Assembly (NCBI RefSeq): GCF_003752135.1
Contig: NZ_RJVK01000001.1
Coordinates: 186,001-250,000, forward strand
Reading direction: 5' to 3'
Length of the DNA stretch: 64,000 bases
Origin: Caminibacter pacificus
GTDB lineage: Bacteria; Campylobacterota; Campylobacteria; Campylobacterales; Nautiliaceae
This document shows, in pieces, positions 1-64,000 of this stretch. The translations under genes and the position numbers were made by a program. The notes under the pieces were generated by a model that saw only the letters and a program-made list of their open reading frames with translations, ran no database searches and was not told the DNA's origin. Each line of letters begins with the position of its first letter. Within the stretch, counting starts at the first letter, position 1.

Positions 1-2
1 GA

Positions 3-227
3 AGTTATGGGCTTGAATTTAATAAAATTTTGTTAGAGATTATGGGAATAAATAATTTAAGAACTGAGGAAGTAGAGAAAGATTTCAATAAATTAAGAGA
101 ATATATTTTAATGAAAAATTGGGAAAAATATAAACAATTATATAATAAAATGTATAGTTATTTAGGTGAAGATGTAGATTTAAAGTTATTGAATATGCAA
201 GCAAGATTAAAGGGTTTTAATGATTAA
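3..227 (+). CDS. AAA-family ATPase, C-terminal fragment (PtuA/Septu-like), cut by window edge
   Basis: The reading frame is open from the left edge, so only the last 74 residues are visible. They read SYGLEFNKILLEIMGI, then a helical tail ending [15 protein letters not shown]. This matches the end I know from COG3950-like AAA ATPases, where a YG-x(5)-ILxEIMG block follows the ATPase core and is succeeded by a helical region. Such ATPases form the PtuA-like partner of HNH nucleases in Septu and some retron defence systems. The next gene overlaps it by 8 bases, so the two are translationally coupled. Base composition is extremely AT-rich, like its partner and unlike ruvB. Walker motifs lie outside the window, so the ATPase assignment rests on the tail and the neighbour. 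Confidence 0.6.
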   Translation, partial: SYGLEFNKILLEIMGINNLRTEEVEKDFNKLREYILMKNWEKYKQLYNKMYSYLGEDVDLKLLNMQARLKGFND

Positions 228-861
228 AATTAAGAAAGAAGAGCCAGATTTTTTTAAAAAAGCGAAAAGAAAAGTTAAGAGTCCTAATATTAGTAAAGCT
301 TGGGAAGATGAAAATATTAAACAAATAAAATCACAATTAAGAGAGTATATTATTTCTGAACAAAAATTTTTATGTGCTTATTGTGAAAGAAAATTAGAAA
401 ATTTAACAAATTTATCCATAGATCATTTTAAAAAAAGGAATTTGTTTCCAGATTTAACATTAGATTATAACAATTTATTTGTATCTTGTGATAGTGCGAC
501 ACATTGTGAAAGACATAAAGATTCTTTTTCAATTAATAAAGAAGAATTTAAGTATTTAATTCATCCAGTATTTAATAATCCTGAGTATTTTTTTGAATAT
601 GATTTGACTGGACATATTTTACCAAAAGATGATTTAAGTGAATTTAATAAAAAAAAAGCTGATTTTACAATAAAAGCATTTAATCTCAACGATAAATCAT
701 TAATAGAAGATAGAAAAAAATTAATTGAAGGTTTAATTTATACTTTGGAAGTTTTTAATAAAATAGAAGATTATATAGATTATGGAATCGATTTTTATTT
801 TAGTTTATTAAATTGGTTGTTAAATAATAAAAGGAGAATAATTGAGAATAGTCGAAATTGA
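220..861 (+). CDS. HNH endonuclease, PtuB / TIGR02646 (retron-Septu effector) family
   Basis: This 213-residue protein carries an HNH nuclease fold: a zinc-type pair C52-x2-C55 (LCAYCE), the catalytic block I-D68-H69-F70, the asparagines of YNNL (84-85), then C90, C96 and H99-K100. The CAYCE...IDHF...YNNL...SC order is characteristic of TIGR02646, the nuclease partner (PtuB) of an AAA ATPase in Septu systems and of some retron effectors. The likely role is cutting nucleic acid during phage infection. It overlaps the upstream ATPase gene by 8 bases and the downstream ruvB start by 20 bases. G+C is much lower than in ruvB (11 of 60 bases at 361-420 against 28 of 60 at 1021-1080), which suggests recent acquisition. 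Whether a retron reverse transcriptase lies upstream cannot be seen. Confidence 0.72.
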
Positions 862-1834
862 AAAAGTTAGTTTTGAAGAAGGGTATGAGAAGTCGCTAAG
901 ACCTCAAAATCTTGATGAGTATATAGGTCAGGAGCAGATAAAAAAGAATCTGAAAGTTTTTATCGAAGCGGCTAAAAAAAGAGGGGAGAGTCTTGACCAT
1001 ATGCTCTTTTTCGGGCCTCCGGGGCTTGGGAAAACCACACTTGCCAATATCATAGCAAGCGAAATGAACGCAAACCTGAAAACAATAGCGGCTCCTATGC
1101 TTGAGAAAAGCGGGGATTTGGCCGCTATTTTGACGAATTTGGAAGAGGGTGATATTTTGTTTATTGATGAAATTCACAGATTAAAAGCGAGCATTGAAGA
1201 AGTGCTTTATTCTGCGATGGAGGATTTTAGGCTCGATATCGTAATAGGCAGCGGACCGGCGGCTCAGACTATAAAAATAGACGTAGCAAAATTTACGCTT
1301 ATCGGTGCAACCACAAGAGCCGGAATGCTTTCCAATCCTCTTCGTGACAGATTCGGAATGAGTTTTAGGCTTAATTTTTATAATGTAGAAGAACTTGCTC
1401 TTATTATTAAGCTTGCAAGTAAAAAGTTGGGATTTACTATCGAAGATGACGCGGCAAACGAAATAGCTATGCGCTCTCGCGGAACTCCGAGAATCGCTCT
1501 TAGACTTCTTAAAAGAGTCAGGGATTTTGCGGAAGTAGAGGGCAAAAAAACGATAGACAAAAAAATAGCCAAATATGCGCTTGACGAACTCGGAATAAAC
1601 GAACACGGTTTTGACGAGCTTGATATTAGATTTTTAACTTTACTTGCGGATGCGAAAAAACCGCTCGGATTATCGACAATCGCCGCTGCTCTAAGCGAAG
1701 ACGAAGATACGATTGAGGAGGTTATCGAGCCGTTTTTGATTGCCAACGGATACATTGAAAAAACACCAAAAGGTAGAATCGCCACAAGAAAAACGTATGA
1801 AATATTAAGGTTTACGCCGAGTACTCTATTTTAA
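842..1834 (+). CDS. ruvB: Holliday junction branch migration ATPase RuvB
   Basis: RuvB forms the hexameric motor that, with RuvA, drives branch migration of Holliday junctions. At 330 residues it has the usual length. The Walker A motif is [13 protein letters not shown] and Walker B is LFIDEIHR; sensor 1 lies in LIGATTRAG and the arginine-finger region in PLRDRFG. The C-terminal winged helix is present. The chosen start is TTG at 842, five bases after an AAGGAG at 831-836; the resulting MRIVEIEK matches the usual family N-terminus. The start region overlaps the end of the AT-rich HNH gene, so ruvB may now be transcribed from the acquired element. The 9-base gap to the permease gene suggests cotranscription. 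Confidence 0.95.
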
Positions 1835-1843
1835 AGGAAATTA

Positions 1844-2842
1844 ATGAACTTTTTTACATTTTTGACGCTTATTATCGGATATTTCGTATATTTGACATAT
1901 AGGCCGTATCTTTTGGATATAGCTATCGCATCACTTATGGCGATTGCATTTAGTAAAATAGAGATAAAATTGTCCGAAAAAATCAAAAACAGATATCTTT
2001 TAGCTTCTTTTATCACTCTTGTTTTTGCTCTTTTGATTTTCGGACCTCTTTTATATTTCATAATCGTAGCGGGTAAATTTATTACTCATATTAATATCGA
2101 AGATATTAAAATAGTTATTTTAAAAGCTCAAAATCTTTTGACATATTTGCCAAACGAAATAGCCGGATATATAAAAAATTGGCTAACAGACGACAATATC
2201 CAAAAAATTTATCAATCTATTATGCCTATAGTGGGAACTTTGACCGCTAAAAGTGCCGTTTTTATAAAAGATGCGTTTTTGATAGTGGTATTTTTCTTTT
2301 TTGCGATTCTTTACGGCAAAGATATATTGTTATATGTTAAAAAAGTTATTCCTTTGGAAGATGATAAACTTGAAAAGTTGTATTTCACTACAAGTGAGGT
2401 GATGAGTGTCGTTTTTTATTCTACCGTATTTACGGCACTACTTGAGGGGGCGCTTTTTGGCTTTATCGTCAGTTTGTACGGACTTAACTTCTTCTTTTTT
2501 GCCGTAATGTACGCTTTTGCTTCTTTAATTCCGGTAGTCGGCGGACTTATTATGTGGGCTCCTGTTAGTCTTTATTTTTATGCAAACGGCAATATTCAAG
2601 CGGCAATTGTTATTATCGTCTATTCTATCGTCATAATTTCGATTATAGCCGATACGTTTATTAAGCCGCTTATTATCGCTTGGGTTAAGAAGTTTTTCGG
2701 AAACGATATCGAGTTTAATTCTCTTCTTATTTTCTTCGCAATAGTTGCCGGACTTTCATCTTTCGGGTTATGGGGAATCATTATCGGTCCCGCAATTACC
2801 GCACTTTTTATCTCCGTTTTAAAATATTATGAAAAGATATAA
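1844..2842 (+). CDS. AI-2E family transporter (UPF0118 permease)
   Basis: This is a 332-residue polytopic membrane protein with about seven or eight hydrophobic segments: two near the N-terminus, a soluble stretch around residues 75-140, then a membrane-rich C-terminal half. The C-terminal pattern, with segments around AFASLIPVVGGLI and FGLWGIIIGPAI, is typical of the AI-2E/PerM family, whose members have been linked to autoinducer export or Na+/H+ exchange. The substrate cannot be told from sequence. It follows ruvB by 9 bases and is closed by a strong terminator at 2846, so it ends the ruvB transcript. Confidence 0.8.
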   Translation: MNFFTFLTLIIGYFVYLTYRPYLLDIAIASLMAIAFSKIEIKLSEKIKNRYLLASFITLVFALLIFGPLLYFIIVAGKFITHINIEDIKIVILKAQNLLTYLPNEIAGYIKNWLTDDNIQKIYQSIMPIVGTLTAKSAVFIKDAFLIVVFFFFAILYGKDILLYVKKVIPLEDDKLEKLYFTTSEVMSVVFYSTVFTALLEGALFGFIVSLYGLNFFFFAVMYAFASLIPVVGGLIMWAPVSLYFYANGNIQAAIVIIVYSIVIISIIADTFIKPLIIAWVKKFFGNDIEFNSLLIFFAIVAGLSSFGLWGIIIGPAITALFISVLKYYEKI

Positions 2843-2845
2843 ATA

Positions 2846-2874
2846 AAGTTTAGTTAAAACAACTAAACTTTTTT
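2846..2874 (+). terminator. Rho-independent terminator after the permease gene
   Basis: A perfect 10-bp stem (AAGTTTAGTT at 2846-2855 against AACTAAACTT at 2861-2870) encloses a 5-base loop and runs into a tract of T residues. It lies 3 bases past the permease stop codon and separates ruvB-permease from the heat-shock operon. Confidence 0.85.
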
Positions 2875-2894
2875 AAATTTTTTATTGAAAATAC

Positions 2895-2923
2895 TTGACA
2901 TTGTATTTTTAAAGTTGTATAAT
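2895..2923 (+). promoter_or_regulatory. Consensus sigma70 promoter of hrcA-grpE-dnaK
   Basis: TTGACA at 2895-2900 and TATAAT at 2918-2923 are both perfect consensus hexamers, separated by exactly 17 bases. Such an intact -35 box is rare in this group, where promoters mostly rely on the -10 box. It would give strong basal expression that a repressor such as HrcA could shut down. Confidence 0.88.
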
Positions 2924-2927
2924 TTCA

Positions 2928-2954
2928 TTGTCAATATCAAATAAAGAGTGCCAA
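2928..2954 (+). promoter_or_regulatory. Degenerate CIRCE-like operator upstream of hrcA
   Basis: GAGTGCCAA at 2946-2954 matches the right half of the HrcA operator CIRCE at 8 of 9 positions. The left half expected 9 bases away (2928-2936, TTGTCAATA) is poor, pairing at 6 of 9 positions with the right half. The geometry (9-9-9) and the position between the promoter and the hrcA start fit autoregulation by HrcA; the weak left arm makes this tentative. Confidence 0.45.
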
Positions 2955-2955
2955 A

Positions 2956-3714
2956 ATGAGAGAAAAGGTTGAGTCAGTTTTAAATGCTTTGATTTATACA
3001 TACTTAAAATTAAACAAACCAATAAGCTCAACCACTCTAAAAAATGAGGCCGATTTGCCGTATTCGGCATCGACAATCAGGAGTTATTTGCAAACTCTTG
3101 AAAAAAACGGCTTGGCACAAAAAGAGCATATCAGCAGCGGCTCTAAGCCGAGTGTTAAAGCTATGGTCGAGTTCTGGCAAGAGGTATTGCCGGGTAGAAT
3201 TGATGAATTTGATATTGACAATATCAAAAATAAATGTGAAGAGCTTGATATTTTCGCATACATTAAGATGTTTGACAATCAAATGTTAAATGAAGTTTAT
3301 AATTTTCATAATAAATTTATAATTATGGAATTTGAAAAAGATGAAGTCGTTTTGAGATATGACGAAAATTTATTCAATTTTCTTTACTCTTTAAGAGGTT
3401 TATATCTCAACGACATTCGAGATATTTTTAAAAAATACAAAATCGAAAATATAAAAAAACTTGATAATCTTTATGAATACATAACAATTAATCAAAAAAT
3501 ATTATATAATGTTTATAGCGAACCTGAAAAAAGCTTTTTCAAAAAACTTGAATCAAACGATTTAAGTGATATAATTAATTATGAAAAAGGCGCTTTAATT
3601 TATAAACTTCGCTCAAGCAGCTTCGATAAAACTATCGAAGCGGTGTTTGTGGCGGATGTTTATAGTAATTTTTTGGATTTGATTTCATCTATCAAAGGAG
3701 GGGAGAATGGCTAA
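2956..3714 (+). CDS. hrcA: Heat-inducible transcription repressor HrcA
   Basis: HrcA represses chaperone operons by binding CIRCE operators and is tuned by GroEL. This protein has 252 residues, short compared with about 340 in Firmicutes but close to the reduced Campylobacterota form. Residues 1-75 form a winged helix, including SASTIRSYLQTLEKNGLAQKE, the classical recognition region. The rest is a divergent GAF-like domain. The gene opens the operon and overlaps grpE by 8 bases. A perfect sigma70 promoter and a CIRCE-like half site lie directly upstream, consistent with self-repression. Confidence 0.88.
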   Translation: MREKVESVLNALIYTYLKLNKPISSTTLKNEADLPYSASTIRSYLQTLEKNGLAQKEHISSGSKPSVKAMVEFWQEVLPGRIDEFDIDNIKNKCEELDIFAYIKMFDNQMLNEVYNFHNKFIIMEFEKDEVVLRYDENLFNFLYSLRGLYLNDIRDIFKKYKIENIKKLDNLYEYITINQKILYNVYSEPEKSFFKKLESNDLSDIINYEKGALIYKLRSSSFDKTIEAVFVADVYSNFLDLISSIKGGENG

Positions 3715-4240
3715 AAAACACGAGCATAAAAAAAAGCCCCAAGAACATGAAGAAGTAAAACAAGAAAATCAAGAAATCGATATCGAAGCGCTTCAAAAAC
3801 AAAACGAAGAGCTTCAAAAGAAACTTGAAGAGTGTTTGAGGGCTTATGCTAAATGTGAGAATGATAAAAAAATTCTCAAAAAAGAGACCGATGCTATGGT
3901 CGATTATGCATATGAAAAATTTGCAAAAGACCTATTGCCGGTCGTAGATAGTTTGGAGTTGGCTATAGCTCATGCTAACGAACTTGAAAATAAAGAAGAA
4001 GCTTTTGATAAGCTTGTTGAGGGAGTGGAACTCACTCTCAAAAAAATGCTCGATACCTTTAAAAATCACGGAATCGAGCCGGTTGAACACGAAGAGTTCA
4101 ATCCTGAATATCACCAAGCTATCCAACATGTTCAAAGTGATGAGCATGAAGAGGGTGATATAGTGGATGTGTATCAAAAAGGATACACTCTAAAAGGCAA
4201 ATTAATAAGACCTTCAATGGTCACAATCAATAAAAAATAA
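3707..4240 (+). CDS. grpE: GrpE nucleotide exchange factor
   Basis: GrpE releases ADP from DnaK. The 177-residue protein shows the family layout: a charged, lysine- and glutamate-rich N-terminus, a long coiled coil over residues 25-85, then the beta domain with the signature GVELTLKKMLDTFKNHGIEPVE and the closing GYTLKGKLIRPSMVTI. It begins inside the last codons of hrcA (ATG at 3707) after a GGAGGGGAG ribosome-binding site, and dnaK follows 15 bases later. Function and context agree fully. Confidence 0.95.
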   Translation: MAKKHEHKKKPQEHEEVKQENQEIDIEALQKQNEELQKKLEECLRAYAKCENDKKILKKETDAMVDYAYEKFAKDLLPVVDSLELAIAHANELENKEEAFDKLVEGVELTLKKMLDTFKNHGIEPVEHEEFNPEYHQAIQHVQSDEHEEGDIVDVYQKGYTLKGKLIRPSMVTINKK

Positions 4241-4255
4241 TTTAAGGAGGGAAAA

Positions 4256-6136
4256 ATGGGAAGAGTAATAGGAATTGACTTAGGTACAACTAACTCAGCA
4301 ATGGCATATTATGACGGAAAAGACGCAAAAATAATTCCTAATAAAGAAGGTAAAAACACTACTCCATCAGTAGTGGCGTTTACTGATAAAGGTGTTTTAG
4401 TAGGTGAACCTGCTAAAAGACAAGCAATCACTAACCCTGAAAGAACAATCTATTCTGTAAAAAGAATTATGGGTATGATGTGTAATGAGCCGAAAGCTCA
4501 AGAAGCTAAAAAACACGTTCAATACAAAATCGTTGATAGAAACGGAGCGTGTGCTGTTGAGGTTGACGGAAAAGTATATACACCTCAAGAAATCAGTGCG
4601 AAAATTTTACAAAAATTAAAACAAGACGCTGAAGAGTTCTTCGGTGAAGAAGTAACTGAAGCTGTTATTACTGTACCTGCATATTTCAACGACGCACAAA
4701 GAAAAGCGACTCAAGAAGCAGGTAAAATCGCAGGACTTAACGTACTAAGAATTATCAACGAGCCGACAGCAGCTGCGCTTGCATACGGACTTGATAAAAA
4801 AGGTGAAGAAAAAGTACTTGTTTACGACCTTGGTGGTGGTACTTTCGACGTAACTGTTCTTGAAATTGGTGACGGTACTTTCCAAGTACTAGCAACTGAC
4901 GGTAACGCATTCCTTGGTGGGGACGACTTTGACAACAGAATCGTTCAATGGTTAATTGACGAATTCAAAGCTGAAACGGGAATCGATTTGAGCAACGATA
5001 AAATGGCTCTTCAAAGATTAAAAGACGCAGCTGAAACAGCTAAAAAAGAGTTATCAACAAAAGAAGAGACAGAAATTAACTTGCCGTTCATTACAGCGGA
5101 CGCAAGCGGACCAAAACACCTTGTTAAAAAACTAACAAGAGCGAAATTCGAAGCGATGATCGATGATTTATTACAAGAAACATTGACACACATCGATACT
5201 GCGCTTAAAGACGCAGGACTTAGCAAAGACGAAATCGATGAAATCGTAATGGTTGGTGGTTCGACAAGAATTCCAAAAGTACAACAATTGGTAAGTGATT
5301 ACTTTAACGGTAAAAAACTTAACAAATCTGTAAACCCTGACGAAGTGGTTGCACTTGGTGCGGCAATTCAAGCGGGAGTTCTTAAAGGTGACGTAAAAGA
5401 CGTATTATTGCTTGACGTTACACCATTAAGCCTCGGGATTGAAACTCTTGGTGGAGTTATGACAAAAATTATCGAAAAAGGTACGACAATACCTGTGAAA
5501 AAATCACAAGTATTCAGTACTGCTGAAGATAACCAAACAGCGGTTACAATTCACGTATTGCAAGGTGAAGCCGAACTTGCAAAAGATAACAAATCTTTAG
5601 GACAATTCAACCTTGAAGGTATCAGACCGGCACCAAGAGGAGTACCACAAATCGAAGTTACATTCGATATCGACGCAAACGGTATCTTAAACGTAACTGC
5701 AAGAGATAAAGATACAGGAAAAGAGCAAAAAATTACAATTACAGGAAGCTCGACTCTAAGTGAAGAAGAAATCGAAAAAATGATTAGAGAAGCTGAAGAA
5801 GCAAACAGAAGAGAAAAAGCGAGAATCGAAGCTATCAAAGCAAGAAACGAACTTGACGCGGTAGCGTATCAAGCTGAAAAATTCATCAAAGACAACAAAG
5901 ACAAACTTGGAGACGTAAGTGCTCTTGAAGCTAAAATTAAAGAAGCTAAAGAACTAATTGAGCAACAAAGTGAAGATAAAGCTAAAATCGAACAAGTTAA
6001 ATCTGAACTTGAATCAGAGCTTCAAAAAGCGGCTCAAAATATGGCGGCTCAAGGTGGAGCACAAGGCGGACAACAACAAAACCAAGGACAAAATAAAGGC
6101 GGAGACGACGACGTAATCGACGCGGAAGTAGAATAA
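4256..6136 (+). CDS. dnaK: Chaperone DnaK (Hsp70)
   Basis: DnaK is the ATP-driven Hsp70 chaperone. All landmarks are present over 626 residues: phosphate-1 loop [10 protein letters not shown] at the N-terminus, [13 protein letters not shown], the GGGTFDVT phosphate-2 loop, the adenosine motif [12 protein letters not shown], the linker [19 protein letters not shown], the substrate-binding domain, a helical lid, and a glycine/glutamine-rich tail ending [11 protein letters not shown] strong AAGGAGGG ribosome-binding site precedes the ATG. The stop codon lies in the loop of a terminator hairpin that ends the operon. Confidence 0.98.
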
Positions 6137-6151
6137 TCTTCCGCCTTTTTT
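6122..6151 (+). terminator. Terminator of the hrcA-grpE-dnaK operon
   Basis: GCGGAAG at 6122-6128 pairs with CTTCCGC at 6138-6144 across a 9-base loop, followed by a run of T at 6146-6151. The left arm is the last codons of dnaK and the stop codon sits in the loop. Confidence 0.8.
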
Positions 6152-6304
6152 GATTCCTTTTTTATTATCTTAAATATAGTGACAGACGCTAAGTATAAAA
6201 ATACCTTAAAACTCCTTTTATCTTTTTGTGTGTAGAAAATAAACATTTGTAAAAACTTCAAAAAAAATCTTCATTTTTGCTTCATAATTATAAAATCCTT
6301 GCTC

Positions 6305-6327
6305 TATAATATGAATGAGTAATCATT
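6305..6327 (+). promoter_or_regulatory. Probable promoter -10 box and dyad ahead of the coo operon
   Basis: A TATAAT at 6305-6310 lies 34 bases before the cooM start, with no clear -35 box. Directly behind it, where transcription should begin, lies a small dyad, AATGA-gtaa-TCATT (6314-6327). A repressor bound there would block initiation. I do not recognise the binding protein. The remaining leader (6152-6304) is AT-rich and shows nothing else I can support. Confidence 0.45.
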
Positions 6328-6343
6328 TAACGAAGGATGTAGA

Positions 6344-9300
6344 GTGGAGGGAATTGTATTATTATCATTGTTAATTATTTTATTCCTCAAAGTATTTGCC
6401 CTAATAAACGTCAAGCAAGTTAAAAAATCGTTTATTATCGCAAGTACTGCTGAGATTTTTTATTTAAGTTTAGCGTTTTTGGGTAGTTACGGTTTAAGTT
6501 CCGCTTTGTTACATATCGAGTATCAATTCGTTTTTAGAATGTTGGCGTTGCTTTTATTGTTTGAATTTATTTCATTTAAAAAAAGCGAGTTGTTAGAAGA
6601 TTTAAAAGGTGTGGCTTTTAATGTTTGGGGAGTTGTGTTCGGACTCGCTATTTTCGGAAGCTTGGGTGTTTCTTTGATTACTTCCAAGCAGCTTATTTTA
6701 AATACGTTTAGTGCGAACAATCTTTTTGACTTCGGTTATTTGGTGGTTGTTATAAACCTCATTCAAGCCATTTATTTAATTACGGTATTTGAAAATTTGG
6801 TTATCAAAAACGGAGAGAGTATCTCTTTTGTAAAAAACAAACTTTTGATTTTTCTATTTACTTTCGCTTCGATTTTGGTTTTCGTTTATCCTCAGTTGTA
6901 TCTAATTTTGCCTCAAAGCTTTAGCGATATAAAAACATTTCATATTTCTTTCTCTTTTGATACGGGTGGTATAAGACTTCTTTTTGGAGGATTATTCGGT
7001 TTTATTATGCTAATGGTCTTTTTATATTCTTTAGATTACATCAAAAGAAATAAAATTTTTTACTATTTTGCATTGGCGGTATTGACGATAAGTTTGATAG
7101 AAGTTGCTTTTAGCGATACTTTTGAGAGTTTTTATCTATTTTGGGAGCTTATGACTATTTCTTCATATCTTCTTATTATGCATTCAAGAAGCGATAAATC
7201 AATAGGAGCCGCTAAAATATACTTTTTAATGTGTATTGCCGGGGCTTATTTATTGCAACTGACTTTTTCATATTTTTATACTCACGGAATTGAGAGTTTT
7301 AGCGAAATCAAAACTATAAATATCACTTTAGCCGTTTTGTTGTTATTGGGATTCGGAGTGAAAGCAGGTATTGTACCGTTGCATAAATGGTTACCAATAG
7401 CCCATCCCGAAGCTCCGAGCAGTATTTCGGCACCTTTGTCCGGTATTTTAACTAAAGCCGGAATTTTCGGGATTATTTTAACTATTTATCTTTTTAAATT
7501 TAACAATGAAATTTTTTCATATTTAGTTATATTTTTAGGGCTAATCACTCTTTTATATGGTGAAATCAAAACTTTATACGAAACAGATTTGAAAAGATTA
7601 TTGGCTTATTCGACAATAGGTCAAATAGGTGAAATTATTACCGTTTTGGGATTGATGAGTTTAAGTGCCTTAAGTGCTGCATTATATCATATAATCAATC
7701 ATGCAGTCGTAAAAGATTTATTATTCTTAAGTGCGGGAATTTTGATATTAAGTGCAGGAAGTAGAAATCTTGAAGATTTAAAAGGTATAGGTAAAAAAAT
7801 GCCGTTTTTGGCGTTTCCGTTGGGAGTGGGGATTTTTGCGATTAGTGCTTTTCCTCCTTTTGGAAATTTCAATTCGAAGTTTTTAATGGTTTATTCTTCA
7901 ATGAATGCTCATAATTATGTCGTGGCATTCGGGCTGGTTATAGGTGCGATAATCGGATTTATCGGTATGCTTAGAGTCTTTAAATATATCTTTTTATTTA
8001 ATCCTCACAGAGATTTCGAAGAAGTAAAAGGTATAAAAGTTTTCGTAACTTACTTTTTAGCTATTATATCTTTTATTCTCGGTATTTTTCCAAACGAAGT
8101 AATGAGCTTTATTAACAGTTCTATTTTTTATACTTTTCATCAAAAAGTGCAGTTAATTCCTTTTGTTTTGCATATTCCGTTTAGTGTATCGATAATGATA
8201 CTTGGAGCTTTTGTTGTCTTTTTCTTCGCTAAAAAAAGCGTTCATGCCGGAATTTTGTCAGCTTTATTTTCATTCTTAGCATTAATAGAACTTTCTTTTC
8301 ATAAATTTTCATTCGGAATCTTTTTTGCGATTCTCGTTGTGTTTATGGCTATCTTGAATTTTATCTATGCTGCAAGATATATGGATCATTCCCACAAACC
8401 GTATAGATTTTTCGCTAATTTTATTATTATGATCGTAGGAATTTTAGGAGTCGTACTTTCTAAAGATATTTATAATATGTTCTTCTTCTGGGAAATTATG
8501 GGCGGATGGGCATTGTATTTAGCCCTTGTACATGAAGAAGATGACTACTCAATAAGAGAAGCGAGTAAATATTTGATTTACAATTACGCGGGTGCCGGTA
8601 TATTAATGATAGGTTTTAGCATTCTTTTAAATTACGGTATCGAGCTTAGCTTATTAAAAAATCTAACTTTAAATGCAACATTAACGTTTGCGGTAATTCT
8701 TTTAACTATCGGATTTTTAATGAAAGCGGCTCAATTGCCTATTAGGATCGATTATCAAATGCACCCGAAACCTGCGCCTACTCCTATTAGCGGTTATATA
8801 TCTTCGGTTATGTTAAAAACAGGACCTTTTATGCTTGTCAAAGTTTTTTATATGCTGATTGCAACCGGTCTATTGATAAATATTTTAACAATTAACGATA
8901 TAGCGCATATTGCTGCTATTATCGGTGTCGTAACGATTATAATGGGTGCTGCTTTCGGATTGCTTACCAACTCTATGAAAAGATTACTAATATTTTTAAC
9001 CGTTGCCGAGATAGGTTATATAGTGGCCGGTGTTTCTCTTTTAACTAACGAAGGGCTTGCGGGAGGTCTTTTACATCTTGTTAATCATATGTTTTTTAAA
9101 GATTTGCTTTTCTTGAGTGCTGGGGCTATTTTTTATAAAACGGGTATTGATAATTTAAACGAACTCGGAGGAATTGCTAAAAAAATGCCTATTACTTTCG
9201 GAGTATTTATGGTCGCCGTATTTTCAACCGCGGGTGTTCCTATGTTTAGCGGGTTTGTTTCAAAATGGATAATTTATCATGCTTTAATGGCGAAAGGTTA

Positions 9301-9820
9301 TGTTTTTTTAGCAATACTTACCCTTCTTGGAAGTATTATGGTCTTGCTTGTTTTCGTTAAATTTATGCATAGTGCGTATCTTGGTAAGAGTGATGAAAAA
9401 AGAATAGAAAAAGTTGATTTTTATATGGCGGTGCCTATGGTATTGCTTGCGTTTTTAAATATTTTATTAGGAATATTCCCGTATGTAATGCTAAAACCTA
9501 TAAACTTCATATTGACTCAATTCGGATTAAAAGAGATTTTGATTACTCCAAGCTCAATTACTCTTGGAAATGACGTATTAAATACGTTTTCGCTTGCAGT
9601 GTTTATCATTTTGGGATTAGTTGTTGCGGTAAGTATGTATCTTTTCAAAAAAAGAGTGAGAACAACTCATATATTCCTTTCGGGAGTTAGAGATTTAAGT
9701 AAAAAAGATCTTCATATTAAAGCGGATAGTTTTTATGAAAGCGTTACCGAGCTTATTTTAAAAATAATCTATTACACTAAAAAAGTGTTCGGATTAAAAG
9801 GAGGATACGTTGAGCGCTGA
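6344..9820 (+). CDS. cooM: CooM-type fused membrane subunit of group 4 hydrogenase (two NuoL-like modules)
   Basis: This 1158-residue, almost wholly membrane-embedded protein holds two antiporter-like (Proton_antipo_M) modules in tandem. The first has the TM5 glutamate in LFWELMT (about residue 266), the lysine in GVKAGIVPLHKW and the AHPEAPSS block near 350. The second has FFWEIMGGW (about 716), FLMKAAQLPIR and the matching PKPAPTPISG block near 800, but has lost the HKW element. Conserved SK pairs occur in the late helices of both (NSKF, VSKW). Such a double-module protein is CooM, the ion-pumping subunit of CO-induced hydrogenase. The start is GTG at 6344 after GAAGGA. It heads a 12-gene operon and overlaps cooK by 11 bases. 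Confidence 0.88.
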   Translation: MEGIVLLSLLIILFLKVFALINVKQVKKSFIIASTAEIFYLSLAFLGSYGLSSALLHIEYQFVFRMLALLLLFEFISFKKSELLEDLKGVAFNVWGVVFGLAIFGSLGVSLITSKQLILNTFSANNLFDFGYLVVVINLIQAIYLITVFENLVIKNGESISFVKNKLLIFLFTFASILVFVYPQLYLILPQSFSDIKTFHISFSFDTGGIRLLFGGLFGFIMLMVFLYSLDYIKRNKIFYYFALAVLTISLIEVAFSDTFESFYLFWELMTISSYLLIMHSRSDKSIGAAKIYFLMCIAGAYLLQLTFSYFYTHGIESFSEIKTINITLAVLLLLGFGVKAGIVPLHKWLPIAHPEAPSSISAPLSGILTKAGIFGIILTIYLFKFNNEIFSYLVIFLGLITLLYGEIKTLYETDLKRLLAYSTIGQIGEIITVLGLMSLSALSAALYHIINHAVVKDLLFLSAGILILSAGSRNLEDLKGIGKKMPFLAFPLGVGIFAISAFPPFGNFNSKFLMVYSSMNAHNYVVAFGLVIGAIIGFIGMLRVFKYIFLFNPHRDFEEVKGIKVFVTYFLAIISFILGIFPNEVMSFINSSIFYTFHQKVQLIPFVLHIPFSVSIMILGAFVVFFFAKKSVHAGILSALFSFLALIELSFHKFSFGIFFAILVVFMAILNFIYAARYMDHSHKPYRFFANFIIMIVGILGVVLSKDIYNMFFFWEIMGGWALYLALVHEEDDYSIREASKYLIYNYAGAGILMIGFSILLNYGIELSLLKNLTLNATLTFAVILLTIGFLMKAAQLPIRIDYQMHPKPAPTPISGYISSVMLKTGPFMLVKVFYMLIATGLLINILTINDIAHIAAIIGVVTIIMGAAFGLLTNSMKRLLIFLTVAEIGYIVAGVSLLTNEGLAGGLLHLVNHMFFKDLLFLSAGAIFYKTGIDNLNELGGIAKKMPITFGVFMVAVFSTAGVPMFSGFVSKWIIYHALMAKGYVFLAILTLLGSIMVLLVFVKFMHSAYLGKSDEKRIEKVDFYMAVPMVLLAFLNILLGIFPYVMLKPINFILTQFGLKEILITPSSITLGNDVLNTFSLAVFIILGLVVAVSMYLFKKRVRTTHIFLSGVRDLSKKDLHIKADSFYESVTELILKIIYYTKKVFGLKGGYVER

Positions 9821-10769
9821 AATCATTCATTTTTTAATTTTTCCGGGCGGTTTATTCGCACTTGTGCTCGGAATTTTTATGTTATCGCTTGAGAGAATAG
9901 TGGTAGCGAGATTACAAGGAAGAGTGGGGCCTCCTATTTATCAAAATTTTATTGATGTTATTAAGCTGTTTAACAAAGAAATTTTAGTACCTAAAGATTC
10001 CAAAGAGATTGTGTTTATGTATGCTCCGGTATTAGGCTTTGCCGCGTTGATTGCAATGCTTTATTTCATACCTTTGCCCGGTGTATATGAAGGAGCGGGG
10101 AATAATTCGGATTTGATTATTCTAATTTACGTTATGGCTTTACCGGCGATTTCTCATATTTTAGGAGGAAGCGCTTCGAGTTCACCTTATGCCGCTATTG
10201 CCGTAAATAGAGAGTTGAAATTAATGCTTGTATATGAGGTGGTGTTTGTAATTATAGCTTTTAGTATAGCTCTTTATGTAGGAAAAGGGAGTGCCGTTTT
10301 ATCGTTAAAAGATATTATGAATTATCAATTAAACAACTCTCCTTTAATTTTGGATTGGAAGTTTTGGCCTGCGATAGTGGCTTTTGTAATTTTCGTATTG
10401 GCAACTATGGAGTTTCCTCCTTTTCAAGTTGCTCATCATAACGACGCGGACGTAATGGACGGGTTTTTGATTGAACACAGTTCGATTCCTCTTGCGATAT
10501 ATGAAATGACCGATGCTTTAAAAATCGTACTTTTAAGTATCGTTTTTCAAATTTTCTTTTGTCCGTGCGTTATAGGAGGCGATGTTGTTGTCAACTTACT
10601 CTTTTTTATCGCTAAAACGGTTATTTTCGTAATGTTTTTTTCATTGCTTCATGCGATTTTCGCAAGTTTTAGAATAGATCAAGCGTTTAAATTTTTGATT
10701 ATCGTACCTACGACATTGAGCTTAATAACTCTTGTTTTGGTTATTTTGTCAATAAAAGGATTAATATGA
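9810..10769 (+). CDS. cooK: CooK, NuoH-like membrane anchor of the hydrogenase
   Basis: CooK corresponds to NuoH/complex I ND1, the subunit joining the hydrophilic hydrogenase arm to the membrane arm. The 319 residues contain about eight helices and the family signature ERIVVARLQGRVGPP near residue 30, plus the acidic loop around EFPPFQVAHHNDADVMDGFLIEHS. The TTG start at 9810 lies after an AGGAGGA and inside the end of cooM. It overlaps cooL by 4 bases. The order M-K-L-X-U-H is the same as in Rhodospirillum rubrum. Confidence 0.9.
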   Translation: MSAEIIHFLIFPGGLFALVLGIFMLSLERIVVARLQGRVGPPIYQNFIDVIKLFNKEILVPKDSKEIVFMYAPVLGFAALIAMLYFIPLPGVYEGAGNNSDLIILIYVMALPAISHILGGSASSSPYAAIAVNRELKLMLVYEVVFVIIAFSIALYVGKGSAVLSLKDIMNYQLNNSPLILDWKFWPAIVAFVIFVLATMEFPPFQVAHHNDADVMDGFLIEHSSIPLAIYEMTDALKIVLLSIVFQIFFCPCVIGGDVVVNLLFFIAKTVIFVMFFSLLHAIFASFRIDQAFKFLIIVPTTLSLITLVLVILSIKGLI

Positions 10770-11194
10770 GTATTATTACCAGAAGTCCGTTTTTATTCAG
10801 GATAAATACAGGTAGTTGTAATGGATGTGACGTAGAGCTTGCTACTACGGCCATGATACCGAGATACGATGTCGAAAGACTCGGATGCAGATATACGGGG
10901 AGTCCTAAACATGCCGACATTTTGCTTGTGACGGGACCGATAACCGCCAGAAGTAAACCTTATTTGATTGAGGTATTGGATGAACTGCCAAGACCGTTTG
11001 TTGTCGTTGCTATAGGAACTTGTCCGACAAGTTGCGGTATTTTTAGAGATTCTTATTCTATTGAAGGCCCTCTTGATAAATATGTTGAAGTGGATGTAAA
11101 CGTTCCGGGGTGTCCTCCAAGACCTCAAGCGATTATCGACGGAGTGGCAAAAGCACTTGAAATTTGGAAAAGAAAAATAAGGGATTTCAAATGA
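10766..11194 (+). CDS. cooL: CooL, small subunit of group 4 NiFe hydrogenase
   Basis: This is the NuoB-like electron-transfer subunit that holds the proximal 4Fe-4S cluster. Over 142 residues the four cluster cysteines are visible: SCNGCDVE (residues 15-20), GTCPTSCG and PGCPPRPQ. The proline-rich GCPPRPQAI ending is typical of the family. It carries no Tat signal, as expected for a cytoplasmic-facing Ech/Coo type enzyme. The start overlaps the end of cooK, and its stop overlaps the ATG of cooX. Confidence 0.93.
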   Translation: MSIITRSPFLFRINTGSCNGCDVELATTAMIPRYDVERLGCRYTGSPKHADILLVTGPITARSKPYLIEVLDELPRPFVVVAIGTCPTSCGIFRDSYSIEGPLDKYVEVDVNVPGCPPRPQAIIDGVAKALEIWKRKIRDFK

Positions 11195-11706
11195 GCGGAT
11201 TTTTAAAAATTGCAATAAGAAACCTTTTAAAAGGTCCTACAACCGATCCGTATCCTTTCGGAGATACTTTTATTCCTCAGAAGTTAAGAGGTAAATTAAA
11301 AGTTGACGCTTCGGAATGTACGGCATGTAGAACGTGCGAGGAAGTCTGTCCCTCAGGTGCGATAAAAATTACTAAAAATGAAGGAGCTTACGTACATACG
11401 ACCTGGTATAACACTTGTTGTTTTTGCGGTAACTGTGAATTTTTTTGTCCTACGGGTGCGATAAAACTCACCACCGATTTTCACACGGCACATTTTCAAG
11501 ATGAAAAATATTCTTTCGTCACAGTTGCCGTAATAAAAGAGACGGAGTGCAAGAACTGCAAAACAAAATTCGTACCTCCGAGTGAGGCGCTTTTAAAAAG
11601 AGCTTATAACGGTATTGATATAGATTTGGACGAATTAAAACTTTATTGTCCGGAATGTAGAAAAAAAATAGCTTTTGAAAGGTTGCATTTATGGTTGAGA
11701 CATTAA
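11191..11706 (+). CDS. cooX: CooX, two-cluster ferredoxin subunit of the hydrogenase
   Basis: CooX resembles NuoI and relays electrons between the hydrogenase core and ferredoxin. Two 4Fe-4S motifs are clear: CTACRTCEEVCP and CCFCGNCEFFCP. A further CKNC...CPEC set near the C-terminus probably binds zinc or another metal. I place the start at ATG 11191, in an ATGA overlap with the cooL stop and with AAGGGA upstream; an earlier in-frame ATG at 11164 would add an unlikely 9-residue extension inside cooL. The product is 171 residues. It overlaps cooU by 16 bases. Confidence 0.9.
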   Translation: MSGFLKIAIRNLLKGPTTDPYPFGDTFIPQKLRGKLKVDASECTACRTCEEVCPSGAIKITKNEGAYVHTTWYNTCCFCGNCEFFCPTGAIKLTTDFHTAHFQDEKYSFVTVAVIKETECKNCKTKFVPPSEALLKRAYNGIDIDLDELKLYCPECRKKIAFERLHLWLRH

Positions 11707-12200
11707 AAAGAAAAGTAAAAAGCGAAATAAAAGAACGAATAGAAAAGTTTGATTTAAAAGAAGAAAAAGACGAAAAAGGCAATATTCAGCTTTGGCTGAA
11801 AATTGATAAAAAAGATATAGTGCATATGGCACAGATAATAAAAGATTTCGGGGGAAGATGCGTAATTATTAGTGCATATACGAACGATGAAGTTCCTGTA
11901 CTCGTTTATCATTTCGACATAGACGGAATGCTTGTAAACGTAGAAATAAAACTGCCTGATAACAAAGTAGAATCCATAACTCCTATTTTACAATCCGCAA
12001 ATTGGGCCGAGAGAGAATTCAAAGAGATGTACGGTATCGAATTAATAGGTCATCCTAATCCTAAAAGATTATTTTTGGATGAAAGCATTGCTGAAGGAAT
12101 ATTAAAAGAATATATGCCTCTCTCACAAGCGATGAACGGAGCGGCTACGTGTTGTATGTGGGAGAGAGTAGAAGCACAAAGGCATAACGATGAGTACTAA
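11691..12200 (+). CDS. cooU: CooU, NuoC-like subunit of the hydrogenase
   Basis: The 169-residue protein matches the 30-kDa complex I subunit family (NuoC), which docks on the large subunit. The family motif appears as ANWAEREFKEMYGIELIGHPNP, followed by KRLFLDE. The N-terminal 40 residues are highly charged and helical. It overlaps cooX by 16 bases and cooH by 11 bases, so all three are translationally coupled. It has no catalytic residues; its role is structural within the soluble arm. Confidence 0.9.
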   Translation: MVETLKRKVKSEIKERIEKFDLKEEKDEKGNIQLWLKIDKKDIVHMAQIIKDFGGRCVIISAYTNDEVPVLVYHFDIDGMLVNVEIKLPDNKVESITPILQSANWAEREFKEMYGIELIGHPNPKRLFLDESIAEGILKEYMPLSQAMNGAATCCMWERVEAQRHNDEY

Positions 12201-13269
12201 AATACCTATAGGACCGTTTCATATAGGACTTGAAGAACCTATATATTTTAAAATAGATTTAAAAGGGGAAACGGTAGTAAATGTAGATATGATAAACGGT
12301 TTTGTTCATAGAGGTATAGAATATCTTGTGATGCAAAAAAACTTTTTTCAAAACTTGATTTTAACTGAAAGAGTATGTGCTTTATGTTCGAACAATCACC
12401 CTTTTACTTACGTAATGGCTGTTGAGAAGATAGCGGGAATCGAAGTGAGTAGAAGAGCTAATTATTTAAGAGTTGTAGCGGATGAAGTAAAACGTGTAGC
12501 TTCTCATATGTTCAATTTATCGATGCTTGCGCACCTAATAGGTTTTCATTCTTTAATGACCCAAACTATGGAAGCAAGAGAAATTATGCAAGACGTTAAA
12601 GAGTCTATTTGGGGAAATAGAATGGATATGAGCGCCAATACTTTAAGCGGTGTTAAATATGATTTGGACGAAGGGCAAATCGAGTTTATTTTGAATAAAT
12701 TAGATGAGCTTGAAAAACAAACGGATGAATTGATAGATATCTATTTTAATAATAAATTGGTAAAAGCAAGAACCGTTAATGTCGGTGTTTTACCAAAAGA
12801 AGACGCGCTCAGACTCGGAGTGACGGGTCCGACTGCCAGAGGTAGCGGAGTTAATAACGACGTAAGAGTTAAAGCTCCTTATGCTGCGTATGACGAACTA
12901 AAACCTACCGTGATGTTAGAAGAGAACGGAGATGTTTATTCTCGTATGAAAGTAAGATGGAGGGAGGTAAAAGAATCTATCAGGCTTATAAGAAAAGCGC
13001 TAAACAATCTTCCGGAAGGTCCGGTTGTTACGCAAAAAAGACCTCATATTCCCGCAGGGGAAGCTGTTACAAGAACCGAAGCTCCAAGAGGAGAGCTTAT
13101 TTATTATCTAAAAACAAACGGAACACAAAGACCTCAAAGAATGCGCTGGAGAGTCCCTACTTATATGAATTGGGAAGCGTTAAGAGTGATGATTCCGGGT
13201 AATAAACTAAGTGATGTTGCGGTTATTTTTAACAGTATCGATCCTTGTATTTCATGTACGGAACGCTAA
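12190..13269 (+). CDS. cooH: CooH, NiFe catalytic large subunit of group 4 hydrogenase
   Basis: CooH carries the NiFe centre for reversible H2 oxidation. Both nickel-binding cysteine pairs are intact: ERVCALCSNNH near residue 62 and DPCISCTER at the very end. That separates it from NuoD, which has lost them. The protein (359 residues) ends two residues after the last CxxC-T, so no C-terminal peptide has to be removed by a maturation protease; R. rubrum CooH is known for the same trait. The catalytic arginine region (GPTARGSG) and RGELIYYL are present. A 32-base gap leads to the CooF-like gene. Confidence 0.94.
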   Translation: MSTKIPIGPFHIGLEEPIYFKIDLKGETVVNVDMINGFVHRGIEYLVMQKNFFQNLILTERVCALCSNNHPFTYVMAVEKIAGIEVSRRANYLRVVADEVKRVASHMFNLSMLAHLIGFHSLMTQTMEAREIMQDVKESIWGNRMDMSANTLSGVKYDLDEGQIEFILNKLDELEKQTDELIDIYFNNKLVKARTVNVGVLPKEDALRLGVTGPTARGSGVNNDVRVKAPYAAYDELKPTVMLEENGDVYSRMKVRWREVKESIRLIRKALNNLPEGPVVTQKRPHIPAGEAVTRTEAPRGELIYYLKTNGTQRPQRMRWRVPTYMNWEALRVMIPGNKLSDVAVIFNSIDPCISCTER

Positions 13270-13301
13270 ATATTTCAATTTAAATAAAAAAAGGAGAGTA
13301 A

Positions 13302-13820
13302 ATGGCTAATAAGTTTATATTTGCGGATGCTACTAAATGTATAGGATGTCTCAATTGCGAACTTGCGTGTGCGGCGAGTCATATGGGAGTGGATTTGGAA
13401 CAAGCTTATGAAATGGGACTTAAAGGTATGGAGCTTATACATAGAAATACAGTATTGAAAGTTGCGAATTTAACAGCACCTATGCAATGTATGCAGTGTG
13501 AGGATGCTCCGTGCGTTAAAGCATGTCCGATCGATATTATTAAATACGAAAACAATTACGTAAAAATATACGAAGAAGATTGTATCGGGTGTAGAAGCTG
13601 TGCTATCGTATGTCCTTTCGGTGCTATAGTTATGGCAAAAAGCGAATCTCAAAACGTTTCGGGACTTGTAGCCTTGAAATGCGACTTATGCGGAGGCGTT
13701 GAAGGAGAGCAGGCATGTGTAAATGTTTGTCCTACGGATGCTCTTGAACTAATAGATTACGACGAATATAAAATAAGAAAACAAAAAGCGGCATTTGAGA
13801 GACTAAACCAACATGCATGA
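13302..13820 (+). CDS. cooF: CooF-like polyferredoxin (four 4Fe-4S clusters)
   Basis: The 172-residue protein has four cysteine sets: CIGCLNCELAC, CMQCEDAPCVKAC, CIGCRSCAIVC and CDLC...CVNVC. The opening FIFADATKCIGCLNCELACAAS is close to CooF, which in R. rubrum carries electrons from CO dehydrogenase to the Coo hydrogenase. No CO dehydrogenase gene is in this window, so here it more likely exchanges electrons with soluble ferredoxin or with the GltD-like flavoprotein two genes downstream. HydN/HycB-type proteins are the closest alternative. AAAGGAG precedes the ATG, and the end overlaps hypA by 8 bases. Confidence 0.82.
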   Translation: MANKFIFADATKCIGCLNCELACAASHMGVDLEQAYEMGLKGMELIHRNTVLKVANLTAPMQCMQCEDAPCVKACPIDIIKYENNYVKIYEEDCIGCRSCAIVCPFGAIVMAKSESQNVSGLVALKCDLCGGVEGEQACVNVCPTDALELIDYDEYKIRKQKAAFERLNQHA

Positions 13821-14148
13821 ACTATCAATCATTCAATCGATGATGAAAATAGTTGAAAAAGCGAGTAACGGTAAAGAAGTAGAAAAAATTGTAGTCAAAA
13901 TAGGGAAAATGAGTGGAGTCGAGCCCTATTTTTTGAAAGAGAGCTTTGATGTTTTTAAAGAAAACACTGTTTGTAAAAACGCCGAAATGGAGATTGTTGA
14001 GGTGGATATAAAGATTGAATGTTACTCTTGCGGAGAAATTAGCAAGGTTGAAGGATTCGATTTTAGATGTCCTAAATGTCAAAGCGGAAAAACCAAAATA
14101 ATTTCCGGCGAAGAATTATATATAGACTATATTGAGATAAAGGAGTAA
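13813..14148 (+). CDS. hypA: Hydrogenase nickel insertion protein HypA
   Basis: HypA, with HypB, delivers nickel to the hydrogenase large subunit. The 111-residue protein starts MHELSI, with His2 as the known nickel ligand. It has the zinc-binding pairs CYSC and CPKC about 19 residues apart and the family's GKMSGVEPYFL segment. Placing a hypA copy inside the coo operon suggests a dedicated maturation partner for CooH. The other hyp genes are not in the window. It is followed by the GltD-like gene after 2 bases. Confidence 0.93.
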   Translation: MHELSIIQSMMKIVEKASNGKEVEKIVVKIGKMSGVEPYFLKESFDVFKENTVCKNAEMEIVEVDIKIECYSCGEISKVEGFDFRCPKCQSGKTKIISGEELYIDYIEIKE

Positions 14149-14150
14149 AA

Positions 14151-15572
14151 ATGAAAAAGCATTATAGAGTTATTCCAAGAAAAATCCAAAGAAAAAGAGA
14201 ACCTCATGAAAGAGTAAAAGATTTCGAACCGGTATATCATGAATTTACCCCTGAAGAAGCTATTGAACAGGCGAAAAGATGTATTACGTGCCCTATTGAT
14301 ATTTTGAGAGGACTTGAGAGTGAGTTTAGTTTTTGTAGAACGGGATGTCCTTTAAATAACTATATTCCTCAATGGATTAGGGAATATAGAAACGGTAATT
14401 TACAAAAAGCTTTCGAACTTAGTAATGAAACTTCTCCTTTTCCTGAAATTTTGGGAAGAATTTGTCCTCATGATAATCTTTGTCAAGGAGCGTGTACTAT
14501 TGCAAAAACCGAGCACGGTAGCGTTACAATCGGAGCTATTGAAGTATTTATCAGCGAAGAAGGTTTTAAACAAGGACTGAAACCTTATTATGGAGAGGAT
14601 AAAAAAAGAAAAAAAAGAGTGGCGATTATCGGTAGCGGTCCTGCCGGAATGAGTTGCGCTACTTTTCTTTTAAGAGGCGGTGTAAACGTTGAAATTTTTG
14701 AAAAATCGGATAGACCAGGAGGTCTTTTAACTTATGGTATTCCTAATTTCAAACTCCATAAAGACGTTGTATTTAGAAGATTTGAGTGGATGAAAGAGGC
14801 AGGATTGAAACTCCATTTGAATCATCCTATCTTAACTGAAGAAGAATTTGAAAAATTAGTAAACGAGTTTGATGCGGTATTTATCGGAGTGGGTGCTCCA
14901 AGCGGTAGGGGTGCGAGAATGGAAAACGAAGACGCAAACGGTGTTTATCATGTAATGGATGTACTCACACATGCTCAAAAAAGAGTATTTAAAGATTTTG
15001 ACGATTGCATTTTAAAAGATAAAAGAGTAGTGGTACTTGGGGGTGGAGATAGTGCGATGGATGCAGTCAGAACCGCTATTAGAAGCGGTGCTAAGGAAGT
15101 GACTTGCGTTTATAGAAGAGACGAAGCTAATATGCCGGGAAGTAAAAAAGAGGTTATTAACGCAAAAGAAGAGGGTGTTAAATTTATGTTTTATACCGCT
15201 CCTAAAGCCGTAAAAGTCGATGAAAACAAAAACGTTATAGGAATCGTTTGTCAAAAAACGGAGCTCGGAGAGCCGGATAGTAGCGGTAGAAGAAGAGTTC
15301 AGGTGGTTGAAGGAAGCGATTTTGAAATTCCTTGTGATATAATTATCTTAGCACTCGGATTTGATAACGTGAAGTTTCCTTGGTACGAACATGCCGGTAT
15401 TGAAACGGATAAGTGGGGGTGTCCGATTGTTAATGATAAAAAACAGACCACTAATCCGAAAGTGTATGCCGGCGGAGATGCCGTAAGAGGCGCCGATTTG
15501 GTAGTTACCGCCGCAAGAGACGGTAGAGACGCCGCTTATGCGATATTAGAACAATTCGGATTAAAGGATTAA
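14151..15572 (+). CDS. gltD: GltD-like NADPH-dependent FAD/iron-sulphur oxidoreductase
   Basis: This 473-residue protein has the glutamate synthase small-subunit architecture. An N-terminal double 4Fe-4S domain shows cysteines in [14 protein letters not shown] and [14 protein letters not shown]. An FAD Rossmann site ([10 protein letters not shown], about residue 160) and an NADPH Rossmann site ([19 protein letters not shown], about 300) follow, with [12 protein letters not shown] typical of NADPH preference. It could be the beta subunit of glutamate synthase, but no large subunit (GltB) is near. It lies 2 bases after hypA and 2 bases before the fumarate reductase genes, so I infer that it may feed NADPH or ferredoxin electrons to one of those enzymes. 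Homologues also act as NfnB/SudA-type electron bifurcation or transfer subunits. Confidence 0.8.
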
Positions 15573-15574
15573 AA

Positions 15575-17281
15575 ATGGTGGCTGTTTATAAAAGTGATGT
15601 TGTTATAGTAGGAGCGGGGCTTGCTGGGCTTGCAGCCGCAAGAGAGCTCGTAAAAAACGGTAAAACCGTAACGGTTTTGACAAAACTTCATCCTTTACGT
15701 TCCCACTCCGGAGCCGCTCAAGGCGGTATCAACGCCGCACTCGCGGATGACGACGATGTTGAACTTCATATTTTCGATACTATCAAAGGTAGTGATTATT
15801 TAGCCGACCAAGACGCTGTCGAGCTTATGTGTGAAAAAGCACCTGAGACGATTAGATGGATTGAGAGAATGGGTGCCGTTTTCAGTAGAAGAGAAGACGG
15901 TCGAATCGCACAAAGGCCGTTTGGTGGGCAAAGCAGACCAAGAGCATGTTTTGCAAAAGACAGAACGGGACTAACCCTACTTCAAACTATGTACGAACAG
16001 TGTGTTAGAGAAAACGTTTTGATGCTTGATGAATGGTATGTGGCTGATGTGTTATATGACGGAAAGAAAGCTTATGGAGTAGTGGCATATAATCTAAGAG
16101 ATATGACTCCTGCTATCTTTAATGCAAAAGCCGTAATGTTCGCGACGGGAGGATATGCAAGAGCTTTTAAAATCAACTCAAACGCTCATGCGAATACGGG
16201 AGACGGACTTTCAATATTGGCAAGAAGAGGTATTCCTCTTGAAGATATGGAATTCGTACAGTTTCACCCTACGGGACTTGCCGGAAGCGGTATTTTAATG
16301 AGTGAAGCGGCAAGAGGAGAAGGCGGTAGGCTGTTTAATAGAAACGGTGAAAGATTTATGGAAAAATATGCTCCGGAAAAAATGGAACTTGCGCCGCGTG
16401 ATGTTGTAAGTAGAGCTATTATGAAAGAAATTATTGAAGGAAGAGGTGCAACAGAAGATCCTTTTGCCGTATATCTCGATCTGACGCACTTAGGAGAAAA
16501 GAAAATCAACGAAAGACTTCCCGAACTTAGAGATTTGGCACTGACTTTCTTAGGGCGTGATATGGTAAAAGAGCCAATTTTAATCTCAGCAACCGCTCAC
16601 TATTCGATGGGTGGAATTCCTGTTGATATTAACGGACACGTAAAAAAATCTCCTAACGAACTTACAGAAGGACTTTATGCTGCCGGTGAGTGTGCTTGTG
16701 TGAGTGTGCACGGAGCAAATAGGCTTGGAGCGAACTCGTTGCTTGAAGCTCTGTTTTACGGAAGATGGGTAGGAAATTCTATATTAAAAGACCTTGATTC
16801 GTTGAGTTTTAAAGAAGCTAAGCCGGATGAAGCGGTGGTGATGCTTGATGAAGTAGAAAAACTTTTGAATTCTAACGGCGATGAAAGAGTCTCACAAATA
16901 AGAAACGAATTGCAAGAGACAATGACGACTAAAGTAGGTGTTTTTAGAGAAGAAAAGACTATGATAGAGGCCAAAAATAAACTTAAAGAGTTAAGAGAGA
17001 GATTCAAACATATAAAACTTGACGATAAAAGCAAAATGTATAATACCGACCTACAAGAAGCTATAGAACTCGGGCATATGCTCGATTACGCACTATTTAT
17101 CGTCGAAGGGGCTATTAACAGAAAAGAATCAAGAGGAGCTCATTATAGAGAAGATTATCCGAAAAGAGACGACAAAAATTATTTAAAACATACTTTCGGA
17201 TATTTAAAAGGTGATGATATTGAAATTGAATACGGCGATGTGAAAATCACCAAATACGAGCCTCAAGAGAGAAAATATTAA
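15575..17281 (+). CDS. frdA: Fumarate reductase/succinate dehydrogenase flavoprotein subunit, cytoplasmic type
   Basis: The 568-residue flavoprotein interconverts fumarate and succinate. An FAD Rossmann motif ([12 protein letters not shown]) begins near residue 10. The covalent-FAD histidine lies in [16 protein letters not shown], and catalytic segments [22 protein letters not shown] and [10 protein letters not shown] are intact. There is no Tat signal or other leader, unlike the periplasm-facing MfrA of Wolinella, so the enzyme should sit in the cytoplasm. It is followed by iron-sulphur and HdrB-like subunits rather than a cytochrome b anchor. The gene lies in a tight run after the GltD-like gene. 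In an autotroph of this type it would serve the reductive TCA cycle. Confidence 0.9.
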
Positions 17282-17291
17282 AGGATAAGCT

Positions 17292-18263
17292 ATGGAAGTT
17301 ACGTTTAAAGTATATAGATTTAATCCCGAATTTGACGATAAACCTCATTATGACGAATATAAACTCGAAATGGGTGAAGATAGTGTGATTTTGGACGCTT
17401 TGAATAAAATAAAATGGGAAATAGACGGCAGTTTGAGTTATAGGAGAAGTTGTAGACACGGTATTTGCGGAAGTTGTGCGATAAAACTTAACGGCAAAAA
17501 CGTACTTGCGTGTAAAACTCCTATAAAAGAAGCTGTGGAGCAGTTCGGTAATGTTTTGATTGTGGAACCTTTAAGTAAGAAAAAAGAAAAAGTTATAAAA
17601 GATTTAGTAATCGATAAAAAAGATTTTTGGGATAAAAACGCAAAAGTTAAGCCGTATCTGATAGCGGAAATAGACGAACATCCGACAAGTGAAAATCTGA
17701 TTCCTCCTAAACTCGTGGAGTTATTGGAAGATGCGGATTATTGTATTGCTTGCGGTTGCTGTTATTATACGTGCGAGACGATACGAGGCGGTGATACGGA
17801 GTTTTTAGGACCTCAGGCTCTTGCTAAAACTTATAGATTTACCGCTGATGTAAGAGATGAAGCTAAAAAAGAGAGATTGGAACTTGTAAACGAGCTTGGT
17901 ATCGGGGTTTGGGATTGTGTTAAATGTCAGGGTTGTATTGAGGTGTGTCCTAAAGGAGTCGATCCGTTTACTAAAATTACACATTTACATAATCAAATCT
18001 TTGAGGAGGGAGTCGCTAAGAAAAACGTAGCTACTAAACACGCCGAAGGATTCGTTCATTCGATTAAAAAACACGGAATTTTGGATGAGGGAATGCTTGT
18101 ATTATATAGTGAAGGCGTAAACGTAGTAAGACATCTTCCGGAAGCTATAGCAATGTTTGCGAAAGGAAAAATTAAACTTCCTTGGCAAATGCCGAAAAGT
18201 AAAGGTTTGGATGAAATTCAAAAACTTATAGAAATTTCTCAAACTCATGAGTTAAAGGATTGA
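17292..18263 (+). CDS. frdB: Fumarate reductase iron-sulphur subunit
   Basis: The 323-residue protein begins with a plant-type 2Fe-2S ferredoxin domain: SCRHGICGSCAIKLNGK and then LACKT near residues 55-80. It continues with two cluster motifs, CIACGCCYYTC (about 153) and CVKCQGCIEVCPKGVDPF (about 215). It is longer than classical FrdB/SdhB (about 240), with roughly 80 extra C-terminal residues. Long forms occur in the SdhABE/Mfr/Tfr class, where the next partner is an HdrB-like protein, as seen here. An AAAGGA site and short spacing link it to frdA. No heme-binding anchor gene is nearby. Confidence 0.9.
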   Translation: MEVTFKVYRFNPEFDDKPHYDEYKLEMGEDSVILDALNKIKWEIDGSLSYRRSCRHGICGSCAIKLNGKNVLACKTPIKEAVEQFGNVLIVEPLSKKKEKVIKDLVIDKKDFWDKNAKVKPYLIAEIDEHPTSENLIPPKLVELLEDADYCIACGCCYYTCETIRGGDTEFLGPQALAKTYRFTADVRDEAKKERLELVNELGIGVWDCVKCQGCIEVCPKGVDPFTKITHLHNQIFEEGVAKKNVATKHAEGFVHSIKKHGILDEGMLVLYSEGVNVVRHLPEAIAMFAKGKIKLPWQMPKSKGLDEIQKLIEISQTHELKD

Positions 18264-18265
18264 TT

Positions 18266-19123
18266 ATGAAATACGCTTTATATACGGGATGTACTGCAAA
18301 AGAGTCGACACCCGAGCTTTTGAAATCGACTCTTGAAGTGGCTAAAGTTTTGGGGATTGAAATTGAGATTTTGGAAGAAGCGAGTTGTTGTGGGGCGAGT
18401 CATTTACAAGATTTTGACGAATTTTTAGCTTATGTATTAAATGCAAGAAATATATGTTTAGCGGAAAAAAGAGGTTTAAAATTAGTGACGTTATGCAATA
18501 CTTGTCAGCTGATGCTTGAAAACACAAAAAGAAAACTCGATAGTGATGAAGAGTTTAGAGAAAAAGTAAATGAAAAATTAAAAGAAGTAGGATACGAATA
18601 TAAAGGAACGAGTAAAGTTCAGCACTTTTTATATGCAATTTTGGAAGATATCGGTCTTGAAGAGATTTCAAAACATGTAAAAAAACCGCTTAATTCCAAA
18701 GTTGCACCTTTTTACGGCTGCCATATAATCAGACCATCAAAAACTCATGACGGAGACAATTTAAACGAAAATCCGTACAAACCTGACGCGATTGAGAGTT
18801 TGATAAAAGTTTTATTAGGGGTACCTGTTGATTATGAGAGTAAAATCAAGTGCTGCGGATTTCATGTCGATTTGCAAAACACCGAACTTAGTGAAAACTT
18901 AACGGCAAATGCGTTACTTGATGCAAATGAAAACGGTGCCGAAATGATAGTTACGCCTTGTCCTTTGTGTCATTTGAATCTTGATGTAAAACAAAAAGCG
19001 GCGGCTAAAAAAGTAAACAAAAACTTAAAAATGCCGGTATTGCATTTACCTCAATTGTTAGGTTTGGCTTTTGGAATAGATAAAGAAAAGTTAGGATTAA
19101 ACCATCATATTATCCCTCTTTGA
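18266..19123 (+). CDS. HdrB-like CCG-domain subunit (SdhE/MfrE type)
   Basis: This 285-residue protein has two cysteine-rich CCG domains. The first holds ASCCGAS and, later, TLCNTC; the second holds KCCGFHVDL and TPCPLCHLNLD. In heterodisulphide reductase HdrB such domains bind an unusual non-cubane 4Fe-4S cluster. In E-type succinate or fumarate enzymes (SdhE, MfrE) an HdrB-like protein takes the place of a membrane cytochrome. I prefer ATG 18266 (six bases after AAAGGA) over an in-frame TTG at 18260. It ends the long operon; its stop codon sits in a hairpin loop. The electron partner (quinone, thiol or the GltD-like protein) is open. Confidence 0.85.
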   Translation: MKYALYTGCTAKESTPELLKSTLEVAKVLGIEIEILEEASCCGASHLQDFDEFLAYVLNARNICLAEKRGLKLVTLCNTCQLMLENTKRKLDSDEEFREKVNEKLKEVGYEYKGTSKVQHFLYAILEDIGLEEISKHVKKPLNSKVAPFYGCHIIRPSKTHDGDNLNENPYKPDAIESLIKVLLGVPVDYESKIKCCGFHVDLQNTELSENLTANALLDANENGAEMIVTPCPLCHLNLDVKQKAAAKKVNKNLKMPVLHLPQLLGLAFGIDKEKLGLNHHIIPL

Positions 19124-19133
19124 TTGAGGGGTA
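19111..19133 (+). terminator. Hairpin at the end of the coo-frd operon
   Basis: TATCCCTC at 19111-19118 pairs with GAGGGGTA at 19126-19133 (8 bp, one G-U) around a 7-base loop that contains the stop codon. There is no T run after it, so it may stabilise the mRNA 3' end or act with Rho rather than be an intrinsic terminator. Confidence 0.4.
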
Positions 19134-19161
19134 TTGAAAAAGAAAAAGGGAGAAAAAAGAA

Positions 19162-20157
19162 TTAAAGTTTTTTAGCGATGTCGTTGATTGCTCTGTATGC
19201 GTGGTTGAATGCAAGAGCGATACTTCCTTGGCTTGTTACGACATCACCGATTGTGTAAAGACCTTCAACGTTTGTTTCCATTGTCTCTTCGTTGTATTCA
19301 GGCTCACCCCATTCATTTAGATTGATTCCGCAGTTTTTAAGGAAATCAACTGGGCTTGTTCCACCAAGAGCATAAACTACTCTATCGAAAATTTCACTTG
19401 TTCCGTCTTTGTAGTTTACTTTTACTTTGTAATCTCCGTCAACTTCTACAGCTTCTACGTTTTCGATATCTACACCGAGTCTTGAATGGATTTTTCCTTC
19501 TTTGATGTATCTTTCAACGATTTCTTTGTTTGTAGGGTTCATTCTGATAATTTCAGGTCTTCTGTAGTTAAGAGTTACGTCACATCCGATATCCATATCT
19601 ACAAGTCCGTATGCATATTCACCCGCAGTATCACCACCACCTACAACAAGTACTTTTTCACCAGGTTGTACTTTATCAAGGTTGAAGTTTAATCTTTTTC
19701 TGATTTTAGGAGGGAATTTATATGCTGGTTTATTTGGTTTACCCATTCTTCCGATTGCTACGATAACTTTTTTAGCTTGGATTACTCCAAGTTCATGGTC
19801 CGCACCGATTTCGAAAATTCCGTCACCGTTTTTTTCTACTCCGTAAACGTGGTGATTGTATTTGAATTTATCCGCTACACCTGCGTCTTGGATTTTTTTC
19901 TCCATTTGTTCAAGGTATTCTTCTTTGCTGCACTCTTCGAAAGTTACGTTACCTTCGAATTCGAATTTTTTACCTTGCCAATCTTTATCAACTCTTTTTC
20001 CCGGTTTGTAGAATTTTCTAATCATATCGCTGTGATTGTCAGCTTTTTCAAGAACGATAACTTTATCTATTCCTTTTAATTTAGCTTCGATAGTGCTTGC
20101 GATTCCTCCAGGACCCGCACCGATAATTGCAATGTCAAACACTTTATCCAGGCTCAT
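19162..20157 (-). CDS. NAD(P)/FAD-dependent oxidoreductase, thioredoxin reductase-like
   Basis: The 331-residue flavoprotein has an FAD motif (IIGAGPGGIASTIEA) near the N-terminus and an NAD(P) motif (LVVGGGDTAGEYAYGL) near the middle, then a second FAD segment (GLYTIGDVV) at the end. There is no CxxC redox pair, so it is not a classical thioredoxin reductase. It resembles YpdA/ferredoxin-NADP reductase type enzymes. It is transcribed against the neighbouring operons. The start is ATG at 20157, behind AAAGGAG; an upstream in-frame start at 20202 lacks a ribosome-binding site. Substrate is unknown. Its length and domain order fit ferredoxin- or bacillithiol-type reductases, so a link to redox balance is plausible only. 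Confidence 0.75.
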   Translation of the reverse strand: MSLDKVFDIAIIGAGPGGIASTIEAKLKGIDKVIVLEKADNHSDMIRKFYKPGKRVDKDWQGKKFEFEGNVTFEECSKEEYLEQMEKKIQDAGVADKFKYNHHVYGVEKNGDGIFEIGADHELGVIQAKKVIVAIGRMGKPNKPAYKFPPKIRKRLNFNLDKVQPGEKVLVVGGGDTAGEYAYGLVDMDIGCDVTLNYRRPEIIRMNPTNKEIVERYIKEGKIHSRLGVDIENVEAVEVDGDYKVKVNYKDGTSEIFDRVVYALGGTSPVDFLKNCGINLNEWGEPEYNEETMETNVEGLYTIGDVVTSQGSIALAFNHAYRAINDIAKKL

Positions 20158-20367
20158 TAAAGCTCCTTTTTTATTTGAATTATAACTTAGTAAGTTAATC
20201 AATAAAACCTTAGGAGTGAAAAATGGCTTTTAAGCGTGTAAATTTGTAACAAAATTTCATTAAAAAGAGAGAAAGGGTTTAAAAAATGAACGAATATTCA
20301 TTGATAATTCGAGATTTTTGTTATTATTTGAATAATTTGATAAAATATACATTAAAAAAGGAATTCG

Positions 20368-21603
20368 ATGGAAGAAGTGTTACAAAAAGTAAAAGAGGCA
20401 AGTAGAGTAGTAGCGACTCTTAATAGCGGAATTAAAAGAAAAGTATTAAACGAAATGGCCGATGCGCTTGAAAAAAACGCTAAATCCATTATTGAAGCCA
20501 ATAAAAAAGACCTTGATTACGCAAAAGAAGCAAATCTCTCAAACGCTTTAATAGATAGATTGCTGCTTGATGAAAAAAGAATAAAAGCTATGGCCGACTC
20601 TTTAAGAGATATAGCGAAATTAAAAGACCCGGTAGGAAAAATAATCGATGGGTGGAAACTTGATAACGGGCTTGAAATTCAAAAAGTAAAAATTCCTATC
20701 GGTGTGATAGGTATCATTTACGAATCAAGACCGAACGTAACAAGTGACGCTGCGGGGCTATGTTTTATGAGTGGTAACGCATGTATTTTAAAAGGTGGAA
20801 AAGAGGCTTTTCATTCCAACAGCGTTATTATAGAAATTTTAAGATACGTACTTGAGAAAAATTCGCTTCCAGAAGATATAGTCTCACTTCTTCCGGATTA
20901 TAGCAGAAGCGGAGTGGAATGGCTTATCAAACAAGATAAATACGTAGATTTGATAATACCAAGAGGTGGAGAGAAGTTAATCAAATTCGTAAGTGAAAAC
21001 AGCAAAGTACCGGTTGTAAAACATGATAAAGGATTGTGTCATGTTTATATTCATGAAAACGCTAATTTAAAAGACGGCGCGAAAATAGCATTAAATGCAA
21101 AAGTCCAAAGACCGGGTGTTTGTAATGCGATGGAGACGCTTTTGGTCGATAGAAAAATAGCGGGAGAGTTTTTGCCTGTTATTAAAGAGATGATGGAAAA
21201 AGAGGGTGTAGAGCTTAGAGGCTGCGAAATAACTCTTGAATATATCGATATCAAACCGGCAACCGAAGAAGATTGGCATACCGAATATCTTGATAAGATT
21301 CTTTCGATAAGAGTAGTTGACGGGCTTGAAGATGCGATAGAACATATTGAAAAATACGGCTCGGGACATAGCGATTCTATTGTCACTGATAATCTAAAAG
21401 CTGCGGAGGAGTTTTTGAATAGAGTGGATAGTGCTTGCGTTTATGTTAACGCATCTACGAGATTTACCGACGGAGGAGTTTTCGGATTCGGAGCGGAGGT
21501 AGGTATCTCTACAAATAAACTTCACGCAAGAGGTCCTATGGGGATTGATGACTTAACTACGTATAAATATAAAATCATAGGAAACGGACAGGTTAGGGAG
21601 TAA
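20368..21603 (+). CDS. proA: Gamma-glutamyl phosphate reductase ProA
   Basis: ProA reduces glutamyl 5-phosphate to the semialdehyde in proline synthesis. The 411-residue protein has the family features: IYESRPNVTSDAAGLCFMSGN, the nucleotide region LIIPRGGEKLIKFV, the catalytic cysteine in RPGVCNAMETLLV, and TRFTDGGVFGFGAEVGIST near the end. AAAAAGGA precedes the ATG. A GATAAAAT box about 30 bases upstream may be the promoter. The last pathway gene, proC, is far away at 52246, and proB is not in the window. A C-poor repeat tract starts directly after the stop codon. Confidence 0.96.
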   Translation: MEEVLQKVKEASRVVATLNSGIKRKVLNEMADALEKNAKSIIEANKKDLDYAKEANLSNALIDRLLLDEKRIKAMADSLRDIAKLKDPVGKIIDGWKLDNGLEIQKVKIPIGVIGIIYESRPNVTSDAAGLCFMSGNACILKGGKEAFHSNSVIIEILRYVLEKNSLPEDIVSLLPDYSRSGVEWLIKQDKYVDLIIPRGGEKLIKFVSENSKVPVVKHDKGLCHVYIHENANLKDGAKIALNAKVQRPGVCNAMETLLVDRKIAGEFLPVIKEMMEKEGVELRGCEITLEYIDIKPATEEDWHTEYLDKILSIRVVDGLEDAIEHIEKYGSGHSDSIVTDNLKAAEEFLNRVDSACVYVNASTRFTDGGVFGFGAEVGISTNKLHARGPMGIDDLTTYKYKIIGNGQVRE

Positions 21604-21745
21604 GGTAGTGGTGAGATAGTGAAGTGGTGAAATTGTGAGTTTGTGAAATTGGTAAAGAAGAGGTACAGAGAGGGAAAAGAAAAGGCAAGAAGAGGAAAAG
21701 ATAAGGTGAAATAGTGAAATTGTGGTAGGAATAGAAAAATTAAAA
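21604..21745 (+). repeat. Degenerate C-poor GTGAAATTGTG repeat tract
   Basis: The whole gap between proA and ppx is made of purines and T, with only two C residues. GTGAAATTGTG-like units recur: GTGGTGAGATAGTGAA, GTGGTGAAATTGTGAG, TTTGTGAAATTGG, then after a run of AAGAAGAGG-type units, GTGAAATAGTGAAATTGTGG. The period is roughly 15-16 bases but irregular. It holds no open frame of note. A similar tract follows nifS. Confidence 0.6.
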
Positions 21746-21761
21746 AAAGGAGCGAAATTTT

Positions 21762-22661
21762 ATGATAGCTATTGATTTAGGAAGCAATACCATAAGAATA
21801 GTAAAATGGGATTGTAAAACAAACGAAAAAATTGCCGAATTCGAAAAAATAATCAAAACAGCAGATAAACTAATTCAAACGAAAGTGATTTCTGATGAGG
21901 CAATTGAGAGAATTATTCAGGCTATTAACGAAGCAAAAGAAAAAATGGATTTTAACGATAAAATCGTAGCGGTAGCTACCGAAGCGTTGAGACTTGCGAA
22001 AAATGCTAATGAGGTTATCAAAAAAGTAAAAGAAGCTACCGGTGTTGAATTTAGAGTGATAACTCCCGAAGAAGAGGCTACATATACCACTATTGCGGTT
22101 GAAAATTGCCTAAATAAATGCGGATATGACGCAAAAGAGTTTTTCTTAGTCGATATCGGAGGAGGCAGTACCGAGCTTATTTTAAAACACAAAGATACGA
22201 TTCTTTCTCAAAGCTATAAAATAGGAATCGTTACGTTTACTCAAAAATACAAAACTCCCGACGCTATTAAATTTGCAGTAAAAAAAGAGGTTGCAAAATT
22301 TAAAGATTTTATCGATTTGGCGTTTAATACGTATAGAAAACCGAAAATTTTCACGGCAAGCAGCGGGACTCCTACATCAATCGCCGCTTTGAAAAAAGGT
22401 ATGAATTATAAAACTTACGACCCTAAAAGAATAAACGGGACAATCGTAACTCCTGAAGATTTGGATTATTGGCTTGAGAAGCTTATGAAAATGGAGATGA
22501 AAAAACGTGAAGAGCTTGTAGGTGTCGGTAGAGGTGATTTGATTGTAAGCGGGATTATGATTTTTAGAGAAATATTCAAAATTACAAAATACAAAGAGTG
22601 CGTGGTGTGTGATGACGGTGTTAGAGAAGGTGTTGCGATAAGCGCATGCAAAGAGGCCTAA
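21762..22661 (+). CDS. Ppx/GppA family phosphatase (exopolyphosphatase or pppGpp hydrolase)
   Basis: The 299-residue protein has the ASKHA-fold signatures: the phosphate-1 loop IDLGSNTIRIVKWD at the N-terminus, VATEALRLAKN, the acidic EEEA region, and the phosphate-2 loop VDIGGGSTELIL. It matches the short Campylobacterota form of Ppx/GppA, which hydrolyses polyphosphate or pppGpp; sequence alone does not decide which. AAAAGGAG precedes the ATG. It converges on the DUF2853 gene with only 5 bases between the stop codons, and both stops lie in one hairpin. Confidence 0.88.
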   Translation: MIAIDLGSNTIRIVKWDCKTNEKIAEFEKIIKTADKLIQTKVISDEAIERIIQAINEAKEKMDFNDKIVAVATEALRLAKNANEVIKKVKEATGVEFRVITPEEEATYTTIAVENCLNKCGYDAKEFFLVDIGGGSTELILKHKDTILSQSYKIGIVTFTQKYKTPDAIKFAVKKEVAKFKDFIDLAFNTYRKPKIFTASSGTPTSIAALKKGMNYKTYDPKRINGTIVTPEDLDYWLEKLMKMEMKKREELVGVGRGDLIVSGIMIFREIFKITKYKECVVCDDGVREGVAISACKEA

Positions 22662-22673
22662 GCCTCTTATGCG
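22643..22673. terminator. Shared hairpin between convergent ppx and DUF2853 genes
   Basis: CGCAT (22643-22647) and AAGAGGC (22651-22657) pair with GCCTCTT (22662-22668) and ATGCG (22669-22673) around a CTAA loop; three unpaired bases interrupt the left arm. Both stop codons lie within it. There is no long T run on either side, so it is a likely but imperfect bidirectional terminator. Confidence 0.6.
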
Positions 22674-23002
22674 TAAACGTCTTCTTTTTTGAATTTTTTA
22701 GTTAGAAGATAATACACAATCGCTCTATATTTTTTGCTTCTTCCGAATTTTTCGCAAACTTCTTGAATAGCTTTATCAAGTTCTTCGTCAGATTTTTTAA
22801 GACCCAATTTTTTCTTTAAGAAGTTTTCTCTTACTCTTTCAGTCTCTTTTTTGTCAGTACAAGCGATAGCTTCAGCGTCGAGTTTGTAAATTGAAGGTCC
22901 TAATCCTTTAGTAACTTTTCTAAGAAGTTCCGCGTCGAAATTCGGCTCTATTTCTTTAAGTTTTTTAGAATAAAGCTCTAATTTTTCGTCAAATTTGCTC
23001 AT
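22667..23002 (-). CDS. DUF2853 family protein
   Basis: A small, highly charged helical protein of 111 residues with about a third lysine, glutamate and aspartate. It starts MSKFDEKLELYSKKLKE and contains KGLGPSIYKLDAE and a closing KYRAIVYYLLTKKF. I recognise this as the DUF2853 family, which has no known function. There is no signal peptide, membrane helix or metal motif. AGGACGT precedes the ATG on the minus strand. It is divergent from ilvB, with a long palindrome lying between the two genes. Confidence 0.65.
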   Translation of the reverse strand: MSKFDEKLELYSKKLKEIEPNFDAELLRKVTKGLGPSIYKLDAEAIACTDKKETERVRENFLKKKLGLKKSDEELDKAIQEVCEKFGRSKKYRAIVYYLLTKKFKKEDVYA

Positions 23003-23036
23003 GATACGTCCTTTTACGTGATTTTTTTCGATTTTT

Positions 23037-23058
23037 AAAACATACGGCCGTAGGTTTT
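23037..23058. promoter_or_regulatory. 22-bp near-perfect palindrome between DUF2853 and ilvB
   Basis: AAAACATACGG (23037-23047) faces CCGTAGGTTTT (23048-23058): 10 of 11 positions are complementary, with a perfect GC-rich core TACGGCCGTA. In such AT-rich DNA a GC-rich core palindrome stands out. It lies 35 bases upstream of the DUF2853 start and 115 bases upstream of ilvB, a natural place for an operator. The binding factor is unknown. Confidence 0.5.
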
Positions 23059-23146
23059 GCGGTTGAATTTCGTTTTGTAGGGTTGAAAGTAGTCGATTGC
23101 TTAAATTTTAACATAAAAATAGGAGTTTTTGGAAATTATTTTTTGT

Positions 23147-23152
23147 TATAAT
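23147..23152 (+). promoter_or_regulatory. -10 box of ilvBH
   Basis: TATAAT in a T-rich context (TTTTGTTATAATTG), 20 bases before the ilvB start, with no recognisable -35 box, as is normal for sigma70 promoters in this phylum. Confidence 0.6.
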
Positions 23153-23172
23153 TGCGACAAAAAGGTTTTTGA

Positions 23173-24870
23173 ATGAAATTAACCGGTGCTCAAATTGTTA
23201 TCGAGAGTTTGATTAAAGAAAATGTTGAGGTTGTTTTCGGTTATCCCGGCGGGGCTATTATGAATGTATACGATGAAATCTACAAACAAGACAAATTCAA
23301 ACATATCCTGACAAAACACGAACAAGGCGCCGTACATATGGCCGACGGGTATGCAAGAGCTACCGGAAAAGTCGGTGTGGCTATGGTAACAAGCGGTCCG
23401 GGGCTGACTAACGCCGTAACGGGAATCGCAACCGCATATACCGATTCTATTCCTATGGTCGTAATCTCAGGGCAGGTTCCTACATTCGCAATCGGAACGG
23501 ATGCTTTCCAAGAAGTTGACGCTGTGGGAGTTACTCGTCCTATTACCAAACACAACTTTTTAGTAAAAAACGTTGACGATTTGGCATATATTATAAAAGA
23601 AGCGTTTTATCTTGCAAAAAGCGGAAGACCTGGACCTGTGCATATCGATATTCCAAAAGACGTAACGGTTGCAAAAACAAAATTCGAATATCCTGAAAAA
23701 ATAGAGCTGAAAACCTATAAACCTACATATAAAGGTAACGTAAGAGCTATCAAAAGAGCCGCAGAAGCTATCAAAAAAGCTAAAAGACCGGTATTTTATA
23801 TCGGAGGAGGAGCGGTTTTAAGCGGAGCTTATCAGCTTGTAAGAGAGCTTGTAAAACTGACGAAAATCCCTGCTGTCGAGACACTTATGGCAAGAGGCGT
23901 TTTAAGATACGACTGTCCTTATTTAATGGGAATGGTTGGAATGCACGGAAGTTATGCCGCTAATATGGCTATGAACGATGCGGATTTGATTATTTCTCTC
24001 GGTGCGAGATTTGATGACAGAGTTACCGGAAAAATTGACGAATTCGCTAAAAACGCCGATATCGTTCATATCGATATAGACCCATCTCAAATCGGAAAAG
24101 TAGTGCCTACGAAATATCCGATAGTCGGTGATTTGAAACTTGTTTTAGAAGAGATGATGCCGTTTATTCTTGACGGGCTCGATACCGATAGATACGAAGA
24201 GTGGAGAGAGATTTTAAATAGATATCAAGAACTTTATCCTCTAACTTATAAAGACGACGATAGTGTGATAAAACCTCAATGGGTTATTCAAAAAACTGGT
24301 GAAATCGCACCTGAGGATGCCGTAATTTCTACGGATGTGGGACAACATCAGATGTGGACGGCTCAGTTTTATCCGTTTACATATCCGAGACAACTTTTAA
24401 CAAGCGGCGGTCTTGGGACTATGGGATTCGGTTTTCCGGCTGCACTCGGAGCAAAAGAGGGAGTTAAGGATAGAACGGTTATCAACTTTACGGGAGACGG
24501 AAGTATTATGATGAATATTCAGGAAGTTCTCACCGGTTATAAATATAAACTTCCCGTAATCAATATTATTTTAAACAACAACTATTTAGGAATGGTTAGA
24601 CAATGGCAAACGATGTTTTATGACGACAGATTAAGCGAAACGGACCTTAGCGACGTTCAGCCTGATTTTGTAAAACTTGCCGAAAGTATGGGAGGTATTG
24701 GATTTAGAGTAAAAACAAAAGCCGAATTTGAAGAAGCTTTGAAAAAAGCGCTTGATAGTAAAAAAGTTGCGATTATCGACGTGCAAGTAGACAGACGCGA
24801 AGATGTATTACCTATGGTACCGCCTAATTCGCCTCTAAAAAATATGCTTGTATTTAAGGAAGACAAATGA
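23173..24870 (+). CDS. ilvB: Acetolactate synthase large (catalytic) subunit
   Basis: This thiamine-diphosphate enzyme makes acetolactate or acetohydroxybutyrate, the first committed step to branched-chain amino acids. At 565 residues it is of usual length. Key features are VFGYPGGAIMNVYDE with the catalytic glutamate in TKHEQGAVHMADGYA, the central FAD-binding domain, and the ThDP motif GDGSIMMNIQEVLTGYKYKLPVINIILNN. GMVRQWQ fits the anabolic family. It overlaps the regulatory-subunit gene ilvH by 4 bases, so the pair is translationally coupled. The AAAAAGG site and TATAAT box upstream support the chosen ATG. Confidence 0.96.
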   Translation: MKLTGAQIVIESLIKENVEVVFGYPGGAIMNVYDEIYKQDKFKHILTKHEQGAVHMADGYARATGKVGVAMVTSGPGLTNAVTGIATAYTDSIPMVVISGQVPTFAIGTDAFQEVDAVGVTRPITKHNFLVKNVDDLAYIIKEAFYLAKSGRPGPVHIDIPKDVTVAKTKFEYPEKIELKTYKPTYKGNVRAIKRAAEAIKKAKRPVFYIGGGAVLSGAYQLVRELVKLTKIPAVETLMARGVLRYDCPYLMGMVGMHGSYAANMAMNDADLIISLGARFDDRVTGKIDEFAKNADIVHIDIDPSQIGKVVPTKYPIVGDLKLVLEEMMPFILDGLDTDRYEEWREILNRYQELYPLTYKDDDSVIKPQWVIQKTGEIAPEDAVISTDVGQHQMWTAQFYPFTYPRQLLTSGGLGTMGFGFPAALGAKEGVKDRTVINFTGDGSIMMNIQEVLTGYKYKLPVINIILNNNYLGMVRQWQTMFYDDRLSETDLSDVQPDFVKLAESMGGIGFRVKTKAEFEEALKKALDSKKVAIIDVQVDRREDVLPMVPPNSPLKNMLVFKEDK

Positions 24871-25340
24871 AAAGAATAATATCTGTAATCGTAGAAAACG
24901 AACACGGAGCGCTTGCAAGAATCGTTAATATGTTTGCCGCAAGAGGATATAACATCACCTCTTTAACTGTAGCGCCGATTCCAAACAGCGAATTTAGCAG
25001 AATGACGATTATGAGTGACGGAGACCCTAAGATTTTCGAACAAATCGTAAAGCAGCTTTATAAGTTGATACCGGTTTATAAAGTTATTGAGAGTGATGAT
25101 TTTATCGAAAAAGAGATGGCGATGGTGAAATTCCCGCTAAAACAAGTAAAAGATAATCTTGCCGATATCGATGCTATCGCAAGATGTTACAACGGAAAAA
25201 TCAGTAATGTTAACGATAAACATATCGTAGTAAGCGTAGTGGATAGACCAAATAGAATAGATAACTTTTTAAAAGCCATTCAAGCTAAATACAATAACGT
25301 GGAAATCGTAAGAAGCGGGGTAAGCGTAATTGAAAGATAA
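24867..25340 (+). CDS. ilvH: Acetolactate synthase small (regulatory) subunit
   Basis: IlvH activates IlvB and gives valine feedback inhibition. The 157-residue protein begins with an ACT domain ([26 protein letters not shown]), followed by the family's second domain ending [18 protein letters not shown] and [13 protein letters not shown]. The ATGA overlap with ilvB shows coupling. Its stop lies 28 bases before the lpxD start, so lpxD may share the transcript. Confidence 0.96.
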
Positions 25341-25368
25341 GTGTCATAACAAAAAAGAGGTGAAAACA

Positions 25369-26319
25369 ATGAAATTAAGCGAAATTTGCGAAAAATTAAA
25401 TCTTGAGTGCGATATTAAACAAGATATCGAAATAGAAGGGATTAATACCCTCCAAGACGCAAACAAAAAAGAGATAAGTTTTCTTGAAAATCCGAAATAT
25501 GAAAAGTATCTAAAAGATACGAAAGCGGCGGCCGTTTTAATAAGAAAAGAAGATGCTGATAAGTTACCAAAAGACGTAATCGCTTTGATTACTCCAGAGC
25601 CTTATTTGAAACTTGCTCTTTTGACTCGCTATTTTGTCAAAGACCCTTGGGTTGACGGAGGTTATAAAGCCAATGAAAGCGCGAAAATAGACCCGAGCGT
25701 AAGAATAGGAAAAGGCGCGAAAATCGGTAAAAACGTAATTATTATGCCAAATGCCGTAATAGGACCGAACGTAGAGATTGATGAGGGAAGTGTTATTTAT
25801 CCGAACGTTACTATTTATAGAGATACCAAAATCGGAAAAAACGTAACGATTCACGCAGGAAGCGTAATAGGAAGCGACGGATTTGGGTATGCTCATATGA
25901 AAACGGGGGAGCATGTTAAAATTTATCATTTAGGTAGAGTGGTTATAGAAGACGATGTGGAAATCGGAGCCAATACGACTGTCGATAGGGCGGTTTTCGG
26001 TGAGACTAAAATCAAAAAAGGTTCGAAAATCGATAATTTGGTGCAAATCGGGCATAACTGCGAAATAGGCGAATATTCAATTTTGGTTTCGCAAGTAGGA
26101 CTCTCAGGCTCTACAAAACTCGGAAGAAACGTCGTTATGGGAGGACAAAGCGCAACCGCCGGTCATCTCGAAATAGCTCCTTTTACTACCATAGCCGCAA
26201 GAGGCGGAGTTACGAAAAGTATAAAAGAACCGGGTGTTTATAGCGGATTTCCGCTTATGCCTCATAAAACATGGCTGAAACTTCAAGGTCTTCTTTCAAG
26301 ACTTCTAAAAAAATCTTAA
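25369..26319 (+). CDS. lpxD: UDP-3-O-acylglucosamine N-acyltransferase LpxD
   Basis: LpxD adds the second acyl chain in lipid A synthesis. Residues 1-100 form the nucleotide-binding domain ([20 protein letters not shown]), and the rest is a left-handed beta helix of hexapeptide repeats. The catalytic histidine is in [16 protein letters not shown] set the start at ATG 25369, behind AAGAGGTG; the open frame also extends upstream to 25330 but without a ribosome-binding site. The product is 316 residues. Its position behind ilvH implies cotranscription, not a shared function. Confidence 0.93.
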
Positions 26320-26327
26320 TTTCTTGA

Positions 26328-26390
26328 TATAAGTCAAATTTAATCTCTTCTCCTTTGAGTAAAATAAGTAAAACTTATAAGGAGAGGAGA
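26328..26390 (+). promoter_or_regulatory. nifS promoter and structured leader that pairs with the ribosome-binding site
   Basis: A GATATAAG box at 26326-26333 would start transcription near 26340. The resulting leader holds a 12-bp outer stem: TCTCTTCTCCTT (26344-26355) against AAGGAGAGGAGA (26379-26390), 11 Watson-Crick pairs and one G-U. The right arm contains the ribosome-binding site and the A of the start codon. An inner perfect stem, ATAAGT (26364-26369) with ACTTAT (26373-26378), has a 3-base loop and stacks directly on the outer right arm. Folding would hide the ribosome-binding site. The inner dyad could alternatively be a DNA operator. Confidence 0.5.
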
Positions 26391-27565
26391 TGGTTTATCT
26401 TGATAACAACTCTACAACACCTATGGATGAGAGAGTAAAAGAGGTCTATTGTGACGCTACTAAATACTTCGGAAATATAAACGTAATCTATGATTTGGGA
26501 ATCGAAGCGAGAAAAAAACTAAACGAAGCTTATGATATTTTGTATCCGGGAATAGGAGCGAGTGATGAAGACGATATTATTATCACTTCTTCTACGACAG
26601 AGGGGAATAATACGGTTATTAAAACTTTTCTTGATTCGTACTTAAAAGGCAGCGGTAAAAAACATATCATAACAACCGTGGCGGAACACTCTTCTATCAA
26701 AGCCACTTGTGCTTATGCCAAAACCCACGGAATGGAAGTGACATACATCTACACCGACGAAAACGGAAGAGTGAATCCAAAAGATATCGAAAATGCAATA
26801 AGAGAGGATACGGCTCTTATCAGTGTGCTTTTTGCTTCAAACGAAAGCGGAGCTATTCAGCCGATTAAAGAAATAAGCCAAATTGCAAGAAAATACGGCA
26901 TACCTTTTCACTGCGACGGAGCTCAAGCTATCGGAAAAGCCAAAATAAACGTAAGAGAATTAGGGGTGGATTATTTTACTTTTAGCGCTCATAAGTTTCA
27001 CGGACCAAAAGGAGTCGGGGGTTTTTATGTAAGAGAGGGCGCGCCTTTTGTTAATTTGATTCACGGCGGTAATCAAATGGGAGGTAAAAGAGGAGGCAGT
27101 GTATATCTTAACGGGATAATCGCAATGGCTGAGGCCGTAAAACTTGCAAACGAACATCTTGATGAAATGTATGACAGAGTGGCAAAACTTAGAGACAAAC
27201 TCGAAGAAGCGATATTGAAAATTCCGGATACCAAAACATATGTGGATAAAAAATACAGACTCCCGAATACCGTTGTCGCTTCTTTTAGAGGAATAGAGGG
27301 TGAAGCGATGCTATGGGATTTGAATATGCATAAAATCTACGCGGCGACGGGGAGTAGTTGTAGTAGCGAAAGACTTGAGGGAAGCGAAGTTTTAGAAGCG
27401 CTTGGAGAGGACCCTGAAATAGCTCATACGGGGATTATTTTTTCTCTTAGCAGATTTACTACCGAAAAAGAGATTGATTACGTAATAGAAGTGTTGCCTA
27501 AAATCGTTAAGAGACTTAGAGATATTTCTATGACATATGCGAAGGTTAAGCCGAGTGATAGGTAA
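26390..27565 (+). CDS. nifS: Cysteine desulphurase NifS
   Basis: NifS takes sulphur from cysteine for iron-sulphur cluster building. The 391-residue PLP enzyme shows LDNNSTTPMD at the N-terminus, the histidine of AEHSSIKATC, the PLP lysine in TFSAHKFHGPKG, and the active-site cysteine in TGSSCSSERLEG. It is the NifS-like type used as the sole cluster system in Campylobacterota and sits before nifU. The many Fe-S proteins of the coo-frd operon depend on such a system. Its ribosome-binding site (AAGGAGAGG) is half of a long inverted repeat. The last codons lie inside a degenerate tandem repeat. Confidence 0.94.
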   Translation: MVYLDNNSTTPMDERVKEVYCDATKYFGNINVIYDLGIEARKKLNEAYDILYPGIGASDEDDIIITSSTTEGNNTVIKTFLDSYLKGSGKKHIITTVAEHSSIKATCAYAKTHGMEVTYIYTDENGRVNPKDIENAIREDTALISVLFASNESGAIQPIKEISQIARKYGIPFHCDGAQAIGKAKINVRELGVDYFTFSAHKFHGPKGVGGFYVREGAPFVNLIHGGNQMGGKRGGSVYLNGIIAMAEAVKLANEHLDEMYDRVAKLRDKLEEAILKIPDTKTYVDKKYRLPNTVVASFRGIEGEAMLWDLNMHKIYAATGSSCSSERLEGSEVLEALGEDPEIAHTGIIFSLSRFTTEKEIDYVIEVLPKIVKRLRDISMTYAKVKPSDR

Positions 27566-27618
27566 TGGGTGATAGGTAAGAGGTGAAAGGTGTTAGGTGT
27601 TAGGGAATGTTGGTGAAT
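27555..27618 (+). repeat. Degenerate 14-bp tandem repeat across the nifS stop codon
   Basis: About four and a half units with period 14: GTGATAGGTAATGG, GTGATAGGTAAGAG, GTGAAAGGTGTTAG, GTGTTAGGGAATG, then GTGAATAAT. Unit 1 encodes the last residues and the stop of nifS. No C occurs in the tract. It resembles, in base use and GTGA core, the tract after proA. It ends before the AAGGAG site of nifU. Confidence 0.65.
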
Positions 27619-27639
27619 AATAAAATTTAAGGAGCTGAA

Positions 27640-28605
27640 ATGGGAAGAAACGATTTAATAACGGGAAACGTATGGGAGCAATATTCTAATAAAGTAATCG
27701 AGAGAATGAATAATCCTAAATTTTTAGGTGAATTTACTGAAGAGGATGCTAAAAAAAGAGGTGCGAAGCTTGTAGTTGCGGATTTCGGTAGTGAGGCTTG
27801 CGGTGATGCCGTTAGGCTTTATTGGCTTGTAGACCCGAAAACGGACAAAATTATCGATGCGAGATTTAAAAGTTTCGGATGCGGTACCGCTATAGCTTCA
27901 AGTGATGTTATGACCGAGCTTACTATCGGAAAAACGGTTGATGAAGCGATGAAAGTTACAAATCTTGATGTTGAAAAAGCACTAAGAGACGAGCCGGACA
28001 AACCTGCGTTTCCGCCTCAAAAAATGCATTGTAGCGTGATGGCTTATGATGTTATTATGGAAGCGGCTGCCAAATATAAAGGAAAAAAAGTCGATGAACT
28101 TAAAAATAACGAAATCGTTTGTGAGTGTGCGAGGGTAACAAGAGGAGAAATTGAAGAGATTGTCAGAAAATATAACGTAAAAACGGTAGAAGAGCTTCAA
28201 AAATACACTGATGCCGGAAAATATTGTAAAAGCTGCGTAGCCCCGGGAGGTCATGAAGAAAGAGACGTTTATCTTGTAGATATCATTAAAGAAGTCCAAG
28301 AGCAGATGAAAAAAGAAAAAATTAAAGAAAGTGTTACGACAGACGATTTTGATAATATGAGCCTTATTAAAAAAATCAAAACGATTGAAGAGATTTTGGA
28401 TAAAAAAATCAAACCTATGCTTGCAATGGACGGCGGAAGTTTGGAGCTCATAGACGTAAGAGAAGAGGACGGGGTATTAAAAGTATATATTAGGTATTTA
28501 GGGGCATGCAGTACCTGCGCCAGCGGCGGAATGACTCTTTTGGCAATTGAAGATATGCTAAAAAAAGAGCTCAATACCGATAAAATCAAAGTGGAGCAGG
28601 TATAA
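27640..28605 (+). CDS. nifU: NifU iron-sulphur cluster scaffold
   Basis: The 321-residue protein has the full three-domain NifU plan. The IscU-like domain shows scaffold cysteines in GSEACGDAV, KSFGCGTAI and KMHCSVMAY. The central BFD-type 2Fe-2S domain shows CECARVTRGEIEEIV and later YCKSC. The C-terminal Nfu domain has the cluster motif GACSTCASGGMT. With NifS it builds and delivers Fe-S clusters. AAGGAG lies 6 bases before the ATG; the leader is made of the C-poor repeat. The stop is followed by a short inverted repeat around the next promoter. Confidence 0.95.
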   Translation: MGRNDLITGNVWEQYSNKVIERMNNPKFLGEFTEEDAKKRGAKLVVADFGSEACGDAVRLYWLVDPKTDKIIDARFKSFGCGTAIASSDVMTELTIGKTVDEAMKVTNLDVEKALRDEPDKPAFPPQKMHCSVMAYDVIMEAAAKYKGKKVDELKNNEIVCECARVTRGEIEEIVRKYNVKTVEELQKYTDAGKYCKSCVAPGGHEERDVYLVDIIKEVQEQMKKEKIKESVTTDDFDNMSLIKKIKTIEEILDKKIKPMLAMDGGSLELIDVREEDGVLKVYIRYLGACSTCASGGMTLLAIEDMLKKELNTDKIKVEQV

Positions 28606-28612
28606 CTTCCTC

Positions 28613-28647
28613 GCCCCTTTTTGCTATAATTAATATAAGAAAGGGGC
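28613..28647 (+). promoter_or_regulatory. Extended -10 promoter enclosed by an 8-bp inverted repeat
   Basis: TGCTATAAT at 28622-28630 is an extended -10 box for the EAL gene at 28652. It is flanked by GCCCCTTT (28613-28620) and AAAGGGGC (28640-28647), perfect arms 19 bases apart. The right arm also supplies the ribosome-binding site. It may be an operator, or in the nifU transcript a 3' hairpin. Confidence 0.5.
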
Positions 28648-28651
28648 TAAA

Positions 28652-30652
28652 ATGCGTTATGTCGATTCGATTAAAAATCATCTTCCTACTATTCTTCAAG
28701 AAGTAAAAATCCAAATAAAAAACGATAAAACGATTTATGAATTTGTAAAAACGGAAGAAGAACTTGATAAACTGCTTTCACTTCAAGAAAAATTAATTCA
28801 AGAATATCTTTACGATTTTCAAAAAAACATATTGGACGAAAAAAAATGTATGCAGTTTTATAAAGATTTGAAAATTCCTTATGCTATTGTCGTTAGGAGT
28901 TTGAATTATATAAGAAAAGAGGTGATAATCGCTCTTGATAAAGAGGGTGTTGATAAAGAGACGATTATCGAATTTTCCGAATATTTCGATAAATTTATAA
29001 ATTTAACGGCAAAAGTTTATCTGAAAAAAGATATCGTTACACTCAAAAAACTTAGAAATTCCTATTTTGAGGATTACTTGTTGTTTAAATCTCATATCTC
29101 TTGGGTAGAGAGTATTATCGAAAGTATAAGCGAAGACGATATTTCGAAGTTTCCTTTGATTGCCGCGAGTGAATGTAAGTTTGAAGAGTATCTGAACTAT
29201 CCGGAATCTTTGATGGTTTGTATCGATGTGAATTTGTGTATGTATTTGCATGATTTGCATTCGCTTTTACACAAACTCGCAAATACTTTTTATCTTTATT
29301 ATGCAAAAGGCGCATATAGCGAAGCGTATATGATTTTTAAGGATTTGAAAGAGCAGATTTTAAAATTTAAGGGCATAATAGGAGAACTTTATTTTATAAC
29401 TTATTCAAATTTGGAAGTAAGCTTTTTTAAACTTATAGAGATATATAAAACAAATAAAAAAGAGTTTGTGACGTTAATCGATATGAAAAGTTTAAAAAGC
29501 CTAAATTCTATCTACGGAGAAGAGACTATTACTAAAGCTCTTGAAGTAATAGAAAAGCGGCTTCATAGATTTTTCGAAAAAGACCAGGCAAGAAGTTTGG
29601 TCGTAAAAGGGATGACTTCAAATTTTTATATGCTCAATATCGATTATTCGTATGACGAATACAAAAAAATGATCGATAATATCATCGAAATAATTAAAGA
29701 GCCCGTAATTCTTGATGAAAACAAAATAGAATTTACTCCTATAATCGCAGGACTTGAGATAGAGGAGTATTTCGATATCAAAAAAGACGAAATGATAATG
29801 ATTTTAAATCATCTCAAAAATAAAGCTAAACAGAGTAAATGTAATAAACTTCTTGTAATCAATCACTACTCAAAAGAGATGTTAAAATCATGGCTTAAAA
29901 ACAGATACGATTCGAAATTTATCAAAAGTAAAATAGAAAACGCTGAATTAAAACTTGCTTATCATCCTATTTTCGATATCCAGACAAACAAAATCTACTC
30001 TTTAGAAGTATTGGCTCGGATTGTAGATGAAGACAAACTAATACCGGCCGGGCTTTTTATCGATGAGGTATATTCGATGAATCTAATTGAAAAGCTGGAT
30101 TTGGCGGTATTGAGAAAACTTATAGAAGACAAAGAAAAAATCAAACAAATTACCGATAAAATTTTCGTAAACGTCAGTTTTAATTCTTTGCTTAACGAAG
30201 AGTATTTGGAAAAACTCGAAAAGCTTATCGATAATATTCAAGTCGGACTTTTGCTTGAATTAACAGAGCAAAAATTTGTCGATAACGTAGAAATTTTATT
30301 TGAGCTTAATCAAAAATATAATCTCTTTTTTGCTGTGGATGATTTCGGTACGGGATATACATCTTTGCAAAGTGTTGTGGATTTGGTGAAAAAAGGTATT
30401 TTAAAAGTATTGAAAATCGACGGAAGTTTAATAAAAAACATCGATGACGAATATAACAAAAAAATAATAAACGTAATTTCGAATATGGCAAAAGAGCTTA
30501 ATTTATTAAGTGTTGCTGAATATGTCGAGAGTGAAGAGATTTTAAACGAAATTAAAAAAGCCGGAATTAATTTGGCTCAAGGATATTTTCTTGCTAAACC
30601 TGCGTTAATTGAAGAGTTGATAGTGGAAAAAGTGGAAAAATTCGGCTTTTAG
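28652..30652 (+). CDS. Degenerate GGDEF plus EAL-domain protein, probable c-di-GMP phosphodiesterase
   Basis: A 666-residue soluble signalling protein. Residues 1-270 are helical, without membrane segments, and may be a sensor domain I cannot name. Residues about 275-400 resemble a GGDEF domain whose active site is lost (KGMTSNFY replaces the GGDEF loop). Residues about 425-660 form an EAL domain with all catalytic positions: EVLAR, NVSFNSL, LELTEQ, VDDFGTGYTSL, LKIDGSL, AEYVE and QGYFLAKP. It should therefore hydrolyse c-di-GMP, with the GGDEF-like part regulatory. Its stop overlaps that of the convergent flavoprotein gene by 4 bases. Confidence 0.85.
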   Translation: MRYVDSIKNHLPTILQEVKIQIKNDKTIYEFVKTEEELDKLLSLQEKLIQEYLYDFQKNILDEKKCMQFYKDLKIPYAIVVRSLNYIRKEVIIALDKEGVDKETIIEFSEYFDKFINLTAKVYLKKDIVTLKKLRNSYFEDYLLFKSHISWVESIIESISEDDISKFPLIAASECKFEEYLNYPESLMVCIDVNLCMYLHDLHSLLHKLANTFYLYYAKGAYSEAYMIFKDLKEQILKFKGIIGELYFITYSNLEVSFFKLIEIYKTNKKEFVTLIDMKSLKSLNSIYGEETITKALEVIEKRLHRFFEKDQARSLVVKGMTSNFYMLNIDYSYDEYKKMIDNIIEIIKEPVILDENKIEFTPIIAGLEIEEYFDIKKDEMIMILNHLKNKAKQSKCNKLLVINHYSKEMLKSWLKNRYDSKFIKSKIENAELKLAYHPIFDIQTNKIYSLEVLARIVDEDKLIPAGLFIDEVYSMNLIEKLDLAVLRKLIEDKEKIKQITDKIFVNVSFNSLLNEEYLEKLEKLIDNIQVGLLLELTEQKFVDNVEILFELNQKYNLFFAVDDFGTGYTSLQSVVDLVKKGILKVLKIDGSLIKNIDDEYNKKIINVISNMAKELNLLSVAEYVESEEILNEIKKAGINLAQGYFLAKPALIEELIVEKVEKFGF

Positions 30653-32202
30653 TCGAGTTTTTCCAGTGTGTGATGTAAGAATGCGTGGTCGCTTTCCGGG
30701 TAATCCATTCTAAAGTGAGCGCCTCTGCTCTCTTCTCTGTAAAGTGCAGATTTTGCAAGTACTTTTGCAATATCAAGAGCATTTAAGCACTCTATTTTTT
30801 CGTTTAGAGATGAATCGTTTTCGTGGTTTTGGCTCATTTCGCGTTTAATATCTTCAAATTTATCCAACGCTTTTTTTATAGCGTATCCGTTTCTTAAAAT
30901 TCCGAGTTTATTAAATAAAATCTCACCGATTTCGTCTTTTATTTTTTTGGCGTCTATTTTTGTATTTTTTAGAGTTTCGATAAGTTCTTTGTCTTTTTGA
31001 ATATCTTCTTTTTTAGGCTCTATTTGAGTTTGTTGTCTATGAGAATATTTTACAGCTTGATATCCTGCTATTCTTCCGAATACCGCACCCTCACTAAGAG
31101 AGTTTCCACCAAGACGATTTGCTCCGTTTACTCCGTTGTTTCCGGCTTCCCCGGCATAAAAAAGCCCCTCGATATCTGTAAAGCAGTAAGTGTCGGTTTT
31201 GATTCCGCCCATGGTGTAGTGAGCAAGCGGAGTGATTGGAATAGGTTCTTTTGAGATATCGATGCCTTTTAGAGATTTTACTCTTTTTTTGAGATTTATA
31301 AGTTTTGTGTTAATTATTTCTTCAGGGATGTCAGTTAGGTCTAAATAGACTTTTTTTCCTTTTTGGAGTTGTTTGACAATTGCACGAGTCACGAAATCAC
31401 GGGTATTTAATTCATCTACGAACTCTTTTCCGTCGCTGTTTATTAGTTTTCCGCCTTCACCTCTTGCCGCTTCGCTTATTAGGTAATTAGTGCCTTCAAG
31501 ACCTGTCGGGTGGAATTGAACGAATTCCATATCCATAGCTTCAAGCCCGGCTCTTAGTCCCATTGCAATTCCGTCTCCCGTTGCGTCGGTTATATTTGTG
31601 GTGTGACCTCTGTATAATCCGGCAAAACCACCTGTCGCCACTATAACCGCTTTTGCCTGAATGACTTTTAATTCACCTTTTTCATCTACGAAAGTCGCTC
31701 CGGCTATTTTTCCGTCGTTTATCAAAAGATTGAGTGCGAAGTGGTTTTTTATCGTATCGATATTTAAGTCGTTAAGTGCTTTATTTAGCGCTTTCATAAT
31801 CGCAGGTCCCGTTGCATCTGCGGCGAATACCGTTCTTTTGAATTTAGTACCTCCAAAAGGTCTTTGCGCGAGTCTTCCGTCAGGCAGTGTGGTAAAAGGC
31901 ACTTTAAATTTTCTGTGAAGTTCTCTAACGATTTGAGGGGCTTGTTCGCAAAAGATTCTGACAGCTTCTTCTTCGGCAAGTCCCATTCCGGCTTTTAGAG
32001 TATCTTGGATATGGTGTTCTATAGAATCGCCGTCTCCCATATTATTTAGTGCGGCGTTGATTCCTCCTTTTGCCATAAAAGAGTTGTTTGCCATAGGAGA
32101 TTTTTTCATTACAATCGCTACGTTACTACCGAGCTCCTTTGCTTCTATAGCCGCCATCATACCCGCAATACCGCTTCCGATTACCAAAATATCGTATTTC
32201 AT
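30649..32202 (-). CDS. FAD-dependent fumarate reductase / L-aspartate oxidase family flavoprotein
   Basis: The 517-residue protein belongs to the FrdA/SdhA/NadB family: IGSGIAGMMAAIEA at the N-terminus, AKGGINAALNN in place of the usual H-x-[43 protein letters not shown] and NGANRLGGNS. The covalent-FAD histidine of FrdA (RSHS) is replaced by ANNSFMA, so FAD is probably non-covalent, as in L-aspartate oxidase. The HYTMGG motif and the ending are closer to fumarate reductases. No iron-sulphur partner is adjacent and there is no signal peptide. It could be NadB or a soluble fumarate reductase. Confidence 0.7.
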   Translation of the reverse strand: MKYDILVIGSGIAGMMAAIEAKELGSNVAIVMKKSPMANNSFMAKGGINAALNNMGDGDSIEHHIQDTLKAGMGLAEEEAVRIFCEQAPQIVRELHRKFKVPFTTLPDGRLAQRPFGGTKFKRTVFAADATGPAIMKALNKALNDLNIDTIKNHFALNLLINDGKIAGATFVDEKGELKVIQAKAVIVATGGFAGLYRGHTTNITDATGDGIAMGLRAGLEAMDMEFVQFHPTGLEGTNYLISEAARGEGGKLINSDGKEFVDELNTRDFVTRAIVKQLQKGKKVYLDLTDIPEEIINTKLINLKKRVKSLKGIDISKEPIPITPLAHYTMGGIKTDTYCFTDIEGLFYAGEAGNNGVNGANRLGGNSLSEGAVFGRIAGYQAVKYSHRQQTQIEPKKEDIQKDKELIETLKNTKIDAKKIKDEIGEILFNKLGILRNGYAIKKALDKFEDIKREMSQNHENDSSLNEKIECLNALDIAKVLAKSALYREESRGAHFRMDYPESDHAFLHHTLEKLD

Positions 32203-32227
32203 AACGTATCCTTAATCTTTTATTTGA

Positions 32228-32233
32228 TATAAT
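32228..32233 (+). promoter_or_regulatory. -10 box of the pgbA-like gene
   Basis: TATAAT within TTTGATATAATTTTACC, 20 bases before the start codon. Nearly the same string precedes the micro-ORF at 63463 on the minus strand and hpf at 55102, so it looks like the local promoter style. Confidence 0.6.
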
Positions 32234-32253
32234 TTTACCAAAAAGGTAATTAA

Positions 32254-32880
32254 ATGAGGATAATTTTTGTATTATTTTTAGCGGTATTCGCTTTTGCATT
32301 CGATGTTAAAATCTTAAGCGTAAACAATGACTATGCAAAAATCGACAGCTACATAAAAAAAGGTATTAGCGGAGATGTGATTTGTACCTATGATAAAACT
32401 CCGATAATCTGCGCAAAAGCCGTGGCTTTCGGGAATATCGTAAAATTTTATAACTATACCGAGCTTAAAAACGACGCTTTTGCTCTGCCTAAGGTATCAC
32501 CTAAACCGGGAGATAAAATTATTTTGGGTAAAAACTATAGAAGAATATTAATTATCGCGCCGAATCAAAACGCATATATAAAAACCGCGCAATTATATAA
32601 AGGCAATACGATTATTTCGCCTGATATTTTCGCTCCTTTTATCGATGAAATGCCTACAAGAGAAGATTTTGAGAAGTTTTGTAACGATATGAATATCGGG
32701 AGAATAATTTTCGTGCTTGATAAGATATATGAGGTTGACAGTTTCAGTTTTTATGCTATAAAGAAAAGAGATATCGATTTCAAAGCAAAATACGATAAAG
32801 CCTTTTTCGTAACTTTTCCGAGTTTTAAAATTACAGGTAAAAATATCGAACAATACTATAAATCGCTTATAAAGGACTAA
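32254..32880 (+). CDS. Exported protein, PgbA/PgbB N-terminal domain-like
   Basis: The 208-residue product starts with a clear signal peptide (MRIIFVLFLAVFAFAF, cut probably after A-F-A). The mature part is rich in beta strands and short repeats (KILSVNNDYAKIDSYIKKGISG, GDVICTYDKTPIICAKA). I recognise similarity to the N-terminal domain of the Helicobacter plasminogen-binding proteins PgbA/PgbB, a family spread over Campylobacterota where plasminogen binding is not the ancestral role. It lacks the long lysine-rich tail of the Helicobacter proteins. It ends 1 base before glcD, so both are in one transcript. Function is unknown. Confidence 0.6.
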   Translation: MRIIFVLFLAVFAFAFDVKILSVNNDYAKIDSYIKKGISGDVICTYDKTPIICAKAVAFGNIVKFYNYTELKNDAFALPKVSPKPGDKIILGKNYRRILIIAPNQNAYIKTAQLYKGNTIISPDIFAPFIDEMPTREDFEKFCNDMNIGRIIFVLDKIYEVDSFSFYAIKKRDIDFKAKYDKAFFVTFPSFKITGKNIEQYYKSLIKD

Positions 32881-32881
32881 G

Positions 32882-34264
32882 ATGCTTGATAAAAAACATA
32901 TTGACGAACTAAAAAAAATTGTAGGCGAAGAAGATATCAAAACCGATAAAATTCATCTAAGAGCCTACTCTTACGACGCTACAAAAGAGCATTATTATCC
33001 CGAAGCCGTTGTCTTTCCAAAAGATGAAGAGGAAGTTAGTAAAATCTTAAAATATTGTAACGACAACAAAATCGCTGTAATTCCAAGAGGTGCCGGAAGC
33101 GGTTTTACCGGTGGTGCACTGCCTGTTAACGGCGGTATTATTTTGGCGGTTGAAAAATATATGAATAAAATTCTTGAAATTGATGAAAAAGATATGGTTG
33201 CTGTGGTGCAACCAGGAGTTGTAAACGCTCATTTGCAAAAAGCCGTTGAAGAAAAAGGACTTTTTTATCCGCCTGACCCGGCAAGTATGGATTATTCTAC
33301 AATCGGCGGAAACGTCAGTGAAAACGCAGGGGGTATGAGAGCGGCAAAATACGGAATTACAAAAGATTACGTAATGAGCTTAAAAGCCGTACTTCCAAAC
33401 GGAGATATAATCAGAGCCGGAAAAAGGACTATTAAAGACGTAGCGGGGTATAACGTAGCCGGGATTTTGATTGCGAGTGAGGGTACTTTGGCAGTGATTA
33501 CCGAAATTACTCTAAAACTTCTACCAAAACCGAAAATGAAAAAAACTTATATGGGGATTTTCGAAAACGTAGAAGATGCTATGAATGCGGTTTATAAATC
33601 TCTTGCAAGCGGTGCAATGCCCGTTGCTATGGAGTTTATGGATTCGTTGGTTGTTAAAGCTCTAAGAGAGAAACTCGGTGTGAATTTACCTGATTGGGCG
33701 GGAGCGTTGCTGATAGGAGACGTTGACGGGAACGTAGAAGAAGAGATAAATTATCAGCTTGGAATTTTAGAAAAAAGCTTTAAAGAAAACGGATGTAAAG
33801 AGTTTAAAGTTGCACGTGATGAAAACGAAGCGAATGAAATTTGGTACGCAAGAAGAAACGCAAGTCAATCTATTACGATTTACGGAAGTAAAAAAATAAA
33901 CGAAGACATATCCGTACCAAGAAGCAAACTTCCCGATGCTTTGAGAGTTATTACTCAAATAGGTGAAAAATACGGACTTGTAGTGCCGTGTTTCGGGCAT
34001 GCGGGAGATGGTAATATTCACGTAAACGTAATGGTAGACGGAAGTAACGAAGAAGAAGTGAAAAAAGGATATGAGGCCGTTGAAGAGATATTTAAAGCCG
34101 TTGTGGATATGGGAGGGACTCTCAGCGGAGAGCACGGAATAGGGCTTAGCAAAGCTCCGTTTATGAAAATAGCCTTTAGTGAAGCCGAGCTTAATCTGTT
34201 TAAAAGAATAAAAGAAGCTTTCGACCCGAACGGAATTCTTAATCCAGGGAAAATGGGACTATAA
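32882..34264 (+). CDS. glcD: GlcD-type FAD-linked oxidase (glycolate or D-lactate dehydrogenase)
   Basis: The 460-residue flavoprotein has an N-terminal PCMH FAD domain (VIPRGAGSGFTGGALPVNGG; STIGGNVSENAGGMRAAKYG) and a C-terminal oxidase domain with the metal-binding segment GHAGDGNIHVNVM and the GGTLSGEHGIG motif. It belongs to the GlcD/LldD-like 2-hydroxyacid dehydrogenases. The GlcE and GlcF partners are not adjacent, so glycolate, D-lactate or another hydroxyacid could be the substrate. It follows the PgbA-like gene by 1 base. There is no signal peptide. Confidence 0.88.
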   Translation: MLDKKHIDELKKIVGEEDIKTDKIHLRAYSYDATKEHYYPEAVVFPKDEEEVSKILKYCNDNKIAVIPRGAGSGFTGGALPVNGGIILAVEKYMNKILEIDEKDMVAVVQPGVVNAHLQKAVEEKGLFYPPDPASMDYSTIGGNVSENAGGMRAAKYGITKDYVMSLKAVLPNGDIIRAGKRTIKDVAGYNVAGILIASEGTLAVITEITLKLLPKPKMKKTYMGIFENVEDAMNAVYKSLASGAMPVAMEFMDSLVVKALREKLGVNLPDWAGALLIGDVDGNVEEEINYQLGILEKSFKENGCKEFKVARDENEANEIWYARRNASQSITIYGSKKINEDISVPRSKLPDALRVITQIGEKYGLVVPCFGHAGDGNIHVNVMVDGSNEEEVKKGYEAVEEIFKAVVDMGGTLSGEHGIGLSKAPFMKIAFSEAELNLFKRIKEAFDPNGILNPGKMGL

Positions 34265-34266
34265 TA

Positions 34267-34437
34267 ATGAAAAATGTTAATTGGAGAATTGAAAATATTA
34301 ATTCTCCTTTGATTCTTTTTTCTCCTAATTTGCCCGAAAAAAAAGAAATAAAATCAAAGAGATTTAAGATTTTTATGTTTGCTATTGTAGCATTGATTAT
34401 GTTTAATGGCATTGATTTTGTATTTTGGGGGAAATAA
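34267..34437 (+). CDS. Small single-pass membrane protein (56 residues)
   Basis: A short frame just after glcD. It begins MKNVNWRIENINSPLI, has a basic stretch (KKEIKSKRFK) and then one hydrophobic segment (IFMFAIVALIMFNGIDFVF), ending WGK. The basic patch before the helix suggests an N-in topology. The stop is 1 base before the exoA ATG, so it fills the gap between glcD and exoA exactly, which supports it being a real gene. The ribosome-binding site is weak (GGGA). I do not recognise a family. Confidence 0.5.
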   Translation: MKNVNWRIENINSPLILFSPNLPEKKEIKSKRFKIFMFAIVALIMFNGIDFVFWGK

Positions 34438-34438
34438 A

Positions 34439-35197
34439 ATGAGAATATGCACGTTTAACGTTAATTCGATAAGAAGTAGGCTTGAGATTGTTCAAAATTT
34501 AGTAAACGATTATAATATCGAAGTTTTGTGTATGCAGGAGATAAAAGTCGAAAATAAAGACTTTCCTTTGATTGATAAAGATTTCGAGTGTGTGATTCAC
34601 GGCCAAAAAAAACTTCACGGAGTTGCGACTTGTTCTAAATTTCCTATAGAAGAATCACAAAAAGGATTTGAGGGAGAATTAAACGAGCCGAGATTTATCT
34701 ATACGCTTATTAACGGAGTGCATATCATCAATATTTACGCACCTCTTGGGGATAATTACGGAGATAGATTCGAATATAAAATGTATTTTTACGATAAGCT
34801 TTTCGAATGGCTTAGAAGATTTGATTTAAGTAAAGATAAAGTACTTATTTGCGGTGATTTTAATATTTCGCACACAGAGCTTGATGTGTGGGATGAAGTG
34901 ATATGGGAGGGAGAAGTTACTCATTTACCTGAAGAAAAAGCGATACTTTCCAAGTTTTTGGATATCGGATTTGTCGATATCATAAGAAAAGAGTATCCGA
35001 ATGAAAAGGTATTTACGTTTTATGATTATAGAGGTGCGGCGGTTTATAAAAACGAAGGATTAAGGCTTGATTATATTCTTGTTACCAAACCTCTGTTTGA
35101 AAAATTTAAAAATTTGGAAATTTTAACTTCAATAAGAAGAAAAAGAAAACCGACACCTTCCGATCACGTACCGGTAATTGCGGAATTTGATGTATAG
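34439..35197 (+). CDS. xth: Exodeoxyribonuclease III / AP endonuclease
   Basis: This 252-residue enzyme cuts abasic DNA and has 3' exonuclease activity. The fold markers are MRICTFNVNSIRSR at the N-terminus, the metal glutamate in VLCMQEIKVE, IYAPLG, GDFNISHTELD, RLDYILV and the final SDHVPV histidine. The start is ATG 34439; an in-frame TTG at 34406 lies inside the preceding small frame. It is followed by dedA after 8 bases. Confidence 0.95.
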   Translation: MRICTFNVNSIRSRLEIVQNLVNDYNIEVLCMQEIKVENKDFPLIDKDFECVIHGQKKLHGVATCSKFPIEESQKGFEGELNEPRFIYTLINGVHIINIYAPLGDNYGDRFEYKMYFYDKLFEWLRRFDLSKDKVLICGDFNISHTELDVWDEVIWEGEVTHLPEEKAILSKFLDIGFVDIIRKEYPNEKVFTFYDYRGAAVYKNEGLRLDYILVTKPLFEKFKNLEILTSIRRKRKPTPSDHVPVIAEFDV

Positions 35198-35205
35198 GGG
35201 ATAAG

Positions 35206-35787
35206 ATGTTTCAGCAAATAGTGGATTTTTTGGTAAATTTTGCGCATTCTTTAGGATATATCGGAATATACTTTTATATGCTTTTGGTCGGAACTTTTAT
35301 TCCCGTACCAAGCGAGCTTGTTTTGCTTCCTGCAGGGTATTTGGCGGCAAAAGGAGATATGGATTTGTATCTTGTTTGGGTGTGTGCCGCACTTGGTAGT
35401 TTGAGCGGGGCTCTTATTAACTATTTTCTTGCTAAGTGGATTGTTAATAAGTTTTTAAAAGACAAACCCGTAATCGAAAAAGTTACGAAATTTTGGAATC
35501 AGCACGGAAAAATTTCAGCGTTTTTGGCTCCTTTGACTCCGGGGCTCGGGCAATATATTTCAATTCCCGCAGGTCTGTCTCATATGCCTCTTCGCTGGTT
35601 TATTCCTTTGACTTTCAGTGCGAATCTAATCTGGACCGGGTTTTTAATAATGATAGGATATATTTTCGGAGCGGGAGAGGCCGCTCATAAAGAGGTGGTT
35701 TATGGCAGTTTGATACTTCTTGGGGGTGTTATTATTATCGCTTCGGTTTATGTTTTTAGAGAATTGAAAAAAGAGTCTAAATCTTAG
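35206..35787 (+). CDS. DedA family membrane protein
   Basis: A 193-residue inner-membrane protein of the DedA/SNARE-associated family, now linked to lipid flipping and envelope homeostasis. It has about five hydrophobic segments, the amphipathic re-entrant region around FIPVPSELVLLPAG, and the family motif FLAPLTPGLGQYISIPAGLSHM with the conserved G-x-R/G-P type loop. It follows exoA. Its last 11 bases overlap the end of the diguanylate cyclase gene on the other strand. Confidence 0.9.
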   Translation: MFQQIVDFLVNFAHSLGYIGIYFYMLLVGTFIPVPSELVLLPAGYLAAKGDMDLYLVWVCAALGSLSGALINYFLAKWIVNKFLKDKPVIEKVTKFWNQHGKISAFLAPLTPGLGQYISIPAGLSHMPLRWFIPLTFSANLIWTGFLIMIGYIFGAGEAAHKEVVYGSLILLGGVIIIASVYVFRELKKESKS

Positions 35788-36847
35788 TTTTTGAAGTTGC
35801 AAGCAAAACTTTATTTTTTCCCGTTCTTTTTGCTTCATATAGTTTATTGTCTATTTTTTGGATGAATTTATAAATTCCTTCGTCTTGATATTCTCCTACA
35901 GCTCCACTGATAGTAATCGGATGATCGTAAACGTTAATATTTTCTTCAATTTCTTTTTTTATTCTTTGTGCTATTATATTTGCCGATGTTATTTTTGTTT
36001 TAGGGAAGATTATTACGAATTCTTCTCCTCCGTATCTAAAAGGTAAATCCGTTTTTCTTATAGTTTTTTTAATAATATGAGCTATTTCTTTTAAAACTCT
36101 ATCACCTTCATTGTGTCCGTATGTATCGTTTATCAATTTAAAATTATCTATATCAAACATCATCATAGAAAAAGGTTCTCCATAACGATTGTATTTTTCT
36201 ATATTATATACGATTTGTTCGTTGAAAAAGAGTCTATTGTATAGACCTGTGAGAGAATCGGTGATGGATGTTCTTTCAAGACCTACACGAATTACCCTAT
36301 AAACGAAAAGTATCAAAATTAATATCGAAGCTGCTGCAAGCATTGAAGCCAATGAAAATCTTTTGGAGATTATTTCTATTTTTTTCTCGGAAATATTTTG
36401 CATCATGGCAGTAATTTTATCGGCTATTTTCCATGCCTTTTCCGATTTTTTAATTAATGCGTTTAGTTCTTTTGTTTCTTCTATATCTTGCCATAAAGAA
36501 TAAAGGTTGGTGTATATGTCATAAAATTTAATTCTATACTTCTCCGGTATAGTTTCCGGAAAATTGTCAATAAGCATTTTAATTGTTTTGAAGTCGAATT
36601 CAATATTGTTTTTAATTTGATTTAATTTTTGAGAGTCTTTTATTATCTTGAATTTCGTATATCTTTGGATGTTTCCTCTTATTTGACCGAGTTTGTTGAT
36701 TAGAAGACTGTCGTATTTAGTGTATTTGTTAAGCGAATGAACTATAAAATACCCGTTTGCTACTATAATAGCGAAAATTACAAACAAAAGGGCTATTATA
36801 ACGCTTGAAGCCCCGGTGTTTTTAAGAAGAATTTTAAGTCTAAACAT
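35777..36847 (-). CDS. Membrane diguanylate cyclase with PilJ-like sensor (GGEEF, intact I-site)
   Basis: The 356-residue protein has two membrane helices (about residues 17-35 and 168-185) around a periplasmic helical region that resembles the PilJ/type IV methyl-accepting sensor (LINKLGQIRGNIQRY). The cytoplasmic part is a GGDEF domain with SLTGLYNRLFF, DIDNFKLINDTYGHNEGD and the active loop RYGGEEFV. The product-inhibition site RKTD lies exactly 5 residues before GGEEF, so both catalysis and feedback should work. It makes c-di-GMP. It overlaps the Dabb gene by 8 bases. Confidence 0.9.
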   Translation of the reverse strand: MFRLKILLKNTGASSVIIALLFVIFAIIVANGYFIVHSLNKYTKYDSLLINKLGQIRGNIQRYTKFKIIKDSQKLNQIKNNIEFDFKTIKMLIDNFPETIPEKYRIKFYDIYTNLYSLWQDIEETKELNALIKKSEKAWKIADKITAMMQNISEKKIEIISKRFSLASMLAAASILILILFVYRVIRVGLERTSITDSLTGLYNRLFFNEQIVYNIEKYNRYGEPFSMMMFDIDNFKLINDTYGHNEGDRVLKEIAHIIKKTIRKTDLPFRYGGEEFVIIFPKTKITSANIIAQRIKKEIEENINVYDHPITISGAVGEYQDEGIYKFIQKIDNKLYEAKRTGKNKVLLATSKTKI

Positions 36848-37121
36848 TATAGTCTACTACTCGTCTTTCAATAACATAAGGTTTTATAAATTCAATAACT
36901 TCTAAATGTTTTGGATGTTTGGCGTAAATATCTAAATCCTTTATATTTTCTACTTCCGTAATTACACAAAAATCACTCGGATTTTTATCATATCTAATAT
37001 CGACTCCTACTTCGATATGTTTAATTTCCGGAATAAAATTTTTTAAATTTTCTATTCTTTTTTTAAATTCCAAAAGAGGAGCGTCCTCTTTTGTTTTGAA
37101 AATTACTACGTGTCTAATCAT
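36840..37121 (-). CDS. Dabb-domain (stress-responsive A/B barrel) protein
   Basis: A 93-residue single-domain protein with the dimeric ferredoxin-like A/B barrel signature: MIRHVVIFKTKEDA, then IPEIKHIEVGVDI, FCVITEVENIKDLDIYAKHPKHLEVI. The family includes a few cyclases and many proteins of unknown role. It lies directly after aspC (adjacent without gap) and overlaps the diguanylate cyclase gene, forming a three-gene minus-strand unit. Confidence 0.85.
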   Translation of the reverse strand: MIRHVVIFKTKEDAPLLEFKKRIENLKNFIPEIKHIEVGVDIRYDKNPSDFCVITEVENIKDLDIYAKHPKHLEVIEFIKPYVIERRVVDYNV

Positions 37122-38284
37122 TAAAGAGCCTTTACGAATTCTTCAATTCTTTTGATTCCTTCTTTTATGGTTTCTATATCCGTAGCAAAAGAAAATCTAA
37201 AATACCCCTCACTTCCGAATCCAACTCCCGGCACAACAGCCACGCCTTTATCTTCAAGAAGAGTTAATGCAAAACTCATAGATTCCGGCATGATTTCTTT
37301 GTGATTTACGAAAATATAAAAAGCTCCGGCAGGTTTTGCAGCCGATAATCCCGGAATTTTATTAAACGCTTCATAAACGAAGTTTCTTCTTTTTTCAAAC
37401 TCTTTTCTCATCATCTCCACATCCGCGTCCGCTTCTCCAAGAAGTGCCGGAATGGCGGCTTTTTGAGTGATTGAATTAATGTTTGAAGTACTTTGAGATT
37501 GAAGTTTTATCATGTTTTTTACAAGTTCTTTATTTTTGCTTGCACAATATCCGAATCTCCACCCGGTCATTGCGTGAGATTTGCTAAGTCCGTTAACGGT
37601 GATAGTTCTTTTTAGCATATCTTCGTTAATACTTGCGGTTGCTGTGAATTTTCCGTCGTAAATAAGTTTTTCGTACATTTCATCACTAACAACCCAGATA
37701 TTCGTATCTTTTAATACATCAGCAAGTGCTTTAAGCTCTTCTTTAGTATAAACGGCACCTGTTGGATTACTCGGAGATGTTAATATAAGGATTTTAGTTT
37801 TAGGAGTTATAGCTTTTTTTAGCATTTCTGCCGTAATTTTAAATCCGGTACTCTCATCCGTTTCGATACTTACCGGTACACCGCCGTGATATTTTACAAG
37901 TTCAGGGTATGTTACCCAATAAGGTGCAGGGATTATTACTTCGTCGCCTTCGTCAATAAGACATGCGAAGATGTTAAAAAGAGATTGTTTTGCACCGTTG
38001 CTTACGATGATTTCGTCAGTTTCATATTCAAGGTCGTTGTCTCTTTTCAGTTTGGTTTTAATTGCTTCAAGAAGCTCCGGAATTCCGGCAACGGCAGTAT
38101 ATTTCGTAAATCCTTCTTCAATTGCTTTAATTGCAGCTTTTTTAATAATTTCGGGAGTGTCGAAATCAGGTTCACCGGCACTGAATGCCAAAACGTCTTT
38201 ACCTTGTGCTTTTAATTCCCTTGCTTTTTGAGAGATTGCGATAGTCAATGAGGGGCTTAACTTTTCAATTCTTTTGCTAAACAT
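37121..38284 (-). CDS. aspC: Aspartate aminotransferase (class I)
   Basis: This PLP enzyme swaps amino groups between aspartate and 2-oxoglutarate. The 387-residue protein has the I-gamma type layout: AGEPDFDTPEIIKKAA, SNGAKQSLFN, PAPYWVTYPE, TSPSNPTGAVY, and the PLP lysine in VNGLSKSHAMTGWRFGY. The closing RFSFATDIETI is typical. It is the first gene of a minus-strand unit with the Dabb and GGDEF genes. The stop codon base adjoins the Dabb start. Confidence 0.95.
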   Translation of the reverse strand: MFSKRIEKLSPSLTIAISQKARELKAQGKDVLAFSAGEPDFDTPEIIKKAAIKAIEEGFTKYTAVAGIPELLEAIKTKLKRDNDLEYETDEIIVSNGAKQSLFNIFACLIDEGDEVIIPAPYWVTYPELVKYHGGVPVSIETDESTGFKITAEMLKKAITPKTKILILTSPSNPTGAVYTKEELKALADVLKDTNIWVVSDEMYEKLIYDGKFTATASINEDMLKRTITVNGLSKSHAMTGWRFGYCASKNKELVKNMIKLQSQSTSNINSITQKAAIPALLGEADADVEMMRKEFEKRRNFVYEAFNKIPGLSAAKPAGAFYIFVNHKEIMPESMSFALTLLEDKGVAVVPGVGFGSEGYFRFSFATDIETIKEGIKRIEEFVKAL

Positions 38285-38361
38285 TACAAACCCTTTTTTA
38301 TAGGAAATTATATACTAAAAAGCATTAATTTTCTATCGTATATAAAGTTTTTTTAAAAAGT

Positions 38362-38388
38362 TAAATAAAAATTAAAAACTACCGATAT
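38362..38388 (+). promoter_or_regulatory. Candidate sigma28 (FliA) promoter of the chemoreceptor gene
   Basis: TAAA at 38362-38365, exactly 15 bases, then ACCGATAT at 38381-38388: 6 of 8 matches to the GCCGATAA box of the flagellar sigma factor, with ideal spacing. Chemoreceptor genes are common FliA targets. No sigma70 -10 box is obvious in this gap. Confidence 0.5.
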
Positions 38389-38416
38389 TGCTTAAAATTT
38401 ACTTGAAGGGGACGAA

Positions 38417-40777
38417 ATGTTGAAGAATTTGAGCATTAAACAGAAGATGTTAATGATTGTGGCATTGCCGGTATTTTTTTTATTGGTCTTTGCAAGTTAT
38501 CTGATATATGATAACTACCAAAATTTATCTCAATTGAAAAAATTGGAAAATATAATGAAAATTACCGTAAAACATACTTCAAAAGCTATTCATGAACTTC
38601 AAAAAGAGAGAGGTTATAGTATAGCTTATATTGCAAACGGCGGTAAAAAATTTAAAGAAGAATTAAGTAAGCAAAGAGAAAAGGTAGATTTGGCTTTTGC
38701 TAATCTAAAAAGAGAAGTTCAAAAATATAAATTACAAAAAATAGATAAACACGTATATCACTATTACGAAAAAGCTTTCGAAAAATATTCGATGATTAAT
38801 TCAATAAGACAAAAAGTTGATGCTTTACAAATAGCTCCAATTGATGTCATTGATTACTATTCCGATATTAACGGATATTTTATCGATACTAAGGATGAAA
38901 TTTTAAAATATCAGGCTGATGAAAGCGTAACTGATGATATTGCAAAATATTTCGATTTATTAAAACTTACGGAAAAAATGGGTGTAGAAAGAGCAATTGT
39001 CGCGTATATGCTTAGTACGGGGAAATTACCTCACGATTTACTTGTAAAATGGAATAGTGCTATCGCTTACCAAAAAGATATAATTAAAAAATATCCTACT
39101 ATCGCAAAAGAGATTTTAGCTGTAACTTCGCAAATTAAAAAGATTAGAGATATTATTAATTCTTATAACGAAAAAAAACATATCGTATCTCAAATGAAAG
39201 AGCTTGTAGGATATGGTGGACTTATTCATAATTTTAAAAATTACGTGTTAAGAGGAAAAGAAAAATATAAAGAGAAATTCGATAAACAATACGCACTTCT
39301 TAATCAAAAAATAAAAGAATATGAAGCTCTTGGAGAATCCGAACAAGAAAAGAAACTGATAAATGAAATAAAAACCGTTTTTGGAAAATATTATAATGGA
39401 TTACCTGCTGTTGTTGAAGGATATCAAGAACATTTAAACGTTCACGAACTTGATAAAATTGTAAAAGTTAACGATTCGCCCGCTATTAAGGCATTCAAAA
39501 CACTCTCTACAAAAGGAGTTAAACTTAGCGGACTTAATCCGAAACAATGGATTTCTTTGTCTACTCAGGTAATTAATCAAATAAAAGCCCTAATAGATAA
39601 ACTAGGTAAAGAAATTTTGATAAAAATCAGTAATATCGTTAATAATATGACTATCTATTTGTATACTATCGTAGCAATTGTTATTTTGATTATTTTAGCA
39701 GTGGCGGCTTTAAGCTTTTTTATTTCTAAAAATTTAGTTGAATCAACTGAAAAACTTAAAGAAGGATTATTGGAATTCTTTAAATTCTTAAATAGAGAAA
39801 CTACTCAGGCAAAAGAGATAGAAATAGATTCCAACGACGAGATAGGCTTGATGGCTAAAGTGATTAATGAAAATATTAGAAAAATCGAAGAAGGCTTGAT
39901 GCAAGACGCGGCTATGATTCAAGGGCTGGTAAGAGAAGTTGAAAAAATGAAAAACGGAGTTTTGGAGGGTAGAATTTACGAACAAGCATCAAATCCGGAC
40001 CTTGAAAAGGTTAGGGTAATATTTAACGAAATGCAAGATTCTATGGAAAAAATTATCGGAAAAGACGTAAATAAAACTGTAAAAGTTCTCGATAGTGCAA
40101 TGCATAAAGATTTTACGAAAAGAATCCAAAATGCAATCGGTAAAGTGGAACTTGCCGTAAACAGTGTACTTGATACTATTGTGAATATTTTAAGCGTAAA
40201 TAAAGAAAACGGAGATATACTATCACAAACTGCAAGTGTATTAAAAGAAAAAATGCATGCATTAAAAGATGCCGCAAAAGAAGCTTCTTATGAATTATCT
40301 GAAGTTGCGAATATTATGCAAAATTTAAATAACGAAATTTTTGAAATTTCAAATCAAACAAAAACGGTTATCGACCAATCTCAAGATATTAAAAACGTAG
40401 TGGGAATTATTCAAGAAATTGCCGACCAAACGAATCTTTTAGCGTTAAATGCTGCAATCGAAGCCGCAAGAGCCGGCGAACACGGAAGAGGGTTTGCCGT
40501 AGTTGCGGATGAGGTTAGAAAATTGGCTGAAAAAACTCAAAAAAGCTTAAGCGAAATTGATGCGAATATTAATCTTTTAACTCAATCGATTACGAATATC
40601 GGTGAAGCTATTATAAAACAAACTGACGAAATTGCAAACGCAACCGCTAAAATCGAAGATGTAAACGAAAAAACCAAACTTATGGAAAATTCGGTAGAAG
40701 AAGTAAATACTATTGCTGAAGAAGTAAACGATATGGCGGATAAAATGTTGGAGAATGTTAAGAAAAACAAATTCTAA
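38417..40777 (+). CDS. Methyl-accepting chemotaxis protein with NIT-type sensor domain
   Basis: A 786-residue transmembrane chemoreceptor. One helix lies at residues 11-30 and another at about 412-436. The periplasmic part carries the nitrate/nitrite-sensing (NIT) signature [18 protein letters not shown] near residue 60 and a long helical bundle. A HAMP domain follows the second helix. The cytoplasmic signalling tip is intact ([20 protein letters not shown], then [18 protein letters not shown]). No CheB/R-binding pentapeptide is seen at the C-terminus (ENVKKNKF). The ligand may be nitrate or nitrite, which such organisms respire, but this is inference. Confidence 0.9.
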
Positions 40778-40789
40778 TAAAGGTCAATT

Positions 40790-43003
40790 ATGACTAATGA
40801 AGTTTTTAAATTTTTTGAGGAGGTTTTCAAAAATTATCTTGAAACCTCCTCTTTATCCGACAAAGAAAAAAAGGAAGTTTATGAAAAGTTTTATGAGATA
40901 TTGCAAAAACTTTTCATAAATTTTAAACATGTTTTAAATTCTATTAGAGAAGCCGTAATCGTTTTAAACGAAAAAGATGAAATAATTGATGTTAATGAGA
41001 GTTTTCTTAAATGGATTCATTTAAAAAAAGAGGATGTAATCGGAAAAAAAATTGATGATTTTATATATGAGGATTATAATCAAAAAATTATTTTTTTAAA
41101 AAATAACGCATTAATACCTATTGAAATTGAAATCCAAGAGTTTGAAGTAGGACATAAGATTTTCAAACGATTAATAGCTTTAAATATTAAGCAAAAAGTA
41201 GATATTGAACTAAAACTGAAAAACTTATTAAGACTGTATAAAATTCTGAGTTTGATAAACGAACTTATAATAAGGGCTATCGATATAAATGATATATATT
41301 CTTCTAGCTGCGAGATTTTGGTAAAAGAAGGGCATTTTGATTTTGCTTGGATAGGAGAAATACAAAATGAAAAATTGATACCGAAAGCATGGTATGGTGA
41401 AAATAAAGACTTTAAAAATTACCTTCAAAACAATGAAATTCCGTTTACTCGTATAAATGAATTAATTAAAAATCAGTATTTAAAAGAGGATAATTTACAA
41501 AATGAAGAAAAAGTGTTCTGTCATAAAATAATGATTCCAGTTTATAAAGAAAAAAACGCTCTTTCTACAATTATCACTCATCAGGATATAAAAGCCGTTT
41601 TGGTTGTTTATTATAAAGGAAAAGAGTTTGAAGAGGAGGAAATTCATCTTCTAAAACAAATAGCTCATGATATCGGTTTCGGATTAGTGTCATTATCAAG
41701 AAAAGAAGATATTGATTATTTGGCATATTATGACGTTTTGACTTCTCTTCCTAATCGGAGATATTTTTTTGAAGAACTAGAATCATTGCTTGAAATGTTA
41801 AAAGAAAAAAATCAAAAAGGAACGCTTTTAATAATCGATATTAATAATTTTAAGACGATAAATTCGACTGTAGGTTTTTGGGCCGGTGATATTGTTCTCT
41901 CGAGAATTGCGGATATGTTAAAAAAAGTTCAAAGAAAAAAAGATATTTTAGCAAGAGTGGGTGGTGATAAATTTGCATTATTTTTATATGGTGTAAAAAC
42001 CAAAGAAGAAGCTATATATAAAATTCAGACTATCTTAAAAGATTTCGAATATATATTTGAGATAGAAAATAAGAAATTTCTGGTTACCGTAAGTGTAGGA
42101 GGAGCATTTTTCCCGGATGACGGATTAACGAAAGAAATATTATTTGCCTCTGCAGAAGCGGCATTGAGAGAATCTAAAAAAAGAGGTAAAGGTATTGAAT
42201 TTTATGAAGAATCTTTACAAAAAACCACTTTAGAAAATCTTAATTTGGAAAGCGAGTTGGTAGAGAGTATAAAAAAAGATAATTTTTTAGTTTTTTATCA
42301 GCCTATAATTGATATTCAAAATAATAAAATAGCTATGGCTGAAGCATTATTACGTTGGAAAAAAGACGATAAGTTAGTTTCGCCCGGGGAATTTATACCT
42401 ATTTTAGAAGAGAGAGGTTTAATAAAAGAAGTCGGTGCTATTGTTTTAGATAAAGTTTTTAAATTTATAAAAAATCAAAATGTTGATATTCCAATTTCTA
42501 TAAACGTATCAGCTAAACAGATTCATTTAGGGTTTTATAAAGAAGTGATTTCTTTAATAGAAAAATACGAAATTGACCCAAATAAAATAATTTTGGAAAT
42601 AACAGAGAGCGTATTGATGGAAAATTTGGAAATTTTATTGAAAAATATGAAAGAATTAACAAAAATAGGAGTAAGATTTGAAATTGATGATTTCGGAACA
42701 GGATATTCTTCTTTGGCTTATTTAAAAAAATTACCTATTTTTGCATTGAAAATCGACAGGACGTTTATAAAAGATCTTCCAAAAAATGAAGAGGATATTT
42801 CTATTTCAAAAGCAATTATTTCAATGGCTCATTCTCTTGGTAAAAGAGTAGTGGCAGAAGGAGTCGAGATGGCGGAACAAGTTGAGTTTTTAAAAGAAAA
42901 CGGTTGCGAGTTTATTCAAGGATTTTATTTTGCAAAGCCTATGCCACAAAAAGATTTTATTGAATTTTATAATAACTATCTTTCTTTTAAAGCTTCCAAA
43001 TAG
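40790..43003 (+). CDS. PAS-GAF-GGDEF(degenerate)-EAL c-di-GMP signalling protein
   Basis: The 737-residue soluble protein has an N-terminal helix, a PAS domain (LNSIREAVIVLNEKDEIIDVNESF, about residues 45-130), a GAF-like domain (about 145-305), a GGDEF domain and an EAL domain. The GGDEF loop reads RVGGDKF: the catalytic glutamate is replaced by lysine, so cyclase activity is doubtful, yet the RKKD I-site 5 residues before is kept. The EAL part looks active: MAEALLRW, NVSAKQI, LEITES, IDDFGTGYSSL, LKIDRTF, AEGVEM and QGFYFAKP. The likely output is c-di-GMP hydrolysis tuned by GTP or c-di-GMP. It follows the MCP gene by 12 bases and overlaps the end of cysE by 28 bases. Confidence 0.88.
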   Translation: MTNEVFKFFEEVFKNYLETSSLSDKEKKEVYEKFYEILQKLFINFKHVLNSIREAVIVLNEKDEIIDVNESFLKWIHLKKEDVIGKKIDDFIYEDYNQKIIFLKNNALIPIEIEIQEFEVGHKIFKRLIALNIKQKVDIELKLKNLLRLYKILSLINELIIRAIDINDIYSSSCEILVKEGHFDFAWIGEIQNEKLIPKAWYGENKDFKNYLQNNEIPFTRINELIKNQYLKEDNLQNEEKVFCHKIMIPVYKEKNALSTIITHQDIKAVLVVYYKGKEFEEEEIHLLKQIAHDIGFGLVSLSRKEDIDYLAYYDVLTSLPNRRYFFEELESLLEMLKEKNQKGTLLIIDINNFKTINSTVGFWAGDIVLSRIADMLKKVQRKKDILARVGGDKFALFLYGVKTKEEAIYKIQTILKDFEYIFEIENKKFLVTVSVGGAFFPDDGLTKEILFASAEAALRESKKRGKGIEFYEESLQKTTLENLNLESELVESIKKDNFLVFYQPIIDIQNNKIAMAEALLRWKKDDKLVSPGEFIPILEERGLIKEVGAIVLDKVFKFIKNQNVDIPISINVSAKQIHLGFYKEVISLIEKYEIDPNKIILEITESVLMENLEILLKNMKELTKIGVRFEIDDFGTGYSSLAYLKKLPIFALKIDRTFIKDLPKNEEDISISKAIISMAHSLGKRVVAEGVEMAEQVEFLKENGCEFIQGFYFAKPMPQKDFIEFYNNYLSFKASK

Positions 43004-43677
43004 TCTCTGTATTTTTTTTCTATTTCTTCATCTTTTTCTATAATGTCGCTTTCACCTTTAATCACTGCTTCTTCAAGTACTTTAATTCTATCCATCAAAT
43101 ATTCGAAAAGTTCTTTTTCAATATCGGGTAGTTTATTGTGAGCAAGAGGCGAGTAGTCTTTTCTTTTTATAACTTTACCAGGAATTCCCACAACGGTCGA
43201 ATATGGCGGTACGTCTTTTACGACGACGGAGTTAGCTCCTATTTTACTACCTTTTCCTATAGTGATATTTCCCAAAATTTTAGCACCCGCACCTATTGTG
43301 ACGTCATCTTCGATAGTAGGGTGGCGTTTGCCGGGATTCAGACTTACACCACCAAGCGTTACGCCTTGGTAAATAGTTACGTTATTCCCAACAATTGCCG
43401 TCTCTCCTATAACTACGCCTATTCCGTGGTCTATAAAGACGTTTTCACCTATTGTTGCTCCAGGGTGAATATCGATATTTGTTATGAATTGATTTACGGC
43501 CATAATAAATCTTGCAAATCTTTTGAATCCTTTTTTATAGATTGCATTTGCGATTCTGTAATTTACAAGAGCCCAAATCCCGGGATAAGCATAAAAAAGT
43601 TCTATTCCGTTTTTAAACGCCGGGTCTCTATCTTTTACGGCTAAAAAGTCCTTTTTTATCTTACTAAACAAACTCAC
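42976..43677 (-). CDS. cysE: Serine O-acetyltransferase CysE
   Basis: CysE makes O-acetylserine for cysteine synthesis. The 233-residue protein has the helical N-terminus (AVKDRDPAFKNGIELFYAYPGIWALVNYRIA) and a left-handed beta helix with DIHPGATIGENVFIDHGIGVVIGET and GVTLGG-x-GKRHPTI. The GTG start at 43677 lies inside the end of tmk (14-base overlap) after AAGGTGATAA. The C-terminal 60 residues form a helical, charged extension. It ends the ubiX-coaD-tmk-cysE unit, and its tail overlaps the convergent EAL gene. Confidence 0.95.
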   Translation of the reverse strand: MSLFSKIKKDFLAVKDRDPAFKNGIELFYAYPGIWALVNYRIANAIYKKGFKRFARFIMAVNQFITNIDIHPGATIGENVFIDHGIGVVIGETAIVGNNVTIYQGVTLGGVSLNPGKRHPTIEDDVTIGAGAKILGNITIGKGSKIGANSVVVKDVPPYSTVVGIPGKVIKRKDYSPLAHNKLPDIEKELFEYLMDRIKVLEEAVIKGESDIIEKDEEIEKKYRDYLEALKER

Positions 43678-44236
43678 TTATCACCTTTTTTATTCTGAAA
43701 TTAATAGCTTCGATAGTTGAATTTGCTGGTATGAGCTGATAAGGGATTTCGAGTCTGTTGCAAGTATCTATCATATTTTGTTGGATGTTTAGAAGGTATT
43801 TTATGCCTCTTTTTTCTATATTGTCATGTTCTTTTTGCGAAAGTCTTGATTTTAGAGTCTCTTCGTCAAGTGTCAAAATAAATACGAAATTCGGAAAAAT
43901 TCCATCCGTTGCGAATCTGTTTAGATTCACAAGCAAATCGAAATCGAAAAATTCCATAGCGTAAGCTATTCCGCTTATAACGCTTCTATCGCTTATTATT
44001 AATTTGTTGTAATTCGGCTTTATAACTTTTTCTACGGTTTCTGCTCTATCTGCAAGAAACAAAAAAAGCTCGGCTTTTTTAGTAATTTCGTCATGAAATA
44101 TTATTTCTCTAATTTTTTCTCCGAATTTGGTAAACCCCGGCTCTTTTATAAAAACAGCGTTTTCGAATTCTTTTTTTAACAGTTCTATTTGTGTAGATTT
44201 ACCCGCCGTATCGATACCTTCTAATGCTATATACAT
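43664..44236 (-). CDS. tmk: Thymidylate kinase
   Basis: Tmk phosphorylates dTMP. The 190-residue protein starts with the P-loop [15 protein letters not shown], has the DRS motif in [14 protein letters not shown], and the expected [11 protein letters not shown] lid region. It overlaps coaD by 10 bases and cysE by 14. The unit order is as I remember for Campylobacter, where tmk, coaD, ubiX and flgA lie together. Confidence 0.95.
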
Positions 44237-44700
44237 TTCAAATCCTCTAATATTTCTTTCGGTACCAAATGAGAAACGTCGCCATTGTATTTTAAAATAC
44301 TTCTCACAACGCTTGAAGATATAAAAGCGTTATCGAGATTCGGCATTAAATAAATCGTATCGATTTCGTTATCAAGCGATTTGTTTGCGTAACCCATTTG
44401 AAGTTCGTATTCAAAATCACTCACAGCCCTCAGACCTCTTATGATAATCTTCGCTTCTTCTTTTTTTGCAAAATCCACAAGCAAAGAAGAAAAACTTTTC
44501 ACTTCTATTTTAGGAAAATCTTTTGTAGCTTTTTTCATCATTTCCACTCTTTTTTCAAGAGAAAACATTGTGTTTTTGTCTTTATTGTCAGCGACTGCTA
44601 CTATTATTTTATCAAAAATCTTACAAGCTCTTTTGATAATATCCACATGCCCGTTTGTCACGGGGTCGAAAGTTCCAGGATATATGGCTTTTGTATACAC
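44227..44700 (-). CDS. coaD: Phosphopantetheine adenylyltransferase CoaD
   Basis: CoaD makes dephospho-CoA from phosphopantetheine and ATP. The 157-residue protein shows the nucleotidyltransferase motif [17 protein letters not shown], then [22 protein letters not shown] and the closing [10 protein letters not shown] prefer the GTG at 44700, which shares its G with the ubiX TAG stop and lies 5 bases after AAGGTGG; an in-frame GTG at 44709 would overlap that ribosome-binding site. It overlaps tmk by 10 bases. Confidence 0.94.
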
Positions 44701-45218
44701 TATTTCCACCTTTTAAAAAGTTTATTGTCAATTCCCGCCAAATCAAACCATTTGCCTATTAAGAATTTTTCTATATCGTCTATTGTTTCGGGTTTGTTGT
44801 AATAGGCTATTACCGGAGGTGCAATTATAACATTTTGTAATTTTGATAATTTTAGCATATGTTCCAAATAAATCTCGCTAAAAGGCATCTCACGAGGCGC
44901 GATTATGAGCTTTTTTTTCTCTTTTATCGCAACTTGTGCCGCTCTTGTAATAAGATTATCCGCAATTCCAAGAGCGATTTTTGCAAGAGTATTCATACTA
45001 CAAGGCACTATAAAAGTTACGTCGATACCGAAACTTCCGCTTGCAGGAGCTGCTGCGATGTCGTCGTTTAGAAAAATATTTTCTTCTTTTTCGAGTACTA
45101 TTTTAGCGTGTTCGCTTAAAACTAAGAATCTTTCGTATTCGGGAGGAATGAGGCTATAGAGTTTCAGCCCCAAACTTGCTCCGCTTGCGCCCGATATACA
45201 AACCAATATTTTTTTCAT
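44700..45218 (-). CDS. ubiX: Flavin prenyltransferase UbiX
   Basis: UbiX attaches a dimethylallyl group to FMN to make the prenylated flavin cofactor of UbiD-type decarboxylases. The 172-residue protein shows [16 protein letters not shown] at the N-terminus, the SGSF loop, [20 protein letters not shown] and [14 protein letters not shown]. In quinone-respiring Campylobacterota it probably serves menaquinone (futalosine route) synthesis. It leads the ubiX-coaD-tmk-cysE unit. flgA, its usual upstream neighbour, is separated from it by a DUF805 gene in the opposite direction. Confidence 0.94.
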
Positions 45219-45291
45219 TTTCGCTCCGTTTAAATATTTGTGTGATTATATTAAATTTTTAATCTTTATTGATTTTATCCAATTTTAAAAG

Positions 45292-45297
45292 TATAAT
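45292..45297 (+). promoter_or_regulatory. -10 box of the DUF805 gene
   Basis: TATAAT 21 bases before the ATG, in an A/T-rich setting with no clear -35 box. It lies in the divergent gap to ubiX. Confidence 0.55.
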
Positions 45298-45318
45298 TGC
45301 TAAAAAAAGTGAGAAATT

Positions 45319-45657
45319 ATGTTAGAACTTCTATTTTCGTTTAAAGGTAGAATAAATAGGTTGAAATATTTTGCTGTTATGTTGGGGTTGTTTTTGGTGA
45401 GTTTAGCGCCTGACTTTGTTTGTAAAAATAATCCAGATAGCTCCATATGTATGATTTTTATTCTTTTGGTTATTCCTATGATATGGGTGAATTTTGCAAT
45501 TATCGTAAAAAGATTTCACGATTTGAATAGAAGTGGTTGGTGGGCTCTTTTGATGTTGGTGCCTGTTGTGAATTTTATTATCGGGCTTTTTCTTTTATTC
45601 AAAAAAGGTACAGAAGGCACCAATGACTTCGGAGCCGACCCTTTAGCTAATAGTTAA
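45319..45657 (+). CDS. DUF805 family membrane protein
   Basis: The 112-residue protein has the DUF805 pattern: FSFKGRINRLKYFAVML at the start, three or four hydrophobic segments, the RFHDLNRSGWWALLMLVPVVN motif, and a polar ending (KKGTEGTNDFGADP). The function of the family is unknown. It lies alone on the plus strand between ubiX and flgA, and its stop overlaps the flgA stop by 4 bases, so it looks like an insertion into an otherwise conserved minus-strand block. Confidence 0.9.
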   Translation: MLELLFSFKGRINRLKYFAVMLGLFLVSLAPDFVCKNNPDSSICMIFILLVIPMIWVNFAIIVKRFHDLNRSGWWALLMLVPVVNFIIGLFLLFKKGTEGTNDFGADPLANS

Positions 45658-46238
45658 TTTTCTAAAGTTACGACGCCTTTGTCGGTAACTTTTGCATTGA
45701 AGATTTTTCTGTTCATTTCAATAGGTATAATATCTCCTATGTTTCCGTCTCTTAGTGCTTTTGCACTCGAAGATATGGTAATGTTTTTCGATTTTATCAA
45801 GACGCTTACTCTCTCTCCTCTTAAAACGGCAGGTGCTATTTTCGTATTCGATTCGTTGATAACGGAATTTTTCGAAATTATTTTTGATGCAATGAGGTTA
45901 GGTGAAATTTTTTCAAGAGGTTTTGAATAAAAATATCTGAATTTTACGATTTTTTTTACTACATAAGGCAAAATAGGGGAGTTTTGTCTGATTATGGAAG
46001 TTGCTACGAAAACCGGAATTTCAGCTTTTATAGTGATGTAATAATATTTGCCGTCAATTATGATACTGCCAGAATTTTGTTTCGGGCTTAATAGGAATTT
46101 TATTTTTTTATAATGTTTCGGAAGTGCGGGGTTTGCAGTTATTTTTTCGATAATAATATTGGGATATGTTTTTTTGTAAAAGTTAATTATTTCGCTTTTA
46201 ACAGAAGCAAAAAGAAAAAGAGGGATTAAAAATATTAT
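45654..46238 (-). CDS. flgA: FlgA, flagellar P-ring assembly chaperone (no canonical start codon)
   Basis: FlgA is the periplasmic chaperone for P-ring building. The C-terminal SAF domain is clear ([30 protein letters not shown], then [15 protein letters not shown]). Open-frame calling from standard starts sees only the last 105 residues (from TTG 45971). The frame in fact stays open upstream to the lon stop, and encodes a good signal peptide ([17 protein letters not shown]) and about 90 more residues, giving 194. No ATG, GTG or TTG lies in that stretch. An ATA at 46235 touches the lon stop codon (TAATA). Alternatively, an ATG at 46251 comes into frame if one C of the run at 46246-46248 is dropped. 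Confidence 0.75.
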
Positions 46239-48559
46239 TTTACGAGGGCATGGTCCAAAACTTCGTCAATAGTTTTTACCGGTACTATTTCAAGCCCTTC
46301 TTTTACTTCCTCAGGAACGTCATCAAGGTCTCTTTCATAATTTTTTACCGGTATGAGTACTTTTTTGATTTTAGCTTTATAAGCGGCTATCAGTTTTTCT
46401 TTAAGCCCGCCGATTGGTAAAACTTCTCCGGTTAGAGTAATTTCACCCGTCATCGCTACGTCGGATTTTACTTTTGTTTCGCTAAATATACTTGCAATTG
46501 CCGTTGCCATCGTAATTCCCGCACTCGGTCCGTCTTTTGGTATCGCTCCCTCAGGTACGTGAATATGGACGTTGTATTTGTAATAAATCGGCTCTTTAGA
46601 TTTCTCTTTTACTTTTATTTTTTTGTTGTCGATTAAGACTTTGATAAGTGTAAATGCTATATGAGCCGATTCTTTCATAACGTCTCCGAGTTGCCCGGTT
46701 AAGATAACTTGGCCTTTTCCTCTATATTTTACGGCTTCGACTTTAAGTACGTCTCCACCAACAGGAGTCCATGCAAGTCCGTTTACCACTCCGACTTTGT
46801 CTTTTTTCTCTACGGCTTCGATTCCGTAATAGCCTTTTTCGAGATAATCTTTTAAGTTTTTGAGCGTAACTTTTACTTTTTCTTTACCTTCTAAAATCTC
46901 AAGAGCGGCTTTTCTCATAATTTTCGCGATTATTCTTCTTAAGTTTCTAACACCCGCTTCTTTTGTATATTTGTCTATTATTTCTCTTAACGCCGCATCG
47001 CTAATAGAGACTTCGCTTTTTTTAAGAGAATGTTTTTTCGCTTCTTGCGGAATAAGGTATCTTTTTGCTATTTCGAATTTCTCTTGAGGTGTGTAGCTTC
47101 CTATAAAAATCATCTCCATTCTGTCTCTAAGAGGTGCCGGAATGGTGCTCGGGTCGTTTGCCGTTGCGATAAATAGTACTTTGCTTAAATCAAGATCGAA
47201 ATTCAGATATAAATCCCTAAAATGTGTATTTTGTTCAGGGTCTAATATCTCAAGAAGTACGGCTGTCGGGTCTCCTCTGTATCTTGAGATTTTGTCTATT
47301 TCATCAAGTACCATAACCGGGTTCATCTCTTTTGCGTTGATGATTCCCTGAGCAATACGTCCTGGCATTGCTCCGATGTAAGTTCTTCTGTGACCTCTTA
47401 GTTCGTTTACGTCTTCAAGTCCCCCAAGAGCGATTCTAACAAGGTTTCTATCAAGCGCTTTTGCTATCGAATTTGCAAGACTCGTTTTACCAACTCCCGG
47501 AGGCCCTACAAAACATAAAGTGGCGCCGCTGAATTCTTCGTTTCTTTTCTTAGCAAGCTCTTTTGCCGCAAAATATTCTACTATTCTCTCTTTTGGTTTT
47601 TTTAGTCCGTAATGGTCTTTATCAAGCCTTTTTTGAAGTTCTTCAATACTGAAATCTTCTTTTGCATAGTTACAAAACGGAACTTCCAAAGCCCATTCGA
47701 TATAGTTTTGAGTCGTGGTAGCTTCGGCACTATCGGGGTGCATACGTGATAAGCGGTCGATTTGTTTTTTTATCTCTTTATATGCGTCTTCTCTCATGCA
47801 AGGTTTTAATTGTTCGAGTTTTTCTCTATACTCTTTTATCTCTTCTTCAAGCTCGTTTGTCATACCGAGCTCTTGTTGGATAAGTTTTAGTTGTTGTTTT
47901 AGAAGATGTTCTCTATTGGCTTCTTGGACTTGCTCCATTACTTTTCTTGAGAGCTCGTTTTTTAGTTTGATAGATTCAATTTCTTCTAAAATAAAATGAA
48001 TTAATTTAATAAGTCTCTCTTTTGTGTTTATTTCTTTGAAAAGTTCGTATCCTTTTTCGATAGGAAGTTTTAGAGAACTTGCAATAATATCTACTATTCT
48101 ATCGGCGTCTGAATTGCTGTCTATAATTTTTATAAAGTCTTTTGGAAAAAACGGATTAAGTTCGCTCAAAGTAACAATATGCTCTTTTAGCGTTTCAAGA
48201 AGTGCGGAAACTTCTTTTTTATCTCCAGGTTCGCTTGCTACTTTATCAACAATCGCAATTGTCGGGTTTTTATCGGTAATTTCGATAATTTTACCTCTTG
48301 CAAGCCCTTGAAATAGGATTTTTACTTTGCCTTCAGGGAGTGTTACTTTTCTGATAATAGTACCGATAGTCCCGTAAGTTCCGGGTTCGTCTTTTATTGA
48401 GACGAAGATTAAAGAGTGGTCGTTTATTGCTTTTTGAATAGCTATAATATCCTCTTTTTCTTCAAGAAAAATCGGAATAATCATAAAAGGATAAATTAAC
48501 TCTTTTTCTTTTATTACGGGAATTTCAGCCGGTAAATCTTTATAGTTTTCTAATGTCAT
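46235..48559 (-). CDS. lon: ATP-dependent protease Lon
   Basis: Lon degrades misfolded and regulatory proteins. The 774-residue protein contains the N-terminal substrate domain, a long coiled coil (about 190-280), Walker [16 protein letters not shown], Walker [11 protein letters not shown], and the proteolytic dyad serine in [16 protein letters not shown] with lysine in the later helix [18 protein letters not shown] start at ATG 48559 behind AAGGAGAG; an in-frame TTG at 48574 overlaps that site. It follows bamD by 8 bases. Its last codons overlap the probable flgA start, and the precise C-terminus (HALVK) depends on the C-run discussed there. Confidence 0.95.
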
Positions 48560-48567
48560 GTCTCTCC

Positions 48568-49185
48568 TTACCAATAAAATAGTTTTTTATACCATGGAAT
48601 TACAGGCGGTTTTGAATCTTTTGGTAATGTAGTTTTGTATTTTTGAGCGGCTTTTATTTTGCCTTCTTTTTTATATAGCTTATATATTTTAGCGTATAGA
48701 TATTTTTTTGTCAAGAGTGCTTTCATATAAATTGTGTTTACTTCGTATAAGAAGTTTGAGTTGGGATACTGCAATTTGTAATTTTCACACTCTTTTATCA
48801 AATTGAGGATTTTTCCTTCGTTTGTGTATGAGTTTTGGTAAGAGAGAAAATCTATTTTGATTTTTTGGTATTCGCACCAAGGAATTTCTTGTGGGGTTGC
48901 GAATCTTTTTTCGTATTGATTCAAATAAAATTTCGCAAGCTGAAAATCCTCATTTTTTAGATGAGCGTAAAAAAGCATTAATAAATCTTCTTTTATATAA
49001 ATAGAACCCGGAAACGCGGCTTCAAGGTCCAAAAGATAATTATCGGCATTGTCATAATATCCACTTTCTAAAGCTTTGTAAATTTGGTTGTGAATTCCAA
49101 GAGCGGAGTTTGCAGTTTTTTCGGCCGTTTTATTGCTACAAGCCAAAAAAAGCAAAAAAGGGAGTAAAAATATAATTTTACGCAT
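48568..49185 (-). CDS. bamD: BamD-like outer-membrane assembly lipoprotein
   Basis: The 205-residue protein starts with a lipoprotein signal peptide ([18 protein letters not shown]; lipobox LFLAC, lipidated cysteine at 16). The remainder is built of TPR-like helices ([24 protein letters not shown] and [18 protein letters not shown]), the BamD/YfiO/ComL pattern. BamD is part of the machine that inserts outer-membrane proteins. It overlaps the end of valS by 8 bases and precedes lon; the same bamD-lon order occurs in Campylobacter as I recall it. Confidence 0.85.
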
Positions 49186-51751
49186 TTAATTTCCTTAGTT
49201 CTTCTTCAATTTTTTGAAGTTTTTCTTTGTTTTCGTTTAATTCGGCTTGGTTTTTCTCAACCACTTCTTTTGGTGCGCGCTCGATAAAGTTTTTGTTTTG
49301 TAGCTTTTTCTCTAATTTTTCCACTTCTTTTTGTAATTTTTGTTTTTGTTTGTTCAATCTTTCGATAATCGGTTTTAGGTCTATCTCCTCTTTGCTAACC
49401 ATAGTTTCGAGATTATCGCTTATATCTCTGATTGCATTTTCAATAGGTTCGTTTACGAATTCTATCTCTTCTACTTTTGCAAGTTTTTTGATGTACTCTT
49501 TTGCCATTTCAGGCAGATTCGCCAAAACATACGCTTTTTTGAAGTTGCTTTGAGTTAAGGCTTTTATTCTTCTAAGACTTACAATCGCTTCGATTATCAA
49601 ATCGAAATCAGCAGGTTTTTCTACATCTTTTACTTTTGGATACTCTTTTAACATAATAGTATTTTCTTTTACGTCGGTTTTGCTTAATTCTTGATATAAA
49701 AATTCAGTCAAGAAAGGCATAAACGGATGAAGAAGTTTCATAGATTCTTTGAAAATAGCTCCGAGCTCCGCAATAGAATCTTTGCTTACTTTGCTAAGTT
49801 CGATTCCCCAGTCGCAGAAATCCTGCCATAAATATCTATAAAGAGTCATTGCCGCGTCGTTAAATCTGTATTCGTCAAGTTCGCGTCTAACGTTTTTAAC
49901 GGCTTCGTTGAATTTATAAAGCATCCATTTTCCAAGTTCCGTTTTAATTTCGATATTATCCAAATCTTCGAATTTTTCTTGATGCATAGTTAAAAATCTT
50001 GCGGCGTTGTAGAGTTTATTGGTAAAGTTTCTCGATTCTACGATTTTAGCTTCGCTAAGTTTAATATCTCTTCCTTGTACAGCAAGTACCGCAAGAGTGA
50101 ATCTAAGCGCGTCGGCTGAGTATTTTTCGATAATTTCAAGAGGGTCTATTACGTTTCCTTTTGATTTACTCATTTTTTGACCGTGTTCGTCTCTAACGAG
50201 TGCGTGAAGATATACGTCGCGGAAAGGTACGTCTTTTAAGAAATGAACTCCCATCATCATCATTCTCGCAACCCAGAAAAAGAGAATATCAAATCCCGTA
50301 ATTAAAAGATTATTCGGATAAAATCTTTCCAAATCTTCAGGTTGCCATTTAATACCTTTGCCCCATTCGCCGTTTTCCCATCCGAGAGTTGAAAAAGGCC
50401 AAAGAGCCGAACTAAACCAAGTATCGAGTACATCCGGGTCTTGGTGGAAATTTTTGCTATGACATTTCGGACATTCACTCGGTTCTTCCACGCTTACCCA
50501 TTCATGTCCGCATTCGTCGCAGTAATATACCGGAATTTGGTGTCCCCACCATAGCTGACGGCTGATACACCAATCTCTAAGTTCTCTCATCCAAGCGTCA
50601 TAGTTGTTTTTCCATTGAGCAGGATGAAATTTCACATCACCTCTATTTGCAGCTTCTATTGCAGGAATCGCCACTTCTTTTTTCAAAAACCACTGAGTCG
50701 AAACATACGGCTCGATTACGCTTTTACATCTGTAGCAGTGACCCACTTGGTGAATATGTTTTTCTCTTTTTTCGATAAAACCTAATTCTTCTAACTTTTC
50801 TACTATTTTAGGTCTTGCTTCGAGTCTGTCAAGCCCTTTGAATTTTCCGGCGTGTTCGTTTAAGATACCTTTTTCATCGAATACTTTTATAAGTTCAAGG
50901 TTGTGTCTAAGTCCCACTTCGTAGTCGTTCGGGTCGTGAGCCGGCGTTACTTTCACGGCACCCGTACCGAATTCCATATCTACGTATTCATCCGCAATTA
51001 TCGGAATTTCTCTGTTTATAATAGGAAGTCTTACTTTTTTGCCGATTAGATGTTTATATCTCTCATCTTCAGGATTTACCATAACTGCCGTATCTCCGAA
51101 ATAAGTTTCGGGTCTTGTCGTTGCAACTACGATATATTCGTCGCTATCTACAATCGGGTATTTGATATAAACAAGTTCTCCCTCATGAGTTTCGTATTCC
51201 ACTTCGATATCGCTTAGTGCCCCGTCTTTCGGACACCAGTTAACCATATAGTTGCCTTTTACGATGTAACCTTCGTCGTATAGTCTTTTAAATGCTACTC
51301 TTACGGCTCTTTGTAGTCCTTCATCCATTGTGAATCTCTCTCTGCTCCAAGCAGGAGATGCACCGAGGCTTCTAAGCTGTTTTGTAATCGTACCGCCTGA
51401 GAATTCCTTCCATTCCCATACTCTTTTTAAAAACTCTTCGCGCCCTAACTCTTCTTTTGTTTTTCCTTCGGCCAATAGCTGTTTTTCAACAACGTTTTGA
51501 GTTGCGATTCCGGCGTGGTCGGTTCCCGGTTGCCAAAGCGTAGCGTAGCCGTCCATTCTTTTGTATCTAACCATAATATCTTGGAGCGTAAAAGTCAAAG
51601 CGTGACCGATATGAAGGCTTCCTGTAACGTTTGGAGGAGGCATCATGATACAGAAGTTTTTATCTTTTGAATAGTCAACTTCGAAAAATCCCTCTTTTTC
51701 CCAAGTTTCGTACGTGCTTTTTTCGTATTCTTTAGGATTGTATTCTCTCAC
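49178..51751 (-). CDS. valS: Valyl-tRNA synthetase
   Basis: The 857-residue class I synthetase charges tRNA-Val. The HIGH motif is in PPPNVTGSLHIGHALT and KMSKS is in EHGQKMSKSKGNVIDP. The editing domain (TTRPETYFGDTAVMV; GTGAVKVTPAHDPNDYEVG) is present, as are two zinc-finger-like cysteine sets (CDECGHEW, CPKCHSKN). The C-terminal tRNA-binding coiled coil is complete. It opens the valS-bamD-lon-flgA minus-strand unit, with a TATAAT box at 51773-51778 on the minus strand. Confidence 0.97.
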   Translation of the reverse strand: MREYNPKEYEKSTYETWEKEGFFEVDYSKDKNFCIMMPPPNVTGSLHIGHALTFTLQDIMVRYKRMDGYATLWQPGTDHAGIATQNVVEKQLLAEGKTKEELGREEFLKRVWEWKEFSGGTITKQLRSLGASPAWSRERFTMDEGLQRAVRVAFKRLYDEGYIVKGNYMVNWCPKDGALSDIEVEYETHEGELVYIKYPIVDSDEYIVVATTRPETYFGDTAVMVNPEDERYKHLIGKKVRLPIINREIPIIADEYVDMEFGTGAVKVTPAHDPNDYEVGLRHNLELIKVFDEKGILNEHAGKFKGLDRLEARPKIVEKLEELGFIEKREKHIHQVGHCYRCKSVIEPYVSTQWFLKKEVAIPAIEAANRGDVKFHPAQWKNNYDAWMRELRDWCISRQLWWGHQIPVYYCDECGHEWVSVEEPSECPKCHSKNFHQDPDVLDTWFSSALWPFSTLGWENGEWGKGIKWQPEDLERFYPNNLLITGFDILFFWVARMMMMGVHFLKDVPFRDVYLHALVRDEHGQKMSKSKGNVIDPLEIIEKYSADALRFTLAVLAVQGRDIKLSEAKIVESRNFTNKLYNAARFLTMHQEKFEDLDNIEIKTELGKWMLYKFNEAVKNVRRELDEYRFNDAAMTLYRYLWQDFCDWGIELSKVSKDSIAELGAIFKESMKLLHPFMPFLTEFLYQELSKTDVKENTIMLKEYPKVKDVEKPADFDLIIEAIVSLRRIKALTQSNFKKAYVLANLPEMAKEYIKKLAKVEEIEFVNEPIENAIRDISDNLETMVSKEEIDLKPIIERLNKQKQKLQKEVEKLEKKLQNKNFIERAPKEVVEKNQAELNENKEKLQKIEEELRKLNA

Positions 51752-51772
51752 TCAAAATCCTTTTTTGGTGCA

Positions 51773-51778
51773 ATTATA
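51773..51778 (-). promoter_or_regulatory. -10 box of valS
   Basis: TATAAT read on the minus strand (AGTATAATTGC), about 22 bases before the valS start. No -35 box is evident. Confidence 0.55.
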
Positions 51779-51803
51779 CTAAAAATAGGCGATTGCTTAA
51801 AAT

Positions 51804-51830
51804 TTGACAAACTCTCAAATTTGCTATAAT
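51804..51830 (+). promoter_or_regulatory. Promoter of fliW-proC
   Basis: TTGACA at 51804-51809 and an extended -10 box TGCTATAAT ending at 51830. The 15-base spacer is short, but the TG extension compensates. It lies 40 bases before the fliW start. Confidence 0.65.
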
Positions 51831-51870
51831 TTGGAATAGCATTTGCTTGTTATGGCAAAAAAGGATTAAA

Positions 51871-52242
51871 ATGAAATTTAACGTTGTGCTTCCGATTTTG
51901 GGATTTGAGGATGAAAAAGAGTTCGAACTCGAAGAAGTAAGCGATATTTTTTACAGACTAAAAGGTAAAAACGTAACCTTTACACTCGTAAATCCCTTTG
52001 CGCTTAGGGACGATTACGATTTTGAAATAAGCGAAAGCGAACAAAAGGCTTTAAAGCTTGATGAAAATAAAAAGTTTTTGGTGTTAAATATCGTAACACT
52101 TAATGAAGATTTTCTAAAATCCACGGTAAATTTCGCAGCGCCTTTGATTTTTAATATGGATGATAAACTTATGGGTCAGGTAATACTTGATAAATATCCG
52201 TACTCTTTAGCCGAGCCTTTGGCAAATTTTAAAAAAGGATAG
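51871..52242 (+). CDS. fliW: Flagellar assembly factor FliW
   Basis: FliW binds flagellin and also the translational regulator CsrA, linking flagellin synthesis to secretion. The 123-residue protein shows the family pattern: FNVVLPILGFEDEKEFELEEV, FTLVNPFALRDDYDFEI, VLNIVTLNE and VNFAAPLIFN. I start at ATG 51871, behind AAAAAGGA; an in-frame ATG-like start at 51847 has no ribosome-binding site. csrA is not adjacent. proC follows after 3 bases, matching the fliW-proC order I recall in Campylobacter. Confidence 0.93.
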   Translation: MKFNVVLPILGFEDEKEFELEEVSDIFYRLKGKNVTFTLVNPFALRDDYDFEISESEQKALKLDENKKFLVLNIVTLNEDFLKSTVNFAAPLIFNMDDKLMGQVILDKYPYSLAEPLANFKKG

Positions 52243-52245
52243 GGT

Positions 52246-52986
52246 TTGAAGGTCACTTTGATAGGATACGGAGCTATGGCAAGCGCCATAGCCGAGGGAT
52301 TAAAAGATAAATACGAACTTGAAGTTATAGGAAGAGACAAAGAAAAACTTAAAAACTTCTCAGAAAAATACGGCGCAAAATATTATACTTTCGAAGAAGC
52401 TAATATCGATAATAAAATCGTAATTTTAGCCGTAAAACCATATGTTTTGGACGAAGTGGCTCAAAAATTAAAGGGAAAAGCAAAATTATTAATCTCGATT
52501 CTTGCCGGAAAACCTCTAAAAGAGTTACAAAAAATCCCCGCTTTTTCATATATAAGAGCAATGCCGAACGTAGCCGCTAAATACGCAGCTTCCACAACCG
52601 CAATTACGGGAGATATCGATTCAAAAGAGCTTGCAACCGAAATTTTAGGTGCGATAGGGAAAGTCGTTTGGGTAAATAGTGATGACGAAATCGATATGGC
52701 AACCGCAATTATTGGTAGCGGTCCGGCATTTTTGGCTATAATAGCGGAAGCAATTAGTGACGGAGGAGTTTATTGCGGTCTAAAAAGAGATGTCTCAATA
52801 GAACTTACAAAAGGTTTGTTCGAGAGTTTTGCAAAATTGGATGATGATTTTTCGCAAATAAAAAACAGCGTAATGTCTCCTAAAGGAACGACGGCAGAAG
52901 GTATTAGAACTCTCGAAGAAGAGGGAGTTAGGGGAAAAATAATGAAAGGGATTATAAACACTTATGAAAAGTCAAAAAAAATTTAA
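52246..52986 (+). CDS. proC: Pyrroline-5-carboxylate reductase
   Basis: ProC makes the last step of proline synthesis. The 246-residue protein has the N-terminal Rossmann motif LIGYGAMASAIAEGL, ILAVKPYVLDEVAQ, RAMPNVAA, and the C-terminal signature SPKGTTAEGIRTLEEEGVRG. GSGPAFL marks the dimer domain. It uses a TTG start after GGATAGGG. Its 3' end overlaps the first pseudopilin gene by 23 bases. Confidence 0.95.
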   Translation: MKVTLIGYGAMASAIAEGLKDKYELEVIGRDKEKLKNFSEKYGAKYYTFEEANIDNKIVILAVKPYVLDEVAQKLKGKAKLLISILAGKPLKELQKIPAFSYIRAMPNVAAKYAASTTAITGDIDSKELATEILGAIGKVVWVNSDDEIDMATAIIGSGPAFLAIIAEAISDGGVYCGLKRDVSIELTKGLFESFAKLDDDFSQIKNSVMSPKGTTAEGIRTLEEEGVRGKIMKGIINTYEKSKKI

Positions 52987-53650
52987 GGCTTTTACTTTAA
53001 TAGAAGTTTTGATTTCGATAATTATAATCGGTATCGTTATGGCTACGATTCCTATTATGATGACGGCATTTACTACTTCGGTTAAAACTAATATAAAAGA
53101 AGAAGTTTTTTTCTCTCAGTTTTCATTACTTAATATAATTGTCGCAAAATATTTTGATGAGAACAATACGGTTGGTGAGAATTATTATAAAGACTTGAAT
53201 GCAACAAATGGAGATAGCGAACTTTTGATTAATGCTTATACGGACGGATTATATAGAATAGGAAAACATCAAATCGAAGCCGGAACAAAATCGTTAATAA
53301 CTCCGGATTTTAGAAGCGGTAGTGCCGATACCGTTTCGCATATCGGACCTGATGCAAACGAACCTAACGAAACAACATATGATGATATTGACGATTATAA
53401 CGGTTATGGAGAACATCATGCCGGAGTTGAAAGTCAAGGATATGATTTAAACGTAACCGTTAAATATATTCCCGATAGTACCAATTATTGGGATACGAAT
53501 ATTACGTTTACTTATACAAGCGGGGTGACGACTACCGCTACAAATATAAAACTTATAACTATAACGACCGTTTTAAAAGACGGAACCGTAATAAAATTAA
53601 GTTATCCAAGATGTAATATTGGGCGTTCGGCTATGCTTTCATATAAATAG
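52964..53650 (+). CDS. Type II pseudopilin / competence pseudopilin (CtsT-like position)
   Basis: The 228-residue protein has a class III signal: short basic leader (MKSQKKFKA), then FTLIEVLISIIIIGIVMATIPIMM, with cleavage by prepilin peptidase expected before F10 and glutamate at mature position 5. The rest is a globular domain with acidic, asparagine-rich loops (PDANEPNETTYDDIDDYNGY) that could bind calcium. In Campylobacter jejuni the gene after proC is the transformation pseudopilin ctsT, so a role in DNA uptake is a reasonable inference. It is followed by two more pilin-like genes. Confidence 0.75.
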   Translation: MKSQKKFKAFTLIEVLISIIIIGIVMATIPIMMTAFTTSVKTNIKEEVFFSQFSLLNIIVAKYFDENNTVGENYYKDLNATNGDSELLINAYTDGLYRIGKHQIEAGTKSLITPDFRSGSADTVSHIGPDANEPNETTYDDIDDYNGYGEHHAGVESQGYDLNVTVKYIPDSTNYWDTNITFTYTSGVTTTATNIKLITITTVLKDGTVIKLSYPRCNIGRSAMLSYK

Positions 53651-53658
53651 GAGAATTA

Positions 53659-54657
53659 ATGAAAAAAGCTTTTACTTTAATTGAAATATTAGTGGTATTA
53701 ATAATTGTAGGTATATTAGCTACGATAACTACACAAATAATTTATAAAGTTTATCAAAACTACTATATTTCCAGAGCTTTAAACAAGCTCTCTTTTAAAA
53801 CGGATATTGTTTTAAATATGATAGCAAGTAAAATGACTCAAAGAGTTCCTAATTCCACGATTGCTGTGGAGTGTAACGCTACTAACGGTGGGTGTGCTAA
53901 CGGAAACGTACTTTCTTATAAATCGGTATCACTGGTAACTCCCGCGGATGCATATAAATATCCCGTGCTTGAATGGCTGGCAAAAGACGTATACTCAAAA
54001 AGAGGAATATATGACGATGCGAAAGGTTACATCGTACCCGGATGGGCCGGATTTGTAGATTTAATAAATACGGTGGATTTAGGTAATGACGAATATAATA
54101 TAAGTATGCCGTTTAGTAATTTTAACATTGTAGAGAATATGGATTCAAACTGGACAGCTCAATGGGGAGTTTCGACGGGTGGTAGCGTATTTGCCGGAAA
54201 ATACGAAGTTTTGATATTTTCAGGTGCGGATGATAGGGGAGACTTTAGTGAAGTAAACTCTTCATACGGGTATTATAACGGTCCCGCTCAAAATGTTTTT
54301 CAGGTAAAAAGTTTTAAAGTGGATGAAAACAAAACCGTTGCCGATGTCAAGGCTATAAGTACGTCTAATAGTACGATGGTCTTTGAAGGCTTTTATTTGG
54401 TAAATTCCGCAATGGCTATCGTGCCGGTTTATAATCCCGATACTAAAGATTTTAATTTAACTCTTAGACAAAATTATTATCCATGGAATTCCGAAACATA
54501 CGTCAACGGTAATAGTACTTTAATATCAACTCACGTAACACAATTTAGATTTAGAGAACAAAACGGAATCATGAGAATCTATATTTGTATAAGCGATCCT
54601 AAAGTAAAAGCAGGTGATGAAAAAATTACAATTTGTAAAGAAAAGGTGGTATTCTAA
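53659..54657 (+). CDS. Large minor pseudopilin (PilW/GspJ-like)
   Basis: The 332-residue protein begins MKKAFTLIEILVVLIIVGIL, a textbook prepilin signal with cleavage after A4 and glutamate at mature position 5. A large domain with many asparagine and tyrosine residues and one pair of cysteines in ECNATNGGC follows; two cysteines near the end (ICISD, TICKE) may form a second disulphide. Size and order resemble minor pilins PilW/GspJ, which form the tip of the pseudopilus. It shares its stop with the start of the next gene (TAATG-type overlap at 54657). Confidence 0.75.
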   Translation: MKKAFTLIEILVVLIIVGILATITTQIIYKVYQNYYISRALNKLSFKTDIVLNMIASKMTQRVPNSTIAVECNATNGGCANGNVLSYKSVSLVTPADAYKYPVLEWLAKDVYSKRGIYDDAKGYIVPGWAGFVDLINTVDLGNDEYNISMPFSNFNIVENMDSNWTAQWGVSTGGSVFAGKYEVLIFSGADDRGDFSEVNSSYGYYNGPAQNVFQVKSFKVDENKTVADVKAISTSNSTMVFEGFYLVNSAMAIVPVYNPDTKDFNLTLRQNYYPWNSETYVNGNSTLISTHVTQFRFREQNGIMRIYICISDPKVKAGDEKITICKEKVVF

Positions 54658-55070
54658 TGAAAAAAGGGTTTTCGTTACTTTTTACTTTAATTTTTATAAT
54701 TATTATGGCGATGGTGGGTGTTATGATTTTGGAACTCGGTGCATCATCTACAAGACATACGGCAAGAAGTTTTATGGATACCAGAGCCGATCTTGCGCTA
54801 AGAGCGGCAACAGAATATGCGGTTTTGGCAATGCAAGGGCACGATTATGCCACTTACGGAAGAATTAAAAAAATTGATTTATCATTTCCTGAATTTAACG
54901 CGGAAGTCAGATTTCACTATTTTACACCTTCTTGCACCACTACAAATGGAGATTGTACTTATGAAGATACGAATGATACTAATATGACCGCACTCGTTTA
55001 TGTTACTGTAACGTCTAAAAACCCCGATTTTTATATCAGAAAAGTAAGAGTTACACTTCAAAACCCTTGA
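54657..55070 (+). CDS. PilX/GspK-like minor pseudopilin
   Basis: The 137-residue product starts MKKGFSLLFTLIFIIIMAMVGVMIL. It has the basic leader and hydrophobic helix of a pilin, but the glutamate at mature position 5 is missing (FSLLF), as in GspK/PilX-type tip subunits. A short domain with one cysteine pair (SCTTTNGDC) follows. It is coupled to the gene before it. The trio lacks assembly ATPase, platform protein or secretin genes here; those must lie elsewhere. Confidence 0.7.
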   Translation: MKKGFSLLFTLIFIIIMAMVGVMILELGASSTRHTARSFMDTRADLALRAATEYAVLAMQGHDYATYGRIKKIDLSFPEFNAEVRFHYFTPSCTTTNGDCTYEDTNDTNMTALVYVTVTSKNPDFYIRKVRVTLQNP

Positions 55071-55077
55071 TGTTTGA

Positions 55078-55083
55078 TATAAT
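55078..55083 (+). promoter_or_regulatory. -10 box of hpf
   Basis: TATAAT within TTTGATATAATTTAAC, 18 bases before the hpf ATG. It separates hpf from the pseudopilin genes. Confidence 0.6.
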
Positions 55084-55101
55084 TTAACAAAAAGGAGTAA
55101 T

Positions 55102-55602
55102 ATGAACGTAGAAATTGTTGGAAGAAACGTAGCTTTAACTGAGCCAATGAAAGACCATATTCAAAAAGTAATCGACGAAGTTGAAAAATATAATCTCGGG
55201 ATTATGCACGCAATCGTTACGGTTGATAAAGATAAAAGGGACTTTTTTACAGTCGAAATAATTATGAATATCCCTGAAAAAGGAACTGCGGTAGTTCATT
55301 ATACCGATAAAGATATGTACGCAGCTCTTGATAAAGCAAAAGATAAACTTGAAAAATTACTAAGAAGATATCACGATAAAATTAAAGACCATCGCAAAAA
55401 AGACAGAATCGAAGAGCTAATCGTAGAAGAAGAGGTTGACGAAATCGTAGAAATGCCTCTTGATGTGGAAAAACCTCTAACAATTGACGAAGCTATTGAA
55501 GAGTTCAAAAATTCCGGGCTTTATTTTATGGTGTTTAAAGACACGCACGGAGAAAAAAGAGTAATTTACAGAAGAAAAGACGGAAAACTTGGATTATACT
55601 AA
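55102..55602 (+). CDS. hpf: Ribosome hibernation promoting factor, long form
   Basis: Hpf pairs ribosomes into inactive 100S dimers in starvation. The 166-residue protein has the N-terminal beta-alpha-beta domain (VEIVGRNVALTEPMKDHIQKVIDEVEKY; DMYAALDKAKDKLEKLLRRYHDKIKDH) and the short C-terminal dimerisation domain (LTIDEAIEEFKNSGLYFMVFKD, ending YRRKDGKLGLY). Both parts together define the long form, which needs no RMF partner. AAAAAGGAG precedes the ATG. rpmH follows 47 bases later. Confidence 0.95.
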   Translation: MNVEIVGRNVALTEPMKDHIQKVIDEVEKYNLGIMHAIVTVDKDKRDFFTVEIIMNIPEKGTAVVHYTDKDMYAALDKAKDKLEKLLRRYHDKIKDHRKKDRIEELIVEEEVDEIVEMPLDVEKPLTIDEAIEEFKNSGLYFMVFKDTHGEKRVIYRRKDGKLGLY

Positions 55603-55649
55603 TTTCTTTTGGTAAAATTCCACACTAAAATTAAAAAAGGAGTAGGTTT

Positions 55650-55784
55650 ATGAAAAGAACATACCAACCAAGTAAAATCAGAAGAAAGAGAACTCACGGT
55701 TTTAGAGCGAGACTAAAAACTAAAAACGGGAGAAAAGTTCTAAAAAGAAGAAGAGCAAAAGGTAGAAAAAGATTAGCGGTTTAA
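55650..55784 (+). CDS. rpmH: Ribosomal protein bL34
   Basis: A 44-residue, very basic protein reading [18 protein letters not shown] and ending KGRKRLAV, the invariant L34 sequence. AAAAAAGGAG lies 6 bases upstream. It starts the conserved rpmH-rnpA-yidD-yidC-jag-mnmE block. The last four codons overlap the probable start of rnpA. dnaA, often adjacent in other phyla, is absent here, as usual for Campylobacterota. Confidence 0.98.
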
Positions 55785-56071
55785 GCGGCGAAGAAATAAA
55801 GATAGTTTATAAAAGAGGAAAGAGATTAAACGGCAAATTTTTTACTATTTTGTATCTTTCCTCTGATTCTTTAAAAGTTTCTGCGATAGTATCGAAAAAG
55901 ATATCTAAAAAAGCCGTTATAAGAAACAAAATAAAAAGAAGAATCAGACATTTGGCAAGTATCTATTTAAAAACAGGTTTTTTTATAGTTTTGCCGAAAT
56001 TTGATATTTCGGAAATAGAATTTAAGAGATTGGAAAATGATTTTAAAAAAATTGTCGATAAAATCGGTTGA
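55772..56071 (+). CDS. rnpA: Ribonuclease P protein component (probable AUU start)
   Basis: RnpA helps the catalytic RNA process tRNA 5' ends. The signature [10 protein letters not shown] (RNR motif) and the fold are clear. Standard start codons give only a fragment from TTG 55850 (73 residues) that lacks the first helix and strand. The frame is open upstream to 55766, and its residues [18 protein letters not shown] match the normal N-terminus. No ATG, GTG or TTG exists there. The best start is ATT at 55772, nine bases after AAAGG, giving 99 residues and a 13-base overlap with rpmH. ATA at 55796 is a weaker option. yidD overlaps the 3' end by 35 bases. Confidence 0.8.
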
Positions 56072-56360
56072 GTTTTATCGATATTTTATAAGTCCCTTAT
56101 TCGGTCAAAAATGCAGATATTATCCTACTTGTAGCGAATATGCGTTGTGGGAATATAAAAACGATAACTTTTTCAGTGCTACCGTAAAAACAATATTAAG
56201 AATTTTAAGATGTAATCAGTTGTTTAGAGGAGGGATAGACTATCCGGTAATTACAAAGAAAATAAAACCGGTGTATGGAAAAAAAGAGAAAATTGATTTT
56301 TGGTATATTCCTACGAAAAAAAAGAATAAATATATCGTAATAAAGGCGAATAATGAATAA
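56037..56360 (+). CDS. yidD: Membrane protein insertion efficiency factor YidD
   Basis: YidD assists YidC. The 107-residue protein has the family core FYRYFISPLFGQKCRYYPTCSEYALWEY and ILRCNQLFRGGIDYPV. The tail is lysine-rich. ATG 56037 lies inside rnpA; a TTG at 56052 would also be possible. It overlaps yidC by 8 bases. Order and spacing are those of the classical block. Confidence 0.93.
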   Translation: MILKKLSIKSVEFYRYFISPLFGQKCRYYPTCSEYALWEYKNDNFFSATVKTILRILRCNQLFRGGIDYPVITKKIKPVYGKKEKIDFWYIPTKKKNKYIVIKANNE

Positions 56361-57897
56361 TAGCGGTAATCTAAGAAGAATAATCATAGCAACGGTGATT
56401 TCATTTGCTTTTTTTGTGGCTTATGACTTTTTCGTATTGCAGCCGCAAATGGAAAAAGCTCAAAAGACCCAAACTCAAAAAGTAGAAAAAAACACGACTA
56501 CAACTACAAACACTTCAAAAGTAGCTTCAAACACAAAAGCATTAAATACAAAAACGTTAGTTGAAATAAGTTCTAAAAACTTCGATGTAAAAATCGATTC
56601 TATCGGTAGAATTACAAGTTTCGTACTTAAACAAAACAAATTCAACACGAAAAAAGGTAAGCATTTACAATTAATTGCTCCTAATTTGCCAAAACCGCTT
56701 GAAATGAGATTTGAAGATGCTGAAATTAACAAACTTGCATTTTCTACATCAGCAACTGCCGATAAAAATAAAATCGAAATCAAGGACAAACCTCAAAGTG
56801 TCACTATTACTCAGAATTTAAACGGGTTGATAGTTAAAAAAGTTATCACTTTTTATCCTAACGGAAGATATGATATAAAAGTAGAGCTTTCAAAAAATGT
56901 AACTTATTATATCTCTCCTGGATACAGACCTGATGTTGCAATAGATCAGTTAACGATTCACGGAGCTCTTATCAAAAAAAGCGACGGAACTCTTGAAATT
57001 ATAGAAGACGGAGACGCTAAGCCTGAAACAATCAATAACGCTATCGTTTTAGCGGGGTTTGACAGATATTATACGACTCTGTTTTTCTCTAAAGAACCTA
57101 TTACTGCCGTAGTGGTGCCTGATAAAGAAGAAAATCCGACTCTTTTTGTAAAAAGCGATAAAAATATCGAACTTACAGGCTATATCGGTCCTAAATTCGT
57201 AGATACTCTAAAAAGTATAAACCCTCAACTTGTAGATGTAGTGCAATACGGAGTGGGTACGTTTTTTGCGAGAAATCTTTTCTTAGTACTTGATTGGTTA
57301 CATAAAATGGTTGGTAACTGGGGGGTTGCTATTATTCTTTTAGTGGTGCTTGTAAGACTTGTACTATTCCCTCTAACATATAAGGGAATGGTGAGTATGT
57401 ATAAGCTAAAAGAGCTTGCGCCGAAAATGAAAGAAATCCAAGAAAAATATAAAAAAGACCCACAAAAACTTCAAATGCATATGATGAAGCTCTATAAAGA
57501 GCATGGAGCTAATCCTCTTGGCGGTTGTTTACCTTTATTATTGCAAATCCCGATTTTTTACGGAATTTATAAACTCCTATTATATTCAATCGAGCTTAAA
57601 GGGGCTCATTTCTTATGGATTAAAGATTTGAGTTTAATGGATCCGTATTTCATTTTACCGGTACTAATGGGTGTTTCTATGTATATTCATCAAAAACTTA
57701 CACCGACAAATTTCCAAGACCCTATGCAAGAGAAAATTTTCAAATTCTTGCCTGTTATCTTTACGATTATGATGGCGACGTTCCCTGCGGGTCTCGTATT
57801 ATATTGGACAACGAACAATATCCTATCAATCGCACAGCAATGGATTATTAATAAAATAATGGAAAGTAAAAAGGCAGCTTTAAAGGCTAAAAAGTGA
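56353..57897 (+). CDS. yidC: Membrane protein insertase YidC
   Basis: YidC inserts and folds inner-membrane proteins. The 514-residue protein has the Gram-negative layout: an N-terminal helix (IIIATVISFAFFVAYDFFVL), a threonine/asparagine-rich linker, a large periplasmic beta domain to about residue 300, and five conserved helices (WGVAIILLVVLVRLVLFPLTYK with the hydrophilic-groove arginine; GGCLPLLLQIPIFYGIY; FPAGLVLYWTTNNILSIAQQ). It overlaps jag by 4 bases. Confidence 0.97.
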   Translation: MNNSGNLRRIIIATVISFAFFVAYDFFVLQPQMEKAQKTQTQKVEKNTTTTTNTSKVASNTKALNTKTLVEISSKNFDVKIDSIGRITSFVLKQNKFNTKKGKHLQLIAPNLPKPLEMRFEDAEINKLAFSTSATADKNKIEIKDKPQSVTITQNLNGLIVKKVITFYPNGRYDIKVELSKNVTYYISPGYRPDVAIDQLTIHGALIKKSDGTLEIIEDGDAKPETINNAIVLAGFDRYYTTLFFSKEPITAVVVPDKEENPTLFVKSDKNIELTGYIGPKFVDTLKSINPQLVDVVQYGVGTFFARNLFLVLDWLHKMVGNWGVAIILLVVLVRLVLFPLTYKGMVSMYKLKELAPKMKEIQEKYKKDPQKLQMHMMKLYKEHGANPLGGCLPLLLQIPIFYGIYKLLLYSIELKGAHFLWIKDLSLMDPYFILPVLMGVSMYIHQKLTPTNFQDPMQEKIFKFLPVIFTIMMATFPAGLVLYWTTNNILSIAQQWIINKIMESKKAALKAKK

Positions 57898-58544
57898 GAA
57901 TAGAAGCTAAAACTTTGGATGAAGCGTATTTAGAAGCGGCAAAAAGACTTAATTGTTCCGTTTCGGACTTAAACGCAAAAGTTATTCAATACCCGTCAAA
58001 GGGTATTTTCGGTCTTTTTGCAAAGCCTGCGATTATCGAAGTGGACGAGCATATAGATTTTGATATTGAAGACGTACTTCCTAAAATCAAAGAGGGGCTT
58101 GAGAATCTTTTTAAAAAATCATGTTTTAACGTAGAAGTTAGCGAAGTTAAAAAATATGACGAAGAGACCGTATTTATTAAACTTGACGGAGAAGATGCAG
58201 CACTTTTGATAGGAAAAGAAGGCTATAGATACAACGCTTTGAATTATATGTTTTATAATTGGATAAACCAAAAATACGGATTTAAAGTAAGACTTGAAAT
58301 TGCTGAGTTTCTTAAAAATCAAGAAGAGATGTTAAGAAGTTTTTTGGCGCCGTTTATTGAAAAAGTGAGACAAAGAGGTTATGGAAAAACCAAACCTTTT
58401 GACGGAATTTTAGCGTTTTTGGCTTTGGAAATTTTAAGAGAGGCATTTCCTGAGAAATATGTCGCTATTAAAGAGAGAAACGGCGAAAAATATGTAGTAA
58501 TCGGAGATAGACATGGAGACAATAGCGGCAATAGCGACTCCTAA
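57894..58544 (+). CDS. jag: Jag/KhpB-like RNA-binding protein
   Basis: The 216-residue protein has the Jag N-terminal domain (AKTLDEAYLEAAKRLNCSVSDL; the YPSKGIFGLFAKPA segment), a KH-like domain with the loop GKEGYRYNALNYM, and a C-terminal R3H-like region (RSFLAPFIEKVRQRGYGKTKPFDG; ILREAFPEKYVAIKERNGEKYVVIG). Jag/KhpB binds RNA and is encoded next to yidC in most bacteria. GTG start at 57894 inside yidC. Its end overlaps mnmE by 32 bases. Confidence 0.9.
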   Translation: MRIEAKTLDEAYLEAAKRLNCSVSDLNAKVIQYPSKGIFGLFAKPAIIEVDEHIDFDIEDVLPKIKEGLENLFKKSCFNVEVSEVKKYDEETVFIKLDGEDAALLIGKEGYRYNALNYMFYNWINQKYGFKVRLEIAEFLKNQEEMLRSFLAPFIEKVRQRGYGKTKPFDGILAFLALEILREAFPEKYVAIKERNGEKYVVIGDRHGDNSGNSDS

Positions 58545-59841
58545 CGGGATAGGGGCGATTTCGATTGTTAGAATTTCGGGTGATAATGCACTTGAAATAG
58601 CAAAAAAACTGACAAAAAAAGAGTTTACTCCAAGAAAAGCCACTTTAGCAAAAGTATTTGACTCAAACGACGAATTAATCGACATAGCTCTTGTAATTTA
58701 CTTCAAAGCACCAAGTTCGTTTACCGGTGAGGATGTTGTCGAATTTCAATGTCACGGCGGTGTGGTAGTTAGTCGTCTTATTTTAGAAGAGGTCTTAAAA
58801 CACGGTGCAAGACTTGCAAATCCGGGTGAATTTACAAAAAGAGCTTTTCTAAACGGAAAAATTGACGCTTCGCAAGCCGAGGCAATTGCAAAGCTTATTG
58901 AAACACGCTCAAAAGAGGGTGCGAAATTATTATCTCGTCAGCTTGAGGGAGACTTATCTAAATTCGTAGATGAAGTAAGAGAAAAACTTATAGAGATAAT
59001 GGCGTATGCCGAAGTTTTTATCGATTATGCCGAAGAAGATTTGCCTGAAACATTAGGTAGTGAAATCGAAGAGAGACTTCAAAAAATAGAAGAGCTTTTG
59101 ATTCATACTCTTGAATCGAGCAAAAGAAGAGAAGCTCTTCTTAGCGGTTATAAAGTAGCAATCGTAGGAAAGCCAAATGTCGGTAAAAGCTCTATTTTAA
59201 ACGCTTTATTAAATAAACAAAGAGCGATTGTAAGTGATATTGCCGGTACAACGAGAGATACTATCGAAGAAGATATTCAAATCGGCTCTCATCTCATAAG
59301 AATAATCGATACCGCTGGAATTAGAGCGGCAAAAGACGAAATTGAAAAAATTGGAGTTGAGAGAAGTAAAAAGGCTATTGAAGAAGCTGATATAGTAGTT
59401 GGAGTTTTTAGTGCCGATGAATTCACAAAAGAAGACGAAGAGATTTTGGAGCTTTTAAAAAATGTGGATAAAGAAGTTATTATCGTTATTAATAAAGTCG
59501 ATAAGGGCATCAATATAGACCTGGATAAATTCCAAGGTTTAAAAGTAGTAAAAATTTCCGCAAAAAAAGATATTTCGCCTTTAATAGACGAACTGAAAAA
59601 TTTACTTGATAGTTTTTCAAGTGAAGACGAACATATATTAATCTCGACTCGCCAAATTCACGCCGTAGAAAAAGCATTAAACGCCATTAACGAATCAAAA
59701 CAATTTTTACAAACGGGAGAGCTTGAACTTTTCAGTTATCAAATACAAGATGCAATCAGAGCTATTAGCGAAATTACCAAACCTTTCGAGTATGACGAAA
59801 TGCTTGATAAGATGTTCGGTAGTTTTTGTGTAGGAAAATAA
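58513..59841 (+). CDS. mnmE: tRNA modification GTPase MnmE
   Basis: MnmE, with MnmG, puts the carboxymethylaminomethyl group on wobble uridine 34. The 442-residue protein shows ETIAAIATPNGIGAISIVRISG at the start, a folate-binding domain, the G domain (GKPNVGKSSILNALL, DIAGTTRDT, DTAGIR, NKVD), and the catalytic cysteine in the closing CVGK. The ATG lies inside the last 32 bases of jag. Confidence 0.97.
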   Translation: METIAAIATPNGIGAISIVRISGDNALEIAKKLTKKEFTPRKATLAKVFDSNDELIDIALVIYFKAPSSFTGEDVVEFQCHGGVVVSRLILEEVLKHGARLANPGEFTKRAFLNGKIDASQAEAIAKLIETRSKEGAKLLSRQLEGDLSKFVDEVREKLIEIMAYAEVFIDYAEEDLPETLGSEIEERLQKIEELLIHTLESSKRREALLSGYKVAIVGKPNVGKSSILNALLNKQRAIVSDIAGTTRDTIEEDIQIGSHLIRIIDTAGIRAAKDEIEKIGVERSKKAIEEADIVVGVFSADEFTKEDEEILELLKNVDKEVIIVINKVDKGINIDLDKFQGLKVVKISAKKDISPLIDELKNLLDSFSSEDEHILISTRQIHAVEKALNAINESKQFLQTGELELFSYQIQDAIRAISEITKPFEYDEMLDKMFGSFCVGK

Positions 59842-59856
59842 ATAAAGGAGTGAAAA

Positions 59857-60249
59857 ATGACAATACTTGAACTTAAAAAAATGATGATGAAAGCTAAAAA
59901 AGAAGACAAAACAAAAGCAAACGCATTAATGATGCTTGTTGATAGCGCACAAAAAATCGCAAAAGAAAAAGGTGAAGAAGTTAGTGAAAAACACATAATC
60001 GACGCCGCTAAAAAACTTGCTAAAATGGCTAAAGAATCTATTGAAGCCGGAATGGAAGAGGCTAAAAAAGAACTTGAAATTTATGAAAGTTTTCTTCCTA
60101 AAATGTTAAATGAAGAAGAAACTACGAAAATAATTAAAAATATAATCGACGAAATCGGCGGTAAAAATATGGGTGAGATTATGAAAAGATTAAAACAAAG
60201 AGGAGATATCGATTTAGGTCTTGCAAGCAAGATTATAAAATCTCTTTGA
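59857..60249 (+). CDS. GatB/YqeY domain protein
   Basis: A 130-residue helical protein of the YqeY family: TILELKKMMMKAKKEDKTKANALMMLVDSAQ and then ESFLPKMLNEEETTKIIKNIIDEIGGKNMGEIMKRLKQ. The family matches the tail domain of GatB of the tRNA-dependent amidotransferase, but the role of the free-standing form is not settled. Several poly-lysine stretches are notable. AAAGGAG precedes the ATG. The last 17 bases overlap the convergent YqjE-like gene. Confidence 0.9.
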   Translation: MTILELKKMMMKAKKEDKTKANALMMLVDSAQKIAKEKGEEVSEKHIIDAAKKLAKMAKESIEAGMEEAKKELEIYESFLPKMLNEEETTKIIKNIIDEIGGKNMGEIMKRLKQRGDIDLGLASKIIKSL

Positions 60250-60559
60250 TCTCCTTTATTTTTTTGTGTATATAAACTCCTAAAATCACTCCCAAAAGCA
60301 ACAATATAAAACTTAAAATAAAAACTGCGGTAATTTTTGAGGTATAAATAGAAAGTATCAAAAATAGTCCGTAAAAAATACCGATTATTGCAAAACCGAT
60401 AAAAAGAGAGGCTAAAATCATCAAAAATATCAAAATCAAACTTTTTTGAATTAAGGTGTTAAGTTTTTCTTTTTGAGTTTCTATAAAACTTAGTGTTTTA
60501 AGCTCCATCATTTTAACAGAAAGTCTAAGAAGCTCCAAAATTGTAATAAGTCCTTTCAT
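60233..60559 (-). CDS. YqjE / holin-superfamily-like small membrane protein
   Basis: The 108-residue protein has an amphipathic N-terminal third, then two long hydrophobic segments (LILIFLMILASLFIGFAIIGIFYGLFLIL and AVFILSFILLLLGVILGVYI), and a lysine-rich end. This layout matches YqjE/Phage_holin_3_6 proteins, which go with YqjD-like partners and are linked to ribosome hibernation or envelope stress. The partner gene lies directly upstream, overlapping by 4 bases. It is not evidence of a prophage. Confidence 0.65.
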   Translation of the reverse strand: MKGLITILELLRLSVKMMELKTLSFIETQKEKLNTLIQKSLILIFLMILASLFIGFAIIGIFYGLFLILSIYTSKITAVFILSFILLLLGVILGVYIHKKIKEIKEIL

Positions 60560-60783
60560 TTTAACGCTTTTCCTATTATTAGTCCTGTTATAAAAGCGAT
60601 GAGTAAAAAAACAATAGGCATCTCTTTTTTCTCAAGCAAAAAATCTATAAATTCCTGAGAATATTTTTTTAGTTTTTCCAAATCTTCTTCATTGAAGAGG
60701 TCTTTAAAATCAAACTCTTGATTTTTTATTATCTCTTCGATTTTTTGTTTTGTAAGGGCTATCTCTTTTTCTATATCACTCAT
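60556..60783 (-). CDS. YqjD/ElaB-like (DUF883-type) tail-anchored protein
   Basis: A 75-residue protein with a helical charged N-terminus (SDIEKEIALTKQKIEEIIKN) and one C-terminal membrane helix (MPIVFLLIAFITGLIIGKALK) with a glycine spacing as in YqjD/ElaB. In E. coli such proteins tether ribosomes to the membrane in stationary phase. I start at ATG 60783, six bases after AAAGG; an in-frame TTG at 60789 is less likely. The start region overlaps the end of the glutamate dehydrogenase gene. Confidence 0.65.
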   Translation of the reverse strand: MSDIEKEIALTKQKIEEIIKNQEFDFKDLFNEEDLEKLKKYSQEFIDFLLEKKEMPIVFLLIAFITGLIIGKALK

Positions 60784-63370
60784 TTTCAACCTTTAAGGAG
60801 TTTAGTAGAAGTTCATTACTTAAATAATTATAATAAAAAATCGACTTATGTTTTTTAAGTTCTAAAGGATTTATAAAGTTTTTTGGATGGATTTCATGAT
60901 TTAGCGAATATAAAATGGAGTTGTAAAGAAATATTTGGAAATTTTTGTAAGTTTGATATTTCATCTCTTCTTCGAGTTTGCTTTTTGTTTTTATGTTTTT
61001 GATTTGATTTAGGATTTTTTCAAGTTTAATTACCGCGTTTATTTGAGAATATATTTTTTGTAGCTGTCTTAAGCTTTTGCCCGTTTTTTGAGAGATTTTA
61101 AGCAAAATTGAGATAAATTTGAGTCTGTTTTGGTTTTTTATAAAATCATCAAGGTCGTTTATTATTTTCTCATCCGTTTTTTCTATACTCGAATCTATGT
61201 TTAGAGTTATGATATCATCAATTAATTCCAAAATTTTATATTGTTTTTTTATTTCTAAATTTAAAGCTTCTTCTTTTATTTTTTCAAGATTTAAAACTTC
61301 GTTTAAGATTAAAATATTGATAATTTTTTGAGTGGAAAAGTTTTTTAGGATTTTTAGTCCGTAAAGATTTACTACTTTGTTTGTTATTACGGTTTTTGCT
61401 ATCTCTTTTTTTAAGATGTGTTTTTCATAGTCTATTTCTAAAGGAAAGTACTCTTTTAGATATTTTTCATCAAAAAAATCTATTTTTTCTTTTATAAAAA
61501 GTTTTGTATAAAGAAGCAAAATCGCAAGGATAGGTCTTAACGGCTTGGTAGAATCGAACGTTTTGAAAACTTCATTAAAAGTTTCTACGTTTTGTAGAGT
61601 GTTTGCAAACTCTTTAATGTCTTCTTCGCTAAGCTTTTCGTCAAGCGAGATTCTAAGAGGTTGCATAATATTTTGGGTTAGCACTTTTTTTATTACGATA
61701 TCGGTATATTTTAAAACGTCGGCATTAATTAGTTTTAGGTTTACTTCATAATCGCTTATGTTAACTCCCGCGCTGTTGTCTATAGCATCAAGGTTTATTC
61801 TTCCTTTTTGAGAGTATTCGACTCTGGCTTTATTCGTCATTGCTAAATTGGCGCCCTCGCAAACACAGAAAGCTTTTATTTCGTTTGCGTCGATTCTTAT
61901 GTCTGCGTTTTGTTTATCGCTTATTAGTTCGTTGATTTCTTCGCTTGCTTTTACGTATGTACCTATTGCTCCGAAATATAACATATCGACTTTTAGTTTT
62001 AATAATTTTTTTATAAGTTCGTCCGTTTGGATGATTTGGGAGTCGTGATTTATTAATTTTTGAATCTCATTTGATATTTTTTGAGTTTTTTTGCTTCTAT
62101 CAAATATCGCTGCGCCTTTTGAAAGAGCTTTTTTTTCGTAGTGTTTCCACGAAAGTGAGTTTTCAAAAAGCCTTTTTCTCTCTAAAAAAGATTTTTTAAT
62201 ATCGGGATTTGGGTCTATGAAAATCTCTTTTGAAGATATTGCGGCTATGAGCTTGAAGTTTTCATTCATAAGCATTCCGTTGCCAAAAACGTCTCCTCTC
62301 ATAGAGCCCACACCCACGACGCTTATTTCGTCTTTGAATATATTTTTGTTTATTTCCAAAAAGTGTCTGTTTGCTGAGGTCAAAGCTCCAAGAGCAGTAA
62401 TTCCCAATTTTTTATGAGAATATCCGTTTTTGCCGCCGCTTGCAAAAGCGTCTTTGAAAAAATATCCTCTTTTAATCGCTATTTCGTTTGCTATGTCGCT
62501 AAAGTCGCTCGTACCTTTATCGGCCGCCACTACGAAATAAAAATCTTTATCTTCCCCGTACTCAAAATCCACCAAATCAAGAAGTGCGTCGATATATAAC
62601 GAATAGCATTTTTTAATTTTTTCTCTGCTCGGATTTTCATCAAAAATAAAAAATCCTCCTTTTGCTCCGTTTGGGATGATAATTGCGTTTTTGTATTGTT
62701 GGGTTGTCATTAAATCTTTTATCTCTTCTCTAAAATCCACTCTTTGAGAATATCTGATACCGCCTCTGCTGATTTTACTCATCCTAAGATGAACGCCGCA
62801 AAAATCGTTATGATAAACAAAACTTTCGATATTGGGATTAATTCCTTTTAATAGGTGCTTGAAGTTTTTGATATCGATTTTAAAAGCTATAGTTTCTTTG
62901 TTTTTTTCCAAATTAGTTTTTATTATGTTTTTTTTAATTTCTCTAAAAATCAAAAGTACTTGATGTTCGCTTTGATTATCGGTGTCTATTTCTAAAGAGG
63001 GATTTTTTATAAATGAAGAATATTTTATGTAGGTGTTGATAATGAATTCGTAAGAAAATTTCATTATTTGAGACTGATAAATAGCTAAGGCTCTTAAAAA
63101 ATTTATCTCTTTTAAAGAAAAATCAAGCTGATAAAAATAGTAAAGTTTGCATTTTTTAGGTATTTTTCCAAGGAGTGCGTTTTTTAAGATTTTAGTAAAA
63201 AGTTCTTTGTTCTTTATCGGTTTATTTACTTCTATTTCGTAATTGTTTTGTGAAGTGTTCAGTTTTTGTATTGTGAATTGAAAATTCTCTAAAAGATCAA
63301 CGATTTCGTTAATTGTTAGAGGATTTTGAGAGGTGATTGTGAGATTTTTTTCATTTATTTTTATTTGCAT
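60776..63370 (-). CDS. NAD-specific glutamate dehydrogenase, large type
   Basis: The 864-residue protein belongs to the large NAD-dependent glutamate dehydrogenases. The catalytic core is clear: SRGGIRYSQRVDFREEIKDL, then NAIIIPNGAKGGFF with the substrate lysine, VVAADKGTSDFSD, and GVGSMRGDVFGNGML in the NAD domain. GDH proteins of this class are usually about 1000 or 1600 residues, so this one is short, mostly at the N-terminus. It converts glutamate to 2-oxoglutarate and ammonia, or the reverse. It is followed by the YqjD/YqjE-like pair and preceded by a basic micro-ORF. Confidence 0.88.
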   Translation of the reverse strand: MQIKINEKNLTITSQNPLTINEIVDLLENFQFTIQKLNTSQNNYEIEVNKPIKNKELFTKILKNALLGKIPKKCKLYYFYQLDFSLKEINFLRALAIYQSQIMKFSYEFIINTYIKYSSFIKNPSLEIDTDNQSEHQVLLIFREIKKNIIKTNLEKNKETIAFKIDIKNFKHLLKGINPNIESFVYHNDFCGVHLRMSKISRGGIRYSQRVDFREEIKDLMTTQQYKNAIIIPNGAKGGFFIFDENPSREKIKKCYSLYIDALLDLVDFEYGEDKDFYFVVAADKGTSDFSDIANEIAIKRGYFFKDAFASGGKNGYSHKKLGITALGALTSANRHFLEINKNIFKDEISVVGVGSMRGDVFGNGMLMNENFKLIAAISSKEIFIDPNPDIKKSFLERKRLFENSLSWKHYEKKALSKGAAIFDRSKKTQKISNEIQKLINHDSQIIQTDELIKKLLKLKVDMLYFGAIGTYVKASEEINELISDKQNADIRIDANEIKAFCVCEGANLAMTNKARVEYSQKGRINLDAIDNSAGVNISDYEVNLKLINADVLKYTDIVIKKVLTQNIMQPLRISLDEKLSEEDIKEFANTLQNVETFNEVFKTFDSTKPLRPILAILLLYTKLFIKEKIDFFDEKYLKEYFPLEIDYEKHILKKEIAKTVITNKVVNLYGLKILKNFSTQKIINILILNEVLNLEKIKEEALNLEIKKQYKILELIDDIITLNIDSSIEKTDEKIINDLDDFIKNQNRLKFISILLKISQKTGKSLRQLQKIYSQINAVIKLEKILNQIKNIKTKSKLEEEMKYQTYKNFQIFLYNSILYSLNHEIHPKNFINPLELKKHKSIFYYNYLSNELLLNSLKVENE

Positions 63371-63403
63371 TCATTTTCTTTGTGTTAAGAAAAGAAAGAG
63401 AAA

Positions 63404-63463
63404 TTATTTAGAATATAAAACTCTTCTTCTCTTTCTTTTCATTTTGAATTTTCCTCTTGCCAT
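63404..63463 (-). CDS. 19-residue basic micro-ORF with a perfect ribosome-binding site
   Basis: The frame encodes MARGKFKMKRKRRRVLYSK: 10 of 19 residues are lysine or arginine. AGGAGG lies 5 bases before the ATG, one of the best ribosome-binding sites in the window, and a TATAAT box lies about 30 bases upstream of the start. It resembles in style tiny ribosomal proteins such as eL41 or bTHX, but I recognise no family. It could instead be a leader peptide for the glutamate dehydrogenase gene 33 bases on. The leader may fold so that CTCC pairs with the ribosome-binding site. Confidence 0.5.
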   Translation of the reverse strand: MARGKFKMKRKRRRVLYSK

Positions 63464-63491
63464 ACGCACCTCCTATTATGGAGTAGGTAAA

Positions 63492-63497
63492 ATTATA
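63492..63497 (-). promoter_or_regulatory. -10 box ahead of the micro-ORF and glutamate dehydrogenase
   Basis: TATAAT on the minus strand in the context TTGATATAATTTTACC, nearly identical to the promoter at 32224-32237. It lies 29 bases upstream of the micro-ORF start. Confidence 0.6.
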
Positions 63498-63514
63498 TCA
63501 AAATTAAATTAATA

Positions 63515-64000
63515 TTAAATGAATATCGCGCTCATATATCCCACAACTTGGCTTTCATCGCCGCTTACATCGGCACTTGTTCTATAATCTACGATAAATG
63601 GAGTTAGTCCGAGCTCGCTTGCGGCTATAATCATTGCGCTCACTCCTATTTTACCGCATGCTTCACATTTATCAAGTGCTTGTAAATCAAGATTTTGCAC
63701 CGCTTCAAGACAATTATAATCAAGTGCGTTTGCGGTTTTTAGGTCGTAATAATGGCTCAAATCCGTAGAAATTACCACTAAAGAGCCATCTTCTATCGCA
63801 TATTCGATAATATTTTTTAATTTTTCAGGCGAATAATTGCCATAGATTAGTTCTACAACAGGAATAGGACCGAAATAGTGATAAATAAACGGCATTTGCA
63901 CTTCGGTAGAATGTTCTTGGTGCACTTCTTCTAAGTTTTGTACGCCGAAATTTTCTATAAGACTTTTTGCAAACTCTCTATCTATTGGCAAAAGCCCGCA
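63515..64000 (-). CDS. Memo-family protein (AmmeMemoRadiSam system protein B), 5' end cut by window edge
   Basis: The frame is open to the right edge; 161 C-terminal residues are visible. The Memo fold is marked by HQEHSTEVQMPFIYHYFG, VVISTDLSHYYD and CGKIGVSAMIIAASELG. In other bacteria Memo-type proteins (AmmeMemoRadiSam B) occur with an AMMECR1 protein and a radical SAM enzyme; metal-binding histidines of the family are present (EHS, LSHY). The other two members are not visible here. A TTG at 63991 would be internal, not the true start. Confidence 0.85.
   Translation of the reverse strand, partial: CGLLPIDREFAKSLIENFGVQNLEEVHQEHSTEVQMPFIYHYFGPIPVVELIYGNYSPEKLKNIIEYAIEDGSLVVISTDLSHYYDLKTANALDYNCLEAVQNLDLQALDKCEACGKIGVSAMIIAASELGLTPFIVDYRTSADVSGDESQVVGYMSAIFI

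Follow-up and report, generated by a model that had tools for sequence, protein, structure and literature searches.

Within the window, that is, the whole 64,000-nucleotide stretch of Caminibacter pacificus DNA analysed here, twelve genes lie on the forward strand between 6344 and 19123 in the order cooM-K-L-X-U-H-F-hypA-gltD-frdA-frdB-frdE. All twelve open reading frames are present, with family matches from profile searches as follows. The product of cooM (6344-9820; 1158 aa) has two fused antiporter-like (Proton_antipo_M) modules (Pfam PF00361, two stretches, 2.6e-93). It is followed by cooK (9810-10769), a NuoH-like membrane subunit (PF00146, 1.2e-53), cooL (10766-11194), the NuoB-like small [NiFe]-hydrogenase subunit (PF01058, 1.4e-27), cooX (11191-11706), a NuoI-like polyferredoxin (two Fer4 stretches; closest models HycF and NuoI), cooU (11691-12200), a NuoC-like 30 kDa subunit (PF00329, 3.9e-20), and cooH (12190-13269), the large [NiFe] subunit (PF00346/PF00374). 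Next come cooF (13302-13820), a 4Fe-4S electron-transfer protein of the HydN/AegA N-terminal type (NCBIfam AegA best, residues 2-156, 1.9e-37), a hypA for nickel insertion (13813-14148; TIGR00100 over cut-off), which is the genome's second copy, the other lying at G000:C1:87128-87460, and a gene for a GltD-like NADPH flavoprotein (14151-15572; TIGR01318 over cut-off). The row ends with frdA (15575-17281), a fumarate reductase/succinate dehydrogenase flavoprotein (TIGR01812, 791 bits, cut-off 567), frdB (17292-18263), its iron-sulfur subunit (TIGR00384 and PRK05950 over cut-off; Fer2_3 and Fer4_8), and frdE (18266-19123), which is HdrB/SdhE-like with two CCG domains (PF02754, two stretches; TIGR03288, 234 bits, below cut-off). 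The start of cooX was corrected to the ATG at 11191, and frdE probably begins at the ATG at 18266 and not at the TTG at 18260.

The gaps along the row are, in order, -11, -4, -4, -16, -11, +32, -8, +2, +2, +10 and +2 nt. The preliminary description, which had listed twelve genes on one strand spaced by at most 32 bases, was thus right, the measured range being -16 to +32 nt. It had also seen no terminator between the genes; indeed, a scan found 0 terminator-like sites in the gaps, and every forward-strand match within the unit is intragenic. The hairpin that it called clear after the last gene does exist, over the frdE stop codon (19111-19133, forward strand), but it is weak, with an 8-bp stem by eye and no T run, and the scan did not call it a terminator. 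A possible promoter, TTCATA-18-TATAAT (6281-6310, forward strand), lies 34 nt before cooM as a consensus match only, in a region where promoter-like matches are not above the count in shuffles.

The first six genes form a complete CooMKLXUH set in order, that of a Coo-type energy-converting [NiFe] hydrogenase, as first proposed. CooH has both CxxC Ni ligand pairs (RVCALCSNNH and, at the end, DPCISCTER) without a cleaved C-terminal extension, and its nearest solved chain is that of an archaeal membrane-bound hydrogenase (6cfw_L). CooM retains both antiporter modules, and the enzyme is predicted to couple ion translocation to H2 turnover. With the CO-induced group 4 hydrogenase CooMKLXUH(F) of Rhodospirillum rubrum and Carboxydothermus it shares the subunit set, its order, the fused double antiporter CooM, the adjoining CooF and a CooH lacking the extension. 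However, the operon here has in addition hypA and the GltD-like NADPH flavoprotein, and the genome is without CO dehydrogenase. A CO-linked function was rejected because CO dehydrogenase CooS (TIGR01702) was over cut-off in 0 of 21 genomes. The carboxydotrophic model species do have a linked or encoded CO dehydrogenase, but a Coo-type enzyme does not require one.

The Nautiliaceae are a family of vent bacteria, and the row is contiguous in all seven of their genomes that have it, one of which (G015) lacks cooM and cooK. In the six other than that of C. pacificus the row recurs at 59-95% protein identity with near-identical gaps, which is more than chance. The only variable gap is that between cooH and cooF (12-63 nt), and the gltD-frdA gap is 1-2 nt in 7/7. 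Five equally complete relatives have none of the three parts (Coo, GltD, FrdABE), so the row is gained or lost as a block. The single operon-like unit originally suggested is supported. Free separation of the hydrogenase and fumarate reductase halves, named at the outset as an observation that would speak against the first interpretation, does occur outside the family.

We consider it reasonably probable that the row is an operon, presumably read as a single transcript, of two functional modules. The first, cooMKLXUH-cooF-hypA-gltD, would encode an ion-translocating H2:NADP+ oxidoreductase in which CooH/CooL oxidise H2, and CooX and CooF relay the electrons to the GltD-like flavoprotein, the reductant of NADP+. 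CooM and CooK would exchange ions with the membrane gradient, allowing NADPH formation to continue under scarce H2, or the gradient to be charged under a plentiful supply. The second, frdABE, would be a cytoplasmic fumarate reductase of the HdrB type that is usual in Campylobacterota, fed by menaquinol and exchanging no electrons with the first. Its position behind gltD would mean that the fumarate step of the reductive TCA cycle is made together with a hydrogen-driven supply of reductant.

In the GltD-like protein the Rossmann motif, which is of the NADPH type and includes YRRDE, is preserved, in keeping with the initial call of an NADPH flavoprotein. In the tree it falls in a separate clade (support 100/100), apart from the GltB-linked GltDs of the same genomes. 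All 18 distinct members of this clade share the pattern CxxCP[IV]..(~11)..FCR.GCPL, in which an 11-residue insert sits between C2 and C3 of the first Fe-S motif; the insert is absent from every GltB-linked GltD sampled. Among 120 genomes sampled across the order Campylobacterales, the hydrogenase-linked GltD occurs in 14, each time next to a hydrogenase of group 4 (Coo in 13, Hyf/FHL in 1), and it tracks the hydrogenase and not FrdABE. One GltD of this type (L012) lies more than 10 kb from any hydrogenase. CooF matches one half of E. coli AegA and GltD the other; AegA/YgfT is a natural fusion of a CooF/HydN-type ferredoxin with a GltD domain, whereas here the genes are separate. Their neighbourhood and this fusion suggest that CooF and GltD may be in physical contact, although AegA has no such insert in its GltD half, which, unlike the protein here, groups with gammaproteobacterial GltD. 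A GltD-like gene also comes after the hydrogenase gene in [FeFe] hydrogenase group A2 (PMC5037454), where the catalytic subunit is unrelated. Sulfurospirillum genomes carry an orthologous CooL-X-U-H-F-HypA-GltD, the Ech-like hydrogenase of S. multivorans (PMC5357620), which differs from the row here in having neither membrane subunits nor frd; the accessible text of that paper does not comment on the GltD gene beside it.

Alternatively, the protein could work with the single GltB of the genome, as was assumed in 2009 (PMC2628731, where GAmH_1535 is paired with GAmH_1024). It would then be the small subunit of an NADPH glutamate synthase, its gene displaced from that of GltB, and unrelated to the hydrogenase. 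It is over the cut-off for a GltD family and is the only full GltD in the Nautiliaceae genomes with the row, and their GltB is full length and stand-alone (here at G000:C2:449934, not adjoining the GltD-like gene). However, Nautiliaceae without this GltD keep GltB, four other Campylobacterota (G009, G020, G023 and G078) have, besides this protein, another GltD that belongs to the GltB-linked clade, and the separate clade with its insert argues in the same direction. We therefore regard this role as unlikely.

Slightly less probable still is that the main task of the hydrogenase is to supply CO2 fixation with reduced ferredoxin via CooF, with GltD a side branch balancing ferredoxin and NADPH. 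Coo enzymes usually have CooF as their ferredoxin-like partner. Ferredoxin coupling was given to the group 4 enzymes of N. profundicola (PMC2628731). Against this, even clusters that lack CooMK, and in which an ion-driven reduction of ferredoxin would be impossible, invariably have GltD, and for ferredoxin there is another candidate in an Ech hydrogenase. The authors of the Nautilia sp. PV-1 study (PMC10092268) likewise assign ferredoxin to Hyd-2 and NADPH to Hyd-3.

As for the fumarate reductase, FrdA, FrdB and the HdrB-like subunit with its two CCG domains make up the HdrB-type (type E) subunit set. The SdhE/FrdE-containing fumarate reductase of Campylobacterota has the same three subunits, here moved behind gltD. 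Across the order sample, FrdA shows 61-78% identity to its counterparts in 75 genomes from other families. FrdABE is probably a separate module, with menaquinol, by analogy with relatives, its likely donor. Neither 8-methylmenaquinol:fumarate reductase (MFR; 497.8, 151 and 228.7 bits against NCBIfam equivalog cut-offs of 1100, 600 and 500) nor the CoM/CoB-dependent TfrAB (473 and 144 bits against 718 and 385 for TfrA and TfrB) was accepted as its identity. FrdA has no signal peptide, and its FAD motif begins at residue 8, which leaves no room for a Tat signal (the SdhA of MFR is exported).

The preliminary description had inferred a path that leads from H2 to fumarate by way of ferredoxin or NADPH. 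In this reading the whole row would be one electron path, and FrdAB would be fed by GltD or CooF via the HdrB-like subunit. Block inheritance and the constant, short gltD-frdA junction are in its favour, and Hydrogenobacter has an NADH-linked, HdrB-containing fumarate reductase, with an NADH-binding subunit as part of the complex. However, there is no gene here for an additional, NAD(P)H-binding Frd subunit. Moreover, FrdABE occurs in 81 of the 120 genomes, joined to Coo in 6 and unjoined in 75; Sulfurospirillum has Coo-GltD without such an FrdABE; and G023 has both, unlinked. As GltD follows the hydrogenase, this route was not supported, and we hold it to be improbable. Most doubtful of all is a single complex of GltD, FrdABE and the membrane-bound Coo enzyme passing H2 electrons directly to NADP+ and fumarate, which, if true, would be a novel H2:NADP+/fumarate oxidoreductase devoted to the reductive TCA cycle. 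The junction of 1-2 nt leaves room for a closer functional link of Frd than the two-module reading allows. Proximity of frd and coo in G009 was rejected as a repeat of the Nautiliaceae join, since three unrelated genes intervene; these three also follow frd in other genomes.

The cluster had been thought undescribed, which proved wrong. The coo and fdr neighbourhood of N. profundicola (G062) was drawn in 2009 (PMC2628731, Fig. S2), NADPH production was proposed in 2022 for Hyd-3 of Nautilia sp. PV-1 (G048; PMC10092268), and both are the same cluster as here. In the accessible text of these papers neither considers the row, Frd included, as a single unit or splits this GltD from glutamate synthase by phylogeny. 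In the PV-1 proteome (PMC10092268) Hyd-3 is co-expressed with its 'NADPH-binding subunit', and the Sdh/Frd subunit of the same cluster (RS05350) is up with them, so that one published proteome hints at co-expression of Frd. The row was therefore already known; what is clearer now is which parts belong together, FrdABE being the passenger. NADPH supply in H2-fed autotrophs using the reductive TCA cycle is unsettled, the 2009 study having seen no evident source and suggested reverse operation of a partial complex I (PMC2628731), and a dedicated hydrogenase-NADPH module would answer this question.

Some hydrogenase clusters that carry this GltD have no membrane subunits. The diagnostic GltD clade offers an explanation for such 'Ech-like' hydrogenases in Sulfurospirillum and Hydrogenimonas-like genomes, which would on this view be soluble, NADP-linked relatives of an ion pump. 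For G015, a swap of CooLXUH with a soluble-type relative was considered: in trees with long branches and a very distant outgroup, its CooH groups with the soluble forms (support 95/97) and its CooF with the Nautiliaceae (83/87), but pairwise identities do not favour such a swap.

In an even sample of 120 genomes across the order, 81 (counted from the table) carry FrdA with at least 61% identity and 14 carry the hydrogenase-linked GltD, that is the GltD-like NADPH flavoprotein of the row as distinct from GltB-linked GltD. A group 4 hydrogenase adjoins this GltD in all 14 genomes, 13 being Coo-type and one Hyf/formate-hydrogenlyase (G091, locus L103). FrdABE is joined to coo-gltD only in the six row-bearing Nautiliaceae of this sample, and FrdABE of the row type is missing from six of the 14 GltD-bearing genomes (five Coo-type, all of one genus, and G091). 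Both halves are present on separate contigs in G023; in G009, frd lies ~6 kb before the gltD cluster with unrelated genes between, which also come after frd in G018 and G023. Since GltD sits beside a hydrogenase in 14/14 genomes and FrdABE is often unjoined, the flavoprotein goes with the hydrogenase and the latter's ferredoxin, Frd being the optional component. GltDs of the hydrogenase-linked type also occur in two Sulfurovum MAGs, adjoining a formate dehydrogenase-HydN-Hyf cluster in one (L010) and having no hydrogenase within 10 kb in the other (L012, 9968-11419).

Within the family, we surveyed 21 Nautiliaceae genomes for row-type CooH, GltD and FrdA. All three co-occur in seven (G000, the genome of the window; G015; G033; G048, Nautilia sp. 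PV-1; G062, N. profundicola; G088; G128) and in none of the remainder; of the 12 high-quality genomes (at least 90% complete, at most 5% contaminated), seven carry the full set, and the other five (G075, G101, G113, G120, G124) carry no member of it. The gene order of the proposed unit is kept, contiguously, in 7/7 bearers, with a gltD-frdA gap of 1-2 nt; only the cooH-cooF gap varies strongly (12-63 nt). Presence and absence both occur within two genera, and the row therefore behaves as a block. The G015 row (L089:9769-12042) lacks cooM and cooK, has a prolyl-tRNA synthetase gene immediately 5' of cooL, and would be a natural soluble form within the family.

In the window (C1:186001-250000 of the 1.86-Mb G000 genome, Nautiliaceae), the row (6344-19123, forward strand) follows dnaK (4256-6136) and precedes a reductase gene that converges on it (19162-20202, reverse strand). 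Family searches bore out all twelve gene identities in the preliminary description. Packing is tight (gaps of -16 to +32 nt), and none of the gaps holds a terminator-like site; the hairpin that the preliminary description placed after the last gene exists as a short stem, but spans the stop codon and lacks a T run. The convergent gene encodes a thioredoxin-reductase/YpdA-like flavoprotein, possibly a ferredoxin/flavodoxin-NADP reductase; weak GltD matches suggest that a similar gene adjoins the row in G015 and G128 but is distant from it in both N. profundicola and PV-1. There are two hypA genes, at C1:87128-87460 of the genome and 13813-14148 of the window, the latter accompanying the coo row only.

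In a tree of 37 GltD proteins, the hydrogenase-linked ones form one clade (support 100/100), outside which fall nine Campylobacterota GltDs of the glutamate synthase type, eight of them adjoined by a GltB-size gene. All 18 distinct hydrogenase-linked sequences in the alignment carry an insert of ~11 residues in the first Fe-S motif, after its second and before its third cysteine; the GltB-linked, AegA and more distant sequences all lack it. As the loop bearing this insert presumably carries the cluster facing the partner subunit, as in the GltD and dihydropyrimidine dehydrogenase structures, a change of partner is plausible. CooF and GltD each match one half of E. coli AegA, a fusion precedent for CooF-GltD contact, although AegA's GltD half falls in another clade. 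GltB is full length in Nautiliaceae and also present in genomes without the hydrogenase-linked GltD; no gltD lies beside gltB in the three Nautiliaceae genomes examined. One MAG of the family, 57% complete, pairs gltB with gltD in the normal way (L127, G130:C63:1-8000), unlike all other Nautiliaceae genomes searched, possibly through contamination or as a true exception.

Electrons would likely pass from H2 through CooH/CooL, CooX, CooF and GltD to NADP+, accompanied by ion exchange at CooM/CooK. Because the standard potentials are -414 mV (H2) and -320 mV (NADP+), this flow would be favourable at high H2 and come close to equilibrium when H2 is low, a state in which an ion gradient would aid NADP+ reduction. 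GltD is kept in clusters without CooMK (G015, G023, G009, the Hydrogenimonas-like L009, and L011 and L098 of Sulfurospirillum), which would be soluble NADP-linked hydrogenases; the absence of membrane subunits in Sulfurospirillum is termed remarkable in PMC5357620. In clusters without membrane subunits, a small Cys-containing protein (93-99 aa) is encoded directly 5' of a fused cooL-cooX gene (L097:8365-8664, L009:6358-6657, L092:17516-17797); none was seen in Sulfurospirillum or G015.

The coo-frd join and the NADPH idea are not new, since papers on N. profundicola and PV-1 precede us, and the preliminary view of an undescribed cluster has to be given up. Campbell et al. 2009 (PMC2628731) list coo (GAmH_1032-1026) and frd (GAmH_1023-1021) for N. 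profundicola and enter GAmH_1024 as glutamate synthase; the positions of coo, gltD, frd and gltB in G062 agree with the N. profundicola locus numbers. According to its legend, their Fig. S2 compares the gene surroundings of rgy, coo and fdr between N. profundicola and C. mediatlanticus, and the authors remark that C. mediatlanticus possesses CooLH without the complete operon. G015, without cooM and cooK, fits this description, and we would guess that it is C. mediatlanticus. For PV-1, PMC10092268 proposes that Hyd-3, its name for the row's hydrogenase, supplies NADPH, and reports that Hyd-3 rises at high pressure and nearly all rTCA enzymes do not, apart from a single pyruvate:ferredoxin oxidoreductase subunit and RS05350, a subunit of succinate dehydrogenase. 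RS05350 belongs to the PV-1 counterpart of the row, and its rise with Hyd-3 weakly supports co-expression of the hydrogenase and Frd halves.

FrdABE of the row would most simply be the family's HdrB-type, quinol-fed fumarate reductase. A second one in G000 (frdA, frdB, an HdrB-like gene and an extra frdB-like gene at 3309-11490 of L100, G000:C2:60000-79000; FrdA 52% identity) has counterparts in 12/12 high-quality genomes of the family, whether or not they carry the row, and the row's Frd is therefore not the sole route to succinate. This second reductase lies near truD-like and thiL-like genes, the FrdABE site of other Campylobacterota (L096, L099), and the widespread FrdABE appears to have left that site for the coo row.
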